Source: Gammaproteobacteria bacterium (GTDB taxonomy: Bacteria > Pseudomonadota > Gammaproteobacteria > Eutrophobiales > Eutrophobiaceae). Taken from it: a DNA stretch of 64,000 bases. The DNA lies in the NCBI GenBank assembly GCA_004297165.1, contig SCUJ01000001.1, positions 1-64,000 of the forward strand, read 5' to 3'. The notes below the pieces were generated by a model that had not been told where the DNA came from, searched no databases, and worked only from the letters and a program-made list of their open reading frames with translations. Position 1 is the stretch's first letter. Each line of letters opens with the position of its first letter. Positions 1-64,000 of the stretch are shown here, in pieces. A program made the translations under genes and the position numbers.

Positions 1-130
1 GCCGGGGGATAACATCAAGCTGGTGGTGGAATTAATCAACCCGATTGCGATGGAGATTGGGTTGCGGTTTGCGATCCGGGAAGGCGGTCGCACCGTCGGC
101 GCCGGCGTCGTCGCAAAAATTATTGAGTAA
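1..130 (+). CDS. tuf: Elongation factor Tu, C-terminal fragment
   Basis: The frame beginning at base 2 reads [20 protein letters not shown] and ends GVVAKIIE-stop, which is the end of domain 3 of EF-Tu, the GTPase that delivers aminoacyl-tRNA to the ribosome. Only about 42 residues lie in the window; the rest is upstream. Its place directly before rpsJ matches the str-to-S10 junction of many proteobacteria. Confidence 0.95.
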
Positions 131-132
131 TT

Positions 133-450
133 ATGATGGCAGAGAAACAGGTAATTCGTATCCGTCTCAAGGCTTTTGATCACAGGCTTATCGATCAATC
201 CACCCGCGAGATTGTGGAAACCGCGCAGCGTACCGGCGCGCAAATCAAGGGACCTATTCCTCTGCCGACCAAGAAGGAGAGGTACACAATATTAATCTCT
301 CCTCATGCCGACAAGGACGCCAGGGATCAGTACGAGATCCGGACGCACAAGCGGTTGCTGGATATCATCAATCCCACGGAAAAAACCGTGGATGCATTGA
401 TGAAGCTGGATCTCGCGGCGGGCGTCGATGTACAAATCAAGTTGAATTGA
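133..450 (+). CDS. rpsJ: 30S ribosomal protein S10
   Basis: 105 residues, the usual S10 length. [15 protein letters not shown] near the N-terminus is the family signature. S10 sits in the 30S head and is also the NusE antitermination factor. It starts 2 bp after the tuf stop, so it is probably read on the same transcript. Two adjacent ATG codons (133 and 136) are possible starts; the choice changes one residue. Confidence 0.97.
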
Positions 451-508
451 AGACACTAGCGAAGTTGCTCTGGACAAGGTCTAGCGGAACATTATCAGGT
501 TAATCATT

Positions 509-1150
509 ATGTTTATTGGAATTGTTGGACGTAAATGCGGAATGACGCGGGTCTTCACGGAAGATGGCCAGTCGATCCCGGTTACGGTGATTGAAGCTGC
601 GCCAAACAAGATATTGCGCCTGAAGGATACCGAGCATGACGGTTACCGATCCGTGCAGGTCGCCTGGGGCAGCAAGCGCCGGAATCTGATCAACAAGCCC
701 GAGGCGGGCGTGCTGGCCAGCGGCGAGGTGGATTCCGCCGAAGGGTTGGTCGAATTTCGTTTGGGTGAAGGCGAGACCGCGAATTTGTCCGCCGGCAGCG
801 AAATCAAGGTGGATATATTCCAGCCTGGACAGCGTGTGGATGTCACCGGAACGAGTATCGGCAAGGGGTTTGCGGGCGTCATCAAACGGCACAACTTCAG
901 GCACCAGAGGAATTCCCACGGTAACTCGTTATCGCATCGCGCGCCGGGATCCATCGGTCAGAACCAGTTCCCGGCCAAGGTCATCAAGGGCAAGAGGATG
1001 GCGGGCCACATGGGTGATGTGAAGCGGACCGCGATGAATCTGGAAATTGTCCGCGTCGATGCGGATCGTAATTATCTGCTGGTAAAGGGCGCCGTGCCCG
1101 GCAGCAAGGGCGGCAAGGTTGTGGTCGTGCCTTCCGTCAAGGCGAAATAG
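509..1150 (+). CDS. rplC: 50S ribosomal protein L3
   Basis: 213 residues, typical for bacterial L3. It begins [16 protein letters not shown] and contains the conserved loop [14 protein letters not shown], which reaches toward the peptidyl-transferase centre. The glutamine in this loop (GSIGQ) is the residue methylated by PrmB in other bacteria. Second gene of the S10 cluster, after a 58-bp gap. Confidence 0.98.
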
Positions 1151-1161
1151 AGGTTGGTATC

Positions 1162-1779
1162 GTGGAACTGACAATACACAAGCCGGGCGCTGGCAAGCAG
1201 GGGACAATTAAAGTCTCCGATGCCGTCTTCGCCGTGGATTACAACGAGCCCTTGGTCCATCAGGTACTTACGGCTTTTATGGCGGGTTCCCGAGCGGGAA
1301 CGAAAGCGCAGAAGACCCGATCCGATGTCTCCGGGGGCGGACGCAAACCCTGGAAACAAAAAGGCACGGGCCGGGCACGCGCCGGTACAACCCGCAGCCC
1401 GCTCTGGCGCGGCGGCGGCGTCACATTCGCGGCCAGGAACAGGGATTTTACCCAAAAGGTCAACCGCAAGATGTATCAGGGGGCCATACGATCGATCCTG
1501 TCAGAGCTTGCCCGGCAGGAGCGCCTGCTGTGCATCGAGTCGTTTACCCTCGATTCCGCTAAAACGCGCGCGGCGCGGGACCTGTTGCTAGGCATGGGTC
1601 TGCGGGAGGCGCTTATCGTCACCGATGAGGTGACGGAGAACGCTTATCTCGCGATCCGGAATCTGCCTTATGTCGATCTGATCGATACCGCAGAAATCAA
1701 TCCCTATTGCCTGATCGGTTACGAGAAGGTCCTTCTGACCAAGGCCGCGGTGGAAAAAATGGAGGCGTGGTTGTCATGA
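1162..1779 (+). CDS. rplD: 50S ribosomal protein L4
   Basis: 205 residues starting at GTG (1162), preceded by a GAGGTTGG Shine-Dalgarno. The extended loop [19 protein letters not shown] around residue 60 lines the peptide exit tunnel and is diagnostic of L4. In enteric bacteria L4 also autoregulates this operon; no S10 leader hairpin is visible in the window, so that cannot be judged. The stop overlaps the rplW start (ATGA). Confidence 0.98.
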
Positions 1780-2069
1780 ACAAGGAACGCTTGATGAAAA
1801 TCCTGCTCGAGCCGAGGGTCACCGAGAAGAGCACGTTGATCGGCGAGAAGCACCGGCAGTTCGTGTTCAAGGTGGTGAGCGACGCCAACAAGCCCGAGAT
1901 TAAACAGGCAGTGGAATTGATGTTCGAGGTTCAGGTCGATTCCGTGCGGGTTGTCACGGTGAAGGGAAAGAACAAGATATTCAAGCAAATTCGGGGACGT
2001 CGGCCGGGCTGGAAGAAGGCCTATGTCACGCTGAAACCCGGATTCGATATCGATTTCATGACCGCCTAA
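1776..2069 (+). CDS. rplW: 50S ribosomal protein L23
   Basis: 97 residues from the ATG at 1776, which overlaps the rplD stop by 4 bp. The frame is open further upstream to 1707, but the protein beginning [20 protein letters not shown] aligns with L23 only from 1776. L23 borders the tunnel exit and is the docking site for trigger factor and [19 protein letters not shown] is the conserved C-terminal segment. Confidence 0.97.
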
Positions 2070-2080
2070 GGAACATACAG

Positions 2081-2905
2081 ATGCCATTAGTCAAACCCAG
2101 ACCAACATCACCCGGCAGGCGGGGAGTGATCAAGGTTGTCAACCCGGACCTGCACAAGGGTGAACCCTTCGCCCCATTGCTGGAAAAGCAGCCGAAGAAC
2201 GCCGGCCGCAACAATGCCGGCAGGATCACCGTGCGGCACCGGGGCGGCGGTTCCAAACAACGTTACCGGGTCATCGATTTCAAGCGCGATAAAGACGGCA
2301 TCGCAGCGCGGGTCGAGCGCATCGAATACGATCCGAATCGCAGCGCACACATCGCTCTCGTGCTGTATGCGGATGGCGAACGGCGCTACATAATCGCCCC
2401 CAATGGGGTTGCCCGCGGCGCCGAATTGATGTCCGGAAATGACGCCGCCATCAAGAACGGCAATTGCCTCCCGCTGCGCCATATCCCCTTGGGTTCGACT
2501 GTGCATTGCGTCGAACTGAAGCCCGGTCGGGGCGCCCAGGTGGCCAGAAGCGCCGGGGCCGGCGTGCAGTTGGTCGCGCGCGAGAGCGGGCATGCCACCC
2601 TGCGGTTGCGTTCCGGCGAGATGCGCAAGGTCCCGGTGGATTGCCGCGCCACCCTGGGCGAGGTCTGCAACGCGGAACATTCGCTGGGGCAGTACGGCAA
2701 GGCCGGCGCCAAACGCTGGCGGGGCATCCGCCCGACCGTACGCGGCGTGGCGATGAATCCGGTCGATCATCCGCATGGTGGCGGCGAAGGCCGCACCTCC
2801 GGCGGACGGCATCCGGTCTCGCCGTGGGGCCTGCCGACCAAGGGCTACAAGACACGAACCAACAAGCGCACCAGCAACATGATTGTGCGCCGACGCAAGA
2901 GTTAA
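2081..2905 (+). CDS. rplB: 50S ribosomal protein L2
   Basis: 274 residues, standard length. The C-terminal segment [15 protein letters not shown] holds the conserved histidine close to the peptidyl-transferase centre. L2 is needed for subunit joining and peptide-bond formation. It lies between rplW and rpsS in the universal S10 order. Confidence 0.98.
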
Positions 2906-2919
2906 CGGGAGAACTGCCT

Positions 2920-3189
2920 GTGCCACGTTCCATAAAGAAGGGTCCATTCGTTGATCACCATCTGATCGCCAAGGTTGCGGCGGCCAGGGCGGCCAATGAC
3001 AAACGGCCGATAAAGACCTGGTCCCGGCGATCGATGGTCCTTCCGGATATGGTGGGACTGACGATTGCGGTGCATAACGGCCGGGATCACATGCCGGTAT
3101 TCATCACCGAGAACATGGTCGGTCACAAGCTGGGAGAGTTTGCCCTGACCCGGACATTCCGGGGACATCAGGCGGACAAAAAGACTTAA
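2920..3189 (+). CDS. rpsS: 30S ribosomal protein S19
   Basis: 89 residues from GTG at 2920. Upstream GGGAG gives a well-spaced ribosome binding site. The protein begins [15 protein letters not shown] and carries [17 protein letters not shown] and [11 protein letters not shown], all S19 signatures. The frame is open well upstream inside rplB, but that extension is an rplB shadow. S19 pairs with S13 in the 30S head. Confidence 0.97.
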
Positions 3190-3212
3190 ACACGTAGAGG
3201 AACACGGATCCA

Positions 3213-3560
3213 ATGCCAACTTCGGCCAGACTGAAATATGCCCATAGCGCCCCGCAGAAGATGCGGCTGGTGGCGGATCAGATCCGGGGCAAGAGTGTCG
3301 ATCACGCCATGAGCATTCTGGCGTACAACACCAAGAAGGCAGCCGCCATTCTTCGCAAGGTCCTGGCCTCCGCGGTGGCGAATGCCGAACACAACGATGG
3401 CGCCGACATCGACGACCTCAAGGTGGTTTCAGTGATGGTGGATGAGGGGCCGGTGATGAAACGTCTGCAGGTCAGGGCGCGCGGCCGGGCGGATCGAATC
3501 ACCAAGCGTCTGAGTCATGTCACCGTAATCGTGGCGGAACGAGAAGAGAGAGTTAAATAA
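3213..3560 (+). CDS. rplV: 50S ribosomal protein L22
   Basis: 115 residues, normal for L22. The beta-hairpin region ending with [14 protein letters not shown]-like residues (near 90-100) reaches the tunnel constriction opposite L4. Order rpsS-rplV-rpsC is conserved, and the stop lies 2 bp before the rpsC start. Confidence 0.97.
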
Positions 3561-3562
3561 AT

Positions 3563-4246
3563 ATGGGTCAGAAGGTACATCCCGTCGGCATTCGGCTCGG
3601 CATCATCAAGGATTGGACTTCCACTTGGTATGCCGACAGCAAACACTATCCCGGCATGCTGTTAACAGACATGCAGGTGCGCAAACACTTGCGTGAAAAA
3701 CTCAGCGCGGCCTCGGTGAGCCGGATCCAGATCGAGCGACCTGCCAACAACGCCAGGGTGATCATCCATACCGCGCGGCCGGGGATCGTCATCGGCAAGA
3801 AGGGCGAGGATATCGAACGGCTCAGAATGGACATTTCCGCCATGATGGGCGTGCCGGCCCAGGTCAGCGTCGAGGAAATCCGCAAACCCGAACTCGACGC
3901 CTACTTGGTGGCCGAGAGCATCGCCCAGCAGATCCAGCGGCGCATCATGTTCCGAAGGGCCATGAAGCGGGCGGTGTCCAACACCCTGCGGCTGGGCGCG
4001 CTGGGTGTGAAAATTAATGTGAGTGGTCGTCTGAACGGCGCGGAAATCGCACGCTCGGAATGGTATCGCGAAGGCCGGGTGCCCCTGCATACCCTGCGGG
4101 CCGATATCGATTACGGTTTTGCCGAGGCGAATACCACCTACGGCGTGATTGGCATCAAGGTCTGGATCTTCAAGGGCGAGGTCTTCAAGAACGAACAGCC
4201 CGGCGAGAATGAAACGAGCGAACCGGCCCGGTCGCCAGCCTCCTGA
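3563..4246 (+). CDS. rpsC: 30S ribosomal protein S3
   Basis: 227 residues. It starts [14 protein letters not shown], has a type-II KH domain with [11 protein letters not shown] near residue 78-88, and the C-terminal S3 domain with [13 protein letters not shown]3 forms part of the mRNA entry channel. The last 15 or so residues are a variable acidic tail, as in other gammaproteobacteria. Confidence 0.98.
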
Positions 4247-4262
4247 TTAATGGTGGACTAAA

Positions 4263-4676
4263 GTGTTACAGCCAAAAAGAACGAAATTCAGAAAGCAGTC
4301 GAAAGGCCGGAACCGCGGTCTGGCGACTACCGGCAACAAGGTCAGTTTCGGCGAATACGGACTGAAGGCAGTCGCGAGTGGGCGGTTGACCGCCCGCCAG
4401 ATCGAGGCGGCGCGGCGGACAATCACGCGTTCGGTAAAACGCGGCGGCAAACTCTGGATCCGCATCTTCCCGGACAAGCCGGTGACCACCAAGCCGCTGG
4501 AAGTCCGGCAGGGCAAGGGCAAGGGCAATGTCGAATACTGGGTGTCCCTGATCCAGCCTGGCAAGGTGCTGTACGAGATCGAAGGCATCTCGGAGGAGCA
4601 GGCGCGTGAGGCATTCACCCTGGCGGCGGCCAAGCTGCCGATAAAAACCACATTTGTCAGCAGGAAGGTGCTCTGA
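4263..4676 (+). CDS. rplP: 50S ribosomal protein L16
   Basis: 137 residues, starting at GTG (4263) and reading [19 protein letters not shown]. The segment [17 protein letters not shown] is conserved in L16, which contacts A-site tRNA. The stop overlaps the rpmC start by one base (TGATG), consistent with translational coupling. Confidence 0.98.
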
Positions 4677-4879
4677 TGTTGAAAGCTGCCGAATTGAGAC
4701 AGAAGGCCCCCGATCAATTGGATACGATGCTGCTCGATCTGTTGCGGGAACAATTCAATCTCCGGATGCAGAGCGGGACGGGGCAAATGACCCGTCCCAG
4801 CAGAATGCGCTCCGTGAAACGCGATATCGCCCGCGTCAAAACCGTTTTGCGCGAAATTCAGCTGGGTAAGAAGTCATGA
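4676..4879 (+). CDS. rpmC: 50S ribosomal protein L29
   Basis: 67 residues, helical hairpin protein. [17 protein letters not shown] near the C-terminus is the L29 signature. It overlaps rplP by one base and rpsQ by four bases, so three cistrons are tightly coupled. L29 sits beside L23 at the tunnel exit. Confidence 0.97.
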
Positions 4880-5142
4880 ACGAGAAGCAGAAGAAAAGCA
4901 AGACGCTGACCGGCATTGTGGTGGGCAACAAGATGGACAAGACCATCAACGTCAGGATCGAGCGGACCGTGCAACATCCGTTATACGAAAAGATCTTGAA
5001 ACGCACGACGAAGATCCTGGCGCATGACGAGAACAACGAATGCAACGAGGGTGACGAGGTGATAATCGAATCATCCCGGCCCATGTCCAAGCGGAAATCC
5101 TGGGCGCTGCAAAAAATTGTCAATCGGGCGCAGAAGGTCTAA
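4876..5142 (+). CDS. rpsQ: 30S ribosomal protein S17
   Basis: 88 residues, starting in the ATGA overlap with rpm[21 protein letters not shown] and the C-terminal [12 protein letters not shown] are typical of S17, an OB-fold primary binder of the 16S 5' domain. Position between rpmC and rplN is the standard one. Confidence 0.97.
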
Positions 5143-5187
5143 TTGAAAACGCGAATACGATTCAGGTAGCGACCGGAGAAAGATTAC

Positions 5188-5556
5188 ATGATTCAGATGG
5201 AGACGATGCTGGATGCCGCCGACAACAGCGGAGCGCGCCGGTTGATGTGTGTGAAGGTGCTGGGCGGTTCCAAGCGCCGCTATGCGAATATCGGCGACAT
5301 CATCAAGGTCACCGTGAAGGAAGCCATACCGAGAGGTAAGGTGAACAAGGGCGAGTTGTTCAACGCCGTGGTCGTGCGCACCAGGAAAGGCGTGCGCCGG
5401 CCCGATGGCTCTTTGATCCGCTTCGACAGCAACGCCGCCGTGCTGTTGAACAACCAGATGCAGCCGATTGGGACCCGCATTTTTGGGCCGGTAACCCGGG
5501 AACTGCGCAGCGAACGCTTCATGAAGATCATCTCCCTCGCGCCGGAAGTGATCTGA
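5188..5556 (+). CDS. rplN: 50S ribosomal protein L14
   Basis: 122 residues, the canonical length. It begins [20 protein letters not shown] and ends with the conserved [13 protein letters not shown]14 lies at the subunit interface and is the binding site of the silencing factor RsfS. A GGAGAAAG ribosome binding site precedes the ATG. First gene of the spc segment. Confidence 0.98.
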
Positions 5557-5586
5557 GACATATACCTGAGTAACACCGGAAATCTT

Positions 5587-5904
5587 ATGAAAATACGCAA
5601 AGGCGATGAAGTTGTAGTGCTGACGGGCAGGAACAAGTCCAAGAAGGGGACCGTGCTGCGCGTGCTGAAGGAGCAGAACAAATTGATTGTCGAAAACGTC
5701 AACATGGCGAAACGGCATACCAGGGGCAACCCGAAGACTGGCGCGCCGGGCGGCATCATCGAAAAGGAAACGCCGATTCATGTTTCCAATGTCGCCTTGT
5801 TCAATCCGGTCACCAGCAAGCCGGATCGGGTGGGTTACCGGAAACTGGAAGATAGCCGCAAGGTGCGGTATTTCAAGTCGAACAAGGAAGTAGTGGATAT
5901 TTAA
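5587..5904 (+). CDS. rplX: 50S ribosomal protein L24
   Basis: 105 residues with an N-terminal KOW motif ([20 protein letters not shown], residues 2-21). L24 is an assembly initiator for the 50S subunit, bound near the tunnel exit. The [15 protein letters not shown] segment is conserved. Gap of 30 bp after rplN. Confidence 0.97.
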
Positions 5905-5932
5905 GAGAGCAATCAGCGGGCTTTATACCTAT

Positions 5933-6472
5933 ATGGCAAGGTTACAGGAATTTTACAAGCAGACTGTGGTCGGTCAGTTGACCAAGCAGTTTGGCTACAC
6001 GACGCCGATGCAGGTGCCGAGAATCACCAAGGTGACGATCAACATGGGCGTCGGCGAGGCGGTTGCGGATCGCAAACTCATCGAGCATGCGCTCAGCGAC
6101 ATGGTAAAGATCGCCGGGCAAAAACCGGTCGTCACCAAAGCGCGTAAATCCGTGTCCAATTTCAAGGTGCGGGAAGGCTGGCCGATCGGCTGCATGGTCA
6201 CCCTGCGGCGCGAACGGATGTATGAATTTTTGGATCGGCTCATCAGCATCGCCATTCCCCGGATCCGGGATTTTCGCGGCTTGAGTCCGCGATCCTTCGA
6301 TGGGCGCGGGAATTACACGCTTGGCATAAAGGAACAAATTATTTTCCCCGAGATCGATTACGACAAGATCGACAAGATCCGCGGGCTCGATATCACCATC
6401 ACAACAACCGCACGATCGGATGAGGAAGCCAAGGCGCTGTTGCTGGCTTTCAATTTCCCGATCAGAACCTGA
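5933..6472 (+). CDS. rplE: 50S ribosomal protein L5
   Basis: 179 residues, usual for L5. Signatures include [16 protein letters not shown], the [19 protein letters not shown] loop and [20 protein letters not shown]5 binds 5S rRNA and forms an intersubunit bridge with S13. Order rplX-rplE-rpsN is conserved. Confidence 0.98.
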
Positions 6473-6484
6473 GGATTACGCGCT

Positions 6485-6790
6485 GTGGCCAAGACTTGCA
6501 TGGTTAACCGGGAACAAAAGCGCGCCAGGCTGGTGAAAAAATTCGCCGCCAAACGCCGGCAACTCAAGGAAACGATTGTGAACTTGTCGCTAAGCGAGGA
6601 AGAGCGCAACGAGGCCCGCATCCGGCTGAACAAGATGCCGCGGGATTCGAGCCGCTCGCGCATGCGCAACCGCTGCAAAATCACCGGTCGTCCGCACGGT
6701 TTCTACCGGAAGTTCGGCCTGGCGCGCAACAAGCTGCGGGAAGCGGCCATGCGGGGCGATGTCCCCGGACTGGTCAAGGCCAGCTGGTAA
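6485..6790 (+). CDS. rpsN: 30S ribosomal protein S14, zinc-free long form
   Basis: 101 residues starting at GTG (6485), preceded by GAGGA. The C-terminal block [20 protein letters not shown] is diagnostic. There is no pair of CxxC motifs, so this is the long zinc-independent type also found in E. coli. S14 acts late in 30S head assembly. Confidence 0.97.
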
Positions 6791-6834
6791 TTACAGGAAC
6801 CGACCACTAACCGTAGCTTGGAATAGCAAAAAGT

Positions 6835-7230
6835 ATGAGTCTACAAGATCCGATTTCCGACATGCTGAACAGGATTCGCAACGGCCAGGCCCGGGCCAGG
6901 AAGGAGGTTGCCATGCCTTCCTCCAAGCTCAAGGTCGCCCTCGCCTCAATCCTCAAGGAGGAGGGATATATCGGCGATTTCCTGGTGCGAGAGGCCGGGG
7001 CCAAGCGGACCCTGCACATCGAACTCAAGTATTTCAATGGCAAACCGGTCATCGAAACCCTGCAACGCTACAGCCGTCCGGGCCTGCGCAGGTATCGCAC
7101 AAAAACCGGTCTGCCGAAGGTCCTGGGAGGTTTGGGAACGACGATAGTTTCCACCTCCAAGGGGATCATGACGGATCGTACCGCCCGCCAAAGCGGCGTC
7201 GGCGGCGAAGTCCTGTGTTTCGTGGCCTGA
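6835..7230 (+). CDS. rpsH: 30S ribosomal protein S8
   Basis: 131 residues. [18 protein letters not shown] at the start and [20 protein letters not shown] at the end are the S8 signatures. In enteric bacteria S8 is the translational repressor of the spc operon by binding mRNA near rplE; no claim is made for such a site here. Confidence 0.98.
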
Positions 7231-7243
7231 TGGAAAACTCATA

Positions 7244-7777
7244 ATGTCTAGAATTGCCAGCAAACCAGTAACCATACCCGACAACGTCTCGGTCGACGTT
7301 ACCGGCAGCACGGTAACGGTGAAGGGGAAGCAGGGCGCGCTCACGCATGAAGTCCATCCCCTGGTCAGCCTGACGAAGGAAGACAAGATTCTGAAGTTTG
7401 CCGCCAGACAGCGGACCAAGCCCGCACGGGCGATGGCTGGCACCACCCGGGCCCTGTTACAGAATATCGTCAAGGGAGTTTCGGATGGCTTCGAACGCAA
7501 ACTCCAGATCATCGGCGTCGGTTACCGCGCCCAGGTGGAAGGACGCAAATTGAATCTGACCCTCGGGTTCTCGCACCCGGTTGCCTTCGAGATCCCGGAA
7601 GGGATAAAGATCGAGACGCCGACCCAGACGGAGATAGTCATCAAGGGCATTGACAAGCAACAGGTCGGACAGGTGGCGGCAAATATACGCGCCTACCGGC
7701 CGCCCGAACCCTACAAGGGCAAGGGCGTGCGTTACGCAGACGAACATGTCATCCGTAAGGAAGCCAAGAAGACCTAA
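7244..7777 (+). CDS. rplF: 50S ribosomal protein L6
   Basis: 177 residues made of two repeated alpha/beta domains. [17 protein letters not shown] opens the protein, and the C-terminal [14 protein letters not shown] is the binding loop near the sarcin-ricin region. It sits between rpsH and rplR as expected, with 2 bp to rplR. Confidence 0.98.
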
Positions 7778-7779
7778 CC

Positions 7780-8133
7780 ATGAAAAAGAAAGAATCGAGA
7801 CAGCGGCGAGCCAGGAAAACCCGGGCCAGAATCAGGCTCCAGGGGATCAACCGCCTGTGCATCCACCGCACTCCCAGACATATCTATGCGCAGGTCATCG
7901 CGCCCAACGGTTCCGAGGTGCTGGCCGCGGCCTCCACGCTCGATAAGGAAATCAGAACCAGCGTCAAGTACAGCGGCAATATCGCCGCGGCCGCGGCGGT
8001 GGGCAAGCTCATCGCGCAGCGTGCCCTCGAGGCGGGCATTGCCAATCTGGCCTTCGATCGCTCGGGTTTCAAATACCATGGCCGGGTCAAGGCGCTGGCT
8101 GACGCTGCCCGTGAAAACGGCCTGTCGATTTAG
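7780..8133 (+). CDS. rplR: 50S ribosomal protein L18
   Basis: 117 residues with a basic N-terminus ([17 protein letters not shown]) followed by the L18 core: [15 protein letters not shown] and [21 protein letters not shown]18 is a 5S rRNA binding protein of the central protuberance. Confidence 0.97.
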
Positions 8134-8147
8134 AGGTTGAGAAGATT

Positions 8148-8654
8148 ATGGCGATAAACGAATCGATTACCGGAAACGAGGACCTGCTCGAGAAGCTGGT
8201 CGCGGTCAACCGGGTTGCCAAGGTGGTCAAGGGCGGCCGGATTTTCGGTTTCACCGCCCTCACTGTCGTGGGGGATGGCAACGGCAAGGTGGGTTTCGGC
8301 CGGGGCAAGGCGCGGGAAGTACCGGCCGCGATCCAGAAGGCCATGGAAAAGGCGCGACAGAACATGGTCTCCATACCGCTGAACGGCGACACCTTGCATT
8401 ACACCATCAACGCCGAACACGGCGCCGCTAAGGTGCATATGCAGCCTGCCTCGGAAGGTACGGGCATCATCGCCGGCGGTGCGATGCGCGCCGTATTCGA
8501 GGTGGTTGGGATTCGCAACGTCCTCGCGAAATCCATTGGCTCGACCAATCCGGTCAATGTGGTGCGGGCCACGGTCAAAGGATTGATGGCAATGACCTCG
8601 CCCGAACTGATCGCCGCCAAACGCGGTAAAAAACTAGAAGAGATAACGGGCTGA
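8148..8654 (+). CDS. rpsE: 30S ribosomal protein S5
   Basis: 168 residues. The double-stranded-RNA-binding-like N-terminal domain shows [20 protein letters not shown], followed by [18 protein letters not shown]. The C-terminal half has [20 protein letters not shown]5 shapes the mRNA entry side and influences decoding accuracy. Confidence 0.98.
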
Positions 8655-8656
8655 CC

Positions 8657-8848
8657 ATGACAACCCCCAAAAAGAATATCAAGGTGACGCTAAAGCGCAG
8701 CACCTTTGGAAGATTGAAGAATCACCGGGCCTGCGTTACCGGTCTTGGACTGCGCCGCATCAACAGCTGCGCGGTGTTGCAGGATACGCCCGAGGTTCGG
8801 GGAATGATTAACAAGGTGGCCTACCTGCTGGCCGTGGAGGAAGTTTGA
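8657..8848 (+). CDS. rpmD: 50S ribosomal protein L30
   Basis: 63 residues, the size of bacterial L30. Conserved features are [17 protein letters not shown] and [20 protein letters not shown]. It starts 2 bp after rpsE and its stop (8846-8848) lies 2 bp before the rplO ATG. Confidence 0.96.
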
Positions 8849-8850
8849 GC

Positions 8851-9285
8851 ATGCGACTGAACACGCTAAAACCTGCGGTGGGTTCGAAACCCGCACGTCG
8901 TCGCGTCGGCCGGGGTATTGGTTCCGGCGCCGGCAAGACCGCCGGACGCGGGCACAAGGGTCAGAAGGCGCGGGCCGGCGGGTTCCACAAGGTGGGATTC
9001 GAGGGTGGTCAGATGCCCATGCAGCGGCGGCTGCCGAAGCTCGGGTTCAATTCCGCCCTGTCCCGGACCACGGCCGAGGTCCGCCTCAGCGAGATCGACA
9101 AACTGGGCGGCGAAGTCATCGATTTGGGCGCGTTGAAAACAGGCAATGTCATTAACAAGGGCATCCTGCGCGCCAAGATCATCAAATCAGGCGCCATCAA
9201 CCGGGCGGTCACCATCAAGGGGATCGGCGTGACCAAGGGCGCACGCGCGGCAATCGAGGCGGCCGGAGGCAAGGTCGAGGAATAA
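8851..9285 (+). CDS. rplO: 50S ribosomal protein L15
   Basis: 144 residues from ATG 8851. An in-frame TTG at 8845 is possible, but the protein aligning with L15 begins [20 protein letters not shown] and GAGGA lies 7-10 bp upstream of the ATG. The glycine/arginine-rich segment [20 protein letters not shown] is the L15 signature. L15 is a late assembly protein of the 50S core. Confidence 0.96.
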
Positions 9286-9286
9286 C

Positions 9287-10627
9287 ATGGCGGCATCGGG
9301 CGCAACAATGAAGAATCTCGCGGGACTGGGCAAGGTGACCGAGCTCAGGCAGAGATTCCTGTTTCTGATCTTTGCGTTGTTCGTGTTTCGCATCTGTTCG
9401 TTCATCCCCGTACCTGGGGTTAACCCCGTGGCGCTCGCCGAGATGTTCGAACAGCAGACCGGCACAATTCTCGACATGTTCAACATGTTTTCCGGCGGGG
9501 CGCTGGAACGCTTTTCCGTTGTGGCGCTCGGCATCATGCCGTACATCTCCGCGTCGATTATCATTCAGATGCTGTCTTTTATCGATCCCCGGCTGAAACA
9601 GTTGCGCAAGGAAGGCGAGATCGGCCGCCGCAAGATAACCAAGTACACGCGCTATGGCACGGTGCTGCTTGCGACATTCCAGGCGACGGGCGTCTCCATT
9701 GCCCTCGAAGGCCAATCGGCGGCCGGGATGTCCGTGGTGCTGGATCCCGGACTGGGATTCCGGATCATCGCCGTAGCCAGCCTGGTTACGGGCACCCTGT
9801 TCCTCATGTGGCTTGGCGAGCAGATCACGGAACGCGGCATCGGCAACGGGATCTCGATGTTAATCTTCGCGGGAATTGTCGCGGGTCTGCCGGCCGCCAT
9901 TGGCGGCACCCTGGAGCTTGCTAGGACCGGGGAGATGAATGTCCTCCTGGTGTTCATACTTCTGGCCATCGCGGTGGCGGTGACCGGTTTCGTCATATTT
10001 GTGGAACGCGGTCAACGCCGGATAACAATAAATTACGCCAAGCGTCAGGTTGGCCGGAAGATGTATGCCGGACAATCCAGTCACCTGCCCCTCAAACTCA
10101 ATATGTCGGGCGTGATTCCGCCGATCTTCGCCTCCAGCATCATTCTTTTTCCAGCCACCCTGGCCGGCTGGTTCGGCACGAACGAGAATATGAGGTGGCT
10201 GCAGGATCTGGCCTCATCGATTTCTCCGGGTCAGCCGCTTTATGTGCTGCTCTATGCCGCCGGCATCATCTTTTTCTGTTTTTTCTATACGGCCATCGTA
10301 TTCGATCCGAAGGAAACCGCCGACAACCTGAAAAAATCTGGCGCGTTCATTCCCGGGATGCGTCCGGGCGAGCAGACTGCCGCGTATCTCGACTCAGTCT
10401 TGACCAAGCTCACGCTCACGGGCGCCGTGTATATCTCATTCGTCTGTCTGCTGCCGGAGTTTCTGATCCTGAAGTTCAATGTGCCGTTCTATTTCGGCGG
10501 TACGTCGCTGCTGATCATCGTGGTGGTGGTGATGGATTTCGCAGCGCAATGTCAGGCCCATCTGATGTCGCATCAGTATGAGGGGTTGTTGAAAAAGGCC
10601 AATCTCAAGGGCTACAGCCGCCGGTAG
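9287..10627 (+). CDS. secY: Preprotein translocase subunit SecY
   Basis: 446 residues with ten hydrophobic segments, the size and topology of bacterial SecY, the channel of the SecYEG translocon in the inner membrane. Recognisable blocks are [16 protein letters not shown] in the plug/TM1 region, [11 protein letters not shown] in TM2, and [16 protein letters not shown]. It begins one base after the rplO stop codon, as in the classical spc operon. Confidence 0.98.
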
Positions 10628-10669
10628 GCGAAGGGCTGACCTCAAGGCAGCAAGACCAGGAGAAATGTA

Positions 10670-10786
10670 ATGAAAGTCAGGGCATCAGTTAAGAAATTTT
10701 GCAGGAATTGCCGCGTGATCAGACGCAAGAATGTCGTGCGCGTAATCTGCAGCAGCAACCCAAAGCATAAGCAGCGCCAAGGCTGA
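10670..10786 (+). CDS. rpmJ: 50S ribosomal protein L36, zinc-binding type
   Basis: 38 residues. It reads [20 protein letters not shown] and ends NPKHKQRQG. The CxxC pair (Cys11, Cys14), Cys27 and His33 form the zinc ribbon of the C-plus L36 type. AGGAG lies about 7 bp upstream of the ATG. The gene is short enough to be lost in routine calling; position between secY and rpsM is the standard one. Confidence 0.96.
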
Positions 10787-10820
10787 GAAACCGGGTGCAA
10801 AACAGGAGAATCCCAAACCC

Positions 10821-11177
10821 ATGGCCCGTATAGCAGGCATAAATATCCCCGATAACAAACATATCGTTATCGGACTTACATATATATATGGGATCGGCGA
10901 TACCCGATCCCGGAATATTTGCAAGGCCTCCGGCATCAATCCCGTGGCCAAGGTCAGGGAATTGAGCGAGGAAGAATTGGACCGGATCCGCAGCGCGATC
11001 AGCAAATACTCGCTGGAAGGCGACCTGCGTCGCGATGTCTCGATGAATATCAAGCGACTGATGGACCTTGGCACCACCCGCGGCATCCGGCACCGGCGCG
11101 GTTTGCCCGTGCGGGGCCAGCGCACCCGGACCAACGCACGGACCCGCAAGGGGCCGCGCCGCATGATCAAGAAATAG
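10821..11177 (+). CDS. rpsM: 30S ribosomal protein S13
   Basis: 118 residues. [20 protein letters not shown] opens the protein and the basic tail [20 protein letters not shown], which contacts P-site tRNA, is conserved. First gene of the alpha segment; 34 bp separate it from rpmJ. Confidence 0.98.
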
Positions 11178-11194
11178 GGCGGTAATCACAGCAT

Positions 11195-11584
11195 ATGGCA
11201 AAGGCAATCAGCAGGGTCAAGAAGAAGGTCAAGAAGACCGTCATCGATGGCGTGGCGCATGTCCATGCGTCATTCAACAATACCATCATCACGATCACCG
11301 ATCGTCAGGGCAACACCCTGGCGTGGGCGACCTCGGGCGGCAGCGGTTATCGCGGCTCTCGCAAGAGTACGCCCTTCGCGGCCCAGGTGGCGGCGCAAAA
11401 GGCCGGAGAGGCCGCCCAGGAGTGCGGCATGAAGAGCCTGGAAGTCTTTATCAAGGGACCGGGGCCGGGGCGGGAATCGGCGGTGCGCGCGCTCAATAAT
11501 ATCGGCATCAAGATCACCAATATAACCGATGTGACGCCTGTGCCGCACAATGGTTGCCGGCCCCCCAAACGGCGCCGGGTTTAG
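11195..11584 (+). CDS. rpsK: 30S ribosomal protein S11
   Basis: 129 residues. [20 protein letters not shown] and the C-terminal [16 protein letters not shown] are the family signatures. S11 lies on the platform of the 30S subunit near the Shine-Dalgarno helix. Confidence 0.98.
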
Positions 11585-11599
11585 AAGGGAGCATATATC

Positions 11600-12220
11600 A
11601 TGGCACGCTATCTTGGACCAAAATGCAAACTCAGCCGCCGCGAAGGAACGGACCTTTTCCTCAAGAGCCGGGCCAGGCCGCTGGAGTCGAAATGTCAGAT
11701 CGACAAACTCCCCGGAGTGCAGGGCACACGCCCGAAACGACTGTCGGACTACGCCACCCAGCTTCGGGAAAAACAGAAACTGCGCCGGATCTACGGAGTC
11801 CTGGAAAAACAGTTCCGCCGTTATTATCAGGAAGCCAACCGGCTGAAGGGCTCCACCGGCGAGAACCTGCTGAAACTGCTGGAATCCCGGCTCGATAACG
11901 TGGTCTACCGGATGGGTTTCGGTTGCACCCGGAACGAGGCGCGGCAGTTGGTGAGCCACAAGGCCATTTTGGTCAACGACAAGGCGGTCAACATCCCGTC
12001 GTACCAGGTCAAACCCGCGGACAGGATCACGGTGCGGGAGAAGAGCAAGAAACAGTTACGTATCCAGTACGCGCTTAGTGTTGCCGAGCAGTATGGACTG
12101 CCGGACTGGGTTGAGGTCAATACCAAGAAGATGGAGGGGATATTCAAGGCGGTTCCCGAACGTTCGGAACTCCTGCAGGATATCAACGAACAGCTGGTGG
12201 TGGAACTTTACTCGAAATAA
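11600..12220 (+). CDS. rpsD: 30S ribosomal protein S4
   Basis: 206 residues, as in E. coli. [19 protein letters not shown] opens the protein and an S4 RNA-binding domain covers roughly residues 95-160 ([25 protein letters not shown]). S4 nucleates 30S assembly and, in E. coli, represses the alpha operon by binding a pseudoknot upstream of rpsM. A GGGAGC ribosome binding site precedes the ATG. Confidence 0.98.
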
Positions 12221-12238
12221 GCAGCACAGGACAAACAC

Positions 12239-13258
12239 ATGCCATCTACATTCAGTGAATTATTAAAGCCGCGCCGGGTCGATGTCGAAAAGGTCAGCGA
12301 CACGTGCTCAAAAGTCACCATCGAACCGCTTAACCGCGGCTTCGGCCACACATTGGGCAATGCGCTGCGTCGCGTACTGCTTTCCTCCATGTCCGGCAGC
12401 GCCATAACCGAGGTATCAATCGAGGGCGTGCTGCATGAGTACACCACCATCGAAGGCGTGCAGGAGGATGTCACGGATGTCCTGCTGAATCTGAAGGGCG
12501 TCGCCATCATCATGCACAGCCGCGACGAGGCTACGCTGACCCTGAAGAAAAGCGGCCCGGGCGAGGTCCACGCGCGCGACATCACCCTCGATCATGACAT
12601 CGAGATCGCCAATCCGGATCACCTCATCGCCAACCTGACCAAGGCCGGCGAGTTGAACGTCACTATGAAGATCGAGAGGGGTCGCGGTTACCGGCCGGTC
12701 GTCATCGGCAGCGTCGAGGAGGAAACCCAGACCATCGGCAGGCTGAAACTGGATGCGTCATTCAGCCCGATCCGCCGGGTTTCCTATGACGTCCAGGCGG
12801 CCCGCGTCGAGCAACAGACCGACCTGGACAAACTCATCATCGAGATCGAAACCAACGGGACCATCGACCCGGAGAATGCCGTGCGGGAATCGGCCAGAAT
12901 CCTGCGCAATCAGTTATCCGTATTTGTGGATCTGGAGGCCGACGAATCCATTGAGACCGCCGCCAGCAGCGAACCGGAGATCGATCCGATCCTCCTGCGG
13001 CCGGTGGACGACCTCGAACTGACGGTCCGATCCGCGAACTGTCTCAAGGCGGAAAGCATCTACTATATCGGCGATCTCATCCAGCGCACCGAGGTGGAGT
13101 TGCTGAAGACGCCCAATCTGGGCAAGAAATCGCTGACTGAAATCAAGGATGTGCTGGCCTCGCGTGGCCTGTCACTCGGCATGAGGCTGGAGAACTGGCC
13201 GCCCGCGGGACTCTATGAGGACAAGGAAAAACCCCCTGCGTCATCGTTTAACAGATAA
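12239..13258 (+). CDS. rpoA: RNA polymerase alpha subunit
   Basis: 339 residues, about ten longer than in E. coli because of an extended C-terminal tail after residue 325. The N-terminal assembly domain has [19 protein letters not shown]. The C-terminal domain (about residues 255-325) has the helix-hairpin-helix residues [19 protein letters not shown] that contact UP elements and activators. It sits between rpsD and rplQ as usual. Confidence 0.98.
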
Positions 13259-13276
13259 ACCATCGGTTGGAAGACA

Positions 13277-13654
13277 ATGCGACACAGAAATAGCGGCAGG
13301 AAACTTAACCGCACAAGTTCCCACAAGAAGGTCATGCTTCGCAACATGGCGGTATCGTTGCTGCGGCATGAGTTGATCAAGACCACCCTGCCCAAGGCCA
13401 AGGAGCTTCGGCGCGTTGCCGAACCCTTGATCACGATGGCGAAGGCGGATTCCGTGGCCCTGCGCCGCCTGGCCTTTTCCCGTCTGCGGGACAAGGCGAT
13501 CATCACCAAACTGTTCGGCGAACTGGGCCCCCGCTATCGCGCGCGGCCGGGGGGATACTTGCGCATCCTGAAATGCGGTTATCGGGAAGGCGACAGCGCC
13601 CCAATGGCGATAGTCGAACTGGTGGACCGGCCGGCGGAGCAACAGGCCGAGTAG
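13277..13654 (+). CDS. rplQ: 50S ribosomal protein L17
   Basis: 125 residues. [20 protein letters not shown] and [22 protein letters not shown]-like residues in the first 45 positions are diagnostic. It is the last gene of the superoperon and is followed by a strong terminator at 13695-13722. Confidence 0.98.
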
Positions 13655-13674
13655 AACCGGCGAACACAAACAAA

Positions 13675-13722
13675 CCCCTTCTAGAGGGGATAAGAAAACC
13701 GGGCAGCGCCCGGTTTTTTTTG
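13675..13722 (+). terminator. Rho-independent terminator after the alpha operon
   Basis: The main hairpin has AACCGGGC (from about 13697) pairing with GCCCGGTT around a 3-4 base loop, followed directly by a run of T residues to 13722. A smaller inverted repeat CCCCT/AGGGG (13675-13679 and 13685-13689) precedes it. It closes the tuf-to-rplQ transcript. Confidence 0.92.
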
Positions 13723-13800
13723 TCTGCGAGATTCAGCGTAACTGGGCATTAACATACCCCATTGCTTTTCAGATCGGGTCGATCCGGATAGACTCCGGGC

Positions 13801-14553
13801 ATGATCCTGCTGCTCTGCGATTACGGTCTCTCGGGACCGTACCTCGGCGAGGTGACCGCCGTAATCAAACGCCTGGCCCCGCGCGCCGAGGTCATCAACC
13901 TCTTCCCCGACCTGCCGCGCGGCGATATTAACGCCGCGGCCGTACTGCTGGCTGCCGTTACGGCCGATTACCCGCCCGACACGGTCTTATTCTGTGTGGT
14001 CGATCCCGGCGTGGGCACATTCAATGACCGGCCAACGATCCTGCGAATTGCCGAGCGCTGGTATGTGGGACCGGATAACGGGATCTTCGATCTGGTCGCC
14101 GGCCGGGCCGGCTGCTCGGAGTGCGAGGAGATCGTCTGGCGCCCCGCCCGTATATCGCGCAGTTTCCATGGTCGGGATCTGTATGCCCCGGTGTGCGCAG
14201 GGCTTGCGGACGGCAGGTTGCCGGAGACTATGCGTCGCGAATGGCGACGCCTGCATGTGCTCGAAGACGATCCAAGAGTAGTCGTCTATATCGACGGTTT
14301 CGGCAACGCCTTTACCGGCGTTCGTGCGCGGACGTTGCCGCAAGGGTGCAGCCTCCGCTGCGGCAGTCATGACGCCATCCGCCAGGCCGGCACCTTCGCC
14401 GATGTGCCCCGCGGCGGGGCGTTCTGGTATGAAAATTCCAGTGGTCTGGCGGAGATTGCGGTGAATCAGGGGAGCGCTGCGGAACAACTGAACATCAAGG
14501 TGGGCGATCGCGTGGAGATCATTTTTCCAGCAGCGAACGCAGGAGATCGTTGA
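13801..14553 (+). CDS. SAM hydroxide adenosyltransferase (SAM hydrolase, DUF62 family)
   Basis: 250 residues. Family members split S-adenosylmethionine to adenosine and methionine using water or hydroxide and are related to fluorinase and chlorinase. Visible motifs: VVDPGVGT near residue 66, [10 protein letters not shown] near 84, [13 protein letters not shown] near 120 and [11 protein letters not shown] near 164, followed by the small C-terminal beta domain. It stands alone after the ribosomal terminator, and its last 35 bp overlap the 3' end of gatB on the other strand. The physiological role of the family is unclear. Confidence 0.9.
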
Positions 14554-15976
14554 CCTGCTGGGGATCGGCCTTCCCCCGCGATTTCTTCATCACCTGGCCC
14601 ACAAAATAGCCGATTAACTTGACGCGTTTCTCCGCAGGGCTGTTGCGATACTGCTCCGCCTGGGCGGGATTCGCGGCGACTGTCTCGGCGACCATGGCCG
14701 CGATCTCGCCGGTATCCGTCACTTGCCGCAGGCCGCGAGACTCGATGATGGCATCGGCCTCCAGATCGCTTTCCCACATAGCGTCGAAGACCTCCTTGCC
14801 GGCCTTGCCGGTGATGGTCCGGTCCCGGATCCGCAGGATCAAACCGGCGAGACGCGCGGCGTCAATGGGGCATTGTCCGATCCCGAGATTGTTACGATTC
14901 AATGCCGCCGTCAGTTCGCCCATGATCCAGTTGGCAGCGAGTTTCGCCTCGCCCGAGGCGGCTGCTACCGCAGCCTCGAAATAATCCGCAAGCTCCCGGG
15001 CGCCGGCTAATTGCTGGCTGTCGGCGGGTGACAGACCATAGTCGCGCAGGAAACGCCCGCAACGCGCATCGGGCAACTCCGGCAGGTCCCTCCGGATCGT
15101 CTCGATGGTCTCCGGATCCAGCTCCAGCGGCAGGAGATCGGGGTCCGGAAAATACCGGTAATCGTTGGCCTCTTCCTTGCTGCGCATGGGACGGGTCTCG
15201 TTCCGCTCCGGGTCATAGAGACGGGTCTCCTGGGTAATGGCCTGACCGACTTCCAGCAATTCCCGCTGTCGCTCGATCTCATGTTCGATCGCAAGCTCCG
15301 TGAAACGGAAGGAGTTGAGGTTCTTGGTCTCCGTGCGCGTGCCGAGGGTTGTGGAGCCCGCGGGACGCAGGGAGACATTGGCGTCGCAACGGAAGGATCC
15401 TTCCTGCATGTTGCCGTCGGAGATCCCGAGGTACCTGATCAGGGTGTGGACCTTGCGCATGCAGGCAACCGCCTCACGGGCGGAGCGCAGGTCCGGCGCG
15501 GTGACGATCTCGATGAGCGGGGTGCCGGCGCGGTTCAGGTCGATGCCGGACATGGCCTGGAAGGCATCGTGCACGGACTTGCCGGCATCCTCCTCGAGAT
15601 GGGCCCGGATAAGGTTGATGCGTTTTCTGGCGCCATCGTCCAACTCGATCTCGATGCCGCCACCGGAGACTATGGGGAGCTCGTACTGACTGATCTGGTA
15701 ACCCTTGGGCAGGTCGGGGTAAAAGTAGTTCTTGCGGGCGAACACGGAATGCCGGGCGATGGTTGCCCCCGCCGCGAGGCCGAATTTGACGGCCATCTTT
15801 ACAGCCTCGCCATTGATCGTCGGCAGGACCCCCGGCAGACCCAGATCGATGGCGCAGGCCTGGACGTTCGGCTCGGCGCCAAACGCCGTCGGAGCCCCGG
15901 AAAAGAGTTTGCTCCTGGTGGCGAGCTGCACGTGGATCTCCAGCCCGATGACGGTTTCCCACTGTCCCTGCCTCAT
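14519..15976 (-). CDS. gatB: Asp-tRNA(Asn)/Glu-tRNA(Gln) amidotransferase subunit B
   Basis: 485 residues, normal for GatB. It opens [20 protein letters not shown] and has the zinc-region and cradle motifs [16 protein letters not shown] and [13 protein letters not shown], with a C-terminal YqeY-like tail (about 340-485). GatB binds the misacylated tRNA and channels ammonia from GatA. Its start overlaps the gatA stop by 4 bp. Presence of gatCAB implies indirect synthesis of Gln-tRNA and/or Asn-tRNA in this organism. Confidence 0.97.
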
Positions 15977-17427
15977 GCGTAAGTCTCCGGGGCGGCCCGA
16001 TGCCAGTCTGTGGCGAGTTGATAACGGTGGGCGACATTGAGCAGGCGCGACTCGGCAAAGTAATCGCCGATGAGTTGGAGGCCGATCGGCAGCCGGTTGA
16101 GAAACCCGGCGGGAATGGAGATCGCCGGCAGACCCGCCAGATTCACCGCGACGGTATAGATATCGGAGAGATACATGCTGATCGGGTTGTCCGTTTTCTC
16201 GTGCAGCCGGAAGGCCGTGGATGGCGTGGTCGGACCCGCGATCACATCGACCTTGGCGAAGGCTTGGCGATAGTCGTCCCGGATCAGACGTCTTACCTTC
16301 TGGGCCTGCAGGTAGTAGGCGTCGTAATAGCCGGCGGAAAGGACATAGGCGCCGACCATGATCCGCCGTTTGACCTCGTCGCCGAAACCCTCACCGCGCG
16401 ACCGGCAGTAGAGGTCCATGAGATCCGCGGGATTCTCGCAGCGGTAACCGAAGCGGACGCCGTCATAGCGCGAGAGGTTGGAGGAACACTCCGCCATCGC
16501 CACCACGTAATAGACGGGGATGGCGAGCGCGGTATTCGGGAGATCGATATCCACGAGGGTGGCGCCGGATCTTTCCAGTTCCCGGACGGCGTCCATGATC
16601 AGACCGCCGATGGCGGGATCCAGGCGGGCATCGAAAAACTCCCGGGGTAGTCCAATCCGGATGCCGGAGAGATCCCGGTCGAGGTCTCGGGTGAAATCCT
16701 CGCCCGGTTGCGGGGCGGAGGTGGAATCCCGCGCATCCAGTCCGCAGATGGCGTTGAGGATCATGGCGGCGTCCTCGGCGGATCGGGTCATCGGTCCGCC
16801 CTGATCGAGGCTCGAGGCGAAGGCGATCATGCCGTAGCGGGAGACGCGGCCGTAACTCGGTTTGAGACCGGTGATGCCGCAAAGGGCCGCGGGCTGGCGA
16901 ATCGACCCGCCCGTGTCCGTCCCGGTCGCCGCCGGGACCATTCCGGCGGCGATGGCCGCGGCTGAACCGCCGGATGACCCGCCGGGGACGCGGCTTTCGT
17001 CCCAGGGGTTCCTGGCCGGTCCGTAGAAACTGTTTTCGGTCGAGGAGCCCATGGCAAACTCATCCATGTTGGTCTTCCCGATCATGACCATGCCGGCGTC
17101 CTTGAGTCTTGCCACCACGGTGGCGTCGTAAGGCGCGGTAAAGTTATCCAGCATCCGGGAGGCGCAGGTCGTGCGGATCCCCTCCGTACAGAAGATATCC
17201 TTGTGCGCAATCGGAATGCCTGTCAATGGACCGGCTTCGCCATGTTGCAGGCGATGGTCCGCCGCCCGGGCCTCCTTCAAGGCATGTTCCCCAGTCAGGG
17301 TGATGAAGGCATTGATTCCGGGATTGAAGCGTTCCGTGCGTTCCAGAAAGAATCGGGTCAGTTCCTGGCTGCTAATTTCCCTGCGCTGCAACAAATCCGA
17401 CAACGATTTCAAGGAGGTGCGATGCAT
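15973..17427 (-). CDS. gatA: Glutamyl/aspartyl-tRNA amidotransferase subunit A
   Basis: 484 residues, an amidase-signature enzyme that releases ammonia from glutamine. The catalytic Lys is in [10 protein letters not shown], and the cis-Ser and nucleophile Ser lie in the glycine/serine-rich segment [17 protein letters not shown] and the following [14 protein letters not shown] strong AAGGAGG-like site is not obvious on this strand. Middle gene of gatC-gatA-gatB. Confidence 0.97.
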
Positions 17428-17481
17428 ATGTCCAGTTCAAACAGGGTGGAGGATAAGCGGGCTTCCTGCCCCGGATCGGGA

Positions 17482-17769
17482 TCATTCGATAACCTTGGGC
17501 ACCAGGTAATAACCGGCGGAGGTGGACGGGGCTATCGCCAGAAACTTGTCCCTCTGATCGGTTTCAGTGATCTTGTCTGCCCGCAGGCGCGCGCTGATTT
17601 CCAGCGGGTGGGCCAGGGGTTCGATGGTTGCGGCATCCACGCCGCGGATTGCCTCGATCATTTCCAGGATACGGGACAAGTCCCGGTTGTAAGCGGTCAA
17701 CTCGGATTCCCGCAAACCCAGTCTGGCGAGACGCGCGATGCCAGCTATCTGCTCATTTTCAAACGCCAT
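17482..17769 (-). CDS. gatC: Glutamyl/aspartyl-tRNA amidotransferase subunit C
   Basis: 95 residues. IAGIARLARLGLRESEL at residues 8-25 and the DAATIEPLAHPLE segment are typical of GatC, the small subunit that wraps around GatA and stabilises it. First gene of the operon, transcribed divergently from mreB; an AT-rich TATAAC element on this strand (17781-17786) could serve as the -10. Confidence 0.96.
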   Translation of the reverse strand: MAFENEQIAGIARLARLGLRESELTAYNRDLSRILEMIEAIRGVDAATIEPLAHPLEISARLRADKITETDQRDKFLAIAPSTSAGYYLVPKVIE

Positions 17770-18027
17770 GATCCGGTTCTGTTATAATGTTTTTTCAGAA
17801 AATTCATCATAACACACAGCTTGCCGAAAGCCTCCCCCATTGATAGAGTAACAAAGGTTATCCGGCGAGTTCGAGCGTACCTGAGATGGCGGATTTCCCG
17901 GTAAATTTTGCGCATCCGGTTCGGCGGATCGCAACCCTTCGCCGGTTCACCGAGCCCTCCGGATACACAGATCCGGCGACCATTCCCGAAAAGCGCAAGG
18001 GTTACATTGACCCACAGGAAGTAATAA

Positions 18028-19080
<1,053 letters not shown>

Positions 19081-19108
19081 GCGGACATCTGCCTCAGGAG
19101 AATCGCCT

Positions 19109-19975
19109 ATAAAAACACTCTTTCTCAAAAGCCCTTCCGCCAACTCCAGGATAATCTTCTTTGTCCTGGTATCCATCATCCTCATGTTTGTCGACCATCG
19201 CCAGGATCATCTGAAGGTGGTCCGGGAATTATTGTCCACGCTGGTCTACCCGGTGCAACTGGCGGTGAATCTGCCCATCAAGCTGGTGCGCGATCTGTCC
19301 GAATCGCTGATCTCGCGCAGGACACTCATGGCGGAAAACGCCCGTCTCAAGGAACAGGCGGATCTGCTCAACACCCGCTTGCAGCGCTTCGATGTGATCG
19401 AGGCGGAGAACCGGCGGCTGCGCGCCCTGCTCGGTTCCACCAACCGGGTCTCCGACAGGTTTCTGGCCGCGGAACTGTTGGCTGTCGAACTGGAGCCCTT
19501 CCGCCAACTGATCGAGATTAACAAGGGTAAACGCGACGGGGTTTTCGAGGGGCAACCGGTCGTGGACTCCGGCGGCATTATCGGACAGGTGGTGCATATG
19601 GGACAGTTTTCCAGCAAAGTGTTGCTCATCACGGACCCCAGCCATGCCGTACCAGTGCAGATCGATCGCAACGGCCTGCGCGCGATCGCGATCGGGACCG
19701 GCCGGAACGACGCCCTGTTACTCGAGCACCTGCCCAGCAATGCCGATGTCAAACAGGGGGACCTGGTGGTATCTTCGGGACTCGGGCACAAGTTTCCCCG
19801 GGGGTATCCGGTGGGGACGATCAGCGAGATCAGCTTCGAACCCGGGGATTCGTTCGCCAAGGTCACGCTGACACCGAGCGCGCGTCTGGCCCAGAATCGA
19901 GAGGTATTGTTGTTGTGGCCTTCAGGCGGCGAGGATGCAATGGAAGCCGACAGGCAAGAGGTCAGCGAGGAGTAA
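19109..19975 (+). CDS. mreC: Rod-shape protein MreC, probably started at ATA
   Basis: The first in-frame ATG (19184) falls after the transmembrane helix, so a protein begun there would lose its membrane anchor. Reading upstream, the frame stays open and encodes KTLFLKSPSANSRIIFFVLV, the expected MreC N-terminus, with no ATG, GTG or TTG. AGGAGA at 19096-19101 lies 7 bp before an ATA codon at 19109, giving 288 residues. The periplasmic part has a coiled coil (about residues 75-115) and the double beta-barrel MreC domain. MreC links MreB to PBP2. The identity is firm; the start is inferred. Confidence 0.85.
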   Translation: MKTLFLKSPSANSRIIFFVLVSIILMFVDHRQDHLKVVRELLSTLVYPVQLAVNLPIKLVRDLSESLISRRTLMAENARLKEQADLLNTRLQRFDVIEAENRRLRALLGSTNRVSDRFLAAELLAVELEPFRQLIEINKGKRDGVFEGQPVVDSGGIIGQVVHMGQFSSKVLLITDPSHAVPVQIDRNGLRAIAIGTGRNDALLLEHLPSNADVKQGDLVVSSGLGHKFPRGYPVGTISEISFEPGDSFAKVTLTPSARLAQNREVLLLWPSGGEDAMEADRQEVSEE

Positions 19976-19981
19976 TCGGGG

Positions 19982-20464
19982 ATGCCGCAGACTGGCAGGA
20001 TGTGGATCATCGCACTAAGTTTGGTGATAGCCCTTATGCTCACCGCGCTGCCGCTGCCGGAATGGGCGGTCAACTGGAGGCCGGCCTGGGTGGCGATGGT
20101 GCTGATCTATTGGTGCATGGCCCTGCCGGAGCGGGTCGGCATCGGCGTGAGCTGGATGCTGGGGGTGTTACTGGACGTCCAACAGGGAACGGTCCTGGGA
20201 CAGCATGCGCTGGGGCTCGCGTTAGTGGCTTACATCACCATCAAGTCGCATCAACGCCTGCGGGTCTTTCCGCTGTTCCAGCAGGCCCTGGTCGTTTGCG
20301 GTTACATACTGTTGTTTCAGTTCATCGTCCTGTGGATCAAAGGCATGCTCGGGATCCCCCCGCGACACTGGTCGTACTGGATGCCCGCTTTCAGCAGCAT
20401 GCTGCTGTGGCCCTGGATATTCATCGTCCTGCGGGACGTCAGAAGAAAATTCAAGATCCAGTAA
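19982..20464 (+). CDS. mreD: Rod-shape protein MreD
   Basis: 160 residues with about five hydrophobic segments, as expected for this inner-membrane partner of MreC. Recognition rests on size, topology (WIIALSLVIALMLTALPLPE at the start, polar short C-terminus with RDVRRKF) and position between mreC and mrdA. Confidence 0.93.
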   Translation: MPQTGRMWIIALSLVIALMLTALPLPEWAVNWRPAWVAMVLIYWCMALPERVGIGVSWMLGVLLDVQQGTVLGQHALGLALVAYITIKSHQRLRVFPLFQQALVVCGYILLFQFIVLWIKGMLGIPPRHWSYWMPAFSSMLLWPWIFIVLRDVRRKFKIQ

Positions 20465-20473
20465 CTTATCGGC

Positions 20474-22351
20474 ATGCCGCGGAACTACACCCTCAACGAT
20501 ACGAGGCGGGAATACCGGCAGGTTCGCGACAGAATCATCGTCGCGGGAGTAGTCATTTGTCTTCTGATCGCGAGCCTCCTGGCCAGGGTCACCTACCTCC
20601 AGGTTTTCAGACACGATCATTACACCACGCTGTCCCAGGACAATCGGGTCAAGATCCAGCCGCTTCCTCCCATGCGCGGCCTTATCTTCAGCCGCGATAA
20701 GGTCCTGCTCGCGGACAACCGGCCGTCATTCAACCTGGAGGTGGTGCCGGAACAGGTTAAGGACATGGAACAAGCGTTGCGGGATCTTGGCGCGCATGTC
20801 GAAATCGACGAATTGGATCTGGCGCGCTTTAGGACGGAGCTCGGCCGGCGCAGGCGTTTCGACAGCATCCCGCTGCGTTATAATCTGAGCGAGGAAGAAG
20901 TCGCAAATTTTTCCGTCAACCGCCATCGGTTCCCAGGAATCGACATCGTGGCGAGTCTGGATCGGTACTATCCGCTTGACGCCAATGTCGCTCATGTCAT
21001 CGGTTATGTCGGCATGATCGACGAACCCGAGCTGCAAACGCTGGATCCGGTCAACTATCGCGGCACGACACACGTCGGCAAACTTGGCATCGAGAAGGCG
21101 TATGAGGATCTGCTGCATGGCGCGGTGGGATACCAGCAGGTAGAGGTCAATGTGCAAGGCCGGGTCATCCGCGTGCTCGATCGGACTCCGCCGATCGCCG
21201 GTAAAAATATCACATTGACCCTGGATGTCTCCCTGCAGAATCTCGCCGTCGAATTGCTGGCGGACCGGCGGGGCGCTATCGTGGCCATCGACCCCAGGGA
21301 CGGCGGCGTACTCGCGCTCGTCAGCGCCCCCGGTTATGACCCCAACCTGTTTGTGCACGGCATCGATCCGGCCGATTACCGGGCTTTGCTCGCCTCTTCC
21401 GCCACGCCGCTGTTGAATCGCGCGCTGAAGGGGCGCTATCCGCCAGGCTCCACCATCAAACCATTTGTTGGCCTCGCGGCCCTCGTTAATGGATTACGGA
21501 CTCCGGAAATGGAGACCTGGTGCCCAGGTTGGTACCGTCTGCCCGGCAAGGAGCGCCGGTATCGAGACTGGAAAAAAGGCGGTCACGGCCACACGGATCT
21601 CGAAAACGCCATCGCCCAATCCTGCGATGTATATTTCTACAATCTGGCCGTCGAGATGGGGATCGATGCGTTCAGTCAGTCGCTGTGGAATTTCGGTTTC
21701 GGACATGCGACCGGCATCGATATCGGCGGCGAGTCACCGGGCCTGGTGCCCTCGCGCGAATGGAAAAAAAATACCCTGGGTCAGGCCTGGTATCCAGGGG
21801 AGATGGTAAATGTGGGGATCGGTCAGGGTTCCCTGCTGGTGACCCCTATTCAACTGGCCACGGCGGTCGCGATCCTTGCCAATCATGGCCGTGTAGTGAG
21901 GCCGCACCTGCTGGATGACGCCGTGAGCCCAGGGGCGTACCAGGGGCAATACTGGTTCAGCGACAAGCTGGCCACCCCGCTAGGTCAGACGCTCGAGCGG
22001 CATTATCAGGCGATTATCAAGGCCATGGGCGAAGTCGTCCAGGGACCGCGGGGCAGCGCCCGCGCCAGCGGCAAGGATGCGGCTTATCGTTACGCCGGAA
22101 AGACCGGCACCGCGCAGGTGATCGGCCTGCCGCAAGACGACGCGGCGAAGGAGGCAATGGAGATCGCCGCGGATCACCGTGACCATGCCTTGTTTATTGC
22201 CTTCGCCCCGCTTGAAAATCCGGCAATCGCGGTCGCGATCATCGTGGAGCATGGCGAGGGCGGGTCCACTACGGCGGCGCCGATTGCGCGCAAGCTGTTC
22301 GATCATTTTCTTTTGCCGGATCACAAACGGATGGCGGACAACGGTGGGTAA
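20474..22351 (+). CDS. mrdA: Penicillin-binding protein 2 (elongation transpeptidase)
   Basis: 625 residues: a short cytoplasmic start, one membrane helix (about 18-40), the PBP dimerisation domain, and the transpeptidase domain. The active-site motifs are STIK with nucleophile Ser326, SCD in IAQSCDVYF, and KTGTAQ near residue 542. It cross-links peptidoglycan during lateral growth together with RodA. It follows mreD by 9 bp and its stop overlaps the probable rodA start. Confidence 0.97.
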   Translation: MPRNYTLNDTRREYRQVRDRIIVAGVVICLLIASLLARVTYLQVFRHDHYTTLSQDNRVKIQPLPPMRGLIFSRDKVLLADNRPSFNLEVVPEQVKDMEQALRDLGAHVEIDELDLARFRTELGRRRRFDSIPLRYNLSEEEVANFSVNRHRFPGIDIVASLDRYYPLDANVAHVIGYVGMIDEPELQTLDPVNYRGTTHVGKLGIEKAYEDLLHGAVGYQQVEVNVQGRVIRVLDRTPPIAGKNITLTLDVSLQNLAVELLADRRGAIVAIDPRDGGVLALVSAPGYDPNLFVHGIDPADYRALLASSATPLLNRALKGRYPPGSTIKPFVGLAALVNGLRTPEMETWCPGWYRLPGKERRYRDWKKGGHGHTDLENAIAQSCDVYFYNLAVEMGIDAFSQSLWNFGFGHATGIDIGGESPGLVPSREWKKNTLGQAWYPGEMVNVGIGQGSLLVTPIQLATAVAILANHGRVVRPHLLDDAVSPGAYQGQYWFSDKLATPLGQTLERHYQAIIKAMGEVVQGPRGSARASGKDAAYRYAGKTGTAQVIGLPQDDAAKEAMEIAADHRDHALFIAFAPLENPAIAVAIIVEHGEGGSTTAAPIARKLFDHFLLPDHKRMADNGG

Positions 22352-23435
22352 TCAGTCGCTGCCGCAACGGATGCACATCGATCTTCCCTTGATCCTGGGG
22401 CTGTTGGCCTTGTGTTCGCTGGGCCTCGTGATTCTCTACAGCGCCAGCGGCATGGATCGGGATGTGGTATTCAATCAAGGCGGCAAAATAGCGCTCGCCT
22501 TCGGTCTTATGTTGCTGTTTGCCCAGATACCGCCGGCGCAACTGGCGCGCTGGTCACTCTGGGTGTATCTGGCCGGGGTGGTATTGCTGGTCGCGGTGTT
22601 GATTGCCGGCGATGTCAGCAAGGGCGCGAGACGCTGGCTGGACCTCGGCATCGTACGCTTCCAACCCTCGGAGTTGATGAAACTCGCGGTGCCCATGTTC
22701 GCGGCGTGGTACATCTCGGAGCGATCCATCCCGCCGGGAATTGCGAGCACCGTCGCGGTCTGCGCGCTGGTGCTGGTCCCGGTCTTGTTGATTGGCAAAC
22801 AGCCGGATCTTGGCACCGCGCTGCTGGTGGGGGTCGCGGGTTTCACCGTGCTCTTCGTCGCCGGGATCAGCTGGCGGCTGCTGGGCGGGCTGGCGCTTGG
22901 CGCCGCGCTGTCGTCCCCCGTAGTCTGGTATTTCATGAACGATTATCAGCACAAGCGGGTGTTCACCTTCCTCGATCCTGAACAGGACCCGCTGGGTGCT
23001 GGTTATCATATCATCCAGTCGATGATCGCCATCGGCTCGGGGGGGCTTTACGGCAAGGGCTGGTTGAACGGCACCCAGTCGCATTTGGAATTCCTGCCGG
23101 AGCGTTCAACGGATTTCATTTTTTCGGTGTACTGCGAAGAGTTCGGCTTCATGGGCGTGCTGCTGCTGTGCGGATTGTATCTCTTTGTCATCGGCCGCGG
23201 CCTGTATCTCGCGTTGAATGCCCAGGAGGCTTACGGCAGACTGCTGGGCGCCGGACTGGTGTTGACGTTTTTCGTTTATATATTCGTGAACATGGGCATG
23301 GTCATGGGACAGCTCCCCGTCGTGGGCGTACCCCTGCCGCTGATAAGCCAGGGCGGCACGGCGCTGGTGACGCTCATGACCGGATTTGGCATGCTGATGT
23401 CGATTCATTCTCATCGCAGATTACTATCGGGGTAG
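22344..23435 (+). CDS. rodA: Peptidoglycan glycosyltransferase RodA (SEDS family)
   Basis: 363 residues from GTG 22344, which overlaps the mrdA stop; ATG 22371 (354 residues) is an alternative with no better ribosome binding site. The open frame further upstream is a shadow of mrdA. About ten membrane segments; SEDS signatures include RWLDLGIVRFQPSELMKLAV, the Asp in LDPEQDPLGAGYHIIQS, and LPERSTDFIF. It polymerises lipid II with PBP2. Confidence 0.96.
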   Translation: MGNQSLPQRMHIDLPLILGLLALCSLGLVILYSASGMDRDVVFNQGGKIALAFGLMLLFAQIPPAQLARWSLWVYLAGVVLLVAVLIAGDVSKGARRWLDLGIVRFQPSELMKLAVPMFAAWYISERSIPPGIASTVAVCALVLVPVLLIGKQPDLGTALLVGVAGFTVLFVAGISWRLLGGLALGAALSSPVVWYFMNDYQHKRVFTFLDPEQDPLGAGYHIIQSMIAIGSGGLYGKGWLNGTQSHLEFLPERSTDFIFSVYCEEFGFMGVLLLCGLYLFVIGRGLYLALNAQEAYGRLLGAGLVLTFFVYIFVNMGMVMGQLPVVGVPLPLISQGGTALVTLMTGFGMLMSIHSHRRLLSG

Positions 23436-23442
23436 ACACATT

Positions 23443-24423
23443 ATGTTGAGGTTTGCAGTAAACGTCATTTTCCTCCTGCTGACGATCTTGCCGATCACCG
23501 CCGCCGCCGCGGCCCTCGATCGGCCGGAGGCCCAGGCGTTCATCCGGGACATGGTCAAAAGACACGGTTTTGCAGAGGCGGAGCTGAAAGACATTTTCAC
23601 GCGGGCCGAGATCGTGGGCAGCATCCTGGAGGCGATCGCCAAACCGGCCGAAAAGAAACCGTGGCATCAATACCGGCCGATCTTTCTGACGCCTGATCGG
23701 GTCAGCCGGGGAGTGAAGTTCTGGGAAGAACATGCCGAACCGCTGGCCCGCGCCGAGGCGTTGTTTGGCGTGCCCGCGGAGATCATCGTGGCCATCATCG
23801 GCGTGGAGACTTCATATGGCCGAATCACCGGGCGCTACAAGGTAATCAACGCCCTCTCGACGCTGGCCTTCGCCTATCCGCCCAGGGCCGGTTTTTTCAC
23901 CGGGGAACTCGAACAGTACCTGTTATTGTGTCGCGAGCGGGATGTCGATCCGCACAGCCTCACCGGATCGTATGCCGGGGCGATGGGGTTGCCCCAGTTC
24001 ATGCCGAGCAGCTTTCGCAATTACGCCGTCGATTTCGATCGCGATGGCGTCATCGATCTGGCCGGCAACAGGGCGGATGCCATCGGCAGCGTGGGCAATT
24101 ATTTCAAGGCGTATGGCTGGATCCCCGGTGCGCCGATCACCCGGCCTGTGGATGTAAAAGGCAAGGATTACCGGCGTTTTCTGAGCGCCGGCATCGAGCC
24201 CGACTCTACCGCCGGGGCGTTGGAGAGGCGCGGTCTGGCGATCGGAGCCCTGCCCGCGGAAACCAGGGTCAAATTGCTCGAGTTCGAAAACCAGGACCGG
24301 CCTGAATACTGGCTTGGTTTCCAGAATTTTTACGTGATCAGCCGCTATAACAACAGCATGCTGTACTCGATGGCCGTCTATCAACTGGCAGGCGAGATCC
24401 ACGACCGCTATACGCGTAAGTAA
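23443..24423 (+). CDS. mltB: Membrane-bound lytic murein transglycosylase B
   Basis: 326 residues with an N-terminal signal sequence (about 1-24) that lacks a clear lipobox. Catalytic Glu122 lies in IGVETSYGRITGRYKV, the MltB/GH103 signature, and GAMGLPQFMPSSFRNYAVDF follows. It cleaves glycan strands between MurNAc and GlcNAc with formation of anhydroMurNAc. It starts 8 bp after rodA, so it is probably in the elongation operon. Confidence 0.94.
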   Translation: MLRFAVNVIFLLLTILPITAAAAALDRPEAQAFIRDMVKRHGFAEAELKDIFTRAEIVGSILEAIAKPAEKKPWHQYRPIFLTPDRVSRGVKFWEEHAEPLARAEALFGVPAEIIVAIIGVETSYGRITGRYKVINALSTLAFAYPPRAGFFTGELEQYLLLCRERDVDPHSLTGSYAGAMGLPQFMPSSFRNYAVDFDRDGVIDLAGNRADAIGSVGNYFKAYGWIPGAPITRPVDVKGKDYRRFLSAGIEPDSTAGALERRGLAIGALPAETRVKLLEFENQDRPEYWLGFQNFYVISRYNNSMLYSMAVYQLAGEIHDRYTRK

Positions 24424-24444
24424 ATTACAACGATGCGTGTGTCC

Positions 24445-25248
24445 ATGAACAGAATTATTTTCATTGGGGTCTGGATTACCGCCGCGAGCTTGTTTGCCGG
24501 TTGTTCCACCAAACCCCAGCGGCCGGATGGCGGACCTCCTCCCGGCGCGGTCGATCTCTCCGGGGTAAATGAGGTTACACCAAAGGCGGAGCCCCGGAGC
24601 AAATACGGCAACCCGCAGAGTTATGAGGTGCTGGGGAAGCGATATTACGTGATGCAGAGCAGCACTGGCTATAAGGAGCGCGGCATCGCCTCATGGTATG
24701 GCAACAAATTTCATGGCCGCCGGACCTCGAGCGGAGAGTCCTACGATATGTATGCCATGACCGCCGCGCACAAAACGCTGCCCCTGCCGACCTATGTCTC
24801 GGTCACCAATCTTCGTAACGGTAAGAACATTGTCGTCCGCGTCAACGACCGGGGCCCGTTTCACCTCAATCGCATCATCGACCTGTCTTATGCCGCCGCG
24901 TCCCGGCTCGATATCCTGCAGGGCGGCACCGGGCTGGTCGAGGTCAGTGCGATAGATCCGGCCGATTACCAACCGGATAGGCAACCGCCGCCGCCGGCGC
25001 CGCTCGCCAGGCCGGTGACGGGATTCTTTATTCAGGTTGGCGCATTCGCCGATCTGGGCAATGCCCGGCGGCTGTCCGCGCGGCTCGCCGGTCTGGATCG
25101 CAGTCTGCATATCAGTCAGGCAGTGGTGAACGGGCGTACGCTTTACCGGGTGCGCCTCGGGCCGTTGCTGGACACGGAGGCGGCCGACGTCCTGGTTGCG
25201 GCCCTGCTCCGGCGCGGGGTGTCGGAATATCGAATAACGGTTGACTGA
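24445..25248 (+). CDS. rlpA: Septal ring lytic transglycosylase RlpA (lipoprotein)
   Basis: 267 residues from ATG 24445 (ATG 24433 adds four residues). A lipobox SLFAGC ends the signal sequence. The double-psi beta-barrel domain shows GIASWYGNKFHGRRTSSGE, with the catalytic-type Asp in VRVNDRGPF, and a C-terminal SPOR domain (about residues 190-267) starts at FFIQVGAFADLGNARRL. RlpA cuts denuded glycan at the septum. A proline-rich linker joins the two domains. Confidence 0.95.
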   Translation: MNRIIFIGVWITAASLFAGCSTKPQRPDGGPPPGAVDLSGVNEVTPKAEPRSKYGNPQSYEVLGKRYYVMQSSTGYKERGIASWYGNKFHGRRTSSGESYDMYAMTAAHKTLPLPTYVSVTNLRNGKNIVVRVNDRGPFHLNRIIDLSYAAASRLDILQGGTGLVEVSAIDPADYQPDRQPPPPAPLARPVTGFFIQVGAFADLGNARRLSARLAGLDRSLHISQAVVNGRTLYRVRLGPLLDTEAADVLVAALLRRGVSEYRITVD

Positions 25249-25344
25249 TGGCTATTACTAGCGGTTCTTGGGAGTTCCATAATGAGTTAAGATCCCCCCG
25301 CCGCAAGATACCCAATACATGAACGCCAAGGCCGGGAGACCGAG

Positions 25345-26493
25345 TTGAACAAGTTATTTCAGAGCGCAGCGATAATTCTTTTTGCAAGCACGTTATTTAT
25401 ATTGCAAACCGCAGCGGCGGCCACCGCCGTGCCGGCCCCGCCCAAGGTCAATGCCGCGGCCTACCTTGTCAGCGACTTCGACAGCGGCGAGTTGCTGGTC
25501 GCCGAAAATGTGGATGTAAAGATTGAACCCGCCAGTCTGACCAAGATCATGACCGTCTACGTGGTCGCGGCCGAACTCGCCGCCGGCAACATCAAACTGG
25601 ATGATCAGGTTCTGGTGAGCGAAGCCGCCTGGAGGATGGAAGGCTCGCGGATGTTCATCGAGGTGGGAAAACAGATCTCCGTCCATGATCTCCTGCTTGG
25701 CGCAATCATCCAGTCAGGCAATGACGCAAGCGTGGCGCTGGCCGAGCATGTGGCCGGCAGCGAGGAGGTATTCGCCGGACTAATGAATCAGCATGCGGAG
25801 CGTCTCGGCATGAAAAATACCCATTTCATGAACAGCACCGGATTGCCGCACGAGGAACATTACACGACGGCCAGGGACATGGCCCTGCTCGGCGCCGCCC
25901 TGATCCAGGACTTTCCGGATATCTACGCAATGCACTCCATGAAGGAATTCACCTACAACAATATCCGCCAGATCAACCGCAATCGCATGCTTTGGTGGGA
26001 TGAAACCGCGGACGGCATCAAAACCGGGCACACGGAGAACGCCGGATTTTGCCTCGTGGCCTCGGCGGTCCGGGAAGGCATGCGCCTGATCTCAGTGGTG
26101 GTTGGCGCCGAGAGCGACAATGCGCGGGCCAAGGCCACGCAATCCATCCTCAACTATGGGTTCCGGTTTTTCGAGACCCGGCGGGTTTATCCCGCGGGCG
26201 GCGAGGTCAGCGCCGTCAAGGTCTGGAAGGGCGCCAGCGAGCAATTGCGGTTGGGCGTCGCGCAGGATTTATATCTGACCATCCCCAGGGGCAGGTTTGA
26301 TGAACTCGATGCCGTCATTACGCCGGAGGAAGCCATCGCCGCGCCTATTGAGAAGGGCGCGGTAAAGGGCAGTTTACGCATAAGTCTGGACGGCAAACTG
26401 CTCGCGGAACGTCCCTTGCAGGCGTTGGAAGGCGTGCCCGAAGGCAGCCTGTTCAAACGCTTGCAGGATGAGTTCCGGCTCCTGATCGAGTGA
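25345..26493 (+). CDS. dacA: D-alanyl-D-alanine carboxypeptidase (PBP5/6 type)
   Basis: 382 residues starting at TTG 25345; a nearby ATG at 25319 is out of frame, and GGGAG lies upstream at a usable distance. It has a signal peptide, then the class-C motifs SLTK (Ser64, Lys67), SGN near residue 125 and KTG at 226. The C-terminal domain ends in an amphipathic helix GSLFKRLQDEFRLLIE that anchors such enzymes to the outer face of the inner membrane. It trims the terminal D-Ala of pentapeptides. Confidence 0.95.
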   Translation: MNKLFQSAAIILFASTLFILQTAAAATAVPAPPKVNAAAYLVSDFDSGELLVAENVDVKIEPASLTKIMTVYVVAAELAAGNIKLDDQVLVSEAAWRMEGSRMFIEVGKQISVHDLLLGAIIQSGNDASVALAEHVAGSEEVFAGLMNQHAERLGMKNTHFMNSTGLPHEEHYTTARDMALLGAALIQDFPDIYAMHSMKEFTYNNIRQINRNRMLWWDETADGIKTGHTENAGFCLVASAVREGMRLISVVVGAESDNARAKATQSILNYGFRFFETRRVYPAGGEVSAVKVWKGASEQLRLGVAQDLYLTIPRGRFDELDAVITPEEAIAAPIEKGAVKGSLRISLDGKLLAERPLQALEGVPEGSLFKRLQDEFRLLIE

Positions 26494-26500
26494 GGCCGGC

Positions 26501-27361
26501 GTGAATCTCGTTTATCTGAACGGGGACTATCTCCCCCTCGAAGAGGCGCGTATTTCCGTGCTGGATCGCGGCTTCACCTTCGGCGATGGCGTATATGAGG
26601 TGATCCCGGTATTCGGCGACGGGATACTTTGTCCCGAAGAACATCTCCGCAGGCTGGAAAACAGTCTCGCTGCGGTCGCCATACCCAGTCCATTACGACA
26701 CGATGAATGGCGGCGGATTTTCACTCGTCTCCTGCGCGAAAGGACGGCGCGCGGGGATTGCTCCCTGTATATCCAGGTGACGCGCGGCGTGAGCGAGCGC
26801 GAGCACCTCTATCCGGAGGGACTCTCACCCACCGTCTTCGTCATGTGCCGACCGCTTGCCACACGCGATTATTCGCAAGGAGTCGCTGCGATCACGCATG
26901 AGGATATCCGCTGGAAATACTGCCATATCAAGGCCATCACGCTGTTGGCCGGCGTCATGCTGAAAAAACTGGCCGCTGCGACGGACGGGTGCAAGGATGC
27001 GATACTCATCCGTGACGGTTATCTGACGGAGGGGGCCTCCAGCAATGTCTTCATCGTCAAGGGCGACAGGATAAAGACGCCCGGGACGGACGGCCGCGTG
27101 CTCGCCGGCATCACGCGCGACCTCCTGGTAAGGCTCTTGCGCGAAACGGGGATCGGTTGTGAAGAGACCGCCATCACGGAGGCGGAATTGCGGTCGGCGG
27201 ACGAGGTCTGGCTCTCGAGTTCGACCCTGGGCGTCGTGCCGGTAATAAAGCTTGATGGCCAGCCGGTGGGCGATGGCAAACCAGGGGCAATCTGGTCGCG
27301 GGCGCACCGTCTATATGAAGATCGCAAACTGGGTTTCACCACGGCAGTCCAACAGTCATGA
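26501..27361 (+). CDS. dat: Class IV aminotransferase, probable D-amino acid aminotransferase
   Basis: 286 residues from GTG 26501, a PLP enzyme of fold type [18 protein letters not shown] at residues 20-35 and the Lys in [18 protein letters not shown], which forms the Schiff base, mark the family, as does [12 protein letters not shown]. The dacA-dat order of gammaproteobacteria favours D-amino acid transaminase over a branched-chain enzyme or aminodeoxychorismate lyase, but sequence alone does not settle the substrate. The stop overlaps queD (ATGA). Confidence 0.85.
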
Positions 27362-27723
27362 GCCGCGCGCAGATCTCCAAGGAGTTCCGCATCGAGGCAG
27401 CCCACCTCCTGCCCAATCTTCCGGCAGGTCATAAATGCCGCCGGTTGCACGGCCATTCCTTCCGGGTCACCTTGCATCTTGAAGGTCCCATCGACCCGCA
27501 TCTGGGCTGGATCAGGGATTACGCCGAGATCGCCGATGCGTTCAAGCCAGTCTTCGATCGGCTCGATCACAACTATCTCAACGATGTGCGGGGTCTGGAA
27601 AATCCCACCAGTGAAAATCTGGCGCGGTGGATTTGGGGGGAGATGAAGCCCCGGTTGCCTGAACTCAGCGCCGTGCAGGTCTGCGAGACTTGCACCACCG
27701 CTTGCACCTATACAGGGGAGTGA
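27358..27723 (+). CDS. queD: 6-carboxy-5,6,7,8-tetrahydropterin synthase
   Basis: 121 residues. The catalytic Cys and zinc-binding His residues are in [29 protein letters not shown] and [13 protein letters not shown] complete the QueD pattern. It converts dihydroneopterin triphosphate to the queuosine precursor. It overlaps dat by 4 bp. No other queuosine genes are in the window, so this is a solitary copy placed inside the usual dacA-dat-ybeD-lipB cluster. Confidence 0.93.
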
Positions 27724-27739
27724 GTTACAGCCCTTGCGG

Positions 27740-28624
27740 CTACTTGTGCTGGATCTGGTCGATGGCTGTCTTCTGTTTTTCGCCTATGCGTTGCAAGGCC
27801 TGAGCCAGGGCGCTGTCGCGATTCAGAAGGAGGCGGAAATAGGCCTTCGGAACCTGTATCAACCGGGCGATGCCGCTGGTTCTCGCATAGGCGTTGCGTT
27901 GACCGCTGCCGCCGGGCATGAGCGCCTGTTCGCCGAAATGTTCGCCCTTGCCCAGGGTGGCGAGCAGGACCACCCTGCCGTCATCATCGAAGGTGAAGAT
28001 CTCGACGGTTCCCTCCAGGATGACATAAAGACACTCGCCTTTTTGAGATTCCTTGAGTACGAATTCCCCGGGTCCCACCGAGATGGTCGTGGTCCAGGTG
28101 TCGATGGATTCGAGTTCCGCTGGCTTGAGGCTCTGGAACAGGCGCAGCCCCTTGATCAGTTCCGCCGCCTCGCTCTGCTTGATCGGGGGGGGGGGACTCT
28201 GGATGTCCTCGGTTGCCGCCGGTTCCTCATCCGGTCCGCCCCTGTGCAGTTGCAGTTGCACATGCTTCTTGTCGATGCGGAACACCCTGGCCGGGTGCAG
28301 GGCCCGCACGCTCGCCGAGCGCCTGCCGGTGCTGTCGGTGTTCAGGGACTGATCGCCGAAGAAGTCGCCCTTCTTCAGGGTGGCGATGCAAATTTCCCTG
28401 CCTATGCCTCCGCCCGCGCCGCGGATGAACACCTCGACCATGCCTTCGAGAACCACATACATGCAGGTCCCGATCTCGGATTCCCGCACGATCGTCTGCT
28501 TGGCGGCGTATTCCTCGACCCTGTTGTCGGGGGACTGGATGATCTGCGCCAGGACCTGTTCGGTCAGGGAACTGAAGATGGGGATCTTGCGCAGAAGCTC
28601 AGGCGATATCTTGGACTTCGTCAT
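27740..28624 (-). CDS. Protein with two cyclic nucleotide-binding domains
   Basis: 294 residues, two CAP-like cNMP-binding domains and no DNA-binding or catalytic domain. Domain 1 spans about 15-125 (IPIFSSLTEQVLAQI, KGDFFGDQSLNTDSTGRRSA) and domain 2 about 158-280 (LRLFQSLKPAELESI, KGEHFGEQALMPGG). Each has an EQ/DQ-type phosphate-binding cassette. A proline linker (SPPPP, around residue 144) is encoded by an 11-base G run on the plus strand. It may be a regulatory subunit-like cytoplasmic sensor; ligand and partner are unknown. It could be co-transcribed with the secreted protein gene upstream. Confidence 0.85.
   Translation of the reverse strand: MTKSKISPELLRKIPIFSSLTEQVLAQIIQSPDNRVEEYAAKQTIVRESEIGTCMYVVLEGMVEVFIRGAGGGIGREICIATLKKGDFFGDQSLNTDSTGRRSASVRALHPARVFRIDKKHVQLQLHRGGPDEEPAATEDIQSPPPPIKQSEAAELIKGLRLFQSLKPAELESIDTWTTTISVGPGEFVLKESQKGECLYVILEGTVEIFTFDDDGRVVLLATLGKGEHFGEQALMPGGSGQRNAYARTSGIARLIQVPKAYFRLLLNRDSALAQALQRIGEKQKTAIDQIQHK
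28185..28195. repeat. Homopolymer tract of 11 G (plus strand)
   Basis: Eleven consecutive G residues lie inside the coding region of the cNMP-binding protein, encoding part of SPPPPI on the minus strand. Tracts of this length are prone to slipped-strand changes, which would shift the frame between the two binding domains. Confidence 0.95.
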
Positions 28625-28666
28625 AGCCTTGTCTGTCCTGAAACGCGTACCTGCCCGTGTCCGGAC

Positions 28667-29059
28667 TTATTTTCTGCCCTTGAAGGCCCGGACGGCGGAA
28701 TTAAAGAGATCGCCAACCTGCGTTTCATCGTCAACAGTCCGGTTATGCAGGGAGATCAACAGGGTCTTCTTGGGCTCATCCTCCTCGGCGGTCAGCCCCG
28801 CGGAGATTTGATCCAGACAGGTACGGTATTCGGCGACCGAGGCCTGATAAGCCTTGACGTCCTTCATGGCGGTGACGAGATCCTGTTCTGTGGCCGTATT
28901 GCCGTTAGGGACCGTGGGCGTGGCGGGCAGCTTGCCGCATTGTTGCAGCACGACCCCGGTGATGTTGTCGGTCGGTGTGGACGTATCGGCGGCGGTTGCG
29001 GCAGCGGCGATTGCGAGATTCACGCAAAGCGCGGTAATAATATTTCTTCTGAGTTTCAT
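28667..29059 (-). CDS. Small secreted protein of unknown function
   Basis: 130 residues. A signal peptide of about 23 residues ends in AAATAADTST. The mature part is small, mostly helical in appearance, with two cysteines (CGKLP and RTCLD) that could form a disulfide. No family is recognised. It ends 43 bp upstream of the cNMP-binding protein in the same direction. Confidence 0.7.
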   Translation of the reverse strand: MKLRRNIITALCVNLAIAAAATAADTSTPTDNITGVVLQQCGKLPATPTVPNGNTATEQDLVTAMKDVKAYQASVAEYRTCLDQISAGLTAEEDEPKKTLLISLHNRTVDDETQVGDLFNSAVRAFKGRK

Positions 29060-29247
29060 ATTTATCCCTCGAGGGTTTATTAATTGAGAGCGATTGACTT
29101 ACTGAATACGGTTCCTGGGTTACTCTGTCCTGGGCGTCCGGTAACCAACTTGGTCGGTCGATCCTATGATAATCCCTTGTTTTGCTTTTCGGAAGCTGCG
29201 GGTTGGGAATCGGCACGAGAGGGCGATTCGTGGTATAAAATGAGATT

Positions 29248-29517
29248 ATGGCGGACGCAAATGACACCCTGATGCGCTTTCCCTGCGATTATCCGATCAA
29301 GGCGTTGGGACGGGCAGCGGAGGACTTCGACCTGCTGGTCGTGGGGATTGTTAGAAAGCATGTGCCGGACCTCCTGGAAGGCGCGGTCACAACCCGGCTG
29401 AGCCGGGGCGATCGCTTCGTGTCCGTGACGGTTAACGTCAGGGCGGAAAACAAGCAGCAGATCGACAACATCTATCTCGATCTGACCGCGAACAAAAATG
29501 TCCTGGTGGCGTTATGA
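29248..29517 (+). CDS. ybeD: YbeD/DUF493 family protein
   Basis: 89 residues. [17 protein letters not shown] and [20 protein letters not shown] are typical of DUF493, a small ferredoxin-like fold protein. It is nearly always encoded directly before lipB, as here, and overlaps it by 4 bp (ATGA). A link to lipoate metabolism is inferred from that conservation only. Confidence 0.92.
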
Positions 29518-30185
29518 ATCCGGTCGTCAGGCATCTCGGGTTGTGTGAATACCCGGTGACCTATGCCGCGATGTCGGCTTTCACCCGGCAACGACACGTC
29601 CTGACTCCGGATGAGATCTGGTATGTGCAGCATCCGCCGGTCTACACCCTGGGCATGTCCGGCAAACGCGAGCACATACTCGATCCCGGCGCGATCCCGG
29701 TGATTCAGACCGACCGGGGCGGGCAGGTGACCTACCACGGGCCCGGACAATTGCTGGCGTACCTCCTGCTCGATTTGCAACGCCTGGGACTCGGCGTGCG
29801 GGAACTCGTCACCCGAATGGAACAATCCGTCGTCAACATGCTGGGTCAACTCCATATCGAGGCCGCCCGCAAGAAGGGCGCCCCCGGGGTTTATGTCGCG
29901 GAGCGCAAGATCGCGGCCCTGGGGCTGCGGGTGCGCAAGTCCTGCTGTTATCACGGCCTCGCCCTCAATGTCGCGATGGATCTCGGTCCTTTTTCCGGGA
30001 TCAATCCCTGCGGCTATCCGGGGCTCGGGGTGACGCAACTGCGGGATCTCGGGATCGCCATGGACGTGGAAGGGGCCGCCGCCTGCCTGCAACCGATCCT
30101 GCTTGAACAACTGGGTCTGCCGGGATCCGAGATCAGGGTTGAGCGCGGGTCACAGGTCTATCTGCAATCGCAGGCCGCGGCCTGA
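29514..30185 (+). CDS. lipB: Octanoyl-[acyl carrier protein]:protein N-octanoyltransferase
   Basis: 223 residues. LipB signatures: [20 protein letters not shown], the Lys in [11 protein letters not shown] and the catalytic Cys in GINPCGYPG. It transfers octanoate from ACP to lipoyl domains of 2-oxoacid dehydrogenases and the glycine cleavage H protein. Coupled to ybeD upstream and followed by lipA after 17 bp. Confidence 0.97.
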
Positions 30186-30202
30186 TCCGAGGGATAAAAG
30201 TG

Positions 30203-31135
30203 ATGTTAAAGCCCACCCTGGAACAACGCGGCAGGCTGAAGACCAAAACGGTCCCCATCCACCTGAACCACGCAGACGAACCGCTGCCGCGGAAGCCATC
30301 CTGGATCCGGGCGAAGGCGCCCACCCAACCCGCGGTGCGGGAGCTGAAACTGCTGCTGCGGCAACATCAGTTGCACACGGTTTGCGAAGAGGCGGCCTGT
30401 CCCAACCTTGGCGAATGCTTTACGAGCGGGACCGCCACCTTCATGATCATGGGGGCGTTGTGCACCCGGCGTTGTCCCTTCTGCGATGTGGCCCACGGTC
30501 GTCCGGCGCCCTTGGACGAGGCGGAGCCGGCAAACCTGGCTGAAGCCGTCGAACTCATGCGGCTCAAGTATGTGGTCATCACGTCGGTGGACCGGGACGA
30601 TCTGAGGGATGGCGGGGCGGGGCATTTTACCCGGTGCATCGCGGCCGTACGCGCGCGCTCGCCGGGGACCCGGATCGAGATCCTGACGCCGGATTTCCGC
30701 AAGCGTGTGGATCGGGCCTTGCTCGCGCTCGAACAGACACCGCCGGACGTCTTCAATCACAATATCGAGTCCGTACCGCGGCTGTACAGGACAGTCCGGC
30801 CTGGCGCCGACTATCGCGGTTCGCTCGATCTTCTGGAACGGTTCAGATTCGCCCTGCCTCAGGTCCCCACCAAATCAGGGTTGATGTTGGGACTCGGCGA
30901 GGAGATTGCCGAGGTCGAAGCCGTGCTCCGCGACCTGCGGGAACGGGGCGTCGGGATGCTGACTATCGGTCAATACCTGCAACCCAGCCGTTATCACCTG
31001 CCGGTCGCGCGGTATGTCCATCCGGATGAGTTCACGCGGCTCGGCGACTACGCCCGATCCCTCGGTTTTACCAGTGTCGCCAGCGCGCCTTTGGTCAGGT
31101 CGTCATACCACGCCGAACAACTGGCGGGAGCTTGA
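30203..31135 (+). CDS. lipA: Lipoyl synthase (radical SAM)
   Basis: 310 residues from ATG 30203 (GTG 30200 is an in-frame alternative); GAGGG lies 9 bp upstream. The auxiliary cluster cysteines lie in [12 protein letters not shown], the radical-SAM CxxxCxxC in CTRRCPFC, and the conserved Ser in RSSYHAEQ at the C-terminus. It inserts two sulfurs into octanoyl groups made by LipB. Confidence 0.97.
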
Positions 31136-31198
31136 ATAACTACTACGCCAGGCATAACGACGTTGTGCGCGGGCGCGAAATCCTCATTTACTGAGGTA

Positions 31199-32167
31199 TT
31201 ACTGCACGTTCTCCTTGTCCGTGAAGACGTTGGCGAACAACGCCGAGGACAGATAGCGCTCCCCCGAATCGGGCAGGATGACCACGATATTCTTCCCCTG
31301 ATACTCGGGGCGCTGCGCGACGCGCGCGGCGACAGCGGTCGCGGCCCCGCTGGAGATCCCGGCCAGAATGCCTTCCTCCCGCATCAACCGGTGGGCGTAC
31401 TCGATGGCCTCGTCGTCGTTCACCTGCTCGGTGAGGTCGACCATCTTGAGGTCAAGGTTGCGGGGCACGAATCCTGCGCCGATTCCCTGTATTTTGTGGG
31501 GGGCATGTTTGGGCGGCAACCCTGCCAGGGCGTTCTTGATCTGGGGAGAGGAGACCGGCTCGACCGCGATGGTGATCAGGTTACGGCCCATGGTCTGCTT
31601 GATGTAGCGCGAGACGCCGGTCAGGGTCCCGCCGGTGCCGACCCCGCTGACCAGGATATCGACCTGACCATCCAGGTCGTTCCAAATCTCGGGGCCGGTG
31701 GTCTGTTCGTGAATCGCTGGATTCGCCGGGTTTTCGAACTGCTGCAACATCAGATGCCGGGAGGGATCGCCGGCCACGATCTCCTCGGCCTTTTTGATTG
31801 CGCCGTTCATGCCGAGCGCCCCGTCCGTGATGACCACCTTCGCGCCGAGCGCCTTCATCAGTTTCCGGCGCTCAAGACTCATCGTGTGCGGCATGGTGAG
31901 GGTGATGGCGTAACCCCGGGCCGCGGCGACGAAGGCGAGCGCAATGCCGGTATTCCCGCTGGTCGGCTCCACCAGCACGGTGTCCTTGCGCAGTTTGCCG
32001 GATCGCTCCGCCTCCCAGATCATGCTGGCGCCTATCCGGCATTTCACGGATGCGGCCGGATTGCGGCTCTCCAGTTTGGCGAAGATGTTGCCCTTCGTGA
32101 TCCGGTTGAGTTTGACCAGGGGGGTGTTGCCGATGGAAAGGCTGTTGTCCGCGAAATATTTACTCAT
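31199..32167 (-). CDS. cysK: Cysteine synthase A
   Basis: 322 residues from the ATG at 32167, preceded by GAGGAG; an upstream in-frame ATG pair at 32188 overlaps the end of xseA and is less likely. The PLP lysine is in [14 protein letters not shown], the substrate loop in [12 protein letters not shown] and the phosphate-binding loop in [11 protein letters not shown]. It makes cysteine from O-acetylserine and sulfide. Convergent with lipA. A short hairpin CCTCA/TGAGG (31182-31196) lies just past the stop. Confidence 0.95.
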
Positions 32168-32184
32168 CTCATGCTCCTCGCTCA

Positions 32185-33537
32185 TCATCCGGCCCGCGCC
32201 GGGTTACGGTGGATTGAAAGGCCCCTTTGGCTACGGGTTTCCAGCGCCTCCCCTTCCGTGAGGAGAGCCGCGTCGCGAAGAATTGTATCATCGCACAGGC
32301 GCGTCACAATGGCATAGCCCCGGTCAAGGGTGGCCTGCGGACTGACGGCGCGCAGGGTCGCAGTCTGCGTATCCAGTCTGGACCTGACGCCGGCCAACCG
32401 CAATGCGGCGGAATGGGCTAGACGTTCGCGCAAGGCTGCGCATTTCTCCCGGCGGGTCTCCAGCATCCGGGTTGGATTCATCTGCTCCAGTTGGAGGCGT
32501 TGCACGAGGAGAGCGCTGTTTTTTCCGGCGAGCAGTACCCGCAGGATCTGCCGGGCGCGTGAGGCAAGGTTGTCGAGACGTTGGCCCCGGTCTTGCAGGA
32601 TGCGGCGCGGGTGAGTGAGGCGCTTCTCCAGTTGCGTTACATCCTGCCGGCAGTGATGCAGGCGGTAACCGATCCAGGCTTGCAGCTTCTGCCGGGCTGC
32701 TTGTGCGGTTGCCAAAAGTTCCGCTGCGTCCGGCGTCGCGAGTTCGGCGGCGGCGGAGGGCGTCGGGGCGCGCAGATCGGCGACGAAATCGGCGATGGTG
32801 AAATCGATCTCGTGACCAACCCCGCTGATCAGGGGAATCTGGCAGCGATGGATGGCGCGGGCGAGCCGCTCGTCATTGAAACACCAAAGATCCTCGAGGG
32901 AACCGCCGCCCCGGGCGAGGATCAGGACATCGACCTCGGCCCGCCGCTCCGCAAGTTCCACGGCGGCAATCAATTGACCCGCGGCGCCTTCGCCCTGCAC
33001 GGGGGAGGGGTAAATGACCAAGCGCGCGAGGGGATAACGGCGCCGGAGCACATGGATGATGTCGCGCACCGCGGCGCCGGTGGGTGAGGTAATCACACCG
33101 ATTGCGCGGGGATACTCGGGCAGTTCCTGCTTATGCGCCGCATCGAACAGGCCTTCCTCGAACAGGCGGCGTTTGATCTCCTCGAAGGCGCGCTGCATCG
33201 CCCCGGCGCCATACGGTTCCAACGCCTCGACAATGAGTTGAAATTCCCCCCGCCCTTCGAAGAGGCTGACCTGGGCCCGCGCCAGGACCTGCATGCCGTT
33301 TTCAGGGGCAAATCTCAGCAGGCGGTTGCGGGGGCGGAACATGGCGCAGCGGACCTGCGCGGCGCTGTCCTTGAGCGAGAAATACAGATGTCCGGAGGCG
33401 GGTCGTGCGAGATTCGACAGCTCCCCCTGTATGAGGAGCGGCGGGAAACTGCCCTCCAGGATCGTCCGGGCCTCGCGATTGAGTCGGGTGATCGAGTAGA
33501 TCTCATCTCCTGCCTGTGGCTGGTCCTCCAAAGTCAT
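32185..33537 (-). CDS. xseA: Exodeoxyribonuclease VII large subunit
   Basis: 450 residues. An N-terminal OB domain (about 15-110) is followed by the catalytic core with [39 protein letters not shown] and [20 protein letters not shown], then a long coiled-coil region. It degrades single-stranded DNA with XseB, which is not encoded here. Divergent from guaB, the same arrangement as in E. coli. Confidence 0.97.
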
Positions 33538-33569
33538 CTAAGTTTCCGAAATTTATCGTCGATCCGCGA

Positions 33570-35097
<1,528 letters not shown>

Positions 35098-35100
35098 TTT

Positions 35101-35230
35101 GTCATTAGTCACTTGTCATTTGTCACTGGTAATTGTTTTTCGGTGTTTGTTTGATCTGTTAATGATGAGGAATCGCTACTCCTGACCTAATGCATTACCA
35201 ATGACAAATGACCATTGACGAATGACTAAT
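35101..35230. repeat. Inverted arrays of 7-bp repeats between guaB and guaA
   Basis: The left arm (35101-35135) is five heptads of type GTCAYTN: GTCATTA, GTCACTT, GTCATTT, GTCACTG and GTAATTG. The right arm (35199-35226) is four heptads of type NAATGAC: CAATGAC, AAATGAC, CATTGAC and GAATGAC, the reverse complement of the left type. Read as RNA the arms can pair over about 30 bases with a loop near 60 nt. The left arm starts right after the guaB stop, and the guaA ATG is inside the last right-arm heptad. Confidence 0.9.
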
Positions 35231-36796
35231 ATCCATGCCGACCGCGTCCTGATCCTCGACTTTGGATCGCAATACACCCAACTGATCGCGCGGCGCGTCC
35301 GCGAGGCCGGCGTCTACAGCGAGATCCATCCTTTCGATCTCGCGCCTGAGGCCATCGAATCCTTTCGGCCGAAGGCCATCATCCTCTCGGGCGGCCCGGA
35401 ATCGGTCACCGTCGCCTCCGGATTCAAGGCCCCGGAGATCGTTTTCAAACTCGGCGTCCCGGTGCTCGGCATCTGCTACGGCATGCAGACCATGGCGGAG
35501 CAACTCGGCGGGAAGGTGGCGGCATCGAGTCTCAGGGAATTCGGGCATTCGCGGGTCCGAGCGCATGGCCACTCCCGCCTGTTGCGCGACATCCAGGACC
35601 ACATCAACGAGGAAGGTCACGGCCTGCTGGATGTGTGGATGAGTCATGGGGATCGCGTTGAAGTCCTCCCCGCGGGTTTCAAACGCATCGCGAGCACCGA
35701 CAACGCCCCCAACGCCGGCATGGCCGATGAGACGCGCGGTTTCTATGCCCTGCAATTTCATCCCGAGGTGACCCACACCCGCCAGGGCATGACGATCCTC
35801 GGCCGTTTCCTGCACGAGATCGCCGGTTGCGGTTCGCTCTGGACCACGGCCAACATCATCGAGGAATCCATCCATGAAATACGCACGCGCGTGGGCGCGG
35901 ATGAGGTGCTGCTCGGTCTCTCCGGCGGTGTGGATTCCTCCGTGGTCGCGGCCCTGCTGCACGAGGCCATCGGCGACCAACTGACCTGCATCTTCGTTGA
36001 CAACGGTTTATTGCGGCTCAATGAAGGGGATCAGGTGATGGCGACCTTCGCCCGTAATCTCGGCATCCGGGTGATCCGGGTCGACGCCGAGACCCGCTTC
36101 CTCGCGGCGCTCGCCGGGGTGAACGACCCCGAGGAGAAACGGCGCATCATCGGGCGGGAATTCATCGCGGTCTTCGAGGAGGAGGGCCGGAAGCTCAAGA
36201 ACGAGAAGTGGCTGGCCCAGGGGACCATCTATCCGGATGTCATCGAATCCGCCGCCTCGCGCACTGGCAAGGCCCATGTCATCAAGACCCATCATAACGT
36301 GGGCGGGCTCCCGGCGGACATGAAGCTCGCGCTCATCGAGCCCCTGCGGGAGTTGTTCAAGGACGAGGTGCGCAAGCTCGGGGTCGAACTCGGCCTGCCC
36401 CAAGAGATGGTCTATCGCCATCCCTTCCCCGGGCCGGGGCTCGGGGTGCGGATCCTGGGCGAGGTCCGGAAGGAATACGCCGACATCCTGCGCCAGGCCG
36501 ACGACATCTTCATCCGCGCGCTCCACGAATTCGAACTCTACGACAAGGTCAGCCAGGCCTTTGCCGTGTTTCTCCCCGTCAAATCCGTGGGCGTGAAGGG
36601 CGACGCGCGTTTTTACGAATACACGATCGCGCTGCGGGCGGTGGAGACGGTGGATTTCATGACCGCGCGCTCCGCCCACCTGCCCTATGAATTCCTCGAT
36701 TACGTCTCCAACCGGATCCTGAACGAAGTCCCCGGTCTTTCCCGCGTCACTTACGATATCTCCAGCAAGCCGCCGGCCACCATCGAGTGGGAATAA
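35222..36796 (+). CDS. guaA: GMP synthase (glutamine-hydrolysing)
   Basis: 524 residues from ATG 35222, which reads [20 protein letters not shown]. The glutamine amidotransferase domain has Cys85 in [10 protein letters not shown] and the His/Glu in [10 protein letters not shown]; the ATP pyrophosphatase domain has the P-loop [12 protein letters not shown]; the dimerisation domain ends with [15 protein letters not shown]. No clear Shine-Dalgarno precedes the start, which lies within the heptad repeat array. Confidence 0.97.
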
Positions 36797-36855
36797 AGGA
36801 TATCCAGGTCGACATCCATTTCTTCACGAACCGATTGCTGACCGCCTAACACAAC

Positions 36856-36912
36856 CCGCCAACCTCTATGATTTACATCTTCATGGAGATTGGCGGATCC
36901 GGTGACTTTGTT
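36856..36912. terminator. Possible bidirectional terminator between guaA and the secreted protein gene
   Basis: An inverted repeat of 11 bp with one mismatch (CCGCCAACCTC at 36856-36866 against GAGATTGGCGG at 36886-36896) is followed by a T-rich segment. It lies between two genes that converge, so it may terminate from either side. Confidence 0.5.
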
Positions 36913-36918
36913 ATTTTC

Positions 36919-37995
36919 CTATTCCCAACCCGTCGGCGAGTTGTACGGCGCCATGAAGCCCATGGCCTCGATCTCGTGCACCAGGCCGTCGGCGCCGATC
37001 TTGTAAACGTGTGCGGCCGGCAGGTCGAAGGGGGCGAACTTCATCTGGTTCTCGCGCGTGTACATGATCTTCGATCCGTCTGAAGCGGTTACCTCATAGG
37101 GTTCGAAATCCATAGGATGGCGGAAATGGGACAGACCCATCACCAACCCGGTCTGTGGGTCGGCGGCGAAGACCCGGCGATTTTCGATCGAGGTGATGTA
37201 GGTCATCACCTTGCTGGTGAGCTGCCCGGCGCAATCGCGGGCGATGGGCGCCGCCCCGGCGCTGTTGGGTCCCGGTCCGGCATTGGCACCGGCGGTGACC
37301 ATGCCATTCTCTTGTCGCACGCAATCTGGGGCGAAGGGCATCAGCGTGCCATCGTTATCGTCCAGGGCATCGTAATAGGACGCGCCGATCTTGATGAGCC
37401 GGTCGTGATCCATGCGCTTAACCGCGGGGACCTCGGCCTGCAATCCCGCGCGCGGGGTTTGCAGGTTGTCCCAGGGCGAGGGGCGATTCCCCGCGGCGGG
37501 CGGGGCATTGGCGTCAGGTTTGCGGATGCCGGCCAGCAGGTGTTCGGCCTCCACGATCTTGCCGTTGTCATCCAGCTTAAGGCGTAAGGCGACCAACACG
37601 TCTTGCTCGGTCTTTTCAGCGGAGGCCGCCAGTTTTGCCCTTTCCTCGGGGGAGGCGCCCTGCGGCGCGGCCGGGGCCGCCATATAGGTCAACATGCCGA
37701 GAAAACCGGCGCTCTGCGTCGTCTCGTCCGGTACGTAGATGGCGAACTTGCCGGGATTGGACTTGGCCGATTGCCACAGACCCTCGCCGGGCTTCATGGA
37801 CTTGATGTTCTCCACGAACTTAATATTGGCCGCGAGCGGCGCCGCGCCTGGGTCATGCGCCACGAGTGCGTTCAAATAGGATTTGGTGACGTCGATTAAA
37901 CAGGCGCGATCGCAGGCGGCCTGGGTGACTTGACTGATTACGGCAAGTGTAAGCGTAAGTACAACGGCAAACGCGGATTGGCGATAAGAACGCAT
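36919..37995 (-). CDS. Secreted protein, DUF8021-like
   Basis: 358 residues. A signal peptide of about 26 residues ends SQVTQAACDRACL. The mature protein appears to have two NTF2-like halves: CDRACLIDVTKSYLNALVAHDP (the first 20 of these residues at about 28-48) begins the first, and RLIKIGASYYDALDDNDG near residue 199 begins the second, with CVRQENGMV after it. I recall this pattern from uncharacterised DUF8021 proteins, but no search was possible. An alanine/proline/glycine-rich linker joins the halves. Role unknown. Confidence 0.7.
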   Translation of the reverse strand: MRSYRQSAFAVVLTLTLAVISQVTQAACDRACLIDVTKSYLNALVAHDPGAAPLAANIKFVENIKSMKPGEGLWQSAKSNPGKFAIYVPDETTQSAGFLGMLTYMAAPAAPQGASPEERAKLAASAEKTEQDVLVALRLKLDDNGKIVEAEHLLAGIRKPDANAPPAAGNRPSPWDNLQTPRAGLQAEVPAVKRMDHDRLIKIGASYYDALDDNDGTLMPFAPDCVRQENGMVTAGANAGPGPNSAGAAPIARDCAGQLTSKVMTYITSIENRRVFAADPQTGLVMGLSHFRHPMDFEPYEVTASDGSKIMYTRENQMKFAPFDLPAAHVYKIGADGLVHEIEAMGFMAPYNSPTGWE

Positions 37996-38096
37996 GGATA
38001 ACCCCCCCTTATTCGTTGATTAACCCGTCCTTCCAACGGGCCCCGCATACAGCTTACGACGATTTCATGCGGGAAAGAAGGGGATGGAGGGTGGTT

Positions 38097-38555
38097 CTAT
38101 TTCTTCTTCACGAACCGGTTGATGACATCGCTGGTTTCGCCGCGCACCACTTTCAGGAGTTCGGTGCGGGCCACGGCGGGATCGAGGCCGTGGGCGGTGA
38201 GTTTGGCCAGCAGCTCCTGGAATTTTTCCCGCCGTTTCAACCCGGAAGGCGAGGTATCCCGGCGGTTCTGAAAGCATTCCATCAGGGTCGAGCCGCAGGC
38301 GCAGTTGCGGTAGGATTCGACGATGACCGAATCGTCAAAGTCCATGGATTCCTTGAGTCCGCTCTTGCCCTGGCGGATGGCCTGGGTTTCCCGGATGTAT
38401 TGTTCCGCCGTCTCGTAAACGCGCCCGCAGCAGGTGCAGGATTTGGGAAAGGCCGAGTCGGAAAGCGTCCTCAGGCCGCGTTGCAGATCGGCGAATTCAT
38501 TCGCATTGAAGGCCTGCACCAGGCCGGAATCAGGGTTTGCGGAGGGATTGTTCAT
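38097..38555 (-). CDS. Small cysteine-motif protein, unknown function
   Basis: 152 residues from ATG 38555; the frame is open further upstream but that part is a shadow of the preceding gene. It has a CTCCGRVY cluster near residue 40 and CACGS near 85, which suggests a metal site. The C-terminal half is a helical, charged segment ending RFVKKK. It overlaps the preceding gene by 26 bp and is the last gene of the reverse-strand signalling cluster. No family recognised. Confidence 0.72.
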   Translation of the reverse strand: MNNPSANPDSGLVQAFNANEFADLQRGLRTLSDSAFPKSCTCCGRVYETAEQYIRETQAIRQGKSGLKESMDFDDSVIVESYRNCACGSTLMECFQNRRDTSPSGLKRREKFQELLAKLTAHGLDPAVARTELLKVVRGETSDVINRFVKKK

Positions 38556-39255
38556 GGTGGTGGCCGAGAAAGGGCGCCAGCAGGTAACGGAGGCCGTCAA
38601 GCCGTTCTTCGATGACATAAGGCATGGCCTTGGCGAAGAGATCCAGCAGCACGATGGCATTGACCGACGAATCCGTCTCGCCGGCGCAGCGCAGGCGCAT
38701 TGCCAATCCGGAATTGACGATCTGCATATCCTGATAGATTTGCTTCAGCCCCGTCAGATCGAGATCGATCATGCCCGTTTCATGGTGGCGATAATACTGG
38801 GCGAGCAGATAGGTTGAGGTCGCCCGGTAGACGGTTTCCTCCTCATCCGCGACCGGCAGATGGAAGCGGGCCATGGGCCGGAAGAACAGGCTGTGCGGGC
38901 AGCCGCTGCACGCGATGATGAGACCGAGCAGGGAGCCCATCCCCCGTTGCAAAGTGGTGTTCAACGAGACAGTGCGCTGGTCCCGGATCACGGAGAGCTT
39001 GACCTCCGTATAGGAAGCAAGCTCGCCGAACCGCGACGCCACCGCACTGATCCGGGCGGCGGCGGGGCAATGCTTGTGACTTACGGGATCGAGCGGACAA
39101 TGATCGCAACGCTTGTTTTCCAGCAGCGTCCAGGCCGGCAGGTCGCCCCTAGTCTCATCGAGCAGTTCCAGGGTGGTCCCGTCCTGTTCGATCAGGAAGC
39201 GATGTTCCGCGCCATTGGGCACGGTAAACACATACTGGGTGGAGATCTTGTTCAT
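38530..39255 (-). CDS. Cysteine-motif protein next to a histidine kinase, unknown function
   Basis: 241 residues. The N-terminal part looks like a beta-rich small domain (FTVPNGAEHRFLIEQDG). CDHCPLDPVSHKHCP near residue 50 (CxxC-x9-C) and CSGCPHS near 116 could bind a metal or iron-sulfur cluster. The C-terminal part is helical, with DLFAKAMPYVIEERL. No membrane segment. It follows the histidine kinase by 77 bp on the same strand. No family assigned. Confidence 0.75.
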   Translation of the reverse strand: MNKISTQYVFTVPNGAEHRFLIEQDGTTLELLDETRGDLPAWTLLENKRCDHCPLDPVSHKHCPAAARISAVASRFGELASYTEVKLSVIRDQRTVSLNTTLQRGMGSLLGLIIACSGCPHSLFFRPMARFHLPVADEEETVYRATSTYLLAQYYRHHETGMIDLDLTGLKQIYQDMQIVNSGLAMRLRCAGETDSSVNAIVLLDLFAKAMPYVIEERLDGLRYLLAPFLGHHHEQSLRKP

Positions 39256-39332
39256 GTGAAATTATTTTCCATGTTGCCGGATGGTCCGGCCTTATCCGAT
39301 TTAATTACGTTCCCACTTATTCCCGAAGCATC

Positions 39333-40253
39333 CTAAATATTTTCATCGGTCGGCTGCCGCGTCACCGGGAGTGTGATGCGGAAACAGGTACCCACGCCGG
39401 GCGTGCTTTCCACCTCGATTGTTCCCTTGTGGTTCTTGATGATGCCAAAGGACAGCGACAGGCCCAAGCCCGTGCCTTTGCCGCGCTCCTTGGTCGTGAA
39501 GAACGGTTCGAAGATCCGGTCGATATGCTCCTTGCTGATGCCCTTCCCGGTATCGGCAATCTCGACGAGGACCTTGTCCGCGGAATGCTGTCGGGTGGAA
39601 ATACGGATCTGGCCTTCGCCATCGATGGCGTGCACGGCGTTGATGAGAATGTTGAGAAAGACCTGATCCAGTTGTGAGATGCTGCATTCCACCTTGGGCA
39701 GGGCGCCGTATTCCTTGTGCACCTGGATCCGGTATTTGGTCTCGTTGTGAATGATGTTGAGGATCCGGTCGAGGGCCTCGTTGAGATCCGCCTGGCCCCA
39801 TTTCGTTTCATTGGGCCGGGAGAAGGTCTTCATGTCCTTGATGATGGTCTGGATCCGGACGATGCCTTGCAGCGATTCCTTGACCAGATCGCCGAGGTCA
39901 TCCCGGAGATACTCGTAATCCATCTCCTGCTTTAATTGGCTGATCCGGGACAGGCAGTCAGTCATGGCGCCTTCATCGCGTTCGAGGACTTCGTAGGCGG
40001 CGAGCAGGTTCAGGATGTCATTGGCGTATTTGCTCAGGCTCATGAGATTCGACTGTATGAATCCCAGGGGATTGTTGATCTCGTGCGTGATGCCGGCGAG
40101 CAGTTGCCCGATGCTCGCCATCTTTTCGAGCTGCTGCACCTGCTCCCGCATCGCGGCAAGCTCTGCGCTGAGCGATTCGACATCAGGCGGGACCGCGCCA
40201 GGCGCCGCGTTATTTTCCGCCATTGCTCTATAACGATTCATGGGTGTCTCCAA
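39333..40253 (-). CDS. Soluble sensor histidine kinase
   Basis: 306 residues without membrane segments. A short coiled coil (about 25-45) precedes the H-box ITHEINNPLGF with His57. The kinase domain has the N-box FLNILINAVHAID, G1 DTGKGI, F-box FEPFFTTK and G2 GKGTGLGLSL. The start could also be Met5 or Met11. With no sensor domain of its own, it probably takes input from a partner protein. The upstream response regulator gene (77 bp before it) is the likely partner. Confidence 0.92.
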   Translation of the reverse strand: METPMNRYRAMAENNAAPGAVPPDVESLSAELAAMREQVQQLEKMASIGQLLAGITHEINNPLGFIQSNLMSLSKYANDILNLLAAYEVLERDEGAMTDCLSRISQLKQEMDYEYLRDDLGDLVKESLQGIVRIQTIIKDMKTFSRPNETKWGQADLNEALDRILNIIHNETKYRIQVHKEYGALPKVECSISQLDQVFLNILINAVHAIDGEGQIRISTRQHSADKVLVEIADTGKGISKEHIDRIFEPFFTTKERGKGTGLGLSLSFGIIKNHKGTIEVESTPGVGTCFRITLPVTRQPTDENI

Positions 40254-40329
40254 CTGTTACAGCCATTGCGACCACCCCCCCAAAGCGATGGGTGTACCAT
40301 CGCAGCGCAACAACTTATGACTGGTAAAA

Positions 40330-41667
40330 TCAATTCTCCTGGTTGCCGATGTATATCTCCAGACTCACCCCTTGATCTTCCGCAATGGTCTGAACCTTTC
40401 TGATCAGGGTGGGCGTGAGAACGGTGCGATTCTTTAACAGCATGACGCCCTTGACTACGAGGTCCCGGCTCAGAACCATGCCTTCGGCCAGGTCCTCCAC
40501 CCGGTACTTCAACTCCGTTGTGTACTTGTCCTGCGCCTCCCGCTGCGCCAGGATTTCCAGGAGGAGTTTGACGAGGGCCGGGTCATAACGGGCGCCGTTA
40601 TACTGGTTGATGTGCTCCAGGGCTTCGTTCAGGGCGAGCTTCCGGCCGAAGACCAACCCATTGCGCAGTCCCACATAATATCGGGCGATCGCGATGATGC
40701 GGGAACCGACGGGTATGTCCGCGCCCTTCAACCCGTCCGGATAACCCCGTCCGTTGAATGACTCCGTATGTGAACGGATGATCCTGGAAACGTTTTCCAG
40801 AGGCTCCAGCGACATCAGGATCCCCTGCGCCAGTTGCGCATGCTGGCGCACCTCGCGCTGCTGGTTTGGCGAGAGTTTTGTGTAAGGTGTTTTGAGCAGG
40901 GTCTCGCTGAGGCCTATCTTGCCGATATTGTGCAGGAGCGCGGCGTTGTAAATGTCTTCCAGTTCGTCGCCTGTGATCCCGAGTTTTTCCGCCATGGCGC
41001 GGGCGATATCCGCGATGATCGCGGCCTGGTTCGAGATGGCGGATTCGTTCATCTCGATCAATTGGGCGAATACCGGGATGAGGTCCTTGTAATGCTTTTT
41101 TATCTTCCGGTAGGCCGTTTCCAGATCCTCGTTGGAACGGGACAGGGCCGCGGTCCGGTCGCGGACCTTTTGCTCCAGGGTCGCGTTCAGGGTCTTGAGG
41201 AGTTCGTTTTGTTTTTTGGTCAGGGCCTCCAGCCGGTCCTTTTCCTCCCGCAGGCGCTTCTGTTCCAGCGCCTGGCGGATCGAGAGTTTCAGCTCGTTGT
41301 CCTCCCAGGGTTTGCTGATGTAGCGGTAGATATGGCCTTCATTGATGGCGTCGATGGTCTTGTCGAGATCGCTCGCCCCGGTCAGCAGGAAGCGCACCAC
41401 CGCGGGCCATTGGGTCGAGACCTGCGCGAGGAACTGCGCGCCGTCCATCCCCGGCATGCGCATATCGGAGATGACCAGATCTATCGGATGCTGGCCGAGC
41501 AGTTCGAGTCCCTGCTGGCCGCTTTCGGCGAGATGCAACGTGTAACGTTCCGAGCGGAACAGGCGGCGCAGGGCATGCAGGATGTTCGGTTCGTCATCCA
41601 CGCAAAGGATGGCAGCCGGCGCGGAGGCGGCGGTTGTCCCGGTCATCGGGGCGGTGGCTTCGATCAT
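40330..41667 (-). CDS. Response regulator with degenerate HD-GYP domain
   Basis: 445 residues. The receiver domain (20-135) has the acidic pair VDDE, phospho-acceptor Asp68 in ISDMRMPGMDG and Lys119 in ISKPWE. A coiled coil (about 135-185) leads to an HD-GYP domain. GRGYPDGLKG (306-315) is intact, but HD is HN (His246, Asn247 in LLHNIGKIG), and the later metal-ligand region reads ARYYVGL instead of the usual Asp-containing DxYDAL. It probably does not hydrolyse cyclic-di-GMP and may bind it or act as an adaptor. First gene of the cluster. Confidence 0.9.
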   Translation of the reverse strand: MIEATAPMTGTTAASAPAAILCVDDEPNILHALRRLFRSERYTLHLAESGQQGLELLGQHPIDLVISDMRMPGMDGAQFLAQVSTQWPAVVRFLLTGASDLDKTIDAINEGHIYRYISKPWEDNELKLSIRQALEQKRLREEKDRLEALTKKQNELLKTLNATLEQKVRDRTAALSRSNEDLETAYRKIKKHYKDLIPVFAQLIEMNESAISNQAAIIADIARAMAEKLGITGDELEDIYNAALLHNIGKIGLSETLLKTPYTKLSPNQQREVRQHAQLAQGILMSLEPLENVSRIIRSHTESFNGRGYPDGLKGADIPVGSRIIAIARYYVGLRNGLVFGRKLALNEALEHINQYNGARYDPALVKLLLEILAQREAQDKYTTELKYRVEDLAEGMVLSRDLVVKGVMLLKNRTVLTPTLIRKVQTIAEDQGVSLEIYIGNQEN

Positions 41668-41823
41668 GCGGTGCGGGTCCGGGTTCCTTTCATGAGGTTA
41701 TGGAGTGATACTATCGCTATGAATCATTTCGACCGAACCCGGGAAATCTTTATAGTGGATAATAGGACAAACCGTAGCGATCCGCCGCTGTCAATATTTT
41801 GGCGTGCCGGCGGCTGTTCCTGA

Positions 41824-42827
<1,004 letters not shown>

Positions 42828-42843
42828 CAGTTGCAGTCCAGAC

Positions 42844-43377
42844 ATGTCCCGCTGCTTTTTTGCCTTATGGCCGGATGACTCGACCCGGGAGCGGCTGGCT
42901 GCGGCGGCACGGGGCGTGTCGCACCATGGCCGGCCGGTCGAACCAGGAAATTTTCATCTCACCCTGGTCTTCCTGGGCGGGATTTCAAAGGAGCGAGTTC
43001 AGGAGTTGCTACAAGGCGCCTCCGAACTGCATTACCCGTCCTTCACGCTCAATCTCGATCGGGCCGGATGGTGGGGCGGGCCCCGGGTCCTCTGGCTCGC
43101 GCCGACGCTGATCCCGGATCGATTAACGCGCCTGGTGAATGGGCTGTCCGATCTCGCGCATCGCGCGGGTATCGTGCTCGACGAAAGACCCTACAATCCG
43201 CACCTCACCATCGCCCGCAAGGTGCGGGACTTCACTGGTTCGGCCGAGTTCGAAGCGGTTAAATGGCGGGCCGGAAAATTCCATCTGCTCGAATCCAAGT
43301 CCTTGAAATCCGGTGTGGTGTACGAGCCCCTGGCCGCCTGGCCGCTTATCGCGGAAGGACCTCCCACGGAACGATAA
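42844..43377 (+). CDS. thpR: RNA 2',3'-cyclic phosphodiesterase (2H family)
   Basis: 177 residues from ATG 42844; the frame is open upstream inside pncC but that is a shadow. The two HxT motifs of the 2H fold are NFHLTLVFLG near residue 38 and NPHLTIARK near 120. MSRCFFALWPDDSTRERL is the usual N-terminus. Family members open 2',3'-cyclic phosphates and can ligate RNA in vitro; the natural substrate is not settled. Confidence 0.93.
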   Translation: MSRCFFALWPDDSTRERLAAAARGVSHHGRPVEPGNFHLTLVFLGGISKERVQELLQGASELHYPSFTLNLDRAGWWGGPRVLWLAPTLIPDRLTRLVNGLSDLAHRAGIVLDERPYNPHLTIARKVRDFTGSAEFEAVKWRAGKFHLLESKSLKSGVVYEPLAAWPLIAEGPPTER

Positions 43378-43447
43378 TTTGCGCTCACAGGCGAAGATTT
43401 TTATGGGATAATCGCGGCAGGTTCAACAACTCCAGGTGGAAAATTCA

Positions 43448-44476
43448 ATGGATGACAAAAAGAAACAGGCATTGAGCATGGCCCTCAGCCAGATCGAGAA
43501 ACAATTCGGCAAGGGCGCCATCATGCGCATGGACGACGGCAGTGTACTGCCTGATATCGAGAGTGTCTCGACCGGATCGCTGGGGCTGGATATCGCGCTC
43601 GGGATCGGTGGCCTTCCGCGCGGCCGGGTGGTCGAGATCTACGGGCCGGAATCCTCCGGCAAGACCACGCTGGCCCTGCATGTCGCGGCCGAGATCCAGA
43701 AGGCCGGGGGCACGGCGGCCTTCGTGGACGCCGAACATGCCATGGACCCGCAATACGCGGAAAAACTCGGCGTGAAGATAGAGGAACTGTTGATCTCCCA
43801 GCCCGATACCGGCGAGCAGGCCCTCGAGATCACCGACATGCTGGTGCGCTCCAGTGCGGTGGATCTTGTGATCATCGACTCGGTGGCGGCGCTCACCCCA
43901 AAGGCCGAGATCGAGGGCGAGATGGGCGACAGCCACATGGGCCTGCAGGCCCGGCTGATGTCACAGGCCCTGCGCAAGCTGACCGGCAACATCAAGCGCT
44001 CCAACACCCTGGTGATCTTCATCAACCAGATCCGCATGAAGATCGGGGTCATGTTCGGCAACCCGGAGACCACCACCGGCGGCAACGCCCTGAAGTTCTA
44101 CGCCTCCGTGCGCATGGACATCCGGCGCATCGGCTCCATCAAGAAGGGCGAGGAGATCATCGGCAACGAAACCCGGGTCAAGATCCTGAAGAACAAGGTG
44201 GCCCCGCCGTTCAAGGAAGTAGTCTTCGACATTCTTTATGGCGAGGGGATCTCCAGGGAGGGCGAGATCGTCAATCTGGGCGTCAAACACAACATCATCG
44301 AAAAGACCGGGGCCTGGTACAGCTACAAGGACGAGCGCATCGGCCAGGGCAAGGACAACGTGCGTGTGTTTCTCAAGGAACATCCCGATATCAGCCAGGA
44401 GATCGAGGCCGCCATTCGCGCGGTGGCCCTGCCCGCGTCGGCTTCGGAGGCGACTCCCGCGGAGGCTGAAGTCTGA
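43448..44476 (+). CDS. recA: RecA recombinase
   Basis: 342 residues from ATG 43448; AGGTGGA lies 7 bp upstream, whereas the in-frame GTG at 43436 is part of that site. Walker A is GPESSGKTT near residue 65-73, followed by [10 protein letters not shown] and the loop [20 protein letters not shown]. RecA drives strand exchange and SOS induction. No LexA box of the CTGT-N8-ACAG type was seen in the 70 bp upstream; GATAAT at 43407-43412 may be the -10. The recX frame begins at its stop codon. Confidence 0.98.
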
Positions 44477-44934
44477 GTGGGGCAGGGGAGGCAATCAGAG
44501 AGTCGATACTGAAGCTGCTGGCGCGGCGCGAGCACGCCGGCCAGGAGATCCTGCAAAAACTGAAGTCGCGCGGGCACGATCCGGCCGCCGTCGCCCCGGT
44601 CCTCGAGGATCTGCAACGTCGCGGTCTGCAAAGCGATCGGCGTTACACCGAGGCCTATATCCGCAGCCGGGCCGAGCGGGGCTACGGCCCTCAGCGCATC
44701 ATCAATGAACTGCGCCAGCGCGGGGTAGCGGAGGATCTGATCGATGCGGGCATGGACGCTTGCGAGGTGGACTGGCAGGATCTCCTCGCGGCGGTCCGGG
44801 GCAAGAAATTCGGCGCGGCCCGGCCGGGCAACTATCCGGCGATCATGAAACAATCCGCTTTTCTGCAGTACCGCGGTTTTACCAACGATCAAATAAGAAA
44901 ATATTTCAGACAAGACAGCGATGATGGACAGTAA
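44473..44934 (+). CDS. recX: Regulatory protein RecX, probably started at CTG
   Basis: The frame open from 44470 encodes [20 protein letters not shown] and [20 protein letters not shown], continuing to [16 protein letters not shown]: full-length RecX, about 153 residues. It contains no ATG, GTG or TTG before 44752, which is far inside the protein. A CTG at 44473 overlaps the recA stop (CTGA) and has GGAGG at 44461-44465, 7 bp upstream. RecX inhibits RecA filaments. The identity is firm; the start is inferred. The 3' end overlaps alaS by 14 bp. Confidence 0.85.
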
Positions 44935-47533
44935 CCAATTACGCACGGCGTTCCTCGAATATTTTCGCGAGCGCGGCCATGAGGTCGTGCCGAGCAGTTC
45001 GCTCGTGCCCGGCAACGACCCCACCCTCATGTTCACCAATGCCGGCATGGTGCAGTTCAAGGATGTCTTTCTCGGCAACGAGACCCGCGGGTATACGCGG
45101 GCGGTCAGCTCCCAGCGCTGCGTGCGGGCCGGCGGCAAGCACAATGACCTGGAGAATGTCGGCTATACGGCCCGCCACCATACCTTCTTCGAGATGCTCG
45201 GAAATTTCAGCTTCGGCGAATACTTCAAGCGCGAGGCGATTAACTACGCCTGGGAGTTTCTCACCAGGACCCTGGGCCTGCCCGAATCCCGTCTCTGGGT
45301 CACCGTCTACGAGTCGGACGACGAGGCCGCGGAGATCTGGCTGGAGGAGGTCGGCGTCTCCAGGGAGCGGTTCAGCCGCTGCGGGGAACAGGATAATTTC
45401 TGGTCCATGGGCGATACCGGCCCCTGCGGCCCGTGCAGCGAGATCTTCTACGACCACGGGTCCTCCATCCCCGGCGGACCGCCCGGCAGCCCCGAGGCCG
45501 ACGGCGATCGTTACGTGGAGATCTGGAACCTTGTCTTCATGCAGTACAACCGCACCCAGGATGGCAAGCTGAACCCCATCCCCAAGCCATCGGTGGACAC
45601 GGGCATGGGACTTGAGCGCATCGCCGCAGTGATGCAGGGCGTGCACAGCAATTACGAGATCGATATCTTCCGGCGCTTGATCGCCGCGATCCACGAACTG
45701 GCGGGCGGCGGCGAGCAGGACGCGATCGCCTGCCGCGTGCTGGCCGATCATATCCGGGCCTGCGCCTTCCTGATCGCCGACGGCGTAATCCCGTCCAACG
45801 AGAAGGCCGGTTATGTCCTGCGCCGCATCATCCGCCGGGCGATCCGCCACGGCGGCAAGCTGGGCTGCACCGGACCCTTCTTCCACAAGCTGGTTGACCC
45901 GTTGATCGAGGTCATGGGCGGGGCCTTCCCTGAATTATCCCGCGCCCGCGATCACGTCGTGAATACGTTGAGGCTGGAGGAGGAACGCTTCGGCGAGACC
46001 CTCGAACTCGGCCTGCGGCATCTGGAGGGCGTCATCGGTGGGATGTCCGGCCGGGTCATCCCTGGCGCGGATGTCTTCCGGCTGTACGATACCTATGGCT
46101 TCCCGGTGGACCTCACGGCCGATATCGCGCGGGAACGCGGGTTGAGTCTGGACATGGCGGGCTATGAGGCCGCGATGGGCGAACAGCGGGAGAGGGCCCG
46201 CGCCGGCAGCCGGTTCGAGTTGGCGCAGACAGCGACCGCGGGCGGCGATTCGTACAGTTCCCGGTTTCGCGGTTATGAAGAATTGCAACTCGAATCCGAG
46301 GTGGTTGCCCTGTTCAAGGACGGCGCATCCGTCAAGGAATTGCGGCAGGGAGAGTCCGGCTGTGTCATTCTGGCTGAGACGCCGTTTTATGCCGAATCCG
46401 GCGGTCAAGTGGGCGATCACGGCGAGATTCGCTCGACCGGCGCGAGATTCGCCGTTACGGATACGCGCAAGCAGAACAAGGCCCACATCCATCTCGGGGA
46501 GGTCGCCGAGGGCGGCATCCGCGTGGGCCAGTGCCTGCAAGCCAGCGTCGATACGCAGGCGCGCACCCGGACCATGCGCAACCATTCCGCCACGCACCTG
46601 CTCCATGCCGCCTTGCGCCAGGTCCTCGGCGGGCATGTGACCCAGAAGGGATCGCTGGTGGCGCCCGATCGCCTGCGTTTCGACTTTTCCCATAATCAGC
46701 CGGTCACGGCCGCGCAACTGCGGGAGATCGAGGCCCTGGTCAACCTGAAGATCCTCGACAACCGGGATACGCGCAGCGAGGTCATGCAGCTCGACGAGGC
46801 CCGCAAGACCGGCGCGATGATGCTGTTCGGGGAAAAATACGAGGAGCAGGTCCGCGTGCTCAATATCGCCGACGGATATTCCATCGAGCTGTGCGGCGGG
46901 ACCCATGTGCGGCGCGCCGGGGACATCGGCCTGTTCAAGATCCTGGCCGAGACCGGGACCGCCGCGGGCGTCCGGCGCATCGAGGCCGTAGCCGGTGAAG
47001 GCGCGCTCGCCCGGATGGTCGAGAACGAAGGGCGTCTCGCGGAGGTCGCGGAATATCTGAAAACGGATCCGGATCAGGCGCCGCAGCGCCTGGCCCAGGT
47101 GCTGGAGCGCACCCGCAGGCTGGAGAAGGAACTCGATCAGTTGAAATCGAAAGTCGCGACAAGCGCCGGGGCGGATCTGCATAACGAGGCGGTCGAGATA
47201 GGCGGCTTGAAGGTACTCGCCCGGAAACTGGACGGGGCCGACCCGAAGACCCTGCGCGAGACGGTGGATCGCCTCAAGGACAAACTGGGGAGCGCGGTGT
47301 TGGTGCTTGCCGCTGTCGAAGGACAAAAGGTCAGCCTGGTCGCCGGCGTGACCCCGGATGCCGTGGATCGGGTGCAGGCCGGAAAACTGGTGAATTTCGT
47401 GGCCGGAAAGGTCGGCGGCAAGGGCGGCGGCCGCGCCGATCTCGCCCAGGCCGGGGGCACGGATCCCGCGGGGCTGGCCCAGGCCCTGGCGGACGTGTCA
47501 GACTGGGTCCGGGCCCAGCTTCAAGGCCATTGA
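44921..47533 (+). CDS. alaS: Alanyl-tRNA synthetase
   Basis: 870 residues. The class II catalytic domain has [15 protein letters not shown] and [15 protein letters not shown]; the editing domain has the zinc motif [11 protein letters not shown] and [15 protein letters not shown]; the C-Ala domain ends the protein. Two adjacent ATG codons (44921, 44924) are possible starts. Order recA-recX-alaS is typical of gammaproteobacteria. Confidence 0.98.
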
Positions 47534-47562
47534 TGCAACCGCCCCGCTGCCCCGGAATCCGC

Positions 47563-47590
47563 TTGCAGTCGAAACATAATCGGCTAGAAT
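47563..47590 (+). promoter_or_regulatory. Probable lysC promoter
   Basis: TTGCAG at 47563-47568 and TAGAAT at 47585-47590 are separated by 16 bp and lie 31 bp before the lysC ATG. A run of C and T residues follows the -10. It would allow lysC to be transcribed apart from alaS. Confidence 0.55.
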
Positions 47591-47620
47591 TGCCCCCTTT
47601 TTTACGAACCTAGGGAAAAT

Positions 47621-48847
47621 ATGGCGCTGATTGTCATGAAGTTCGGCGGTACTTCCGTCGGCAATGTAGAGCGTATCCGCAACGTCGCCGCGCGGGTAAT
47701 CCGGACTCAGCAGGCGGGTCACCGGTTGGTCGTTGTCGTCTCAGCGATGAGCGGCGAAACCGATCGTTTGTTGACACTGGCCAAGGATCTTTCCTCCACC
47801 CCGAACAGCCGTGAGCTCGATGTCCTCCTCGCCACAGGCGAACAGGCCAGCATGGCCCTGCTCAGCATCGCCCTGGAGGAGAAGGGGCATCCGGGCCGCT
47901 CTTACACCGGCGGGCAGGTCCGAATCCTGACGGACAGCGCCTTCAACAAGGCCCGCATCCTCGAGATCGACAAGGAGAACATCCTCAATACCCTCGACGA
48001 GGGCAGGATCGCCATCGTCGCCGGCTTCCAGGGCGTGGATCAGGCGGGCAACATCACCACGCTCGGCCGCGGCGGTTCGGACACCACGGCGGTCGCCATC
48101 GCCGCGGCGCTCAAGGCCGACGAATGCCGCATCTATACGGATGTCGATGGCGTGTATACCGCGGACCCGCGCATCGTGCCGGACGCGCGACGGTTGGACC
48201 GCATCACCTACGAGGAGATGCTGGAGATGGCCAGTCTCGGATCGAAGGTCCTGCAGATCCGCTCCGTTGAATTCGCCCAAAAATATCATGTGCCGCTCCG
48301 GGTCCTGTCTTCGCTCGAAGAAGGCACTGGCACCATTATCTGTGACGAGGATGAAAATATGGAACAGGTTGTAATCTCGGGCATCGCCCACAATCGCGAC
48401 GAGGCCAAGCTGACGATGAAAGGGGTCCCGGACAAACCGGGCGTGGCCTACAAGATTCTCGGACCGATTGCCGAGGCCAATGTCGAGGTGGACATGATCG
48501 TCCAGAACGTGGCCGCGGACAAAACCACCGATTTCACCTTTACCGTCCATCGGAACGACTTCAAGAAGGCCCGGAAGATTCTGGAAGAGATCGCGAAACA
48601 ATTGGGTGCCACCGAGATCAGCGGCGACGAGCGGATCGCCAAACTCTCACTCGTAGGCGTCGGGATGCGCTCCCATGCGGGCATCGCCAGCAAGATGTTC
48701 GGAGCGCTGGCCGAGGAAGGCATCAATATCCAGATGATCTCCACCTCGGAGATCAAGATCTCCGTGGTGATTGACGAGAAATACATCGAACTCGGCGTAC
48801 GCACCCTGCATTCCGCCTTCGGTCTGGAAAGCACCGCCGGAAAGTAA
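47621..48847 (+). CDS. lysC: Aspartate kinase
   Basis: 408 residues, a monofunctional class like that of Pseudomonas. The kinase domain starts VMKFGGTSVGNVERI and includes TTLGRGGSDTTAVAIA; two ACT domains occupy about residues 265-408, where lysine and threonine feedback acts. It phosphorylates aspartate for lysine, threonine and methionine synthesis. Position between alaS and csrA is conserved in gammaproteobacteria. Confidence 0.97.
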   Translation: MALIVMKFGGTSVGNVERIRNVAARVIRTQQAGHRLVVVVSAMSGETDRLLTLAKDLSSTPNSRELDVLLATGEQASMALLSIALEEKGHPGRSYTGGQVRILTDSAFNKARILEIDKENILNTLDEGRIAIVAGFQGVDQAGNITTLGRGGSDTTAVAIAAALKADECRIYTDVDGVYTADPRIVPDARRLDRITYEEMLEMASLGSKVLQIRSVEFAQKYHVPLRVLSSLEEGTGTIICDEDENMEQVVISGIAHNRDEAKLTMKGVPDKPGVAYKILGPIAEANVEVDMIVQNVAADKTTDFTFTVHRNDFKKARKILEEIAKQLGATEISGDERIAKLSLVGVGMRSHAGIASKMFGALAEEGINIQMISTSEIKISVVIDEKYIELGVRTLHSAFGLESTAGK

Positions 48848-48982
48848 GGGAAATCGCCTGTCGAAACCCCGAAAATATCCAAGAAATGGAAACCAAATGG
48901 AAACAATTCGACTCTACTTTTCAGTGTAAAATGTAAGCAGAGATAGTAATTGTTGTTCAAGGAAATCACTGGGAGAAGTGCA

Positions 48983-49225
48983 ATGTTGATTTTGACGCGA
49001 AGAGTAGGAGAGTCATTAATGATTGGTGACGATGTCAACGTCACCGTATTGGGAATCCGCGGCAACCAGGTGCGTGTCGGCGTGAATGCCCCGAAGGATA
49101 TCGCCGTACACAGGGAGGAAATCTATGATAGGATTCAGCGCGAGAAGGCGGGTAATGCTGGCAATCAAGGCGATTACGAATCCTATGACGACGAACAGGA
49201 TGCCCAGGGGAATGCCGAGCACTGA
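48983..49225 (+). CDS. csrA: Carbon storage regulator CsrA
   Basis: 80 residues from ATG 48983, with GGGAG upstream; the frame is open to a TTG at 48950 but the known N-terminus is [21 protein letters not shown]-contacting residues Leu4/Arg6 and the C-terminal [11 protein letters not shown] are present. The tail after residue 55 is longer and more acidic than the 61-residue E. coli protein. It binds GGA motifs in mRNA leaders. Confidence 0.96.
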
Positions 49226-49271
49226 TCCAGCCAGCAGTTAAGATTCGCCCCGACAGTCGTTAAACAATTCG

Positions 49272-49325
49272 CCCGCAGTCACGCTACAGCCATGCTGTGC
49301 TCCGTGTCTGCGGGTTTCGTTTTTC
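49272..49325 (+). terminator. Terminator-like hairpin after csrA
   Basis: CCCGCAG at 49272-49278 pairs with CTGCGGG at 49308-49314, and an inner ACAGC/GCTGT stem (49286-49290, 49294-49298) extends it. A T-rich stretch (TTTCGTTTTT) follows. The rest of the 284-bp csrA-to-tRNA gap shows a TAAAAT element at 49494-49499 that could be the -10 for tRNA-Ser. Confidence 0.7.
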
Positions 49326-49509
49326 TAGAACCCATCTCAAAATGGCTGTGCTGGGTGATACGTCGTTGAACCTGGTCTCGAAATGCTCATGTACTGGCGT
49401 GTACACTCCGCTTTCTCGCCCGGTTTCGCCTCGTCTGACCTGCGCTCGCCTGATTTTAAGATAGGTTCTACGGGCAATTTTTTTCAATTTCAGTAAAATA
49501 CCCCTCCCT

Positions 49510-49600
49510 GGAGAGATGGCCGAGAGGCCGAAGGCGCTCCCCTGCTAAGGGAGTATGGGCCAAAAGCCCATCGAGGGTTCGAATCCCTCTCTCTCCGCCA
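49510..49600 (+). tRNA. tRNA-Ser(GCT)
   Basis: 91 nt with CCA encoded. The acceptor stem GGAGAGA pairs with TCTCTCC; the anticodon loop in CTCCCCTGCTAAGGGAG gives anticodon GCT (serine AGC/AGU codons). There is a long variable arm (TATGGGCCAAAAGCCCATC) and a GGTTCGAATCC T-arm. A tRNA-Ser after csrA is usual in gammaproteobacteria. Confidence 0.97.
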
Positions 49601-49629
49601 ATCCCTCCTGCCACGGATCCGCGTCACAG

Positions 49630-50667
49630 TTGACGAACCTTACTTCATCCCCCTACCGAAAGTTGCTGATTTGCCGCCCCGGCTTCGAGGCCGCCTTGCT
49701 GGAGGAACTTGGGGATCGCAATGTGCCGGATACCGAGCGTGCTCCAGGATCGCCGGGTCTGGTCGGCATTGGGCGACGGCAGAACGTACCGGTCCCGATT
49801 TGTATCTTCGAGCGGCAGCGGTTGTCCGTGAACGGTTTCATCCCTGTGGAAGGACTCAAGCCGATCGCCGAGTCGTCGGTCCGGGATGTTTTCGGGTCAC
49901 TCCTCAAGGACGAACCAGCTCCGTGGACACTCCATGCGTACGCGATGGCGGAGGGTCTGGGGCGCCGGATCAGCGGGATCGCGAATGTCCTGCTCCGCCT
50001 GGCCTCACGCATCCAACCAGCCCTGGAGGCGAAACAACTCGAACCCACACACATTCAACCCGATACCCGTGTGATCCAGCTTTGCCTCACGGAAATGGGG
50101 CTGTGGCACGGGGCCGATGCGGCGCGGGATCTCAGTCACCCCGCCCCCGGCGGCGTGGGGCGCTATCGCCTTGATCCGCGCTCGCCCTCCCGTTCCTATC
50201 TCAAGATAGAGGAGGCCTTCGACCTTCTCGGGGTGGAACCGCGGGCGGGTGACCGGGTAGTGGACCTCGGCGCCGCGCCGGGCGGTTGGACGCTGGCCTT
50301 CCTTAGAAGAGGCTGTCGGGTAACGGCGGTCGATCACGGGGCCATGCGGATACCCGCGGAGTACGCGGATCGGTTGACGCATCGGCGGGAGAACGGATTA
50401 ACCTTCGGCTTGACCGACGGCCAGCCGGTGGATTGGCTGGCCTGCGACATGCTGATCCCGCCGGGACCGGCCCTGGGTCTGCTGCGACGCTGGGTCGGCG
50501 GGAAACTGGCGCACCGCTTCATCTGCAATATCAAGATCCCCCAGCAGCATCCCTGGGTGGCCATCAAGCCCGTCGATGACTGGCTGCGAAGTCAGAAAGG
50601 TCTCCGTTACCGGATCCGGCAGACCTATCACGACCGGCGGGAAGTCACGGTGATGGGGGAGTGGTGA
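49630..50667 (+). CDS. rlmM: RlmM-like 23S rRNA 2'-O-ribose methyltransferase
   Basis: About 345 residues. KLLICRPGFEAALLEELG matches the RlmM N-terminus; SRSYLKIEEAFDLLG, VVDLGAAPGGWTLAFL (SAM motif I), the Asp in WLACDMLIPP and the late Lys in CNIKIPQQ form an FtsJ-type K-D-K-E site, ending with YHDRREVTVMG. RlmM methylates C2498. The frame runs open back into the tRNA (ATG 49555), which cannot be the start; the best candidates are TTG 49630 or TTG 49663, neither with a clear ribosome binding site. Confidence 0.85.
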   Translation: MTNLTSSPYRKLLICRPGFEAALLEELGDRNVPDTERAPGSPGLVGIGRRQNVPVPICIFERQRLSVNGFIPVEGLKPIAESSVRDVFGSLLKDEPAPWTLHAYAMAEGLGRRISGIANVLLRLASRIQPALEAKQLEPTHIQPDTRVIQLCLTEMGLWHGADAARDLSHPAPGGVGRYRLDPRSPSRSYLKIEEAFDLLGVEPRAGDRVVDLGAAPGGWTLAFLRRGCRVTAVDHGAMRIPAEYADRLTHRRENGLTFGLTDGQPVDWLACDMLIPPGPALGLLRRWVGGKLAHRFICNIKIPQQHPWVAIKPVDDWLRSQKGLRYRIRQTYHDRREVTVMGEW

Positions 50668-50717
50668 GTCCCGTTCGTCGCATGTAAAAGCCTGTTTATG
50701 TAACCGGATGTCGCAGG

Positions 50718-50773
50718 TATAATTCGCCCGCGTTTAAGGATCCTTTAAACGTCATGCCGGCGCAGGCCGGCAT
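50718..50773 (+). promoter_or_regulatory. tRNA-Arg promoter region with REP-like palindrome
   Basis: A consensus TATAAT at 50718-50723 has a weak -35 (TTTATG, 50695-50700) 17 bp upstream. Downstream lie a perfect AAGGATCCTT palindrome and the inverted repeat ATGCCGGC-GCAG-GCCGGCAT at 50754-50773, a type of REP-like intergenic palindrome common in proteobacteria. It falls between the promoter and the tRNA. Confidence 0.6.
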
Positions 50774-50788
50774 CCAGTCAGAAATCAC

Positions 50789-50865
50789 GCGCCCGTAGCT
50801 CAGTTGGATAGAGTACTTGGCTACGAACCAAGGGGTCGGGAGTTCGAATCTCTCCGGGCGCGCCA
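50789..50865 (+). tRNA. tRNA-Arg(ACG)
   Basis: 77 nt with encoded CCA. Acceptor GCGCCCG pairs with CGGGCGC; the anticodon stem-loop CTTGG-CTACGAA-CCAAG places ACG at 50823-50825. A34 is the substrate of TadA, encoded at 41833. The AT-rich accessory block begins directly after this gene, so it may have been an integration site. Confidence 0.97.
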
Positions 50866-50871
50866 ATAATC

Positions 50872-50956
50872 GGGACTTACCTAATAGCGAAGACTTACCT
50901 TGTCTAATAGCGGATGGATTTCTAACCCCAGGACTTGAATTTAATAAGTTGTCCTG
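50872..50956. repeat. Short repeats between tRNA-Arg and the AT-rich block
   Basis: GACTTACC followed by CTAATAGCG occurs twice in imperfect tandem (50874-50889 and 50892-50912, the second with a 4-bp insertion). An inverted repeat CAGGAC (50929-50934) with GTCCTG (50951-50956) follows. These mark the edge of the AT-rich segment; a mobile-element boundary is possible but unproven. Confidence 0.55.
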
Positions 50957-50983
50957 TAAGAAATTGCCATATAGGATGATTCG

Positions 50984-51583
50984 ATGGTGAAGAAAGAAAT
51001 AGTTATCTCACTCTCCGCTTTATTCCTATCAGTATTGAGCTTTTGTTTTTCCCTATACTTGTTCAGCACTAATCAAAATATTTTAATAGCTGAGAAACGA
51101 AACCAAGTTTTATCCTTACTTCTAGAGCAACGGATTAGCTATAGTTCTTCTCAGAGAGATATAGAACTCGTTCTTGATGAATTAGAGCAAATTGAAAATG
51201 AACGTAAATCCTTCAAGGAAAAGGTACTTAACATAAAAGGTCATGATGTTATCAAACAAGAAATTATTTCTGACGTCGAGCAAGGTTCGGCCCTAATTCA
51301 GTCTAATACGGAAATTATTAACTTAATAAAGCAGAAACTTTCTGAAGGCTTGCGAGATATTAACAAGAGTATAGAAATTATTTCGGATTTCGATAATCGC
51401 CTAAATGCTATCGATTTAGAAAAGGCTCGTTCTCTTACAATGGAAAGTGAGAATTACCATCAAATGGCGTTGGAAAGCTACAAAGAAAGTAAGCGATCTA
51501 TATCTGAAGGTAATAAGTTTCATGCTGAAGCAGAGAAGTTTCTAAACGAAGTACTTCAAAATCAAAGTAGGATTGCGAAATAA
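50984..51583 (+). CDS. Membrane-anchored coiled-coil protein of unknown function
   Basis: 199 residues. One N-terminal membrane helix (about 5-28, VISLSALFLSVLSFCFSLYL) is followed by an almost continuous charged helical region (35-199) with heptad-like spacing. No known domain. Base composition is clearly AT-richer than the core genome. It converges with the helicase gene, with 3 bp between the stop codons, and shares its composition, so both probably arrived together. A structural or sensor role at the membrane is a guess. Confidence 0.75.
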   Translation: MVKKEIVISLSALFLSVLSFCFSLYLFSTNQNILIAEKRNQVLSLLLEQRISYSSSQRDIELVLDELEQIENERKSFKEKVLNIKGHDVIKQEIISDVEQGSALIQSNTEIINLIKQKLSEGLRDINKSIEIISDFDNRLNAIDLEKARSLTMESENYHQMALESYKESKRSISEGNKFHAEAEKFLNEVLQNQSRIAK

Positions 51584-51586
51584 TTT

Positions 51587-53257
51587 TTAGTTAGAGTTTT
51601 TGGATTGTTCCATTAATATTTTTAGTCGGCCCCAACTTTCTTCAGGAAGGATTTTTAGCAATTTAATTAATTTCTGATCACCACTTTTTAATATTTTATT
51701 CCTCAACCTTGGTGCTAATTCCTCGGCGAGCCTTACTTCTTCTTCATCTATATCCATGCCTCTAACGATGGCGCCAATTCTCAATGCTTCATCTAATGTT
51801 AATTTAAAATTATGTCCAAAATCATAGCCACACGTGTGGCAAGAAGTTGCTCCAGTCATATTAATCGCACCACATTCAAGGCAAGATTTTTTGCTTGGCG
51901 ATGCAACGGGAAAACTATGTTCACAGTTTGGGCAAATGTCAGACTTGAGTGGGCTTTCTGTATTGCAAATGGGACAACGTTTATGCCGTAGCTGAACGTT
52001 TTCCATCCGAGTAGAAGGAGACATTTCCTCTTCAACTCTGCGTGCATATTGTTCAAATGTTTCAAATGAAGGCATGATGACATAAGCACGAGTATCATCG
52101 TCGTAACCTTGAGTTCTTACTACCCTGCCGATAGCTTGCCGAAACGCTAATTCTGTTAATGCATTTGGAAGGTAAATAAGAACTCGTAAACGCTGGATGT
52201 CCACTCCTTCCGAAACCATAGCAACAGATACGAGCCAACGTTTATCTGTGTTTTTGAAAGCTTTAATTTTTAATTCTGGATTTGGCATCTGACTGTGAAC
52301 AATTAACGGCTTCTCGCTTTCAATTAATTCAATTAGGGCAGCCATATACTTAGCAACGTCGATTGAAGGTGCTATTACCAAACCACCTGCATTGGGCATC
52401 CTATATCTGAGTTCGGATAATTTATTTTTCGCATATTCAATCATTGTCGCCTGATATCCATCACGCAATGGAGTTACATTATCATGTTCGTATTGCGGAG
52501 TTCTTGCCAGACGATAGAAACTTAAAGCTGTTTGTAATCCAGGTATTCTTTTCAATTCCTTCGGAAGTTCTACAGGTGAATTACCTGATACAGTTACCGA
52601 GTCGCCATCTTCAAGATCGACTGTAAATTTACCCTCATGCCTATGAAATGTAACAGGTCGACAATAGCCAAGATCAACTGCCTCTCCATACGTTAAAGTA
52701 TATGTGCCTGCTGCTGGATGTTCGATGGAACCGGCATCGTCGTAAGCTAGCCATATTGTCTTTTCACTATCAGATCTAATTGGAGTACCTGTCAGCACAA
52801 GGACGAACTTAGCTGAGGAGAATGCGCTATCAGCACTCGTGCCCCATGCAGCTTCCACCGCAGCATGATGATGTTCATCGCATATCACTAGAGTCTTGTT
52901 CACCCTACATACAGCTTGTAATTCAGGTAAAAGCCCCTGAATTGCGGCCCATGTTGCGCAAATATCCAAATTTAATGCCGCAATTTCTCCATCGGAGGCG
53001 GTGACTTTCGTCATATGTCTAGTAGTAACGCTCCGATACTCATCGGACCATTGATTAACCACTTCAGCACGAGGGGCTATAACAATTACCCTTTCGATTT
53101 CATGTGACTGTATTAATTGATTTGCTATGGCACATGACACTAAAGTTTTCCCAGAGCCAGGCGCCGCATTAATCAAGAAATGGCGGTCAACCCTGTCTTG
53201 AATCAACCACTTTAAAGCCTGTTCCAAAGCTGCTGACTGCCATGGCCTTAAATTCAT
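51587..53257 (-). CDS. SF2 DEAD/DEAH helicase with C-terminal zinc ribbons (RadD-like architecture)
   Basis: 556 residues from ATG 53257, which overlaps the HNH stop by 4 bp; an in-frame ATG at 53284 is less likely. Motif I AAPGSGKT (31-38), motif II CDEHH (126-130), motif III TGTP (156-159) and motif VI QAIGRVVR are intact. The C-terminal part has CPIC...CPNC and CLEC...CHTC zinc ribbons. This resembles RadD/YejH and many phage or island helicases. It is the last gene of the four-gene operon and AT-rich. Confidence 0.9.
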   Translation of the reverse strand: MNLRPWQSAALEQALKWLIQDRVDRHFLINAAPGSGKTLVSCAIANQLIQSHEIERVIVIAPRAEVVNQWSDEYRSVTTRHMTKVTASDGEIAALNLDICATWAAIQGLLPELQAVCRVNKTLVICDEHHHAAVEAAWGTSADSAFSSAKFVLVLTGTPIRSDSEKTIWLAYDDAGSIEHPAAGTYTLTYGEAVDLGYCRPVTFHRHEGKFTVDLEDGDSVTVSGNSPVELPKELKRIPGLQTALSFYRLARTPQYEHDNVTPLRDGYQATMIEYAKNKLSELRYRMPNAGGLVIAPSIDVAKYMAALIELIESEKPLIVHSQMPNPELKIKAFKNTDKRWLVSVAMVSEGVDIQRLRVLIYLPNALTELAFRQAIGRVVRTQGYDDDTRAYVIMPSFETFEQYARRVEEEMSPSTRMENVQLRHKRCPICNTESPLKSDICPNCEHSFPVASPSKKSCLECGAINMTGATSCHTCGYDFGHNFKLTLDEALRIGAIVRGMDIDEEEVRLAEELAPRLRNKILKSGDQKLIKLLKILPEESWGRLKILMEQSKNSN

Positions 53258-53454
53258 ACCTTTGCCCCTTTTGCTAAATTGCATTCAGGACACAACGCTT
53301 GTCCATTGTTGGTGACAGTCCTCCCTCCTTTTGAAAAAGGGATGACATGATCCGCATGGAAACCGCTTTGAAGGAATTTTCCGCAAGCAACGCACTTACC
53401 GCCAGAAACAAACGCAAGAATGCGCTTTTGCCTTTTGGTAAATATTCGCTTCAT
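53254..53454 (-). CDS. Small HNH endonuclease
   Basis: 66 residues, a minimal HNH domain. Two zinc CxxC pairs (Cys21/Cys24 and Cys55/Cys58) frame the catalytic segment FHADHVIPFSKGG, with His36 as the likely general base and Asn50 as the second motif residue. It overlaps both neighbours by 4 bp (ATGA). Coupling with a helicase suggests a joint action on DNA; specificity is not predictable. Confidence 0.88.
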   Translation of the reverse strand: MKRIFTKRQKRILAFVSGGKCVACGKFLQSGFHADHVIPFSKGGRTVTNNGQALCPECNLAKGAKV

Positions 53455-53723
53455 TTAGACATCCAGTATTCTGTCAACTGAATTTCTCTGATAGGAAGAT
53501 TATTTGGTGGTTTGAAGATAGCAAAATCATTTACACGAACAACGGCAGTTGCGTATGGAACCTGTCTCGACTTGATTATCCAACCTTGGCTTCTCATCTC
53601 TGATATGACATCGGTAAGATTAGATACTCCAAATAATGTTATTGCTTCAAGGCGCGTGATTGGTTTGCCTGAAAATAAATGCTCCCTTACAGCAGTACCC
53701 ACACCATACTTTATACTTTTCAT
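53451..53723 (-). CDS. Small possible winged-helix protein
   Basis: 90 residues from ATG 53723, chosen because it overlaps the preceding stop by 4 bp; ATG 53744 is an alternative. The segment PITRLEAITLFGVSNLTDVI followed by SEMRSQGWIIKSRQ looks like a helix-turn-helix with a wing, as in small HTH proteins of phages and islands. It may regulate the operon or guide the nuclease. Function not known. Confidence 0.72.
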   Translation of the reverse strand: MKSIKYGVGTAVREHLFSGKPITRLEAITLFGVSNLTDVISEMRSQGWIIKSRQVPYATAVVRVNDFAIFKPPNNLPIREIQLTEYWMSK

Positions 53724-54046
53724 TCTGATATTACCGATATCCACCTGCTAATTCGGTTACTTAACCAAAGCTCATAATATTCACGTGTTTTTATATCCAT
53801 GTACTCTTGGCACTCAATTTCGAGAACCCTCCAACCGCCATCGGCAAAGATCTTATCAATACCTTGTGCCTCAAAAGGGGAACGGCCTTCACGTAGAGAA
53901 AATCGAAGATTCCTATCCTCTCTTGCCTCAATACCTATTAATCTGTTCGCTAAATCATATACCTCGATAGCGGTAAATTCACAGCCAAGTGAGGTACGTA
54001 GCTCCCTATAAATGGTTCGAAGTAATTTTGGCCTGTTTGAAGACAT
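53720..54046 (-). CDS. Small protein of unknown function, first gene of helicase-HNH operon
   Basis: 108 residues, no recognised domain. The first half is helical and basic (RPKLLRTIYRELRTSLG), the middle has LREGRSPFEAQGIDKIF and the end is rich in aromatic residues (YYELWLSNRISRWI). No signal peptide. Its stop overlaps the next start (ATGA), so the four genes are translationally coupled. Confidence 0.7.
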   Translation of the reverse strand: MSSNRPKLLRTIYRELRTSLGCEFTAIEVYDLANRLIGIEAREDRNLRFSLREGRSPFEAQGIDKIFADGGWRVLEIECQEYMDIKTREYYELWLSNRISRWISVISE

Positions 54047-54074
54047 ATTTATCGCGATTACGAATAATATTTGA

Positions 54075-54091
54075 ATGCATTATCGATGCAT
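54075..54091. promoter_or_regulatory. Palindromic element upstream of the helicase-HNH operon
   Basis: Two ATGCAT hexamers separated by TATCG, about 30 bp before the first ATG of the reverse-strand operon and overlapping the expected promoter zone. It could be the operator for the operon's own small HTH-like protein. A related sequence occurs at 59146-59164. Confidence 0.4.
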
Positions 54092-54267
54092 GATATTTCC
54101 TTCTGGTGGTTCAAAGCTACGTTCTACTGTTGGTATTATAGTTTGATCGCACATCTATAATTTATCTCACGTATTCCGCCACCTATTATTCACCTATTTG
54201 TATCTCGATGACGGCGGTAGAAACTATCACCTACAATCTAAGCATGCCAAACGAATCACCATTCTGG

Positions 54268-54420
54268 ATCTGATAATTTCTGCTTACATTTAAGAGTTGC
54301 AACCAAGCTGCCGCGGACGGTAAAAAGAGTAATACGGTCGCAGCCACAGCCTGCCATGAATGTGGCAGATGCACCGAACGGGCTCTATAAAAAACCCCGC
54401 GATCCTGCTGGTCAGGAACA
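54268..54420 (-). pseudogene. Decayed remnant of the 3' end of an MFS transporter gene
   Basis: This stretch matches 56902-57063, the end of the intact MFS gene and the bases just past its stop. Shared blocks include AAGCTGCCGCGGA, GGTCGCAGCCAC against AATCGCAGCCAC, GAATGTGGC, and CCCCGCGATC...GCTGG. Several insertions and deletions destroy the reading frame. With the intact copy it forms an imperfect direct repeat around fic and the ferritin-like gene. Confidence 0.75.
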
Positions 54421-54489
54421 AGGCTAAATCTGCTTACAGGCGTCAGTGTGTGCGCATTTCCTACCAATGGCGAAAGGAGAACCGTACCG

Positions 54490-54585
54490 TTGTAGGTACC
54501 AATCTTATTCTTATTATAAAATACTTAACATTAACCGCCAGTTATTCTAAGATTCTTAACGTTTTCCGGATCTGGCCGCCAGTTA
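54490..54585 (+). promoter_or_regulatory. Probable fic promoter with direct repeats
   Basis: TTGTAG (54490-54495) and TATAAA (54515-54520) with a 19-bp spacer could form the promoter. Downstream, CCGCCAGTTA occurs twice (54535-54544 and 54576-54585), the second copy touching the fic ATG, and a perfect TAAGATTCTTA palindrome (54548-54558) lies between them. These are plausible operator sites. Confidence 0.5.
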
Positions 54586-56061
54586 ATGCGAAAAATTCTA
54601 CAGCCGCCCGCGCAAGAGATTGTCTACGGTAGCGCCAAACCGAAAGAGTCCGTCGCCATCTCGCGCGAGGTAAGGGCCGGTCGGTTGCGCCGCATCGCCC
54701 CCAAGCTTTACACCGCCAATCTCAAAGATCCGCCTGAGAACATCATCCAGCGGCACCTGTACCAAATCCTCGCGCACTACTACCCCGGCGCGGTGGTGAG
54801 CCACCGCTCGGCGCTCGAAGGCGGGGTGGCGCGCGATAACACCATTTTTCTCACCTACAAGTACACCCGGCGCGTCACGTTGCCAGGGATCACGATCCGA
54901 CTGCTTAAGGGCAAGGGCCCGGTGGACGGGGATAACCCTTTCATGGAAGGTCTGTATCTTTCCTCGCGGCAGCGCGCCCTGCTCGAAAACATGCAGCCGG
55001 CGCGCGTCCGCGGCGGCGTGCCCAAAAGCTGGTCACGGGGGGAGATCGAGGCGTACCTGGATGAGATCGCGCGCGTTCATGGCGAGGCCGAACTCAACCG
55101 CCTGCGCGATGCCGCCCGGCGTATTGCCACACGGATCAAGCTGCGTGCTGAATTCAAGGCCCTGGACGCGATGATCGGCGCGATCCTCGGAACGCGCAAG
55201 ACAAAACTGAACTCGGAACCGGCGCGCGCACGCGCGGCCGGCGTGCCCTACGATGCGCATCGCCTGGAGCGTTTCATGACGCTCTTCGCGGCGCTGCGAC
55301 GCGCGGTGTTGCCCGTGCGCCAGGCGCCGATGCTCATCCCGGAGGGTATGCGCAATCTCGCGTTCTTCGAGGCCTACTTCTCGAACTATATAGAAGGCAC
55401 CGAGTTCATGGTGGAAGAGGCGGCCGATATTGTTTTTCGCGGCAAGCGCGTGCCCCTGCGCCCGGCCGATGCCCACGATATCCTCGGAACCTATCAAATC
55501 GTCGCCAACAGCGCGGAGATGAGCCGCGTTCCTGACACGGCTGACGAACTCATCGAGCTGCTCAAATCGCGCCACGCCACGCTGCTCGCCGGCCGACTCG
55601 AAAAACAGCCGGGGTGCTTCAAGGAAGAAGTGAACCGCGCAGGGGAGACGGTGTTCGTTGCGCCCGAGCTGGTTACGGGGACCTTGATCAAAGGTTTCGA
55701 ACCCTACCGCGCCCTCGATGACCCGCTGACCCGCGCGCTGTATATGATGTTCCTCATCGCCGAGGTTCACCCTTTTGCCGATGGCAACGGCCGCATTGCC
55801 CGCGTCATGCTGAACTCCGAACTCGTGCGCGGGGACAGGGTGCGGATTATCATCCCGACGGTTTATCGGGAGGATTACCTGCTGGCCCTGCGGGCGCTCA
55901 CGCGCCAGGGTAACGCCGATCCTTACATCAGAATGCTCGATCGGGCGCAGGATTTCACCGCGCGGATCGACTTCAACGACTACGGGCGGGCACTGGCCCA
56001 ATTGCGCGCGGCCAACGCCTTTCTCGATCCGCACGAAGGGCGGCTGCGCATGCCGGAATAA
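54586..56061 (+). CDS. Fic family AMPylase with AbiEi-like N-terminal domain
   Basis: 491 residues. The first 130 or so resemble the winged-helix and following domain of AbiEi-type antitoxins (VRAGRLRRIAPKLYT, VVSHRSALEGG, TRRVTLPGITIRLLKGKG). The Fic domain has the complete motif HPFADGNGRIAR from His395, and upstream the inhibitory motif SNYIEG (266-271), the S/TxxxE(G/N) type that blocks ATP by the glutamate. So the protein is probably an autoinhibited nucleotidyl-transferase that may also bind its own promoter. Composition is GC-rich, unlike the neighbouring AT-rich block. Confidence 0.88.
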   Translation: MRKILQPPAQEIVYGSAKPKESVAISREVRAGRLRRIAPKLYTANLKDPPENIIQRHLYQILAHYYPGAVVSHRSALEGGVARDNTIFLTYKYTRRVTLPGITIRLLKGKGPVDGDNPFMEGLYLSSRQRALLENMQPARVRGGVPKSWSRGEIEAYLDEIARVHGEAELNRLRDAARRIATRIKLRAEFKALDAMIGAILGTRKTKLNSEPARARAAGVPYDAHRLERFMTLFAALRRAVLPVRQAPMLIPEGMRNLAFFEAYFSNYIEGTEFMVEEAADIVFRGKRVPLRPADAHDILGTYQIVANSAEMSRVPDTADELIELLKSRHATLLAGRLEKQPGCFKEEVNRAGETVFVAPELVTGTLIKGFEPYRALDDPLTRALYMMFLIAEVHPFADGNGRIARVMLNSELVRGDRVRIIIPTVYREDYLLALRALTRQGNADPYIRMLDRAQDFTARIDFNDYGRALAQLRAANAFLDPHEGRLRMPE

Positions 56062-56259
56062 GCGGATGGATTCTAAGTTTGATTCCAGACCCGATCATCG
56101 CTCTTGCCTCCAACAACGTGCCTGTCTAAAGTATGTTTCAAGATCGCGTCTCCACAAAAGACGCAGACGCCCGCAGAAGGGACTCGGCTGGTGCGGATCA
56201 CTTGTGGCGCTTCCTAAGGGCCGTTTCGGAACATAAACACCATACCTGGAGTCGATTCA

Positions 56260-56787
56260 ATGTCCACCCGTCTTGATTTGTCAAAACTCAGCCTGATTGA
56301 CGCCCTCGACCTCGCGAAGCTGATCGAGATAGAGGCGCACCACCGCTACCTCATGTTCGCCACCCAACTCGGTGTCGGCAGCGGTTATGGCTACGATGCC
56401 GGCGCCTTTTTTGCCACCATGGCCGAGAACGAGGCCAAGCACGGCCGTGAACTTGAGACCCGGCGCAAGGCCCTGTTCGGCGATGAACCCGCACGGCTGA
56501 CACTGAGCGACCTGTTTGACGTCGAGGCCCCGGAAATGGGTGCGCCGCGCCGCGGCATGTCTACGCTTCAGGCGTTCGAGATCGGGCTCGCGGCTGAGAA
56601 GAAGGCCTACGACTTTTACGATATGACCTTGCCCAGCATCACCGATCCCGAGGTTCGGGAACTGTTCACCGAGCTTCGCGAGGAGGAAAACGAACACATC
56701 AAGATGCTGCGAGAGGCAATGGCCCAACTACCTCCGAGCGCTAACATTGAGATCGAGTACGACCCCGACGAGGCCCCCTATCTATAG
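56260..56787 (+). CDS. Ferritin-like/rubrerythrin-type di-iron protein
   Basis: 175 residues forming a four-helix bundle. Di-iron ligand motifs: LIEIEAHHRY near residue 22, AENEAKHGRE near 56, IGLAAEKKAYDFY near 107 and REEENEHIKML near 142. There is no C-terminal rubredoxin domain. Such proteins often reduce peroxide or store iron. It lies 198 bp after fic; a 200-bp spacer in between has no obvious gene. Confidence 0.85.
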   Translation: MSTRLDLSKLSLIDALDLAKLIEIEAHHRYLMFATQLGVGSGYGYDAGAFFATMAENEAKHGRELETRRKALFGDEPARLTLSDLFDVEAPEMGAPRRGMSTLQAFEIGLAAEKKAYDFYDMTLPSITDPEVRELFTELREEENEHIKMLREAMAQLPPSANIEIEYDPDEAPYL

Positions 56788-56918
56788 GGTATGGTTCGCG
56801 ATCTAAAGGGTCCGTCCAAACGCCGAAGAATACGGCGCAGCACAGACATGAATGTTATTTTCCAGAACCCAGCGCCGGATTTGTCTGCGTGGTTGGTTAC
56901 AAATCTGATTCTCTCTGC

Positions 56919-58127
56919 TCACAGTGAATGACTGACAAGCTGCCGCGGATGATAAAAGAGCGATCCAATCGCAGCCACCGCCGCAAAGACAGCGCCAGCC
57001 ACGAATGTGGCGGCGGCCCCATACAGACTCCATAACATCCCCGCGATCACGCTGGCCAGCAACATCGCCCCGCCGTTTGCCAGATTAAAAACCCCGAAGG
57101 CCGTGCCGCGCAGATCGGCAGGCGCGGCATCGGCCACCAGTTTCGCGAGCAATCCCTGCGTCAAGGCCATGTGCAATCCCCAGCATGCGGCGCCGAGCAG
57201 TGCGATCCATGGGGCGCGGGCCAGCGCCAGGATCAGGTCGGCGGCGACGAGCACCAGCAGGCCGACCGTCAACAAGGCGCGCGCGGAGAGCCGGTCGGCG
57301 GCAGCGCCGGCCGGATAGGCGACGAGGGCGTAGACGATATTCATGACGATGAGGACAGCGGGCGCGAAACTGATGGCAAGCCCGAGGCCCTGCGCGCGCA
57401 GGATCAGGAATGCCTCGCTGAACCGGGCGAGGGTAAATACCGCGCCTAGCGCGACGATGAGCCAGTAACGCGATGACAGGCGTTTCGCGTTGGCAAGGCG
57501 CAACCGAATTCTGGAATCCTTACCATCCCATGAAGGTTCCGGCTCACGTATCGCGACAGTGAGGAGCAGCACCGCAAGGAATGCCGGGAAAACCGCGATC
57601 CACAGCACGAATCGGATGTCATCCGCGAACCCGACCATCAGCGCCAGCGCGAGCAGCGGACCGATGAAGGCGCCCACCGAATCGAGGGCCTGGCGCAATC
57701 CGTAGGCCGCGCCGCGCAGCCGAGGTGGGACGCTGTCGGCGACCAAGGCATCGCGGGGGGCACCGCGAATACCTTTGCCGATGCGATCGACGAAACGCGC
57801 ACAGAACACCCATACGATCGTGGTCGCGAGCGGAAATACCGGTTTGGTGATCGCCGCCAATCCATAGCCCAGCACGATGAGGGGTTTCCGCTTCCTCGCG
57901 TAATCGCTGAGCAAGCCGGAGAATACCTTGATAATTGCTGTCGTGGCCTCCGCAATCCCTTCGATCACCCCGATGGTTATCATGGACGCGCCGAGCACCG
58001 TGGCCATGAACACCGGCAGCAGGCTGTGGATCATTTCGGACGAGATATCCATGAACATCGAGCCGAACCCAAGCACCCAGACATTGCGCGGCGTGGCGCG
58101 CTGCGGGGCAGGTTTAACCTGGATCAT
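56919..58127 (-). CDS. MFS transporter
   Basis: 402 residues with about twelve membrane segments, inner membrane. The loop 2-3 motif is DYARKRKPLIVLGYGLAA, and DRIGKGIRGAPRDALVAD resembles a subgroup of MFS exporters of unknown substrate. The second half includes DRLSARALLTVG. The reverse-strand 3' end is duplicated as a remnant at 54268-54420. The gene upstream is the MetF-like reductase, 29 bp apart on the same strand. Confidence 0.88.
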   Translation of the reverse strand: MIQVKPAPQRATPRNVWVLGFGSMFMDISSEMIHSLLPVFMATVLGASMITIGVIEGIAEATTAIIKVFSGLLSDYARKRKPLIVLGYGLAAITKPVFPLATTIVWVFCARFVDRIGKGIRGAPRDALVADSVPPRLRGAAYGLRQALDSVGAFIGPLLALALMVGFADDIRFVLWIAVFPAFLAVLLLTVAIREPEPSWDGKDSRIRLRLANAKRLSSRYWLIVALGAVFTLARFSEAFLILRAQGLGLAISFAPAVLIVMNIVYALVAYPAGAAADRLSARALLTVGLLVLVAADLILALARAPWIALLGAACWGLHMALTQGLLAKLVADAAPADLRGTAFGVFNLANGGAMLLASVIAGMLWSLYGAAATFVAGAVFAAVAAIGSLFYHPRQLVSHSL

Positions 58128-58156
58128 CTCATCGCATCCCTGATGCAGCGCGCTCC

Positions 58157-59026
58157 TCAGAGATGTTTTGTGTAATTCTCAATCCACTCCACTGTTTTGG
58201 GCAGTCCGCCGAAGGAGTAAAAGTGCAGGCGTACCCGCCCGTGCTCGCTGCCGAATGATCGGGCGAAGACATCGACCATCTTGTCGGGGCCGGCGGTGCC
58301 TAGAAGCTTCGTGATAGAGATGCCGTATTTGGCGAGGACAGAGGCTGAGGCGGTCACGCCGCAGCGAGTCGCGAATTTCAACAACGACTGGATATTGGTC
58401 GGGCCGGGCACGCCGATGCGCACGGGCGCGTCGATGCCCCGTTTGCGCAGATCCACCAGCCATTGCATGAAGGCATCGGGATCGAAGCCGAATTGTGTGA
58501 CGATGATCGGCTTCATCCCGCGCGCATGAATCATCGCGCATTTCTTTTCGAGGACTGAGAAACATTCCTCGTCGGTCATATTAGGATGACCTTGAGGATG
58601 TCCCGCGATTCCGATGGCCAAGATGCCATTGGCCTCGAAGAGCCCTGTCTCGATCAGCGAAGCGGAATCCTGATAAGGCCCTTCAGGGGTGGGTGGGTCG
58701 CCGGCGATGACGAAACAACGCCTCACACGGGCCTCCTTGACCATCGACTCCACCGTCTTTTTGAATTCGGTCTCGGATTGTATCCGGCGGGCTGAAAAAT
58801 GTGGCATGGGCTCGAAGCCCAGGGCGCGCACCTCCCGCGCCGCGGCCAGCCGCGCCTCGAGGGTGTCGCCGCGCAGGAAGGTGATGGCGACGGGCGTATC
58901 GGGCGGGAGTTTCGGCGCGGCCTCGCGCAGGCCGTGGATCTCCTTCGCGGTGATCTCGACGGAAAATCCTTCGGTGATAAACTCAGGATCGCGATCCCAA
59001 TTCGGATGAATCTGTGCGTAGCTCAT
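58157..59026 (-). CDS. Methylenetetrahydrofolate reductase family protein
   Basis: 289 residues, a flavin-binding TIM barrel of the MetF type. GFSVEITAKEIHGLREAA opens the barrel, VIAGDPPTPEGPYQDS replaces the usual lRGDpp loop, and IGIAGHPQGHPNMTDEE and IIVTQFGFDPDAFMQWL match the family. It is shorter and more divergent than housekeeping MetF. In lignin-degrading bacteria similar proteins serve tetrahydrofolate-dependent O-demethylation; that role here is inferred from the neighbours. Possibly co-transcribed with the MFS gene. Confidence 0.82.
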   Translation of the reverse strand: MSYAQIHPNWDRDPEFITEGFSVEITAKEIHGLREAAPKLPPDTPVAITFLRGDTLEARLAAAREVRALGFEPMPHFSARRIQSETEFKKTVESMVKEARVRRCFVIAGDPPTPEGPYQDSASLIETGLFEANGILAIGIAGHPQGHPNMTDEECFSVLEKKCAMIHARGMKPIIVTQFGFDPDAFMQWLVDLRKRGIDAPVRIGVPGPTNIQSLLKFATRCGVTASASVLAKYGISITKLLGTAGPDKMVDVFARSFGSEHGRVRLHFYSFGGLPKTVEWIENYTKHL

Positions 59027-59496
59027 ATCTGTCCTTCTCTTTGGGTTAATTCAATGGCTGGGGACTCGGCGAGCCCCTCCTGATTGTTAAGGATAGCTCG
59101 AATATTAAGTCAACAAGCAGACGAAATTGTAGTAAGTGGAACGCCATGCATCGATTCATGATATGTACGACGCCACCTGATGCGGGATCGGGTGGAAAAT
59201 GGCATGGGCATGATTTGCAAGGGGTTATTAGCCGGTCATTCTATTCTCCACACGACTGCATGTGGGCGATTATCGCCTCATGATGTCGTGCTCCTGCGGG
59301 ACAGCGACGAGGGACGCTTGGCCGGTTCGGATTTATTCTTGCAACAAAATAATTGGGCGAATATATTCAACGTCGGGGAGGGAATGTTTGGATATGCCCT
59401 CAGATAAGGGGGGATCGGCGGTAACGACGATTCTCCCACATCATTAATATCGGACACGTATCTTATTTGTCGTCCGGGAAGCATGGAGGAAGCAAT
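59027..59496. other. Intergenic region upstream of the MetF-like and S9 peptidase genes
   Basis: These 470 bp lie between divergent genes. An open frame at 59180-59407 has no recognisable product. Visible are a hairpin GGGGACTCG/CGAGCCCC at about 59057-59074 in the leader of the MetF-like gene, the element ATGCATCGATTCATGATAT at 59146-59164, and GGAGGAAG just before the peptidase ATG. No known riboswitch was recognised. Confidence 0.6.
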
Positions 59497-61413
59497 ATGA
59501 AGAAATTCGGATTTTTCGTCGCCTGCCTTGTTTGCTCGATCTCGATCAGCCTGGCCAAGGATGGGGAGCTGAAAACCAGTCCGCTTGCAGTCGCCTTCGG
59601 TTCTCAACCCGATTTTCGCTCGATGAGTTTGTCCCCCGATGGCAACAAGCTGGCTTTCATCCAGTATCACCCGGATGGCTTCGATTTTGTCAGGACCCTG
59701 GATCTGACGACCAAACAGATCAGCGGCATGATCTTCGCCGCCAGGAAGGACGAGCAGGATATTAGTTATTGCGCCTGGGCGAACAATGAACGGTTGTTGT
59801 GCAACCTGAGGCTGGTGAGTCCTTTTCGCGGCCATTACCTGGAGGGTTCGCGGCTGGTGGGAGTCAATGCCGACGGCAGCAAGATGCTGATGCTGGTGCC
59901 GAAGGATCTGAAAGGAGAGTTCAGTCAGGATCTGGGCACGGTGATCGATTGGTTGCCAGATGATCCGAACCACGTCCAAATCCGGGTATCGGAGATGGGC
60001 GGTTCCCGCGTCGGCTCCCTAGATATTTATAGCGGCAAACTGGTGGGAGAGACGCGCGGCCGTCCCAATGTCTATAGCTGGATCTCGGACGGTCGCGGCG
60101 TGCCGCGTTTGTATTATTTCGTCAGTCCCGAATACCGGCGCTGGTATGTGCGGACCTCGGACGATGACCGGGACTGGGAGATATTGCATGAATCCAAGGC
60201 GGATGATTTGAACGATAAATTCGTTCCCTATGGTTTTGCCGACAATCCGGACGAATTGCTCTATTTCGATATGCACGAAGGACGCCGGGCCTTGTTCTCG
60301 ATGGATCTGGCGCATGACCGCGCAACCCGCGTGGTGTTCGCGCATGACCGCGTCGATGTCGCGGGCGTGCAGTCCCTGGGCAAATATGGTCGGGTTGTGG
60401 CGGCGGTATATGTCGATGACAGATACCGGCATAATTTCTTCGACAAGGATATCCAGAAGATTCACGAACAGATCACCCCGTTGTTCCCCGATCAGAATGT
60501 CGGAATCCTGGCCGAGGACTGGGACCGGCGCTATTACCTCGTCGCCGTGAACAGCGATATCGAGCCCGATGTTTACTATCGTTATGACAGCAAGGACCTC
60601 AAACTGGCGCGCATCGCCTCGATCTCCTCGAAACTGAAGGACCGCGAACTGGCGCCGATGCGGGAGATCGCCTATCCGGCGCGGGACAAGGTCAACATAC
60701 CCGCCTTTCTGACCCTGCCGGACGGCGAGAAGAAAACGGGACTGCCGGCCGTGGTCCTTCCTCATGGCGGACCGAGCAGCCGGGATGTCTGGGGTTTCGA
60801 CATGCTCGCGCAATTCCTGGCCGCGAATGGCTATGCCGTCCTGCAAAGCAACTATCGCGGCTCTCAAGGCTATGGCGAGGCATGGTCTGGCGCCGGGGCT
60901 TTTCGCAATTGGCAGACAGCGATCAATGACGTCAACGATGGCGCGCAATACCTGATCGATCAGGGCATCGCCGATCCGGGCAGGATCTGCGCGGCTGGCT
61001 GGAGTTATGGCGGCTACGCCGCGTTGATGAGCGCGATCGAAAAGCCTTCCTTGTATAAATGCGTTATCAGTATCGCCGGCGTTACCGATCCGCGCACCCT
61101 CGGCTACAGGATGCTCATGTACGTTGGCGGGTCGGCGGCCAATGAGTTCCTCGGCGCTGATGAGATCGGCGAAACCGGGTCGCCGCTCAACCGGGCCGGG
61201 GAGATCCAGGCGCCGGTATTCCTGGCGCATGCGAAAGAGGACCTGAACGTGCCGTTCAAACAGAGCAAGATTATGTATGATGCCCTGAAGGACAATAATA
61301 AATCGGTAGAATTCATCGAGTATGAGCATGCCAGGCACGATATAAGGCCTGAAAGATACCGTATCGATTTGCTCACGCGGATGGCAGAATTCCTCGACCA
61401 GCATACGAAATGA
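59497..61413 (+). CDS. Secreted S9 family (prolyl oligopeptidase-type) peptidase
   Basis: 638 residues from ATG 59497, preceded by GGAGGAAG; the open frame to 59467 is not needed. A signal peptide (about 1-19, ending SISLA) sends it to the periplasm. A beta-propeller (about 30-380) is followed by the alpha/beta hydrolase domain: PHGGPSSRD, nucleophile Ser503 in GWSYGGYAALM and His614 in HARHDI. Related enzymes are dipeptidyl- or acylaminoacyl-peptidases. Confidence 0.93.
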   Translation: MKKFGFFVACLVCSISISLAKDGELKTSPLAVAFGSQPDFRSMSLSPDGNKLAFIQYHPDGFDFVRTLDLTTKQISGMIFAARKDEQDISYCAWANNERLLCNLRLVSPFRGHYLEGSRLVGVNADGSKMLMLVPKDLKGEFSQDLGTVIDWLPDDPNHVQIRVSEMGGSRVGSLDIYSGKLVGETRGRPNVYSWISDGRGVPRLYYFVSPEYRRWYVRTSDDDRDWEILHESKADDLNDKFVPYGFADNPDELLYFDMHEGRRALFSMDLAHDRATRVVFAHDRVDVAGVQSLGKYGRVVAAVYVDDRYRHNFFDKDIQKIHEQITPLFPDQNVGILAEDWDRRYYLVAVNSDIEPDVYYRYDSKDLKLARIASISSKLKDRELAPMREIAYPARDKVNIPAFLTLPDGEKKTGLPAVVLPHGGPSSRDVWGFDMLAQFLAANGYAVLQSNYRGSQGYGEAWSGAGAFRNWQTAINDVNDGAQYLIDQGIADPGRICAAGWSYGGYAALMSAIEKPSLYKCVISIAGVTDPRTLGYRMLMYVGGSAANEFLGADEIGETGSPLNRAGEIQAPVFLAHAKEDLNVPFKQSKIMYDALKDNNKSVEFIEYEHARHDIRPERYRIDLLTRMAEFLDQHTK

Positions 61414-61420
61414 TACATAC

Positions 61421-63028
61421 GTGATAACGCCTCCCGGAGTCGATCCAGAAGCATTCGAATCCGCCTTGTCGGAGTGGCGGAGCATCGCCGGCGAACAATG
61501 GGTATTTACCGACGCGGAGAACCTGGATCTCTACCGCGACGCCTACACTCCCTTCCGCAACGAGGAGACGGAGATCATCGTCGCGGCGGCCGTGGCGCCC
61601 GACACGGCCGGGCAGGTGCAGGCGATCATGCGGGTGGCCAACCGCCACAAGATTCCGATCTATCCCATATCCACGGGGCGGAATCTCGCCTACGGCGGGT
61701 CCGCGCCGGTATTGTCCGGGTCCGTTGTGCTCGATCTCAAGCGGTTGAACCGGATCATCGAGGTCAACGAACGCAATGCCTATGTCCTCCTGGAGCCGGG
61801 CGTCAGTTATTTCGACCTCTATCGCCACCTGCGGGACAATGGCAGCAAGTTGTGGATCGATTGTCCCGATCCGGGTTGGGGGAGCCTCATCGGAAACTCG
61901 CTGGATCACGGCGCCGGCTACACCGTCGCGCCGCACCGCGACCACTTCGATTCCCACTGCGGCATGGAGATCGTCCTCGCGAACGGCGAGATCGTCCGCA
62001 CCGGTATGGGCGCATTGCCGGGGGCGGAGACCTGGCAACAGTTCAAGTATGGATTCGGGCCGACCGTGGACGGGCTGTTCGCGCAATCCAATTTCGGGGT
62101 CGTCACCAAGATGGGGTTCTGGCTGTTCCCGGCGCCGGAGTCCTTTCTGGAGGCCGTGGTCACGGCGGCGCGGCACGATGACATCATCCCTCTGGTGGAT
62201 ATCACCGCGAGACTGACGCACTCCGGGGTGATGAATTCCAATATCCTGCTGGGTTCGCCCATGCGCGATGCCGCGCTGAGGGATCCCGATCTTAGAGAAT
62301 TATTTTTGCACACAGATCAGGCCGAGGTCCGCCGGAAGCTGGATGATTACGCCGGGAGTCACAAGCTGGCGTTCTGGACCAGCCGCCTGAAATTCTATGG
62401 CCCGGAAAAGGTCGTGAAGGCCCAGTGGGAACACGCGCGGGAGAGATATTCCGGCATCCCCGGCGTCGGCTTCCAGGAAGGCGAACTGTTGCGCTTTCCG
62501 CTCACCGAGGAACAAATCGCCGGGATGCGGGACCAGGTGGCGATCGGCGTGCCAAATCTCTCGATCTTCTCAGCCATTTCCCGCTCGACCTTCAATCCCA
62601 CGCCCACCATGGGCCACATCGGATTTTCGCCAGTGATCCCCATGACGGGGGAGGCGGTGATCGAATCGCATCGCGTGATCGGGCAGGAGTTGGCGGACAT
62701 GGACACAACCCCCGCGTTCATGACCATGCCGATTTCCTATCATTCGCGGACCTTCATCATATTGATTGCATTTTCAATCGTGGAAGATCCGGCAATCAAT
62801 CGCAAGACCCGCGAGGTGTTCAGACGGCTCATCAAGGTCGCGGCGGAACATGGCTGGGGCGAGTACCGCACGCATACGGCATTCATGGACGATTGCGCGG
62901 CGGTCTATTCATATAACGATCATTCGCTGCGCCGACTGCACGAGACCTTGAAGGACGCCATCGATCCGAACGGCATCCTCTCGGCCGGACGGTATGGCAT
63001 ATGGCCCAGGCATCTGAGGAAGAAATAA
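61421..63028 (+). CDS. VAO/p-cresol methylhydroxylase-like FAD oxidoreductase
   Basis: 535 residues from GTG 61421. The FAD-binding PCMH fold has PIYPISTGRNLAYGGSAP (residues 82-99) and GNSLDHGAGYTVAPHRDHFD near 157; the C-terminal domain ends LKDAIDPNGILSAGRYGI. Closest known architectures are vanillyl-alcohol oxidase, eugenol hydroxylase and the PchF subunit, which oxidise the benzylic carbon of 4-alkylphenols. No signal peptide. It starts 7 bp after the S9 peptidase, so the two may share a transcript. Confidence 0.88.
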   Translation: MITPPGVDPEAFESALSEWRSIAGEQWVFTDAENLDLYRDAYTPFRNEETEIIVAAAVAPDTAGQVQAIMRVANRHKIPIYPISTGRNLAYGGSAPVLSGSVVLDLKRLNRIIEVNERNAYVLLEPGVSYFDLYRHLRDNGSKLWIDCPDPGWGSLIGNSLDHGAGYTVAPHRDHFDSHCGMEIVLANGEIVRTGMGALPGAETWQQFKYGFGPTVDGLFAQSNFGVVTKMGFWLFPAPESFLEAVVTAARHDDIIPLVDITARLTHSGVMNSNILLGSPMRDAALRDPDLRELFLHTDQAEVRRKLDDYAGSHKLAFWTSRLKFYGPEKVVKAQWEHARERYSGIPGVGFQEGELLRFPLTEEQIAGMRDQVAIGVPNLSIFSAISRSTFNPTPTMGHIGFSPVIPMTGEAVIESHRVIGQELADMDTTPAFMTMPISYHSRTFIILIAFSIVEDPAINRKTREVFRRLIKVAAEHGWGEYRTHTAFMDDCAAVYSYNDHSLRRLHETLKDAIDPNGILSAGRYGIWPRHLRKK

Positions 63029-63100
63029 AGTCCAAGTGATATTTTTGGCGTAAGATTAACAGGCTGTCAGGCATCGTTGTTCTCTACGGGGGGAATCAGC

Positions 63101-64000
63101 ATGTATAAGCGGCTATCCGTTTTTGTGTGGCTGTTGTCAGGTATCTTGTGGTCAGCGCCAGTAATCGTTGCGGCGCAACAGGGATGCGAGGGTCTGACCT
63201 CACTCAAGATCCCGAACGTCACCTTCACCCTGGCGACGGCAATTACCGCCCCGCCGGATTACGTGGCGCCAAATCCACGGGTACCCTTCTGGAACCCCGA
63301 ACCCGCCAAGGTCTCCGTGCCGTTCTGCCGCGTGGCCGGCTACGTGGAGCCCGCGCAGGAATCGCACATCGGGTTCGAGATCTGGCTCCCGTTGGTGAAG
63401 AACTGGAACGGGAAATACCTGGGGATAGGCACGCCCGGCATGGTCGGCTACATCTCCTACGGCGCGCTGGCCCGCAACGTGCAGAACGGCTACGCCACGG
63501 CCTCGACCGATACCGGCCATGTTGATACGGACACGCCGGGCGAGGCCCCGACGGCCGAATGGGCCGGCAACACGGAAAAGGTGATCGATTGGGGACACCG
63601 CGCCCAGCATCTGACCACCGTCATCGCCAAGGAGGTCGCCAATGCCTATTACGGCACGGCGATAAAATACGCCTACTGGAACAGTTGCCACGAAGGCGGC
63701 AATCAGGCCCTGACCGAGCTGCAACGCTATCCCGGGGACTTTGACGGCATCGTTGTGGGCGGACCGGCCTACTACATGACCCGCCTGCAGGCCGCCACCT
63801 TGAACGCCTCCCTGGCGCTGGTCGGCGACGGACCCGAATCACCGACCTTCCTGCCGACCGCCAAATATCCTGCCATCAACCGGGCCGCGCTGGATGCCTG
63901 CGATGACCTCGACGGCGTCCACGACGGCGTGATCGACGATCCCACCCGCTGCCGTTTCGATCCGGCGAGCATGCAATGCCCGCCCTACAAGGACGAAGCG
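63101..64000 (+). CDS. Tannase/feruloyl esterase family protein, partial, with Ser-to-His change
   Basis: 300 residues to the window edge, no stop. GGGGGGAA precedes ATG 63101. A signal peptide (about 1-25, ending VIVAAQQG) suggests export. VSVPFCRVAGYVEP, ARNVQNGYATASTDTGH and the calcium-site segment ACDDLDGVHDGVIDDP are family marks. The nucleophile motif, normally GCSxGGRQ, reads SCHEGGNQ here, with His197 at the serine position. The C-terminal His-Cys region is outside the window. Known members hydrolyse ferulate or gallate esters. Confidence 0.87.
   Translation, partial: MYKRLSVFVWLLSGILWSAPVIVAAQQGCEGLTSLKIPNVTFTLATAITAPPDYVAPNPRVPFWNPEPAKVSVPFCRVAGYVEPAQESHIGFEIWLPLVKNWNGKYLGIGTPGMVGYISYGALARNVQNGYATASTDTGHVDTDTPGEAPTAEWAGNTEKVIDWGHRAQHLTTVIAKEVANAYYGTAIKYAYWNSCHEGGNQALTELQRYPGDFDGIVVGGPAYYMTRLQAATLNASLALVGDGPESPTFLPTAKYPAINRAALDACDDLDGVHDGVIDDPTRCRFDPASMQCPPYKDEA

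What the first reader, a model, noticed from the sequence alone, without database searches (positions are those of the whole stretch)
51587..54046. Four-gene, fully ATGA-coupled operon: unknown + possible wHTH + HNH + SF2 zinc-ribbon helicase
All three junctions are 4-bp ATGA overlaps (53720-53723, 53451-53454, 53254-53257), an unusually strict coupling that implies fixed stoichiometry or a complex. The block is AT-rich against a GC-rich core, lies just after tRNA-Arg, and faces a membrane coiled-coil gene. Helicase-plus-HNH combinations are common in anti-phage systems and in phage replication cassettes; I cannot match this exact set to a named system such as Hachiman, Gabija, Zorya or type III restriction.
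Basis: partly seen in the sequence, partly recalled or inferred. Interest (0 to 1): 0.65.

Follow-up and report, generated by a model that had tools for sequence, protein, structure and literature searches.

The report
Conserved helicase–HNH nuclease defence-island operon
A bacterial four-gene operon pairs a DNA motor protein with a DNA-cutting enzyme; the same set recurs, sparsely, in many distantly related bacteria, often beside virus-defence genes, so it is probably an undescribed inducible antiviral or restriction-like module.

Summary
In detail: four minus-strand ORFs (54046-51587) joined by three ATGA overlaps in a 33-49% GC block. It is a conserved cassette. In all 46 loci from a two-pattern scan of 84,980 prokaryote genomes (all proteobacterial) the winged-helix gene lies upstream of the RadD-like SF2 helicase. 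An HNH is detected in 42, fused to the helicase in 18, separate in 24; gene 1 in 30 at E<=0.01. The wHTH/HNH 4-bp overlap is kept in 40 of 42. Motor, HNH and eight zinc-ribbon Cys residues are invariant. Phage and IMG/VR searches, within their limits, found no family member.

Neighbours are enriched in defence genes: 149 PADLOC families around 14 cassettes, 5 in 14 control stretches. RtcR-like CARF-sigma54 regulators lie nearby in 12 of 46; sigma54 promoter-like sites sit upstream in 11-14. Other loci have C5-methyltransferases or ECF sigma with CHAT/caspase genes. In the window's genome no CARF regulator and no close copy of that methyltransferase was found.

Best reading: a signal-gated, restriction-like helicase-nuclease defence cassette, matching no named system searched. 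Function is inferred, not shown.

The parts
53720..54046 (-). gene 1: 108-aa small, probably helical protein of no known family
   Evidence: no Pfam, NCBIfam or PADLOC match at E<=1; tblastn homologue in the same place in 30 of 46 loci at E<=0.01, 33 counting three weaker ones; AlphaFold model all-helical, pLDDT 70.9, pTM 0.39; no Foldseek match at E<=0.001
53451..53723 (-). gene 2: 90-aa winged helix protein (HTH_39); a GTG start at 53744 is also possible
   Evidence: PF14090, 7.8e-8; upstream of the helicase on the same strand in 46 of 46 loci; alignment A13
53254..53454 (-). gene 3: 66-aa HNH endonuclease
   Evidence: PF01844, 9.4e-13; D35, H36, N50, N59 and Cys 21/24/55/58 invariant in 32 rows
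51587..53257 (-). gene 4: 556-aa SF2 (ResIII/RadD-like) helicase with double zinc ribbon
   Evidence: Walker A, DEHH, TGTP and Q..GR..R motifs and eight Cys invariant in 28 rows; top Foldseek match of the fused relative from L010 is RadD 7r7j
53254..53257 (-). ATGA junction HNH/helicase; the place where relatives are fused in frame
54298..54313 (-). weak sigma54-like -24/-12 candidate about 250 bases before gene 1
   Evidence: score 12.5 of 14.5; 8 of 200 shuffles as good; may be chance

Best explanation
The operon encodes a restriction-like, DNA-directed defence effector. A RadD-like SF2 motor with zinc ribbons translocates on or unwinds DNA and works with an HNH nuclease (one polypeptide in many relatives) that nicks or cuts it. 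The wHTH protein and the small gene-1 protein most likely supply DNA binding, loading or autoregulation. In a good part of the relatives expression is probably kept low until a danger signal arrives: an RtcR-like CARF-sigma54 activator with a -24/-12 promoter, or an ECF sigma beside a CHAT/caspase protease. In another clade a C5 methyltransferase beside it may mark self DNA. Shown here: gene order, linkage, conserved catalytic residues, fusion, purifying selection in relatives, defence-rich neighbourhoods, association with the regulator gene and promoter-like sites. Inferred: DNA cutting, anti-phage activity, roles of genes 1 and 2, gating. How the window's copy is controlled is unknown.
For: 46 of 46 loci keep wHTH upstream of the helicase and 42 of 46 an HNH. 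Fused in 18, split in 24; at least 4 changes on the tree. wHTH/HNH NTGA overlap 40 of 42. dN/dS 0.01-0.19 in the 15 of 19 comparisons that could be computed, between relatives only, several with saturated dS. Invariant motor, HNH and zinc residues. PADLOC 149 families near 14 cassettes, 5 in controls. CARF-sigma54 cluster in 12 of 46 loci, and on the cassette's contig in L023; in the 20 genomes a match reaching through the CARF part occurs in 7, namely the six whose locus has the gene plus L023's. Sigma54-like sites: 12 in 31.6 kb upstream, 21 in 1,378 kb elsewhere; upstream in 8 of 13 regulator loci and 3 of 33 others. C5 methyltransferase cluster in 7 loci; ECF-type sigma in 5. tRNA close upstream in 5 of 33 loci scanned. 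Fold neighbours include RadD, LlaBIII, SauUSI, HsdR.
Against: No experiment. No PADLOC model fits the cassette itself. In the window's genome no CARF domain (a search without a positive control) and only a weak methyltransferase match were found, and its sigma54-like site is weak. L046 and L054 have the regulator but no site before the cassette; L027 has a perfect site but its genome shows no match through the CARF part. Some loci (L042, L045, L062) sit, by eye, between housekeeping genes. HNH is missing in 4 of 46 and carries a stop in L042, so the nuclease is not always needed. The nearest solved structure is RadD, a repair protein, and chromatin-remodelling motors match about as well as restriction motors. 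Locus counts are not phylogenetically independent.
Confidence: 0.57

Rival explanations
1. A genome-maintenance module: a RadD-like helicase with HNH that processes stalled forks or damaged DNA (similar in logic to ZRANB3/AH2), induced by stress through sigma54 or ECF regulators, its neighbours reflecting generic accessory islands.
For: Best Foldseek match is RadD. The helicase hits the RadD NCBIfam model at 43 bits. ZRANB3/AH2 joins a Snf2 motor with an HNH motif (PMC3409536, passages). RtcR itself controls RNA repair (PMC7790460, abstract opening in the listing).
Against: Score far below the RadD cut-off of 720. Very patchy distribution: 2 of 368 other class genomes and 0 of 397 other phylum genomes. 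Defence-gene enrichment around 14 cassettes. AT-rich insert in a GC-rich genome.
Confidence: 0.2
2. A replication or recombination cassette of a phage or integrative element left in the chromosome.
For: Helicase matches phrog_16 (8.2e-42) and HNH matches phage HNH families. Some relatives lie near tRNAs, and L012 holds ParA-like and replication-like ORFs by eye.
Against: tblastn of the helicase against 50,697 phage records finds 3 hits under 30% identity, the wHTH none. Three IMG/VR scans found no relative and a fourth two 26% partial hits; these scans start from a few short peptide patterns. I recognised no phage structural genes in the neighbour ORFs printed (the second output was cut).
Confidence: 0.08
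3. A classical restriction-modification enzyme whose modification partner is the neighbouring C5 methyltransferase.
For: A related C5 methyltransferase (PF00145 shown for L040) lies near the cassette in 7 loci, directly convergent with the helicase in four (L038, L039, L040, L044).
Against: That methyltransferase cluster is absent from the other 39 of 46 loci; the window's genome has only a weak match (E 7.9e-7). No specificity subunit was seen in the operon.
Confidence: 0.1

Closest known systems
RadD/YejH DNA repair helicase
   Same: SF2 core; top Foldseek match, 20% identity over 536 alignment columns but TM-score only 0.39-0.42; profile hit among PDB sequences 5.9e-11
   Different: 43 bits against an equivalog cut-off of 720; I recall no HNH partner or wHTH operon for RadD
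ATP-dependent restriction enzymes: Type ISP (LlaBIII/LlaGI), SauUSI, Type I HsdR
   Same: Related translocase core; a DNA motor tied to a nuclease
   Different: HNH instead of their own nuclease domains (recalled), a separate wHTH, no methyltransferase or specificity subunit in the operon
RtcR/CARF-sigma54-associated defence loci, including CoCoNuTs
   Same: CARF-sigma54 regulators beside restriction-type genes (PMC4012209 and PMC11090510, passages); the same regulator type is near 12 of 46 relatives (PADLOC RtcR_PspF2 in 5 neighbours)
   Different: The effector here is HNH plus RadD-like helicase, not McrBC-type; no such regulator was found in the window's genome
ZRANB3/AH2
   Same: Snf2-type motor joined to an HNH motif (PMC3409536, passages)
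   Different: Eukaryotic; HNH at the C-terminus and no nuclease activity seen in that paper's account; no operon partners
Septu PtuB, Zorya, Gabija, Hachiman
   Same: HNH or helicase/ATPase parts; weak PtuB model hit for the HNH (0.0027)
   Different: Their hallmark partner genes (recalled) are not in the operon; only weak sub-domain model hits

Membership tests
RadD equivalog (NF053632) | score above curated cut-off 720 bits | tested here: not met
   43.1 bits
Named systems in PADLOC-DB 2.0.0 | component models match over their length | tested here: not met
   genes 1 and 2 no match; HNH and helicase only partial sub-domain hits, best PbeA 6.1e-15 over residues 2-162; 25 of 48 helicase rows were shown
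Type III restriction | Mod methyltransferase subunit beside Res | tested here: not met
   no DNA methyltransferase among the 7 window proteins scanned, which include the four genes, an FtsJ-like gene at 49555 and a Fic gene at 54586
Type III restriction | ResIII-type motor | tested here: met
   PF04851 1.5e-22
Zorya / Gabija / Hachiman | ZorAB, GajAB or HamAB partners in the operon (recalled) | tested here: not met
   no such strong model match among the four genes; a Zorya-like cluster, named by eye, lies beside the cassette in L028 but is separate
Phage replication helicase cassette | four-gene set present in phage genomes | tested here: not met
   within the limits of pattern-based scans
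CARF-sigma54 (RtcR-like) controlled locus | CARF-sigma54 activator next to the operon or in the genome | tested here: not met
   none beside the window's operon; CARF profile A15 finds nothing in its genome, without positive control; a full-length regulator matches only sigma54 activators from residue 142 on. Met near 12 of 46 relatives
CARF-sigma54 (RtcR-like) controlled locus | -24/-12 promoter upstream | tested here: inconclusive
   window site 12.5 of 14.5, 8 of 200 shuffles as good
HNH endonuclease domain | DH/N/N residues and Cys4 zinc site | tested here: met
   invariant in 32 rows; which residue is catalytic is recalled
Any defence system | protection against phage or plasmid | not testable with these tools
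   needs bench work

The most novel reading that the evidence does not exclude
The cassette is a previously unnamed immune effector in which one HNH-helicase DNA-destroying machine is plugged into interchangeable danger sensors: CARF-sigma54 activators reading RNA damage or nucleotide signals, ECF sigma modules beside CHAT/caspase proteases, or methylation-based self-marking. The effector evolves between one-gene and two-gene forms while its wHTH partner stays translationally locked to the nuclease.
Probability: 0.3. Interest if true: 0.75.

Novelty: new variant of a known kind. Interest (0 to 1): 0.55.

Why it matters
If true, it adds an unnamed helicase-nuclease defence module, found from Pelagibacter to Polynucleobacter, Sphingomonas and Competibacteraceae, and a natural test case for how bacteria put the same DNA-destroying effector under different infection-sensing transcription switches. 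It also gives a small, ready-made pair (split against fused HNH-helicase) for biochemistry.

Tried and rejected
Phage-replication reading: disfavoured after phage and IMG/VR searches. Coiled-coil gene 50984-51583 as a fifth component: no tblastn match in the other loci compared. att site from tRNA-Arg: no direct repeat of the tRNA end in 50600-56300. Programmed frameshift joining HNH and helicase in the window: considered from the -1 overlap, no good slippery site seen by eye, not pursued. Plasmid relatives (about 30% identity helicases): the 192-aa partner on one Pseudomonas plasmid looked winged-helix-like by eye but shows no relation to gene 2 and no Pfam match. Gene 1 fold: no match at E<=0.001. 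Gene 1 and gene 2 profiles against PDB sequences: nothing convincing. Window promoter scan uninformative: 9 sigma70-like found, 8.0 expected. Empty-site comparison through the flanking FtsJ-like gene: of 41 family genomes only the window's own matched.

Rows dropped and soft spots: L012 is the same locus as L022 and L013 the same as L025. L012, L058 and L061 were left out of the tree. The census tblastn used an E limit of 10; every wHTH hit is 8e-13 or better, but three gene-1 hits are weak (L044 0.02, L049 0.7, L050 2), hence 30 of 46. L042 is in the split count only because its HNH frame has a stop, and was dropped from the HNH alignment. Near-identical loci (L056/L057, L019/L021, L028/L029) are counted separately. 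The 12 CARF-sigma54 loci come from clustering: the domain was checked by Pfam in two and PADLOC reports five members; the ORFs in L018, L026 and L030 are short (291, 399, 285 aa). For the PADLOC comparison four pairs were dropped on both sides to keep within the residue cap (L020/L078, L023/L092, L056/L093, L062/L094) and one 2860-aa control ORF was left out. Cassette loci were chosen from the 20; control stretches were arbitrary, not random, many on contigs listed in that call. Family counts overlap, so 149 is not a number of proteins. The sigma54 consensus and weights are recalled and the 13.5 threshold was set after first scores were seen, so the p-values are descriptive.

Full report
Observation. 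The minus strand of the window carries four ORFs: gene 1 (54046-53720, 108 aa), gene 2 (53723-53451, 90 aa), gene 3 (53454-53254, 66 aa) and gene 4 (53257-51587, 556 aa). All three junctions are 4-bp ATGA overlaps as reported. The block has 0.335-0.49 GC against 0.57-0.67 around it. In a simple ORF set for the window 9 of 50 same-strand neighbouring pairs have an NTGA overlap, three of them these, so such coupling is common; what counts is whether it is conserved.

Protein content. Pfam gives HTH_39 for gene 2, HNH for gene 3, ResIII and Helicase_C for gene 4 and, just under its cut-off, a double zinc ribbon; gene 1 has no match. PADLOC, NCBIfam and PHROGs give only partial or below-cut-off matches, apart from the broad phage helicase and HNH families. 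The RadD equivalog model scores 43 bits against a cut-off of 720.

Relatives. In the window's class 3 of 369 genomes match, the window's own included; the two others carry gene 1, gene 2 and one 620-aa protein in which HNH and helicase are fused. One scan of 84,980 prokaryote genomes, starting from two peptide patterns, gave 46 loci, by their record titles all proteobacterial. wHTH lies upstream on the same strand in 46 of 46 and an HNH is found in 42 of 46; gene 1 is found in 30 of 46 at E<=0.01, 33 with three weaker hits. HNH and helicase are fused in 18 and split in 24, with at least four changes on the helicase tree. HNH is not found in L023, L024, L030 and L048, and L042's HNH has an in-frame stop. 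The NTGA overlap is present at wHTH/HNH in 40 of 42, at gene 1/wHTH in 13 of 33, and at HNH/helicase in 11 of 24 split loci. The window's helicase groups with L018 (Thiobacillus), L019-L021 (Seongchinamella, HTCC2148, Parahaliea) and L031, L034, L035 (Polynucleobacter, Zwartia): eight rows, SH-aLRT 97, quick tree. Of 398 sampled genomes of the phylum only the window's own matches at E<=1e-80. The cassette is rare and patchy.

Function is under selection. Walker A, DEHH, TGTP, the motif VI arginines and eight zinc-ribbon cysteines are invariant in 28 helicases. D35, H36, N50, N59 and four cysteines are invariant in 32 HNH rows. dN/dS lies between 0.01 and 0.19 in the 15 of 19 gene comparisons (five pairs of relatives, not the window) where dS could be computed, several with dS above 1.

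Structure. The fused relative from L010 (620 aa) folds with pLDDT 79.4. The best Foldseek match is RadD (E 2.4e-16, TM-score about 0.4); the Type ISP enzyme LlaBIII, SauUSI, HsdR and also ISWI-type chromatin remodellers follow. VIA-align puts chains of transcription/repair complexes (7egb, 9pd3) and RadD at Z 21-22 over the motor core. Gene 1 is predicted all-helical at moderate confidence (pLDDT 70.9) with no match at E<=0.001.

Not evidently a phage cassette. tblastn of the helicase against 50,697 phage records gives three hits under 30% identity, and the wHTH none. Three IMG/VR scans gave no relative, a fourth two 26% partial hits; all start from a few peptide patterns. On plasmids there are about 30% identical helicases; in three Streptomyces plasmids the match extends over the HNH part (query from residue 2).

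Neighbourhood. Around 14 cassettes (104 ORFs of at least 200 aa) PADLOC finds 149 families at E<=1e-15; 14 control stretches from the same genomes (155 ORFs) give 5, each with one member. Recurrent items are RtcR_PspF2 CARF-AAA-HTH regulators (5 members), Type I restriction enzymes and methyltransferases (3 each). By eye, L028 has a Zorya-like cluster, L037 a DISARM-like helicase with a methylase, and L012/L022 a Cas1-like ORF; L042, L045 and L062 look like housekeeping surroundings. tRNAs lie within 1 kb upstream of gene 1 or its place in 5 of 33 loci scanned (L033, L038, L039, L041, L043).

Switches. A cluster of RtcR-like CARF-sigma54 regulators has members in 12 of 46 loci, three of them short; another lies on the cassette's contig in L023. 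Among 20 genomes searched with one of these proteins, 7 have a match that reaches through the CARF part: the six with the gene in the locus and L023's. Strong -24/-12 matches occur 12 times in 31.6 kb of upstream sequence against 21 times in 1,378 kb elsewhere; 8 of 13 regulator loci have one, 3 of 33 others. L019-L021 have theirs further upstream, before an ARPP-1 gene (domain shown for L020). Against this, L046 and L054 have the regulator without the site, and L027 a perfect site without a regulator found in its genome. Seven other loci, none with the regulator, hold a related C5 methyltransferase. L031, L034, L035, L049 and L051 have an ECF-type sigma gene (in L049 only a below-cut-off region 4 match); CHAT domains occur in L031, L049, L050 and L051 and a caspase domain in L034. 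The small ORFs adjoining the sigma genes have no Pfam match, so calling them anti-sigma factors would be a guess. CARF-sigma54 regulators next to restriction systems are already described (PMC4012209, PMC11090510; passages): the regulator is known, the effector is what appears undescribed.

The window's own copy. Its genome shows no match to the CARF profile, in a search without a positive control, and only a weak methyltransferase match. A sigma54-like site about 250 bases before gene 1 is weak. Its control is unknown.

Literature. None of the titles and abstract openings listed describes this set. Passages only were seen of PMC11090510, PMC4012209, PMC10853773, PMC12458937, PMC3409536 and PMC13092281. 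Subscription papers and supplementary tables were not seen, so an entry in a large prediction table cannot be excluded.

Conclusion. A conserved, rare, apparently horizontally spread helicase-HNH cassette, often in defence-rich surroundings, most likely a restriction-like effector under infection- or stress-responsive control in many hosts. Biochemical activity and anti-phage function remain to be shown.

Noticed in passing
window 54586-56061 (+): Divergent Fic/DOC protein (PF02661, 1.2e-11) next to the operon, with host-like GC.
   Followed up: no
window 50984-51583 (+): 199-aa AT-rich ORF with an N-terminal membrane-like stretch and coiled-coil look, 3 bases from the helicase stop on the opposite strand; no tblastn match in the other cassette loci.
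   Followed up: partly
L019 4353, L020 4343, L021 4374, L036 5323 (-): A -24/-12 site also lies between the CARF-sigma54 regulator and the neighbouring type I restriction gene, as if one regulator controlled both.
   Followed up: partly
L031, L034, L049, L050, L051: CHAT or caspase-domain proteins near the cassette, with an ECF-type sigma gene in four of the five; L035 has a similar ORF to L034's that was not scanned.
   Followed up: partly
L069 (Enterobacter hormaechei plasmid): A distant helicase overlapped by 4 bp by a 189-aa ORF, with a divergent HTH gene, lies beside CBASS and TIR-domain genes.
   Followed up: no
L056-L058 (Pelagibacter): HNH and helicase are separated by a TAA stop; in L056/L057 the two lie in the same reading frame, a minimal fission of the fused form.
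   Followed up: no
L042 7790-7978: HNH reading frame carries an in-frame stop while the helicase frame is open.
   Followed up: no
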